Source: a virus. Taken from it: a stretch of DNA of 20,682 nt. Shown piece by piece: positions 1 through 20,682 of the stretch (within the stretch, counting starts at the first letter, position 1; the number at the start of each line of letters is the position of its first letter). The position numbers were made by a program, and so were the translations under genes. The stretch is from the IMG/VR virus record IMGVR_UViG_3300010883_000648, positions 1 through 20,682 of that record, one strand, 5' to 3'. The notes below the pieces were generated by a model that was not told the DNA's origin, did not search any database, and worked only from the letters and a program-made list of their open reading frames with translations.

Positions 1-1
1 A

Positions 2-331
2 AGCTACTTCGAGTGTGAGAGTTGCAATGAGGACTATCATAATGACTCTTCAGTCGCCACATATGGCGGTGACGGTGCACTCATATGTGATGGGTGTATC
101 CACACTGACTATACACATTGCAATACATGCGATGAGTGGAAAGGAAATGATGACATAGCTGGTGAGTATAAGGATGATTACATATGTGATAGTTGTGTCG
201 ATAATGATGATGACCTCGAACGGCTCGACTGCGGAGCTGTCGCTGACATAGAGGTAACAACTGTTACTTATGAAGTTAAAACATCTAACTGTTCTTGTTG
301 CGGTGAACAAGAGACAAGGGAGGAAGTATGA
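2..331 (+). CDS. Cys-rich multi-zinc-finger protein, 5' partial
   Basis: The reading frame is open from base 2 and ends at a TGA that overlaps the next ATG (ATGA), so the start lies outside the window. The visible 109 residues hold a series of Cys pairs (CESC, CDGC, HCNTC, CDSC, NCSCC) spaced like treble-clef or zinc-ribbon knuckles, enough for two or three zinc sites. The rest is very acidic (runs of Asp and Glu). Function is unknown: nucleic-acid or protein binding is the usual role of such knuckles in phage proteins, which is an inference. It is translationally coupled to the downstream peptidase gene. Confidence 0.75.
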   Translation, partial: SYFECESCNEDYHNDSSVATYGGDGALICDGCIHTDYTHCNTCDEWKGNDDIAGEYKDDYICDSCVDNDDDLERLDCGAVADIEVTTVTYEVKTSNCSCCGEQETREEV

Positions 332-1329
332 TTGAAGAACTTATGGACATGCTCAAATATAAAAGACCTGCATCATCTACGATGGAAGAACTATTCATTG
401 ACGAATTCATTGCACCTCTTGAGGTGATGGAAGATGAAGAGGGTAACTTGTTTAAAACTATCAACAACCCTGATGGTAGCAAGCCTGAAGTTATGTTCAG
501 TTCACATACCGATACAGTGCATGCAACTGAAGGGTTCCAAACGTTACGCATGAAGGGGCAGTACATTACCTTGCATGATAAAGATTCTAATTGCCTTGGT
601 GCTGATTGTACATCAGGAGTATGGCTGATGATGGAAATGATACGAGCTAGCAAGCCGGGGCTTTATGTCTTCCATCGTGGCGAAGAGATTGGTGGTGTAG
701 GTAGTAACTACATTGCTAGCACTACTCCTGCTGTAGTAGATGGCATCAAGTGTTGTATTGCTTTAGATCGTATGAACACACGTGACATCATCACTCATCA
801 GGGTATGAGTAGATGTTGCAGTGATGCGTTTGCATTGTCATTAGCACGTGAGTTGGGTGGGAAGTTTGCTCCATCTAATAAGGGTGTGTTCACTGACAGT
901 GCTAACTATGTAGACCTCATTGGTGAGTGCACCAACATATCAGTGGGCTATGAGAAACAGCATTGCCCATTAGAGTTACAAGACTTCACGTTCCTTAAGA
1001 GTCTACGCATGAAGTTACTTGACTTAGACTATAGCAAGTTTGAGTATAGCCGTGATGCTGGTGACACTGATGCATCATGGGAGTATGGAACATCATACGG
1101 AATAAAGGATGTGATTGATGATGATACTATGTATGATCCTAACAGTGCTTACTTGGACTACATATCTGAGGATGCTGGCACTAAAAGAGCTACCGTTAAG
1201 GAGTCACCGCAATTACTTGATATGGTTCTTGACTATCCAGATGTAGTCGTGAGACTATTGATTGACTACGGTATTACTGAGTCAACTCTCGCTGATGAAA
1301 TCTATATTAAAACAGGAGAATTAGTATGA
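328..1329 (+). CDS. M20/M28-like zinc metallopeptidase
   Basis: This 333-aa protein carries the co-catalytic zinc peptidase pattern in order: His60-x-Asp62 (SSHTDTVH), Asp93 (LGADCTSG), Glu119-Glu120 (HRGEEIGG), Asp147 (ALDR) and a final His212 (EKQHC). A TDSANYVD segment near residue 189 also fits M20/M28 folds. The residue after the bridging Asp, normally Asp in a cis peptide, is Cys94. Family members hydrolyse peptides or N-acyl amino acids in the cytoplasm; the substrate here cannot be read from sequence. After about residue 230 comes an acidic tail of about 100 residues that I do not recognise. The ATG overlaps the upstream stop, and GGGAGG just upstream is the ribosome site. The gene also overlaps the next gene by ATGA, so it is part of an operon. 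Confidence 0.8.
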   Translation: MIEELMDMLKYKRPASSTMEELFIDEFIAPLEVMEDEEGNLFKTINNPDGSKPEVMFSSHTDTVHATEGFQTLRMKGQYITLHDKDSNCLGADCTSGVWLMMEMIRASKPGLYVFHRGEEIGGVGSNYIASTTPAVVDGIKCCIALDRMNTRDIITHQGMSRCCSDAFALSLARELGGKFAPSNKGVFTDSANYVDLIGECTNISVGYEKQHCPLELQDFTFLKSLRMKLLDLDYSKFEYSRDAGDTDASWEYGTSYGIKDVIDDDTMYDPNSAYLDYISEDAGTKRATVKESPQLLDMVLDYPDVVVRLLIDYGITESTLADEIYIKTGELV

Positions 1330-1541
1330 GAGCAGAAGAAAGATATGCTGAGACATGGTGGACTATTGAAGATGTTAAGGTGCGTACTGATATGAGTGAT
1401 GATGAGGCGCACACTATACTTGCTGAGATAGAGGAATCATTACGTGATGCAGTAGATAGCGTAGCTAGTGAGATACTGGACAATGCTATTGATACACACG
1501 AAGATAAACTTAATGAAGGAGGTGATGAAGATGCAGACTGA
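1326..1541 (+). CDS. Small acidic protein, unknown
   Basis: This 71-aa protein starts at an ATG overlapping the peptidase stop, with AGGAG about 8 bases upstream. It is strongly acidic and predicted helical (Asp/Glu in most turns), ending in an acidic tail. An EDVKVRTDMSDDEAHTILAEI segment looks like a small helix-turn-helix-like helical pair, but there is no diagnostic motif. The dense overlapping context supports it being a real gene. No function is assigned. Confidence 0.65.
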   Translation: MRAEERYAETWWTIEDVKVRTDMSDDEAHTILAEIEESLRDAVDSVASEILDNAIDTHEDKLNEGGDEDAD

Positions 1542-1770
1542 TGCGCTACCACATGTAATGGCTAAGCCTAAGTTGTTTGAGATTGTTGTTACATATAGGA
1601 AGGAGGTGACGTATCAATTGGAAGGGAAGAATGATACACATGCTAAGCGTAAGGCTATAGCTACGATGCGTAACGACAGCCTTATCTTTGGTGAGGATGA
1701 AGATAGTTTCTCATGTGTAGCTACGGAGATTAGCAAAGCAACAGAAGGAGTAAGCAATGAAGATAGGTAA
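1531..1770 (+). CDS. Small hypothetical protein (79 aa)
   Basis: I chose the ATG at 1531 because AAGGAGGTG at 1517-1524 sits 6-7 bases upstream. The in-frame ATG at 1525 is too close to that site, and one at 1468 has no ribosome site. The product has a beta-strand-rich start (LFEIVVTYRKEVTYQLEG) followed by a lysine-rich helix, a pattern common in small phage proteins of the form 'F-x-V-x-V ... A-x-A'. It overlaps the genes on both sides by about 11-14 bases. Function is unknown. Confidence 0.65.
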   Translation: MQTDALPHVMAKPKLFEIVVTYRKEVTYQLEGKNDTHAKRKAIATMRNDSLIFGEDEDSFSCVATEISKATEGVSNEDR

Positions 1771-2089
1771 GGAAAGAAAGAAACACGTGGTCACACCAGC
1801 GGCACCGAAAGAGTTCATCTATCTGTACCATAGGTGTCCTGAATGTGAGGATGAAGCAGCTCAGTGGGATAACCTAACCTTCATGAGTCCACGTGAGTAT
1901 GCTAAGTTAGAGATAGGATACACTGATGAGGGTATCCAAGTGTGGTGTTTACGGCATGATCGAAACGTCATTCATATATGTTTGAATGGAACAGAGATTG
2001 CTAGTGATACTCGCATGGGTAATATACATGTGCTCAAAGCCACAACGGTGATGGGTGTAAAACAAAACTTAACTAACAAAGGAGTATGA
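1757..2089 (+). CDS. Hypothetical protein with possible zinc-binding Cys/His
   Basis: This 110-aa protein has GAAGGAG about 7 bases before the ATG, which overlaps the preceding gene. A CPEC pair (Cys27, Cys30) followed by WCLRH (Cys64, His67) suggests a single zinc-ribbon-like site. The N-terminus is basic (KERKKH). No family is recognised; nucleic-acid binding is possible but unproven. Confidence 0.65.
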   Translation: MKIGKERKKHVVTPAAPKEFIYLYHRCPECEDEAAQWDNLTFMSPREYAKLEIGYTDEGIQVWCLRHDRNVIHICLNGTEIASDTRMGNIHVLKATTVMGVKQNLTNKGV

Positions 2090-2091
2090 CT

Positions 2092-2346
2092 ATGACTAAG
2101 CAATTCATTATTGAATCAGGGATCTCTTTGGTTAAACGAGCCGATTGTAATACGAGTAGGAAGGCTAATGCTTTCCGTACTGCATTGGCTGACATGGCTA
2201 AGGGTGATTCTATTGCACTAACTAATCCGAAAGACTTACAAAACATGAGGTCTATGGCAAGCAGGATGAAGAAAGAACCATACACACGTAAGTCTTTTGC
2301 ATTCAGAACTCTCGGTAAAAATTCATGGAGAGTTTGGAGAACTTAA
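2092..2346 (+). CDS. Small basic protein, unknown (84 aa)
   Basis: Two ATGs are in frame, at 2086 and 2092. GGAG at 2081-2084 gives proper spacing only for 2092, so that start is preferred. The product is basic, with many Lys/Arg in the second half (KKEPYTRKSFAFRTLGKNSW), and may bind nucleic acid. The C-terminal segment looks like a compact beta structure seen in small phage regulators. No family is assigned. Confidence 0.6.
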   Translation: MTKQFIIESGISLVKRADCNTSRKANAFRTALADMAKGDSIALTNPKDLQNMRSMASRMKKEPYTRKSFAFRTLGKNSWRVWRT

Positions 2347-2347
2347 T

Positions 2348-2431
2348 TTGTCCTATGCTTTACTACTAGTACTATGGGCCGGGGCTGTCACTGTAATAGA
2401 CAAGATAGCTGACTGGGCTATAAAAAAATAA
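2348..2431 (+). CDS. Possible 27-aa membrane micropeptide (TTG start)
   Basis: A TTG at 2348 follows GGAGA (2336-2340) with 7-base spacing and opens a 27-codon frame. The frame encodes one hydrophobic stretch (LSYALLLVLWAGAVTVI) followed by an amphipathic, Lys-ended tail, the layout of a single-pass membrane peptide. It lies in the gap before the DUF932 gene and immediately follows the previous stop. It is short and uses a rare start, so it could be chance. It also overlaps a possible promoter. Confidence 0.35.
   Translation: MSYALLLVLWAGAVTVIDKIADWAIKK
2397..2424 (+). promoter_or_regulatory. Possible sigma70 promoter for the DUF932 gene
   Basis: TAGACA (2397-2402), 16 bases, then TATAAA (2419-2424): five of six consensus bases in each box. 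It lies about 60 bases before the DUF932 start. The leader it would make begins just before the 2441-2464 hairpin. Confidence 0.35.
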
Positions 2432-2440
2432 CTAATCTGT

Positions 2441-2464
2441 AGCCCCTGTCTACATGAGGGGGCT
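2441..2464 (+). other. Leader stem-loop before the DUF932 gene
   Basis: AGCCCC (2441-2446) pairs perfectly with GGGGCT (2459-2464) across a 12-base loop. There is no T-run after it, so it is not an intrinsic terminator. It ends 8 bases before the AAGGAG ribosome site and could affect translation or mRNA stability. Confidence 0.4.
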
Positions 2465-2485
2465 GCTCATTCAAGGAGATTTACC

Positions 2486-3550
2486 ATGAAGCAAGGAAAA
2501 CAATCCATCGTAGAGTTAGCTAAAGAAATCCAACGCCAAGCTGATAGCAAGGTAGACTATATTGCACCAGCTAAGAGAATGGAGGTGATAGCTAATGGTA
2601 GTGTCAGTCTTATGCTGGACAGAAGTGATGTCACTAACAAGATACCTCTCAATCATATCGCATCACGTCAGCTTGGTGACAAGGTAGGTATACCAGCTAA
2701 GTACTTCGATAGGATGTTGAGTGATGCACCTGACTTGTTCGCTACCAACGTGAATCATTGGTTGGGAAATTCTAATGCCAACCATATGATACGTACACTT
2801 GATGGTGATGTACGTGCTGTGTTGTCAGACAGATACCAACGTATAGATAACATAGACATAGGCAATGAGATCTTACCTATCCTAATGAATAGTTTAAGTG
2901 GGCTAGAGATAGCATCATGTGAGATAACAGAGAAGAAGATGTACATTAAAGCTATCATGCCTCAGATGCAGGCTGATGTGAAGGTAGGTGACACGGTGCA
3001 AGCAGGCATCAGCATTACTAACAGTGAGATAGGTCATGGTATGTTTGAGGTAGCCCCATTCATTATGAGATTGGTATGCCTCAATGGTATGAAGGTGAAT
3101 GATGCCGCGTTTGGTAGACGACACCTTGGTGCACGTACTGATGTCAATGACGCAGTGTACAACGTGCTATCCAATGAGACCTTGAAGGCTGATGACAAAG
3201 CATTCATGTTGAAGGCACGTGATGTAGTAACAGCAGCGTTTGAGGAAAAATTATTCTTACAACATGTTGATGCACTACGTCAGACAACGGAGCGTAAGAT
3301 CTTAGGCAACCCAGTGAAGGCAGTCGAAGTGTTAGCTAAGAATAACGGCTTGCTACAGGGTGAACAGGATGGTATACTCCGCAAATTAATTGAGGGTGCT
3401 GACCTTAGCCAGTACGGTATGGTTCAGGCAGTGACAGCCTTCAGTCAAGATGTTCAATCATACGATAGGGCTAGTGACTTCGAGGAGTTGGGTGGTAAGA
3501 TAGTTACCCTGACTGACCAAGAGTGGAAGCCTATTGCAGTAGCAGCGTGA
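2486..3550 (+). CDS. DUF932-family phage/plasmid protein
   Basis: This 354-aa protein has the overall pattern of DUF932: a short helical N-terminus, a start region with RMEVIANG and ASRQLGDKVGIPAKYFDRM, then an LDGDVRAVLSDRYQRIDN segment near residue 105-122, and FIMRLVCLNGM near residue 193. The family is common in phages and plasmids and has no established biochemical role. It is often found near recombination and ssDNA-handling genes, which fits the recombinase gene 400 bases downstream. AAGGAG at 2473-2478 supports the start. Confidence 0.75.
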   Translation: MKQGKQSIVELAKEIQRQADSKVDYIAPAKRMEVIANGSVSLMLDRSDVTNKIPLNHIASRQLGDKVGIPAKYFDRMLSDAPDLFATNVNHWLGNSNANHMIRTLDGDVRAVLSDRYQRIDNIDIGNEILPILMNSLSGLEIASCEITEKKMYIKAIMPQMQADVKVGDTVQAGISITNSEIGHGMFEVAPFIMRLVCLNGMKVNDAAFGRRHLGARTDVNDAVYNVLSNETLKADDKAFMLKARDVVTAAFEEKLFLQHVDALRQTTERKILGNPVKAVEVLAKNNGLLQGEQDGILRKLIEGADLSQYGMVQAVTAFSQDVQSYDRASDFEELGGKIVTLTDQEWKPIAVAA

Positions 3551-3554
3551 CTAT

Positions 3555-3758
3555 ATGACAAAGGTAGAGTTCGACATGGTGGTGCGACATGCACTGATTG
3601 CCATGCATGTACATGAGGACGTAGCAGATGAAGAGATGTTAGTATCATGGAGTAATGAGTATGAACATGTCAAGGCTCTAACCCTTGAACAGTTCAAAGT
3701 TCTATGTGCTCAGGGTGTAGCAGAATATAATAAAGCCTTGAACGCTAGTAGTAATTAG
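3555..3758 (+). CDS. Small hypothetical protein (67 aa)
   Basis: It starts 4 bases after the DUF932 stop, with no clear Shine-Dalgarno, so translation is probably by re-initiation. An alternative ATG is at 3576. The product is helical and acidic, with no motif I recognise. It is the last gene before the non-coding island. Function is unknown. Confidence 0.55.
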   Translation: MTKVEFDMVVRHALIAMHVHEDVADEEMLVSWSNEYEHVKALTLEQFKVLCAQGVAEYNKALNASSN

Positions 3759-3819
3759 TTAATACATGAATCCTTTTGTATCATCTCGCATCTAACACAG
3801 CAAGAAGTAATTAGTTAAT
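3750..3819 (+). repeat. 14-bp direct repeat pair
   Basis: AGTAATTAGTTAAT occurs exactly at 3750-3763 and again at 3806-3819, a start-to-start distance of 56 bases. The first copy overlaps the end of the upstream gene and the second abuts the 9-bp inverted repeat. It could be a binding-site pair for a regulator, replication initiator or integrase. Confidence 0.6.
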
Positions 3820-3883
3820 CCCGGCAGCCACAAGGCCAACTCAATAAGCCTAATCACGCGCAAGCGGTGGTCGATGCCGGGAT
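3818..3883 (+). other. Structured inverted-repeat element, possible ncRNA or terminator
   Basis: ATCCCGGCA (3818-3826) pairs perfectly with TGCCGGGAT (3875-3883). Inside, CCAC (3828-3831) pairs with GTGG (3867-3870). Two hairpins fill the rest: GGC/GCC (3834-3836 with 3848-3850) and CGC-GCAA-GCG (3857-3866), the latter with a GNRA tetraloop. Together these make a plausible three-way junction. AACTTTT follows, so it may end upstream transcripts, but the T-run is short. It lies upstream of the 3894 promoter, so it is not in that promoter's leader. The 3759-3946 stretch holds only this, the direct repeat and the promoter. Confidence 0.5.
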
Positions 3884-3893
3884 AACTTTTATA

Positions 3894-3922
3894 TTGACAG
3901 TGATATATTGCGATGATATAAT
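3894..3922 (+). promoter_or_regulatory. Consensus sigma70 promoter
   Basis: TTGACA (3894-3899), a 17-base spacer and TATAAT (3917-3922) match the housekeeping consensus in all 12 positions at optimal spacing. Transcription would start near 3929, leaving a short leader with GGGAG at 3936-3940 before the recombinase ATG at 3947. It likely drives the recombination/sugar operon up to the terminator at 6765. Such strength suggests immediate-early expression by host RNA polymerase. Confidence 0.9.
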
Positions 3923-3946
3923 TTTAACAATCAATGGGAGTAATCA

Positions 3947-4813
3947 ATGAGCTTAACAGATCAACAACTAATAGATCGCAAGAAGGGATTGTTTGGGACA
4001 GATGCATCCATGTTGGATGAGACTAGTCCATATAACGATCCCTATTTTTTATACAAGTGCAAGCGTGGTGAGTGGGATGATAGACTTGACCCCGCCATAC
4101 ACCTTGAGCTTGGGCATGAGCTTGAAGATTATGTAGCAAGGAAGTATACAGAAAAGACTGGCATAGAAACACGGATAGATGACAACACTACTTGGAATGG
4201 TGAGTATCTATATGAGGGTAAGCCTTTCATGGGTGCTCATGTTGACAGGTGGTGTGTCGGTACAAAGAACAGCAGAATATTAGAGTGCAAGACAGCATAC
4301 ACTCGCAATAGATGGGGCAAGAATGGTAGTGGTAACATCCCCCCTAACTACCGTTCTCAAATCAAGCATTACTGCCTAGTGCTGGGCCTCCACGAAGTAG
4401 ATGTTGCTGTCTTGCACCTTCCCTTCCCTCCCACAATAGAGATTCATTCCTTTGATTTCTCGCAGATAGAACTGGATGACCTGCTCCTCAAAGAGTATGC
4501 AATCTGGGATAGAATACAGAAGGGCAACCCACCACCAGTAGGTAGCAGTGCTACCACCAATGAAAAACTTAGAGATGAATTCTCTGGTAGCATAGAGGAT
4601 AGCACTGTGTCCAGTGAGGATCTAGATGTACACCTAGAACTCATCAAGCAAGTTAAGATATGTAAGAAGGATCAGAAGGATTACGTTACTGCTGCACAGA
4701 ATAAGATCATCGCTCACATGGGTGAGTACGAGTTCTTAGTCAATGGTGATGGCGATATAGTCGCCACCTTTAAACCTGATGCTAAGGGTATCAGGAAACT
4801 TTTAATTAAATAG
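3947..4813 (+). CDS. YqaJ/lambda-exonuclease-type recombinase (PD-(D/E)XK)
   Basis: The 288-aa protein carries the lambda-exo/YqaJ fold signatures: GHELED at 56-61, Asp100 in GAHVDRW, Glu113-Cys-Lys115 in ILECKTA (the ExK catalytic pair) and YRSQIKHYCLVLG at 135-147 (motif with Gln138). Family members degrade one strand of dsDNA from ends to give 3' overhangs for strand annealing. The next gene is an ssDNA-binding protein, which supports a recombination module. The C-terminal 90 residues are helical and charged. GGGAG and a strong promoter precede it. No Erf, RecT or Beta annealase is seen in this window. Confidence 0.85.
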   Translation: MSLTDQQLIDRKKGLFGTDASMLDETSPYNDPYFLYKCKRGEWDDRLDPAIHLELGHELEDYVARKYTEKTGIETRIDDNTTWNGEYLYEGKPFMGAHVDRWCVGTKNSRILECKTAYTRNRWGKNGSGNIPPNYRSQIKHYCLVLGLHEVDVAVLHLPFPPTIEIHSFDFSQIELDDLLLKEYAIWDRIQKGNPPPVGSSATTNEKLRDEFSGSIEDSTVSSEDLDVHLELIKQVKICKKDQKDYVTAAQNKIIAHMGEYEFLVNGDGDIVATFKPDAKGIRKLLIK

Positions 4814-4823
4814 GGAGTACTCA

Positions 4824-5453
4824 ATGTCTACTAAGAAAATGCATTACTTCACACCGATTGGTACGTTCAACTATCCTTGGCTGGACAAGCCATCTAAATG
4901 GGATGCTTCAGCACGTGATGGTAAGGGTGGTAGTAAACCAGCCGACCCAACAGACTTGAATGGATCATACAGTGTTAAGCTAACCGTTGATCCTGCTGTG
5001 TTCAAGACATCAGACTTTAAGAAACAGATTGATGAGCTGTGGGATCTAGCACAGAAGACTAACAAGGGTAAGTATGATGAGACAAAGGATCCTTACTGGG
5101 CTGATGATGAAGGCAACGTATGTCTGACAGCACGTAGGCAAGCAGCCTTTCAGAAGGATGGTAAGATTCAAACGATGCGTCCTAAGTTAGAGGATTGTAC
5201 TGGACGTGACATCACTAAGTATGTAGAAGAGGAAGGTATTCAGGTCGCATCTGAATCAACGGGTAGACTAGACGTTACCACCTACGTACCAGTACCTAAG
5301 AAGAAGGATGGTGTAGCTACGCTACGTATGAACTTCGACTTAGTTAAGGCACAGTTCAAGGTGCTTAAACGCTATGAGGCTGACAAGTCTATGGCTCCCA
5401 TTGATGGGGGATCACCAGTAGGGGAGGAGCTTGGCGAAGCTATACCTTACTAA
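4824..5453 (+). CDS. T7 gp2.5-like ssDNA-binding protein
   Basis: This 209-aa protein resembles gp2.5-type OB-fold proteins: an early TPIGTFNYPWLDKPSKWD segment, GSYSVKLTVDP beta strands near 47-57, a helical insertion with DPYW, a KPxxEDCTGRDI segment, and a C-terminal part with VKAQFKVLKRYE before an acidic tail. It lacks the very long acidic tail of T7 gp2.5, but ends in a shorter acidic/Gly segment. It would coat ssDNA in replication and recombination, next to the exonuclease. The ATG follows GGGAGT, and it starts 10 bases after the upstream stop. The match rests on pattern only. Confidence 0.6.
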   Translation: MSTKKMHYFTPIGTFNYPWLDKPSKWDASARDGKGGSKPADPTDLNGSYSVKLTVDPAVFKTSDFKKQIDELWDLAQKTNKGKYDETKDPYWADDEGNVCLTARRQAAFQKDGKIQTMRPKLEDCTGRDITKYVEEEGIQVASESTGRLDVTTYVPVPKKKDGVATLRMNFDLVKAQFKVLKRYEADKSMAPIDGGSPVGEELGEAIPY

Positions 5454-6349
5454 TGAATGTTGCTCTCATAGGATGTGGTGCATGGGGAAAGAACTTAGCC
5501 CGTGTACTGTATGATAAGCGGGTGTTGCATACTGTGTGTGATGTAGCAAAGGCTACGCTAGATCATTACACCGATGTTACATATAGGAATAACTATTCTG
5601 ATGTCATCAAGGATGAGACTGTAGATGTAGTTGTTATATCCACACCCGCTATCTATCACTTCGACATGGTGATGAGAGCATTAGAAGCTAACAAGCATGT
5701 GTTCGTTGAGAAACCGCTGGCCCTCTCCTTAAAAGAGGGTCAGTTCCTCAACGCCCTAGCCAAAACAAGGGGGAAGGTATTGTTTGTTGGCCATCTATTG
5801 CATTACCACCCAGCTGTGGTAGAGATGAAGAAGATTGTAGCTGACTATGTTATTGGTGACATCAGATACATATACTCTGAACGCTTGAACGATGGTGCTA
5901 TCAGGAAAGAGGAGAGTATACTATGGTCATTCGCACCGCATGACATCTCAGTAATCCATGCCTTGATGGGTGGTGAACCATTGGAAGTTGAGGCTAGAGG
6001 TGAATGCTTTACTAACAGTGGTGTGTATGATGTCACCACTACACATATGGCATTCACTGCAAACAGACACGCTTCAATCTATGTCAACTGGCTTAACCCT
6101 ACCAAGCAACAGAAGATGACAGTGATTGGTAGTGATGGCTCGTTAGTGTTTGATGATACGGAGACGCAGAAACTTATGTTGTATAAGGATGGTGACTCCA
6201 CCGTCATGCACTGCTACCAATACGAACCATTGGTTGAAGAGGTCGAAGCTTTTATTAACGCATGTAACGGTGATGAATACTTTACTGATGGTGATGAAGC
6301 TGTCAAAGTATTACGCACCTTGGAGCTAGCATCATCATGTCTTACGTAA
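5453..6349 (+). CDS. Gfo/Idh/MocA-family sugar dehydrogenase
   Basis: The N-terminus has the Rossmann GCGAWG loop (residues 7-12), VISTPAIYH near 61-69, and the family's EKP motif (86-88) with KPLAL after it; HDIS at 163-166 is the usual substrate/catalytic region. Length (298 aa) is typical. The closest known roles are NAD-dependent oxidation of nucleotide sugars, for example C3 oxidation of UDP-GlcNAc-type sugars (WlbA/WbpB). The specific substrate is inferred from the next gene, a hexapeptide acyltransferase. It is coupled to the ssDNA-binding gene by TAATG overlap. It may alter host surface glycans; this is an inference. Confidence 0.85.
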   Translation: MNVALIGCGAWGKNLARVLYDKRVLHTVCDVAKATLDHYTDVTYRNNYSDVIKDETVDVVVISTPAIYHFDMVMRALEANKHVFVEKPLALSLKEGQFLNALAKTRGKVLFVGHLLHYHPAVVEMKKIVADYVIGDIRYIYSERLNDGAIRKEESILWSFAPHDISVIHALMGGEPLEVEARGECFTNSGVYDVTTTHMAFTANRHASIYVNWLNPTKQQKMTVIGSDGSLVFDDTETQKLMLYKDGDSTVMHCYQYEPLVEEVEAFINACNGDEYFTDGDEAVKVLRTLELASSCLT

Positions 6350-6741
6350 TACGCAGATTCTCTGAGGTGTTAGATAACTGTAACGTAGGAGACAACACTA
6401 AGATAGGTAGGTACTGTACCATTGGGCCTAACGTTACGATAGGTAAAGGCTGTAAGATACAGGATAACGTGTCAGTATACGAAGGTGTTACCATAGAAGA
6501 TGATGTCTTCATTGGCCCATCAGTTGTGTTTGCTAATGATAAGTACCCACCTAGTGGTGATAGATGGGAAACATTAATCAAGAAGGGTGCAAGCATAGGC
6601 TCCAACTGCACCATACTATGTGGTGTAACTATAGGAAAGAATACTATGATAGGAGCTGGCACTCTAGTAGTTAAGGATGTACCAGACAATGTAATACAGT
6701 ACAATAAGATTGAGCAAGTACACTATCATACGGTAGGATAG
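6337..6741 (+). CDS. Hexapeptide-repeat acyltransferase
   Basis: Nearly the whole 134-aa chain consists of left-handed beta-helix hexapeptide repeats ([LIV]-G-x-x-x-x, e.g. IGPNVTIGKGCKI, VTIGKNTMIGAGT). An FANDKYPP loop is like that of sugar-nucleotide N-acetyltransferases (WlbB/WbpD type, which use acetyl-CoA). It is shorter than typical WlbB proteins of about 190 aa. It overlaps the dehydrogenase gene by 13 bases, so the two are co-translated and probably act on the same sugar. No aminotransferase that would link the two steps is present in the window. Confidence 0.8.
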   Translation: MSYVIRRFSEVLDNCNVGDNTKIGRYCTIGPNVTIGKGCKIQDNVSVYEGVTIEDDVFIGPSVVFANDKYPPSGDRWETLIKKGASIGSNCTILCGVTIGKNTMIGAGTLVVKDVPDNVIQYNKIEQVHYHTVG

Positions 6742-6764
6742 CGTATCATGAAGTAGTTAACGGA

Positions 6765-6795
6765 GGGAGTGGCAATAATGCTGCTCCCTTTTCTT
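6765..6795 (+). terminator. Intrinsic terminator after the sugar cassette
   Basis: A 10-bp stem runs GGGAGTGGCA / TGCTGCTCCC (6765-6774 with 6779-6788) around an ATAA loop, with two internal G-U pairs, followed directly by TTTTCTT. It lies in the 76-base gap after the acyltransferase stop and should end the transcript from 3894. I see no convincing promoter between it and the next gene. Confidence 0.85.
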
Positions 6796-6817
6796 ATGCC
6801 TTAAATATGAGGGATGT

Positions 6818-7216
6818 ATGAAAATTGCAATGAGTAGTTTTGTATCTGAAGTAAAGGTGTATGCCGGAGAAGATTCATGGGAAGTTATAGGTGGTCGTCT
6901 CATTGGTAAGGTTAAGAACCTTAAGTATAAGTACACTATCACACAGGAGGAAATAAAAAAGAACTTAGATAAATCATACAAGCAATTACGTGAAACGTTT
7001 AAGAACCATAAGGGTATTGGAAACTTATTAAAGCCCATAGAGCCTAGAGATTGTGAGATATGTCAGATAACATTCACACCTGAGTTTCCTCATGCTTTCT
7101 TATGTAGTGATAAGTGTAGAGGTGAGAGAGCTAGGAATCGTGCTGGCTCTAAGACTAGGTACGTGAAGAAGGGTTACTTCCATCGTGTCAATAATAAGGA
7201 GAGCAAAAATGGCTAG
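6818..7216 (+). CDS. Zinc-ribbon protein, unknown
   Basis: This 132-aa protein has a basic helical N-terminal half and a zinc ribbon in its second half: CEIC (near 79-82) then CSDKCR (near 96-101), followed by an Arg/Lys-rich tail. The C-x2-C...C-x3-C form is common in phage DNA-associated proteins and as an accessory domain of HNH enzymes, but no HNH motif is present. GAGGGA precedes the ATG. It overlaps the region upstream of the integrase start, so the two may be co-expressed. Confidence 0.65.
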   Translation: MKIAMSSFVSEVKVYAGEDSWEVIGGRLIGKVKNLKYKYTITQEEIKKNLDKSYKQLRETFKNHKGIGNLLKPIEPRDCEICQITFTPEFPHAFLCSDKCRGERARNRAGSKTRYVKKGYFHRVNNKESKNG

Positions 7217-8339
7217 ACATAAAGAGCATACACTTAAGGTTACTAAGCGTATCGGTTCACCGTACTACCAGATATCTGGAACATACAACGGTCAACGTGT
7301 ACGCGAATCAACAGGACAAAAGACATTAGCTCGTGCTAGTATAGAGCTAGTGCGTATTATGGATGACCTTGATTGCAAGATGGATGTATCATCTACATTC
7401 AATCAGGTGTCTGATGTACACTTGTCTCTCATCACTAAGAAGACAGCCAATAAGGACTGTGAGTATTCCAAAAAACTGGGAAAATTTTTCGGGGATACTG
7501 CAATGTCTGACATAGGGTTCCGACCAAAACAATTCAAGGAACCTTTCCACCCTCTCAACCAGTACCTAATGACGAGGGCTAAGCATGACCTGTCTATCAC
7601 TACCATCAACAAAGAGCTGGCCTTCCTTAATTTGTTAGGTCAGAAGGCAGTGGTAGAGTATGGGTTACTCAAGCAGTGGACACCTGTTAGGTTAGTGGAC
7701 AGAGATGAGGCTACATTCTATGGCTTCAACCCACCGGGGCAGAAGTTAGCGTTGCAACCTGAATGGCAGGTGACATTACTTAATCACTTACCAGAATATC
7801 TAAGGGATGCAGCATTGTTCAGCATAAATACTGGCCAACGTGACTCAGTGGTGTGTAGCCTGCAGTGGGATTGGTTGGACTGTGATGGTAAGGATGCGAT
7901 GTGGCACTTCAAGGTACCAGCTTCATTCATGAAGTCAAGTCGTGAAGCATATGTTGTATTGAATGACGTAGCTACAAAAATTGTAGACAAGTACAAGGGG
8001 AACTGTTCCCCCTATGTATTTACTGACAACGCTGGATGGGCATTGACTAGTCAGCACTGCTACGCATACCGTATGGCTAGGTCTCATGCTGGAGATGTGT
8101 ACCCTGAGATACGTAACACTGACGTGCATAGTTATAAGCGCACGTTTATTACTAACCTATACAACGCTGGAGTTCCTCATGACTGGGTGCAACGGTTAGC
8201 TAATCATAAGCTACCTGATGTCACTGAGTTATATAATGTTATGGGGCCAGAGATGAGGATAACCATGCATGGTTACTTGCAACGGCTATGTAACATAACA
8301 CCAACACTTAGACTACAGAAGGGGGTTGCTAATGGATAA
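7209..8339 (+). CDS. int: Tyrosine recombinase / phage integrase
   Basis: The 376-aa protein has a tyrosine recombinase catalytic domain: Arg211 (NTGQRDSVV), Lys242 (MKSSREAYVVLN), His307 in HSYKRTF, His333 (LANHK) and the nucleophile Tyr342 (VTELY), 9 residues after His333. The second catalytic Arg (HxxR) is Lys310 here, followed by Arg311, an unusual variant. The N-terminal 60 residues look like an arm-type DNA-binding domain with basic beta strands. It would catalyse site-specific integration or dimer resolution. The ATG at 7209 follows AAGGAGAG and is preferred over an in-frame ATG at 7185 without a site. No repressor or excisionase is seen nearby. Confidence 0.85.
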   Translation: MARHKEHTLKVTKRIGSPYYQISGTYNGQRVRESTGQKTLARASIELVRIMDDLDCKMDVSSTFNQVSDVHLSLITKKTANKDCEYSKKLGKFFGDTAMSDIGFRPKQFKEPFHPLNQYLMTRAKHDLSITTINKELAFLNLLGQKAVVEYGLLKQWTPVRLVDRDEATFYGFNPPGQKLALQPEWQVTLLNHLPEYLRDAALFSINTGQRDSVVCSLQWDWLDCDGKDAMWHFKVPASFMKSSREAYVVLNDVATKIVDKYKGNCSPYVFTDNAGWALTSQHCYAYRMARSHAGDVYPEIRNTDVHSYKRTFITNLYNAGVPHDWVQRLANHKLPDVTELYNVMGPEMRITMHGYLQRLCNITPTLRLQKGVANG

Positions 8340-8505
8340 TAAAATAGATCTATCTTTAAGTCGTGATGAAATTTTAATTACTCTTGAGTGCTTACAAGAA
8401 GTGCTACAAGATTTGGTTGATGAGCCGGGAGGTGACAACGGTGCATACATTTCAATAGTTCGCGCGATAAGTAGGAAGCTTAAGGTGGTGCTGAATGGAA
8501 ACTAA
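8332..8505 (+). CDS. Small acidic protein, unknown (57 aa)
   Basis: The ATG at 8332 overlaps the integrase stop and follows AGGGGG (8319-8325). The frame runs 57 codons to TAA at 8503-8505, overlapping the next gene's start by 11 bases. The product is helical and acidic in the first half with a short basic helix at the end (ISRKLKVVLNG), and may be a regulatory or accessory protein. No family is recognised. It is supported by tight overlap on both sides and the ribosome site. Confidence 0.65.
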   Translation: MDNKIDLSLSRDEILITLECLQEVLQDLVDEPGGDNGAYISIVRAISRKLKVVLNGN

Positions 8506-8860
8506 AACAGTACGTGATGTGATAGAGGGCTTGAAGGCTGAGTACCTACGCCACTTCGGTACGCCACATAGCAACAAGGCATACACTGAACAGAGTAAGG
8601 CGATTAAGGCTCTAATCTCCGCAGTTGGTTCGGAGAATATACTACGTACCTTTAGGTTCTTGCTCAACTGTGGTGCTGATTGGTTACAGAACGCTAAGAA
8701 TATTGGTGGTCTAATCAAATGGTATGATGCTATCCAGACTATGATGCTCAACAGTCAGATGGCTACTAAGACAGGCTCATATGCTGAGGAAACTAGGAAG
8801 CGTGAGGCTAAGGAGAAGGATAGACTAGAAGCTTTTAGAAAGGAGATGTTAGATGACTGA
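8495..8860 (+). CDS. Helicase-adjacent protein, possible helicase loader or accessory
   Basis: This 121-aa helical protein ends in a long charged helix (EETRKREAKEKDRLEAFRKEM). It sits directly before, and overlaps, the DnaB gene by 8 bases. That position is where phage helicase loaders or initiators (DnaC/lambda P/gp59 type) often lie, but it lacks a Walker motif and I recognise no family. The assignment is from position only. GTGCTGAATG gives a weak ribosome site, so translation may be coupled to the upstream small gene. Confidence 0.5.
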   Translation: METKTVRDVIEGLKAEYLRHFGTPHSNKAYTEQSKAIKALISAVGSENILRTFRFLLNCGADWLQNAKNIGGLIKWYDAIQTMMLNSQMATKTGSYAEETRKREAKEKDRLEAFRKEMLDD

Positions 8861-10190
8861 CCAACAGATACCACACTCAAGAGAAGCAGAGTACTCAGTG
8901 TTGGGTAGTATCATGCACTCACCTGAGCTAATGCCAGAGGCTATGTCACTGGCAGAGGACGAGGACTTCTTTAACACAGAGAACAGAGAGTTGTTCCAGC
9001 TGATGAAGGGGTTGTCTAAGAAGGGTACAGACATTGATGTTATAAGTTTGGCTGAACTCTACCGTAACATGGGACGTGGTCAAGATGGGCACATAGAATT
9101 TCTAAGCATCATCGAAGACTACATGCCAACAGGTAGTATGCTAGCCAACCACTGCAAGAAACTCAAGGGACTTACCATCCAACGTAAGTTCATTGACAAC
9201 ATGCAAGAGGTAATGCATAAGGCTGGCAAGATAATGGATGACCCTGTCCAACTATTAGAGGACGCACATGGGTCACTGTTCAGGCTTATGCAATCAGCTG
9301 AGTCAAACGCATCATACAAAGATGTGTATGGCCCGGAGGAAATGGCAACGCTTGGGTATGACAACGCTAAGAAAATGTTTGAATCACCTAGTGAGAATGC
9401 TGGCTATACTACTGGCCTCCCATTACTTGACAAGCATATCAAATGGCTAAAGGATTACAACCTTATCGCAGCCAGTACTGGCGTGGGTAAGACGGGGCTA
9501 GCTATTAACATAGCTCTCAACGTTGCAATGCAGAAGGCACCCATACTATACGTCAACCTTGAGATGAATATAGATGAGATCGTAACACGTATCCTATCTA
9601 TACTATCAGGGGTAGAGATGGATAAGATTGCAACGGGTGATTACGGGGAAAACCCTGAACACTTCCAACTTGTCGCTAGGTTTGCTGAAGAATTAGAGAG
9701 GCGTTCACTCTACATGTCAGACAATAAGCCTAAGACTATAGATCATATCATCAGTATGATTAACAAGTATCATGCTAAGCATGACATCAAGGTAGTAGTG
9801 ATTGATTACATTGGCCATATCTCTGATGACAGGCTAGCTTTTAAGGAGAACAATAAACGTATCACCCTTGGTAGGTATAGCCAAGCATTAAAGAATGCAT
9901 GCACTAAGCTGGGTATCAAGCTGGTCATCGTAGCCCAGATGAATAGAGAAGGTGAGAAGGAAGCAGAGATGTATAATATAGGTGAGTGTTATCAACTAGC
10001 ACAAGATGCTGACATCTTCATGATCCTATACTATGAGTGGATAACTAACGTTGACAAAGAACCGGGAGCACCCGATAAGTATAAGCAATACCTCCTCAAC
10101 TTGAGGAAGAACCGCAACGGGCCAGCTCCTCGCATCATCAAGCTTAACTACAATGAACGTACACAACTTATAACGGAAGGCGAGATATGA
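8853..10190 (+). CDS. dnaB: Replicative DNA helicase, DnaB family
   Basis: The 445-aa protein has the DnaB N-terminal collar (HSREAEYSVLGSIM and DFFNTENRELF near 8-50) and a RecA-like C-domain with Walker A AASTGVGKT (206-214), Walker B VVVID (314-318) and AQMNRE (361-366) with the Gln switch. It unwinds DNA 5' to 3' at the phage fork as a hexamer. AAGGAGATG precedes the ATG, which overlaps the upstream gene. No primase domain (TOPRIM) is present, unlike T7 gp4, so primase must be host or elsewhere in the genome. Confidence 0.92.
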   Translation: MTDQQIPHSREAEYSVLGSIMHSPELMPEAMSLAEDEDFFNTENRELFQLMKGLSKKGTDIDVISLAELYRNMGRGQDGHIEFLSIIEDYMPTGSMLANHCKKLKGLTIQRKFIDNMQEVMHKAGKIMDDPVQLLEDAHGSLFRLMQSAESNASYKDVYGPEEMATLGYDNAKKMFESPSENAGYTTGLPLLDKHIKWLKDYNLIAASTGVGKTGLAINIALNVAMQKAPILYVNLEMNIDEIVTRILSILSGVEMDKIATGDYGENPEHFQLVARFAEELERRSLYMSDNKPKTIDHIISMINKYHAKHDIKVVVIDYIGHISDDRLAFKENNKRITLGRYSQALKNACTKLGIKLVIVAQMNREGEKEAEMYNIGECYQLAQDADIFMILYYEWITNVDKEPGAPDKYKQYLLNLRKNRNGPAPRIIKLNYNERTQLITEGEI

Positions 10191-10432
10191 TCCACTACGC
10201 AATACAACTAATCCTATGTGTATGGGCAGCTATAAGCGTTAGCTTAGTTGCTAGGCAGTATAAGTATGCACTGTACATAGGGATGTCTAGTAACCTATGC
10301 TTCATAGCATGGTGGATATTCACTCAACAACATGGCTTCTTGGTAGGTGACTTGATGTTCACTGCCATTTGGCTTAGAGAAATAAGGAGAAAGCAATGGG
10401 TCGATTCACTAAGGACGCAGAGGAAATCTTAG
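10187..10432 (+). CDS. Three-helix inner-membrane protein, unknown
   Basis: This 81-aa protein has three hydrophobic segments (about 5-22, 27-46 and 51-64) and a basic C-terminal tail (RRKQWVDSLRTQRKS). Its ATG overlaps the DnaB stop by ATGA. It resembles PnuC-type small helices and also fits a holin by size and position upstream of an endolysin, but the endolysin is 1.6 kb away and no holin family motif is visible. Either reading is inference. Confidence 0.5.
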   Translation: MIHYAIQLILCVWAAISVSLVARQYKYALYIGMSSNLCFIAWWIFTQQHGFLVGDLMFTAIWLREIRRKQWVDSLRTQRKS

Positions 10433-10857
10433 AAGGGAAAGGTGTTGCACCCGAACGTCCACTTGTGTTACAATTATTAGGGCGGATCGTCAATGAGGTG
10501 TATGATAACTTTGCGGATGATAATGATAAGAGCAAGACGATTGCAGATAGGCAGCGCATAGCATTAGACAAAACGTTTAAGAGTCTCAACGTAACTCATA
10601 TTGATGAGTGGCGCAGGGATCTTGAGCGTGATGGGTATGTTAAAATGTTCTCACCATTGTTAGGAGAGTGCTTCTACTTATGTAAGGATGACAACGCATT
10701 CAATTTTGTCAACAAGGGTGGTGACAGTGTAGATATAATTGACAAAGAGTTGATCGCTTATAGCGCAGATGAATTAAAGCATTTAAAAACTTTGACTAAG
10801 GAGGATGTGAAATGGATTCATCTAGGGAAGAAGTTCAAGGGGCAATTGATAAGCTAA
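10396..10857 (+). CDS. Hypothetical protein (153 aa)
   Basis: The ATG is preceded by AAGGAGAAAGCA and overlaps the membrane-protein gene by 37 bases. The product is mixed alpha/beta with acidic and basic patches and no motif I recognise. It lies in the replication arm after DnaB. Its last 46 bases overlap the following small gene. Confidence 0.6.
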   Translation: MGRFTKDAEEILEGKGVAPERPLVLQLLGRIVNEVYDNFADDNDKSKTIADRQRIALDKTFKSLNVTHIDEWRRDLERDGYVKMFSPLLGECFYLCKDDNAFNFVNKGGDSVDIIDKELIAYSADELKHLKTLTKEDVKWIHLGKKFKGQLIS

Positions 10858-10982
10858 GGAACATGGTGTCTGCTTTGCTGTACTCTACTCAAGAACAATC
10901 TAAGGCGTTGAAGATGCAGGAGGATCAGTTGTATTTTTTCCAAGAGGAATTAGAGAGAGGAGTCCCTGATGATCGCAGTTAA
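10812..10982 (+). CDS. Small coiled-coil protein (56 aa)
   Basis: AAGGAGG (10798-10804) stands 7 bases before the ATG, an excellent ribosome site, and the frame runs 56 codons to a TAA at 10980-10982. The product is helical with regular hydrophobic spacing (LRNMVSALLYSTQEQSKALK, then EDQLYFFQEELERG), fitting a coiled coil. It overlaps the preceding gene by 46 bases and the next by 14. Function is unknown; a dimeric regulator or inhibitor is possible. Confidence 0.6.
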   Translation: MDSSREEVQGAIDKLRNMVSALLYSTQEQSKALKMQEDQLYFFQEELERGVPDDRS

Positions 10983-11451
10983 TAGTAAGCCTAAGCTAGA
11001 GACTCAATCAGATGTTGACATTAAAAATTTAGTGAAAAAATTTTTGATGGAAGATCAAGTCTGTAAGATACACGACCTATATGAACGCATGTATTATGCT
11101 GACTGGTTCTGTTCTAATATTAATGAGACTAAGTATTGGTTTTCAGAATTTAAGCGCAGACATATTAACCACGATCAATATCCAGAAGGCACCATACTTT
11201 CATTGCACAAATATCTACGGCTGAGAGAGTACTCAATGTTCACTGGGAATCCATCACAGTTTGTTGTGCTATTTAATGATGGGTTGTTCTACCATACTGT
11301 TAGAAGTGACAACAAACAACCGCTATCCTTTCAAGGACGCAATGATCGTGGGCATGATGGTGATGTTGAACCATGCGTAATGATAGTTCCCGATCAGTTT
11401 AGTCGTGTTGCTGGGTGGAAAGAATGGATGGCCATTCGGAGGAGAAACTAA
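10969..11451 (+). CDS. Hypothetical protein (160 aa)
   Basis: The ATG at 10969 follows GAGAGGAG and overlaps the upstream small gene. The C-terminal half has an alternating beta pattern with a conserved-looking segment (FVVLFNDGLFYHT, then GRNDRGHDGDVEP and CVMIVPDQFSRV). Its charged loop with DxxD/HD residues hints at a metal site, but no known nuclease motif is complete. It is directly upstream of a resolvase-type nuclease gene. Confidence 0.6.
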   Translation: MIAVNSKPKLETQSDVDIKNLVKKFLMEDQVCKIHDLYERMYYADWFCSNINETKYWFSEFKRRHINHDQYPEGTILSLHKYLRLREYSMFTGNPSQFVVLFNDGLFYHTVRSDNKQPLSFQGRNDRGHDGDVEPCVMIVPDQFSRVAGWKEWMAIRRRN

Positions 11452-11454
11452 AGT

Positions 11455-11850
11455 ATGAGCAAAGCCAGTAGAGATAAGGGTCAGCGTGGTGAGCGTGAAG
11501 TATGCAAACTATTAGAGGGCCACTTAGGTATAGCATTCAAGCGTAACCTAATGCAGACAGCTGAAGGTGGGCATGATGTGTTGGGCTTGGATGGCTGTGC
11601 TATTGAAGTGAAACGATGTGAGAAGTTAGCATTAGAAAAGTGGTGGAAGCAAACAGTAACTCAGGCTAAGGATGTTAGTGCACTGCCAGTGTTATTCTTT
11701 AGGCGCAACAGTGAAGAATGGACGGTGGCTGTACCAACGTTCACGCTTATGAATTGGATCACGCTACCCATGGACAATCATTACTCACTCATGTCAGTTA
11801 CGCAGTTCACCCAATTCTATAGCCAACTAAAAGCTAAGGGAGGATTGTGA
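11455..11850 (+). CDS. PD-(D/E)XK Holliday junction resolvase-like nuclease
   Basis: This 131-aa protein has the small PD-(D/E)XK layout of archaeal-type Hjc-like resolvases: KGQRGEREV near 8-16 with Glu14, Asp41 (GGHDVLG) and Glu51-Val-Lys53 (AIEVKRCE), then a helix and VLFFRR beta strand. It would cut branched DNA during replication or before packaging. It follows the previous gene by 3 bases; a GGAGG site lies about 11 bases upstream. Confidence 0.8.
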   Translation: MSKASRDKGQRGEREVCKLLEGHLGIAFKRNLMQTAEGGHDVLGLDGCAIEVKRCEKLALEKWWKQTVTQAKDVSALPVLFFRRNSEEWTVAVPTFTLMNWITLPMDNHYSLMSVTQFTQFYSQLKAKGGL

Positions 11851-12062
11851 TGGTAAAAGGTATACCAGTCGAACGTCCTACGGGGGCAGACTTGAGAACA
11901 AGAGTGCAGCGACCAGACGAAGAGCTTAACTTTTTATACACTGAAGAGCATAAGGTATCACGTAGTAAGACTAAGGTTGTGGAATGTTTGTTGGCGGTGG
12001 AGGAATACATTCTCTACCTTGAGAAGAAACTTAAATCAATGGAGAAGAAAACGTGGACGTAA
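11850..12062 (+). CDS. Small charged helical protein (70 aa)
   Basis: GGGAGG (11838-11843) precedes ATG 11850 by 6 bases; a GTG at 11847 is also in frame but worse placed. The ATG overlaps the resolvase stop. The product ends in a long helix (VVECLLAVEEYILYLEKKLKSM) that may form a coiled coil. No family recognised, and no membrane segment, so it is not a spanin or holin. Confidence 0.55.
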   Translation: MVKGIPVERPTGADLRTRVQRPDEELNFLYTEEHKVSRSKTKVVECLLAVEEYILYLEKKLKSMEKKTWT

Positions 12063-12451
12063 ACAAATTTAGTGAGAAGTCTAAGTCTAAACTAGAGACA
12101 TGTGATAAAAGAATACAAAAAATATTAAAGAAGGTGCTGAAAGTTTGTGACTGCACCGTACTAGAAGGACACCGTAGTCGTACCAGACAGGATGATATGT
12201 TCCATACAGGTAAGTCACGCATAAAGCATCCACATAGTAAGCATAACACTAACCCATCGCTAGCTGTAGACGTGGCACCCTACCCTATTGATTGGAATGA
12301 CAGGGAACGTTTCTCTTTATTTGCTGGCCTAGTGATGGGCGTTGCAGCAAGCATGGATATTAAACTTAGATGGGGTGGTGACTGGGATGGTGACTGGCTA
12401 GTGAATGACAATGGCTTTGATGACCTTCCTCACTTTGAGTTGGTAGACTAA
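12053..12451 (+). CDS. M15-family endolysin (L-Ala-D-Glu type peptidase)
   Basis: The 132-aa protein has the M15 zinc peptidase pattern: His64 (SKH), Asp73 (AVDVAPYP) and His127 in PHFEL, with a W-G-G-D-W segment before it. The His-to-Asp spacing is two residues longer than in most M15C enzymes. It would cleave peptidoglycan stem peptides at lysis. No signal peptide is seen, so a holin is needed. The start is GTG at 12053, supported by GGAG at 12041-12044. It overlaps the preceding gene by 10 bases. Confidence 0.8.
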   Translation: MDVNKFSEKSKSKLETCDKRIQKILKKVLKVCDCTVLEGHRSRTRQDDMFHTGKSRIKHPHSKHNTNPSLAVDVAPYPIDWNDRERFSLFAGLVMGVAASMDIKLRWGGDWDGDWLVNDNGFDDLPHFELVD

Positions 12452-12465
12452 ATGGAGACAGTCTA

Positions 12466-12714
12466 ATGACAGAGTATAAAGAAAGAATATCAGGGGAGCG
12501 TACACTGTACGAACCCTTCTGGGTATCTAGGTTAGAGGATAAGCTTGACCAACTAATAAGTTTGTCTATGCTTTCTCCTCCAGAATCAATCAAGCCTATA
12601 GAACGTAGGCTTACCAATAAAGAACGCAGGTCACCTAGGAGTATAGAGTATCGTGCTACCCTATGGTTGAGCTATGCTGTTGGTAGTGCTAGGTTTGATA
12701 GAAGAAAGCAATGA
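12466..12714 (+). CDS. Hypothetical basic protein (82 aa)
   Basis: The ATG follows GGAGACAG about 6 bases upstream and 14 bases after the endolysin stop. The product is rich in Arg and Lys in its C-terminal half (ERRLTNKERRSPRS). No family is assigned. It is the last plus-strand gene; its stop is only 2 bases from the minus-strand stop of the terminase ATPase gene. Confidence 0.6.
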   Translation: MTEYKERISGERTLYEPFWVSRLEDKLDQLISLSMLSPPESIKPIERRLTNKERRSPRSIEYRATLWLSYAVGSARFDRRKQ

Positions 12715-12716
12715 AA

Positions 12717-13436
12717 TTATATAACCTCGCAGCATATATCCCCGAAGAATGTCCCACCGCAAGCAGAACTTAAGCCTACTATCTTCTTTGCCATAGGTAC
12801 GGCAGCAGTATAGGCTTCCTCAAACTCAGGCTGGAAGGCGCACTCATCTGATACCACTAAGCTAGCAGTACGTGAGCGAATGATGTGTGCCCCTTCTGGT
12901 ATTCCATGAGCAATACTCCCGTTCCCGAATCTCATCTTAGCATAACTAGTATCAACTGGTACCATCTCCTTTAACCAATCAGGTAGATGGTGATATACGA
13001 ATGACATCCTAGCATTCTCCATCTTCTTATCAAACACTAGGGCTGCAGCATCCTCCTCCTTCTTTGACTGTATGAACACAGCCTGATGTGGATGGAATAG
13101 GCATAGCCATAACGAATAGAGCACAGCTACCCATGACATCATGATCTGTCTGCTCTTAGGTATGAACAGTCGATCCGATTCATGGATAACTTCTATGATC
13201 TTACGCAAGTAAGGCTTATCAGGGAAAGGTTTCATCGGTGAGTCAGTGTCATGCTCATCCTTTGTCATGACATAGCCAGAGAAGATGAAATTATTTGGGT
13301 GGGCTATCCAATCCTTTAGCAACAGGAGCTTGTGGAGTTCCTGTAATGAGTCCGAAGATAGCCGACTCAAGCCCTTCGTTAGTAAGTCCTTGTCCATTCC
13401 CCGCAATGAGGTGAGCGTGTTTAGCTGGTTTGTCAT
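12717..13436 (-). CDS. Terminase large subunit, ATPase half only
   Basis: The 239-aa product has the TerL ATPase domain: an N-terminal LLLLKDWIAHP and VMTKDEHD segment, Walker A-like PKSRQIMMSW (93-102), FIQSKKEEDAA, Walker B LVVSDECAF (193-201, Asp197/Glu198) and motif III GLSSA (221-225). It stops 14 residues later, where a normal TerL continues into the nuclease domain. That nuclease half is encoded by another gene 1.46 kb upstream in transcription order (14900-15778). The ATG at 13436 overlaps the small-subunit gene by 146 bases and lacks a clear ribosome site; ATG at 13397 is an alternative. TerL family resemblance begins near residue 31. Confidence 0.85.
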   Translation of the reverse strand: MTNQLNTLTSLRGMDKDLLTKGLSRLSSDSLQELHKLLLLKDWIAHPNNFIFSGYVMTKDEHDTDSPMKPFPDKPYLRKIIEVIHESDRLFIPKSRQIMMSWVAVLYSLWLCLFHPHQAVFIQSKKEEDAAALVFDKKMENARMSFVYHHLPDWLKEMVPVDTSYAKMRFGNGSIAHGIPEGAHIIRSRTASLVVSDECAFQPEFEEAYTAAVPMAKKIVGLSSACGGTFFGDICCEVI

Positions 13437-13953
13437 ATCCGAACATGTCCCTTAATGATTTCAAAGCATCCATCTTACTGTAGAATGTTAGGTCAACGCC
13501 CTTGCCATACTTACCTTTGTTAATAGTAATGACTGGCTTGAGGTCAACAACATCTGATGCCTTTGATTCTAACTCCCCGTCTTTATTATAGCTCACATAG
13601 TCAGACGGGTTGAGGAATGCAATACGTGCATACTCCTCAGCCACCCTGTCTAATGAGATATTCAGCCTATCCTGTAGTTCAAACTTCCTTGCCTCCAACC
13701 TTGCTAAGAATTTATTGTCATGCATCAACTTAGATACCATCTTCGATGCGCTCTTCATAGCATAGCCAGCCCTGATAGCCAACCCAACATAACTCTTATT
13801 AGGATTCATTATGAGTTGCTCAATGAACAAGTCCTGCTTGTCCACTTGGTATCCATCGCCAGTAGCTACAGTCTTAGCTGACTTCTTAGGTGTAGGATCC
13901 TTTGACAACTCCTTATTTTTATGTACACCTGATAATAGTTTAGATCCCATCAT
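13291..13953 (-). CDS. Terminase small subunit (Terminase_2-like)
   Basis: The 220-aa protein resembles Terminase_2/XtmA small subunits: a basic N-terminus, then a helix-turn-helix-like YVGLAIRAGYAMKSASKM region near 55-72, then a long helix (LEARKFELQDRLNISLDRV) and IAFLNPSDYV. It would bind the phage packaging site and bring DNA to the large subunit. It overlaps the terminase ATPase gene by 146 bases and the upstream 189-aa gene by 4. The start could be ATG 13953 or ATG 13950. Confidence 0.75.
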   Translation of the reverse strand: MMGSKLLSGVHKNKELSKDPTPKKSAKTVATGDGYQVDKQDLFIEQLIMNPNKSYVGLAIRAGYAMKSASKMVSKLMHDNKFLARLEARKFELQDRLNISLDRVAEEYARIAFLNPSDYVSYNKDGELESKASDVVDLKPVITINKGKYGKGVDLTFYSKMDALKSLRDMFGYDKPAKHAHLIAGNGQGLTNEGLESAIFGLITGTPQAPVAKGLDSPPK

Positions 13954-14519
13954 CCATATCCAGCTCGACCACCAATACCTGCTGGTCTAGCTGCCTTTTT
14001 TCTGCTGCGTTTATCATAGAAGTCGAGTAGTCGTACCATGCAATCACGCACTGGTGGGTAGTTAGACTTGACCGCTTCTTTACATCCACCCCATAGCCTT
14101 AGTAGAGCCTTGTCACTCCCCGGCTTGTTCCTTGAGAACCATTCTCTCATGATAACGGAGGCATTATTCCTACGCTTCTCATCCTCAAACATCACACGCA
14201 CACCGAGTTCTTTCTTGATACGGCTACGTAAGTCCTCATCGTTTGACACAACTATCAAACGCTCAACCATATCCTGATGCAACATCTCTTTTACTTCTGA
14301 CATAAACTCAGGTGACATCCTACCTATTGCCTCATCAAAGAGGTGATACTCAATGCCATCCTTCATCTCCATCTTGGTGCCTACTATACAGTATGCATTA
14401 CTATGGTCATCAGTGCCAAGAAACAGGCATGCCATCGTTAGATGACACAGCCTGAACTTGCCCTCATGTTTCAACGCAATGCCAGCACCTACATGCTTTA
14501 TCTTACCCGTCAATTCCAT
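13950..14519 (-). CDS. Hypothetical protein (189 aa)
   Basis: The start overlaps the upstream 64-aa gene by 17 bases with only a weak ribosome site, so translation is probably coupled. The product is alpha/beta with an early beta hairpin (CHLTMACLFLG), a long charged middle and a very basic Arg/Lys/Gly-rich C-terminus (RSRKKAARPAGIGGRAGYG), fitting DNA binding. No family is recognised. It lies just before the terminase small subunit. Confidence 0.6.
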   Translation of the reverse strand: MELTGKIKHVGAGIALKHEGKFRLCHLTMACLFLGTDDHSNAYCIVGTKMEMKDGIEYHLFDEAIGRMSPEFMSEVKEMLHQDMVERLIVVSNDEDLRSRIKKELGVRVMFEDEKRRNNASVIMREWFSRNKPGSDKALLRLWGGCKEAVKSNYPPVRDCMVRLLDFYDKRSRKKAARPAGIGGRAGYG

Positions 14520-14697
14520 TATGTTTATTCAACGTAAGCATCGAAGACTCAACTACGTTACATACATAGTCGTCTGCATGCTTACGTCCTTCCTTACCAT
14601 TTAATGCGTCAGTCAAATCCGCTGTCAAAATAGGATTATCCATCAGCTTATTGTAATCATCCCCCAGTTCTTCCTCAGTGTATAACTCTCCCGGCAT
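14503..14697 (-). CDS. Small acidic protein (64 aa)
   Basis: On the minus strand AAGGAG lies 7 bases before the ATG at 14697, a strong ribosome site, and the gene overlaps the following 189-aa gene. The product is acidic with an EELGDDYNKLMDNPILT segment and no known motif. Context (between packaging genes) is the only hint of role. Confidence 0.6.
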   Translation of the reverse strand: MPGELYTEEELGDDYNKLMDNPILTADLTDALNGKEGRKHADDYVCNVVESSMLTLNKHNGIDG

Positions 14698-14723
14698 AAC
14701 TATCTCCTTATGTTAGTGTAAAA

Positions 14724-14891
14724 TTAAGGGCTTCCGTGTGCTCTGAAAGGCTTACTCTTCCTTAGCTCTAGTGATTTCATGACATTGAAAGTGGCCTTCT
14801 TAGGTGCAGAAGGCTCAGACTTATTAGCTTTGGTAAGGACTGAATCAGTTACAATCTCGTTCGATCTCCTTGTCTCCGCTTTTGTTGCCAT
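14724..14891 (-). CDS. Small basic protein (55 aa)
   Basis: AGGAG stands 5 bases before the ATG at 14891, inside the end of the terminase nuclease gene, and the frame runs 55 codons to TAA at 14724-14726. The product is rich in Lys, Arg, Thr and Ser and looks largely disordered, with a C-terminal SLELRKSKPFRAHGS. It starts 8 bases after the upstream TAG and fits the packed operon. Function is unknown. Confidence 0.6.
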   Translation of the reverse strand: MATKAETRRSNEIVTDSVLTKANKSEPSAPKKATFNVMKSLELRKSKPFRAHGSP

Positions 14892-14899
14892 TAGCTCTC

Positions 14900-15778
14900 C
14901 TAGTATACTATGTGGCGTGAGGTATCAAAGCTATCCACCTTATCAGCCATCCAATTAGATGAAAGCATCTTGAATAAATACTTAACTGCATCAATGCTAT
15001 GGTTATTCTTGTCAATCATAGTTTCCTTTACGTTTCTACTCTGCCCAGTGCTGTTACTCCACTCGTTATACCTCCACTGACTCATCTCCCTGTAATGATT
15101 GGGACATGACTTTGTAATTCTATACCTTGGTTGCCAATCCTTATCCTTCCCGTTGAACCCACCCCAATACTGTTCGTTAACCATCTCAGCAAACTGTACG
15201 TCTCCTCCCCTAGTGCCCTTGATAAAGTGAACACCTTGCTCAGCAAATAAAGATGCTGGACTAACTAGGTCACCTCCGTCACCCTTCTCTTGAGTAGCTG
15301 TCCACATACTTGGATCTGCTACTATCCATTCCAACCTATCAAAGTATTTACAATCTAGGATAGCCTCTGATGTGGTGATGTACCCTGACTTCTTCCTGTA
15401 AAATTCAAAGACAGCATAGTAGTCATCAACCTTAGTGTCATGCGCTATCACCACAAACGCTGTGATACCACGCCCAGCATAATCGAATCCACCATACAAC
15501 TTCCAGTCTTCAGGTATTGATTTCCATACAGGGATCTCAATGCGTGGCCTATGCTTCAACATGTCAGGGAACACTAGCTGTCCACCCTGTGCATCGAAAT
15601 CAATCTCCATTTCTCTTCGCCACTTAGCACCTATCACACCACCGGGATAGCCTACCAGTGACTTGGCCATCCACTGCTTACCATTCGGAGTTGTAATATC
15701 CTTGTCAGGATCTGCAGTGTAATGAATGCGTAGCACCCTTACACCATCACTTGTTACGTAATCATTAATTCCCTGCAC
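14900..15778 (-). CDS. Terminase large subunit, nuclease half only
   Basis: This 292-aa protein is a TerL C-terminal RNase-H-like nuclease: an opening VRVLRIHYTADPDKD segment, WRREMEIDF near 53-61, then Asp99 (GGFDYAGRG), Asp155 (VADPSMW) and Asp263 (HSIDAVKYLF) as the metal-binding acidic residues. It has no Walker motifs. It begins at GTG 15778 with GGAG about 10 bases upstream inside the end of the LPD38 gene, overlapping that gene by 14 bases. It would cut concatemers to unit genomes but needs the ATPase half encoded at 12717-13436. Why the halves are separated and in swapped order is discussed in the findings. Confidence 0.85.
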   Translation of the reverse strand: MQGINDYVTSDGVRVLRIHYTADPDKDITTPNGKQWMAKSLVGYPGGVIGAKWRREMEIDFDAQGGQLVFPDMLKHRPRIEIPVWKSIPEDWKLYGGFDYAGRGITAFVVIAHDTKVDDYYAVFEFYRKKSGYITTSEAILDCKYFDRLEWIVADPSMWTATQEKGDGGDLVSPASLFAEQGVHFIKGTRGGDVQFAEMVNEQYWGGFNGKDKDWQPRYRITKSCPNHYREMSQWRYNEWSNSTGQSRNVKETMIDKNNHSIDAVKYLFKMLSSNWMADKVDSFDTSRHIVY

Positions 15779-18700
15779 GTTTTTTCATCTCCAAGGCTAG
15801 AGCTTTTCTGGTAGCAGGGTTACTGATGTTTTTCATTGAGTTAAACTGCGCCCATATCTCTGCCTTCTGTTTTGTGTTACTAACAGCAAGTATCTCTGCA
15901 ATCTGCAAAGCCCTTGTCGTACCACTAGGATTGGAAGCTACATCACGCCATAGCCTAGCGTTTTTCATGGTACCGAATGTTCTATGGTGACCTACTGCAC
16001 TGATAATACTTTTAAGATGTCTCGACATGTCAGCATTGCTTAGTAACCCCTCATCATTAGCCTTGCGGATTAACGATGATGCCTTCCGAGAAATCTCTTT
16101 CTCTTTAGCATTGTCCTTAGCCTTACTACCTGTTGGCTTCTGGTTGTTCATAGCGTCAAGATATTCGTTCTTCACCATTCTTATTCTCATGTCAGCAGTA
16201 CGTGCATCTATCTCACCCTTCTCTGCTGCAGCACGTTGCTCTAAGTTTTCTACACCTGTGTACTTTACTATCCTACCAAGGAAAGGAACATCCTTCATAG
16301 TCCTGTCAAAGCTTTGAGAGATGATTCCCTTGATAGCCTTCTCGTCTGCAGTATCTTTGAACGGATCTAGTAATAGTCGGCCGCCTAAGCTTGTAAGTTT
16401 AACTATTGAGTTGGACGATGGAATGAAAGCATCTAGTACAGCTCTCATTCTTTCAGGTGAGTATGCTCTACTCCCAGTAAGAGCTTCACTAATATCGTTG
16501 ACAGTTTCTGCTGGCATGGTGTAACCCGGATGTGTCCAAGGGTTCTGCTCTAATGTCTTGTCACTAACTTCACCCTTCTTAGAAATAGATTCCCAAGTGT
16601 AAGAGTTAACATCATTGACAGCCAGTATAGCCTTGCCCAGTGGTGGTATTAGGTTGCTCAATGGATTGAGTCTGTTGATACCTTCCAACCATATCTCATC
16701 ACGTGTCCTTGCTATCTTGTGATAAACATCATCACCTTCTGTGCCTATGGCTGCTCTTACTGAGTTAGTAACAATCAAACCTACAAGACTTGTTAGTGCT
16801 GACTGTCCTTGGTCTAACTGTATCGGCACGTAAGCATGCAACTCTTGCCCACTCTTCTCGTCAAACTTATTTCCAAATGGTAGCATGAAATTAAGTGAGC
16901 CAGTCTTATCGGAATCCTTCATTCGATCCCATGCTTCGGGGTTACGTAAAATGTTGTTAAACATTACAACACCAGCTAACATCATAAACTGTGAAATCTT
17001 TAGCCAAGACTTAGTAATGTTTTCCTTCCTCTTAGCATCACTCTCTCTAGCACCAGCCAAGTTCCCTAACGCTAGCGTACTAAACAATCCACGGGTAGCT
17101 TGCAGTGTTGCATTCAAATAGGGTAGCCCCTTGTCCAATGCCTTGGCAGTCTTACCGCCTTGAGCAAAGTCAAGATAGCTACGTGCTATCCACGTTGCAT
17201 CCTTGCGATCCTTTCCGTTGTCCAGTGCTTGCTCTCTTAGTGCCACCCTCACCCATAGCTCAGTCTTCTGCCCAAGAAAGGACAACCCTTTTTCTAATGC
17301 TCTAAGAGTTGGATGATTAACAAGGAACGCTTGGCCTGTCTGCTTATTAAGAGTATGCTCTAGTGCACCCTGCGTTGTCATGAACTCCATCATGCCACCA
17401 TCTTCTAAGAAGTCAGCAGCTCTACCGATAGGGGTAGGCCCAATATGCCATACATCTTTAGCTACCTTAGCTAGTTGCTTACTCATCTGCCATAGAGCTT
17501 TAGGTGCTGCATCACTGAACTCTCTAGTACGTAACCATGAAAAGAATATGTCACGTGGAAAGTTAGAGATAGCAAACTCAGGGTTAGCACCCGTAGCAAA
17601 CACACGTACTATGCCAGCACCTGAATACTTACGTAAGAAGTTACCAAGTTCAGAGTCTAGCCCCGCATCAATACCTCCCCACTCATGTCCTATATCAATC
17701 GGCATGATAACTGATACCTTCTTGCCATCCACCATTGCAGTAATAGTTGTTTCGTTATCTTTCACCTCATGGTCAGCAGACACTACCTCAGCTATGCCAT
17801 TACCGGGGTGCTCTTTAGCATACTCATATAAACTTATGTTAGCTTCGTTACGTGCAATCCTGTCATGCAATCTAACAATGTAGTCACGCATCAGTAGTGC
17901 AGAGTCAAGTTGCAATGACTGTGTACTACCCTTGTCAATCTTATCTAAGTTGTTAAACGTTATGTTGGGGTCAAGGAACTGTATGTACCTACGTGGTGAA
18001 TAATCACCCACCTTCTTCATGTGATTGAATGTTGCTTCATCAATGAGGCCAGCTCTACGCATGTGACCTAGCTGACTCTTGAACACTGCGAAGTAGTTGT
18101 CAGCTCTAGCGTTCAACGTATCGTAGTTACCCTTGTCATTCTTTTTCATGTGGTCAAGGAACGCTTGATAGTCTTCGGCACTTAACCCCGTTGGGTTAAG
18201 GATGTCAGCAGCCGCCAACACTTCACGCACGTGTCTGTCTGCCGCAAGCTCAGCTATCTCTTGAGTGTGATGAGCTTCCATGATTACTTCGTTACTGTCT
18301 GACTTGCTACTCTTCTTGCGTATGGTAACAAACCTTTCACCACGTATGCTTGGTTTATTTAATCTCTCAACACCATACTTCTTAGTTAAGGTATTGATGT
18401 GATCTTCGTTAGTGAGATCGAACACGCTACCAATAGCGTTGTCGTTAAGGAACTTCCTAGCGACAGCAACTCTGTTAGTTTCAAGTGCTATGTTACGTCT
18501 AGCTTGAATGATCTCATTCAGCATGCCAAACGTATCTTCATTCAGCCCACGAAATACTTTAGCGAATGCATTCTGGAAGTGTACGTCACCCTTAGCACTA
18601 CCCCCAGCAGATAGTTCAAGACCTCTGATGATACGCTCACCAGCCTGCCCAAGCTTAGATCTAATTTCACGCTTCAGCTTGCCAGTAGTATCAAAGATTT

Positions 18701-18833
18701 GTTTACTCATCTGCTGCCAGATGGTACCCTTGGAGTGAGTCTCAAAGTGTTTAAAGTCTGACCTAGACTTGTCCATGCTGTCTTTAACTCTAGCCTCTCG
18801 TGATCCTTTTGTATATGATATGCAAGATGTCAT
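15765..18833 (-). CDS. Large polyvalent-type protein (LPD38-like)
   Basis: The 1022-aa protein has features of the LPD38 domain of phage polyvalent proteins: NPEFAISNFPRD at 417-428, ELWVRVALREQAL with a long helical stretch near 525-580 (FAQGG, LPYLNATLQATRG), then a mixed helical C-terminus. No transmembrane protein signature is obvious beyond a hydrophobic segment near 610. Polyvalent proteins are thought to be packaged in the virion and ejected with the genome. It is preceded by an ATGA overlap with the partial upstream gene, suggesting they are parts of one virion module. Identification is by pattern only. Confidence 0.65.
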   Translation of the reverse strand: MTSCISYTKGSREARVKDSMDKSRSDFKHFETHSKGTIWQQMSKQIFDTTGKLKREIRSKLGQAGERIIRGLELSAGGSAKGDVHFQNAFAKVFRGLNEDTFGMLNEIIQARRNIALETNRVAVARKFLNDNAIGSVFDLTNEDHINTLTKKYGVERLNKPSIRGERFVTIRKKSSKSDSNEVIMEAHHTQEIAELAADRHVREVLAAADILNPTGLSAEDYQAFLDHMKKNDKGNYDTLNARADNYFAVFKSQLGHMRRAGLIDEATFNHMKKVGDYSPRRYIQFLDPNITFNNLDKIDKGSTQSLQLDSALLMRDYIVRLHDRIARNEANISLYEYAKEHPGNGIAEVVSADHEVKDNETTITAMVDGKKVSVIMPIDIGHEWGGIDAGLDSELGNFLRKYSGAGIVRVFATGANPEFAISNFPRDIFFSWLRTREFSDAAPKALWQMSKQLAKVAKDVWHIGPTPIGRAADFLEDGGMMEFMTTQGALEHTLNKQTGQAFLVNHPTLRALEKGLSFLGQKTELWVRVALREQALDNGKDRKDATWIARSYLDFAQGGKTAKALDKGLPYLNATLQATRGLFSTLALGNLAGARESDAKRKENITKSWLKISQFMMLAGVVMFNNILRNPEAWDRMKDSDKTGSLNFMLPFGNKFDEKSGQELHAYVPIQLDQGQSALTSLVGLIVTNSVRAAIGTEGDDVYHKIARTRDEIWLEGINRLNPLSNLIPPLGKAILAVNDVNSYTWESISKKGEVSDKTLEQNPWTHPGYTMPAETVNDISEALTGSRAYSPERMRAVLDAFIPSSNSIVKLTSLGGRLLLDPFKDTADEKAIKGIISQSFDRTMKDVPFLGRIVKYTGVENLEQRAAAEKGEIDARTADMRIRMVKNEYLDAMNNQKPTGSKAKDNAKEKEISRKASSLIRKANDEGLLSNADMSRHLKSIISAVGHHRTFGTMKNARLWRDVASNPSGTTRALQIAEILAVSNTKQKAEIWAQFNSMKNISNPATRKALALEMKKRAGN

Positions 18834-20682
18834 TGGTAATCTATCCTCGTTTTACAAACCTTTAGATCATCAGAGATTTGATTGTCAGTATTCCCCTCAG
18901 CCTCCTCGTTAAGCATCCCCTCTGATGTATTGTACTGATACAGTGCAGCCTTCTCTTCTTCAGTAGTCTCATCAACCTGCAGATCAGGGTCATCTATGTT
19001 CTCAGCCTCAAATTCAGCAGCAGCAGCAGCTTCAGCAGCCATTACCTGTTGAATCTCACTGAGGTTGTCATCAGCTTCAGCTAAGAAATCATCAGTAGCA
19101 ACCTCTTCACCAGTAGCTGTCTCATCAACAACAGTTACTTGCTCCGGTGCCTTGGCCTTGGCAGCTTTAATCTTCTTCCTGTCAACAGTCTTCTTCTCAG
19201 CCAACTCGTTGGCCTCCTCTTCAGCCATCTCTGGATCTTTAGCTACACGCTTAGCTTCCTCTTGCACATTCTCCCACTCAAGCTTATGTTGATTAAGCGT
19301 GTCAACCTTACTGAATCCAAGCTGTTCACCTTCATTGAGTCCACGCCTGATTCTCTTATAGCCAGTAAGGAAGTCCTCCCCCTTAACTCTGAACCCCTTG
19401 TTAGCATCAACCTTGACAATCAAGTCGACACCCACTACAGTGCCCACTATACGTGCAATCTCCTTAGTGCCTAGCCCACGTCTAGTCTTAGCAGCTGGAT
19501 AGAAATGTGTGCTAATAGGTATGCCATGCTTTAACTCCATGTTACCTATAACCTCACCCTCAGTACTACCATCATCAACGATGATAGTTAGGAATCTACT
19601 ACTACCAACCTCTCCTTCTAACGCTATTTTTATTTCACCCGTTCCTACAGGGTCAATCTCTTGTGCCCTGATGACAGCGTTATTAATTCCCCTACCAGTG
19701 TTCACCTGTGTGTTCCTAAAAGAGAGCTTGCTAACAGCTCCTCTGTTTTTACCCTTCTCATTTACTTCCTTAGATAACATGGCTGTCTTGAATCTACCAA
19801 CAGCATCACGCTGGCCAGCTGCATCTTCATGTGCGCCAACAAATACGTTACGCTTAGGTGTGTACGCAGGATCAGTCAATGCCTTGCTAGGCTTGACATC
19901 GCTGGTAATATCTAGTGATGGTCGCACAACTCTCTTGGCTACCACCTTCTCACCAGTAACAACGAACCTATAGTAAGCTCTCTTCTGAACCTTTCTACGT
20001 TGATGCTTTAAACTCAGTCTTTTCTCTGCTGGCCTAACCCCCGGTGGAAACTGTGCCTCACCAACAGGGATCAACTCAGAGGTCAATCTCTCTAGCTCTT
20101 CTTGTTCTGCATTGGTGCGAAGTTTTCTAGCACTTAGCTTCTGCAGTCTAGCTTCCTTCTTCGGTGATAGCTGCTCACCCTTAGCTTCAAGTGTAGCCTT
20201 CTCTTTTTCTAACACCTTTCTGTCTGTGACTTCTTTAGGCGTTAGAGTCTGCTTAGTTTTATCTTCAAGCTCCTGAATCCTGACACGCTTATAGTCACTG
20301 CCACGTGAACGCAATAAGTCGTCAGCCCTATTCTCTTTCCTTTTAGTCTCAAGAAGGTTCTGCCTCTTAGTTTCATCAATAGCAGTGTCATCTGATTGTA
20401 TTGCCAGCCTATCCTGTTCATCCTCATTCGCCTCTCGTAGCTCTTGAGGTGTCAAGGATTGATCTGTTGCTCCCCCTTCAATACTTTCATCTTCAACTTC
20501 AAGCTGACCCTTCCTAAACTTACGGCCTAACTCACCAATGTACTGTCCTTCTTCATACTGCCCCTTAACTTCGTTGGTAAGTTGGCGCATAGCTTCCTTA
20601 GCATCTTGCTGCTTGAATGAAATATCATCAGCATCATCAAGCTCATTAATTTCTGCGACTACGTCAAAAGATGGAATACCCA
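18830..20682 (-). CDS. Highly charged polyvalent/structural protein, 5' partial
   Basis: The frame stays open from the window's right edge (20682) to its TGA at 18830, so the internal Met at 20590 need not be the start; at least 616 residues are visible. Much of it is very charged, with a Lys/Glu-rich coiled-coil-like part (around 130-200 residues from the window edge) and an acidic, Ala/Glu-rich C-terminus. A central beta-rich segment (SRFLTIIVDDGSTEGEVIGN, then RRGLGTKEIARIVG) resembles a GNAT acyltransferase fold only weakly. It overlaps the LPD38 gene by ATGA, as if a single giant protein were split in two. Function is not assigned. Confidence 0.65.
   Translation of the reverse strand, partial: GIPSFDVVAEINELDDADDISFKQQDAKEAMRQLTNEVKGQYEEGQYIGELGRKFRKGQLEVEDESIEGGATDQSLTPQELREANEDEQDRLAIQSDDTAIDETKRQNLLETKRKENRADDLLRSRGSDYKRVRIQELEDKTKQTLTPKEVTDRKVLEKEKATLEAKGEQLSPKKEARLQKLSARKLRTNAEQEELERLTSELIPVGEAQFPPGVRPAEKRLSLKHQRRKVQKRAYYRFVVTGEKVVAKRVVRPSLDITSDVKPSKALTDPAYTPKRNVFVGAHEDAAGQRDAVGRFKTAMLSKEVNEKGKNRGAVSKLSFRNTQVNTGRGINNAVIRAQEIDPVGTGEIKIALEGEVGSSRFLTIIVDDGSTEGEVIGNMELKHGIPISTHFYPAAKTRRGLGTKEIARIVGTVVGVDLIVKVDANKGFRVKGEDFLTGYKRIRRGLNEGEQLGFSKVDTLNQHKLEWENVQEEAKRVAKDPEMAEEEANELAEKKTVDRKKIKAAKAKAPEQVTVVDETATGEEVATDDFLAEADDNLSEIQQVMAAEAAAAAEFEAENIDDPDLQVDETTEEEKAALYQYNTSEGMLNEEAEGNTDNQISDDLKVCKTRIDYQ

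Follow-up and report, generated by a model that had tools for sequence, protein, structure and literature searches.

The window, a linear piece of viral DNA 20,682 bases long, carries on its plus strand two groups of genes that are separated by its longest gene-free gap (3759-3946, 188 nt). A peptidase-like gene, a DUF932 gene and a small ORF lie upstream of this gap, and the genes for a YqaJ/RecE-like exonuclease, an SSB/annealing-type protein, an integrase and DnaB lie downstream (Table 1). The gap contains the second copy of a 14-bp direct repeat, a 66-nt hairpin element and a sigma-70 promoter, and the first copy of the repeat begins within the final codons of the small ORF. Just two other gaps in the window are longer than 50 nt; the initial annotation had described a genome with little other non-coding DNA. 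The same annotation had treated the whole of 3750-3883 as non-coding; this holds from 3759 onwards, as positions 3750-3758 are the final codons of the small ORF. All three gaps of more than 50 nt contain a hairpin. Comparison of the whole window with phage records by megablast gave zero matches.

Table 1. Positions of the features discussed (window coordinates unless another record is named).
Feature	Position	Strand	Remarks
Peptidase-like gene		+	In the unit upstream of DUF932
Boundary hairpin	2439-2466	+	In the 54-nt gap before DUF932; comparable to the 66-nt element
DUF932 gene	2486-3550	+	
Small ORF, 67 aa	3555-3758	+	Final gene of the upstream unit; homologues likewise placed in relatives
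Repeat copy 1	3750-3763	+	Includes the small-ORF stop TAG (3756-3758)
Spacer between repeats	3764-3805	+	Reads ILLYHLASNTAR in the frame of the copy-2 stop
Repeat copy 2	3806-3819	+	TAG at 3812-3814 ends 3 nt before the stem, as in relatives
66-nt hairpin element	3818-3883	+	9-bp closing stem, 5-bp inner stem, branched apex
Weak T-rich tail AACTTTTAT	3884-3892	+	Directly 3' of the stem
Sigma-70 promoter, YqaJ operon	3894-3922	+	TTGACA-17-TATAAT, 12/12, extended -10
YqaJ/RecE-like exonuclease	3947-4813	+	Opens the downstream unit
SSB/annealing-type protein	4824-5453	+	
Terminator-like hairpin	6762-6790	+	GGGAG..CTCCC then TTTTCTTAT; in the 76-nt gap 6742-6817; good T-tail
Integrase	7185-8339	+	
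DnaB	8853-10190	+	
Apparently split terminase genes, window	12717-13436, 14900-15778	-	
Apparently split terminase genes, L115	107-1006 and 3123-3842		
Apparently split terminase genes, L117	272-1150 and 2471-3199		

Fold of the 66-nt element

The outer stem of the element (ATCCCGGCA/TGCCGGGAT, 3818-3826/3875-3883) was found to have nine perfect pairs, six of them G-C. It is followed by an inner stem (3827-3831/3867-3871) of four Watson-Crick pairs and one G-U, and by two small hairpins, one at 3833-3836/3848-3851 with an 11-nt loop and the other at 3857-3859/3864-3866 with a GCAA loop. Every part of the architecture proposed earlier (66 bases, a perfect 9-bp stem, an inner 4-bp stem, two hairpins and the GCAA loop) was recovered. 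The outer stem is the sole perfect 9-bp stem in the window with at least six G/C (loop up to 60 nt); such stems are expected 0.13 times per shuffled window, and the probability of one in the gap is about 0.001.

The minimum free energy of the element is -30.3 kcal/mol with a z-score of -4.3 (76-nt stretch, 200 shuffles), which ranks it 8th by energy and about 7th by z-score among all 72-76-nt windows of both strands. The equally well-folding windows of this phage lie mostly inside genes, and the stability of the element by itself is unexceptional. When the outer stem was kept fixed, 4% of the shuffled interiors folded as well, and this fraction was 7% when the outer and inner stems were both fixed. 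We therefore accept the outer stem, which beats chance, whereas the three-way junction inside it is unproven and hardly above chance (P 0.04-0.07). The argument that several separated stems make chance less likely thus contributes little. Low folding energy combined with a branched fold should be read with caution as weak evidence for a functional RNA, because several per cent of the shuffles match the interior and coding windows fold as well.

The nine-base tail following the stem opens with AAC and has five T after it; the U-rich run starts 3 nt past the stem and has only four consecutive U. The terminator scan of the window missed the element, whose loop exceeds what the scan pattern allows. 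The element ends 10 nt upstream of the promoter, which is the best-scoring one in the window, as had been claimed at the outset. Owing to this upstream position, YqaJ-operon transcripts that start at that promoter do not have the element as their 5' UTR.

The direct repeat and the end of the small gene

Two exact copies of the 14-bp repeat AGTAATTAGTTAAT were confirmed, as initially reported, and they sit within a 20-nt pair of 90% identity with 56-bp spacing. A 14-mer repeat occurs in 0.06% of shuffles of the 247-nt stretch, and the window has no third copy with up to two mismatches allowed. Copy 2 shares its last bases with the first two bases of the hairpin stem and translates as Ser-Asn-stop, and each of the seven small-ORF homologues (7/7) ends in Asn-stop. 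The stem begins 59 nt past the true stop of the small ORF and 3 nt past the TAG of copy 2. Further, the 12 codons ahead of the copy-2 stop resemble the C-terminus of the homologue in the related locus L085 (VLMYNQSNNSLNN). Among shuffles, 0.4% equal the best match that these codons have to any of the seven homologues (P 0.004), and the mean match of the codons over the small-ORF family is not significant (P 0.10).

The Asn-stop in all homologues, the stop-to-stem spacing of the family and the L085-like codons together suggest that the 14-bp repeat probably arose when the 3' end of the small gene was duplicated. The spacer would be a probable remnant of another allele of that gene. The small gene may have been swapped for another allele by recombination, with the old 3' end staying joined to the hairpin, and such a history of allele replacement, for which the support is moderate, is likely for the repeat. 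The small ORF has no Pfam or PHROG match. It evolves fast and is kept in relatives between DUF932 and the boundary hairpin.

The same slot in related phages

Relatives were recovered with DUF932 and YqaJ as protein queries. The gene order DUF932, small ORF, slot, YqaJ exonuclease and SSB is conserved in six distinct related loci, one of which has an extra gene. The proteins of L043/L039 are about 65% identical to those of the window, and the identity is 75% for YqaJ of L081, 60% for L085 and about 40% for L040-L042. The search for small-ORF homologues gave matches in L043, L041, L081, L085 and L038 only; for L042 and L040 (the latter not included in that search) the homology is judged from where the ORF lies and from its similar start.

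In five of the six related loci a GC-rich hairpin was found 1-4 nt past the stop of the small ORF. These hairpins are ATGGGGGC-TTCG-GCCCCCAT in L043/L039, GGGGGG..CCCCCC-TTTTA in L085, AGAGCCACC..GGTGGCTCT-TTCGTTT in L041, GTGGGGGTTGG..CAGCCCCCAC in L042 and GGGGGTTGGTC-AAGC-GACCAGCCCTC in L081. They are simple, unbranched and without sequence similarity to the window element, and the fold z-scores of the slot range from -2.1 to -3.6 (L043, L085, L041 and L042). A promoter-like pair lies within about 10 nt past the hairpin in L043 and L085 (TTGACT, TTGACC...TATAAT), an arrangement also present in the window. The slot of L040 has no hairpin, L081 has an additional gene between the slot hairpin and the YqaJ promoter, and the upstream arrangement differs in L084, L087 and L088.

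The sole other homologous copy of the element, in the 98.4% identical strain L038, is identical to it. The whole 1.5-kb block from 2878 to 4423 is identical between the two, so that this identity is no sign of special constraint, and element-specific conservation was rejected. An exact 16-mer (CCCGGCAGCCACAAGG) gave 35 matches in IMG/VR, which beyond the near-identical contig are isolated, about 16-20 nt long and without wider similarity. The hairpin in the gap before DUF932 is retained in L038 despite changes on both of its arms. A hypervariable patch (2351-2473) separates the window from L038 at a small-ORF end and the gap before DUF932, and it is likely to represent a recombination boundary.

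Possible roles of the element

An integrase attachment site (attP) or a replication origin had been among the initial proposals, and an integrase gene nearby together with direct repeats and an inverted repeat could be taken in their favour. A phage attP site shares a short identity with a host locus, usually the 3' end of a tRNA gene, and adjoins the integrase gene. The integrase gene is however separated from the element by 3.3 kb and by other genes, the window has no tRNA-like T-arm motif, and relatives with the same integrase type carry unrelated short hairpins in the slot. An iteron-type origin, for which several direct repeats and a skew switch would be expected, is opposed by the presence of just two repeat copies and by the GC skew, which tracks the coding strand and changes sign solely near 12.7 kb, not at the element. 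Bacterial genomes searched with the YqaJ and integrase proteins gave no relative, hence no host junction could be read. Both roles are considered highly improbable.

A dedicated structured RNA, in which the three-way junction matters, is quite unlikely. Such a cis-regulator or processed small RNA could for example bind a protein or act as an attenuator where the upstream operon ends, and the low folding energy, the branched fold with its GCAA loop beside a key operon and the two near-palindromic repeat copies, which could pair mutually, are compatible with it. The ease with which shuffled interiors match the fold, the plain hairpins of the relatives and the position upstream of the promoter argue the other way. 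The suggested comparison with Rfam matched no known family: there was no match at the gathering threshold, and up to E 10 only a spurious snoRNA (E 9.7) appeared. A twister-sister-like ribozyme was considered and dropped as cmscan gave no such match, and no tRNA or tmRNA was found. It is very unlikely that a phage-specific branched RNA with a three-way junction has taken the place of the plain terminator hairpin at this operon boundary and works there in regulated termination or as a processed small RNA.

The stem could also be functionless, an inverted repeat that arose by chance or persists as a relic in a gene-replacement gap. The gap looks recombination-scarred, with its repeat and remnant, windows within genes fold equally well, and the identity to L038 lies in a wholly identical block. 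Against this stand the rarity of such a stem in the gap (about 0.1%) and in the window, and the occupation of the same slot by hairpins in most of the relatives, which make a functionless hairpin rather improbable. An RNA processing or stability signal (an RNase III site or an exonuclease barrier), which would shape the 3' terminus of the upstream transcript and leave transcription running, is unlikely too, even though the strong stem and weak U-tract would suit it. T7-type RNase III stems in phage messages form long, almost uninterrupted duplexes that contain an internal bubble; the element resembles them as a structured boundary between phage transcription units and differs from them in having 9 + 5 pairs. 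Among the hairpins predicted at bacterial 3' ends, those that lack a U-tract form a recognised class (PMC7406221), which agrees with a processing signal. The better T-tail in L085 and L041 favours termination.

We consider it probable that the element is a terminator-like hairpin at a transcription-unit boundary, with an enlarged loop and a weak U-tract, because a simple hairpin occupies this slot in the relatives. The terminator option of the initial annotation is thus supported by the position in relatives, and the large apical part and weak U-tract speak against it. Like a canonical intrinsic terminator, the element has a GC-rich stem (at least 5 pairs in the canonical type, 9 perfect ones here) and stands after the last gene of a unit and before the next promoter. 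It is unlike one in that 48 nt lie within the closing stem and are branched, whereas the canonical loop has 3-8 nt, and in that its U-rich run starts 3 nt past the stem, whereas the canonical (L-shaped) type has a U-tract directly after it. For its large apical part and weak U-tract, the element is not filed as a canonical intrinsic terminator. The I-shaped class of WebGeSTer comprises hairpin terminators without a U-tract (PMC7406221), which may or may not terminate on their own. It shares with the element a strong stem that closes a unit and lacks a good U-tract; the loop of the element is large, whereas the predictions in PMC7406221 have a maximum loop of 8. Branched terminators had no match in the literature searched.

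The element most likely works like an intrinsic terminator, judged from its position. RNA polymerase on the upstream plus-strand operon (the peptidase-like gene to DUF932 and the small ORF) would transcribe the stem, and the stem would end or trim the upstream message just past its last gene. It may also insulate the strong promoter, from which the recombination, integration and replication operon (YqaJ, SSB, integrase and DnaB) would start. The slot is probably kept for some GC-rich hairpin and not for one particular sequence, and the large branched loop may be tolerated or neutral. We infer actual termination at the element and the extents of the operons. The weak and displaced U-tract (AACUUUUAU), an apical part far above canonical terminator size, comparable folding energies inside genes, the slot of L040 without a hairpin, the different upstream arrangement in L084, L087 and L088 and the additional gene in L081 all count against a boundary hairpin. 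The most likely explanation of the element is an ordinary one. The element would mark the border of two transcription units in a family of YqaJ/DUF932 phages that has received little study, in which the slot retains a hairpin while its sequence turns over.

Other features of the window

Between the SSB and integrase genes, positions 5453-6741 hold a GFO/IDH/MocA-type oxidoreductase followed by a hexapeptide-repeat acyltransferase, which look like a captured sugar-modification pair. A putative PDDEXK endonuclease (PF24608) is located at 11455-11850.

The large terminase appears to be split into two genes in swapped order. The nuclease-like gene is upstream and the ATPase-like gene, ending in ...GGTFFGDI..EVI*, comes last. 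The ATPase-like gene was found to be gp17-like by phmmer and a terminase by PHROGs, and its ORF is equal in length across the seven related records (7/7). In four other records, too, the nuclease has a gene of its own.
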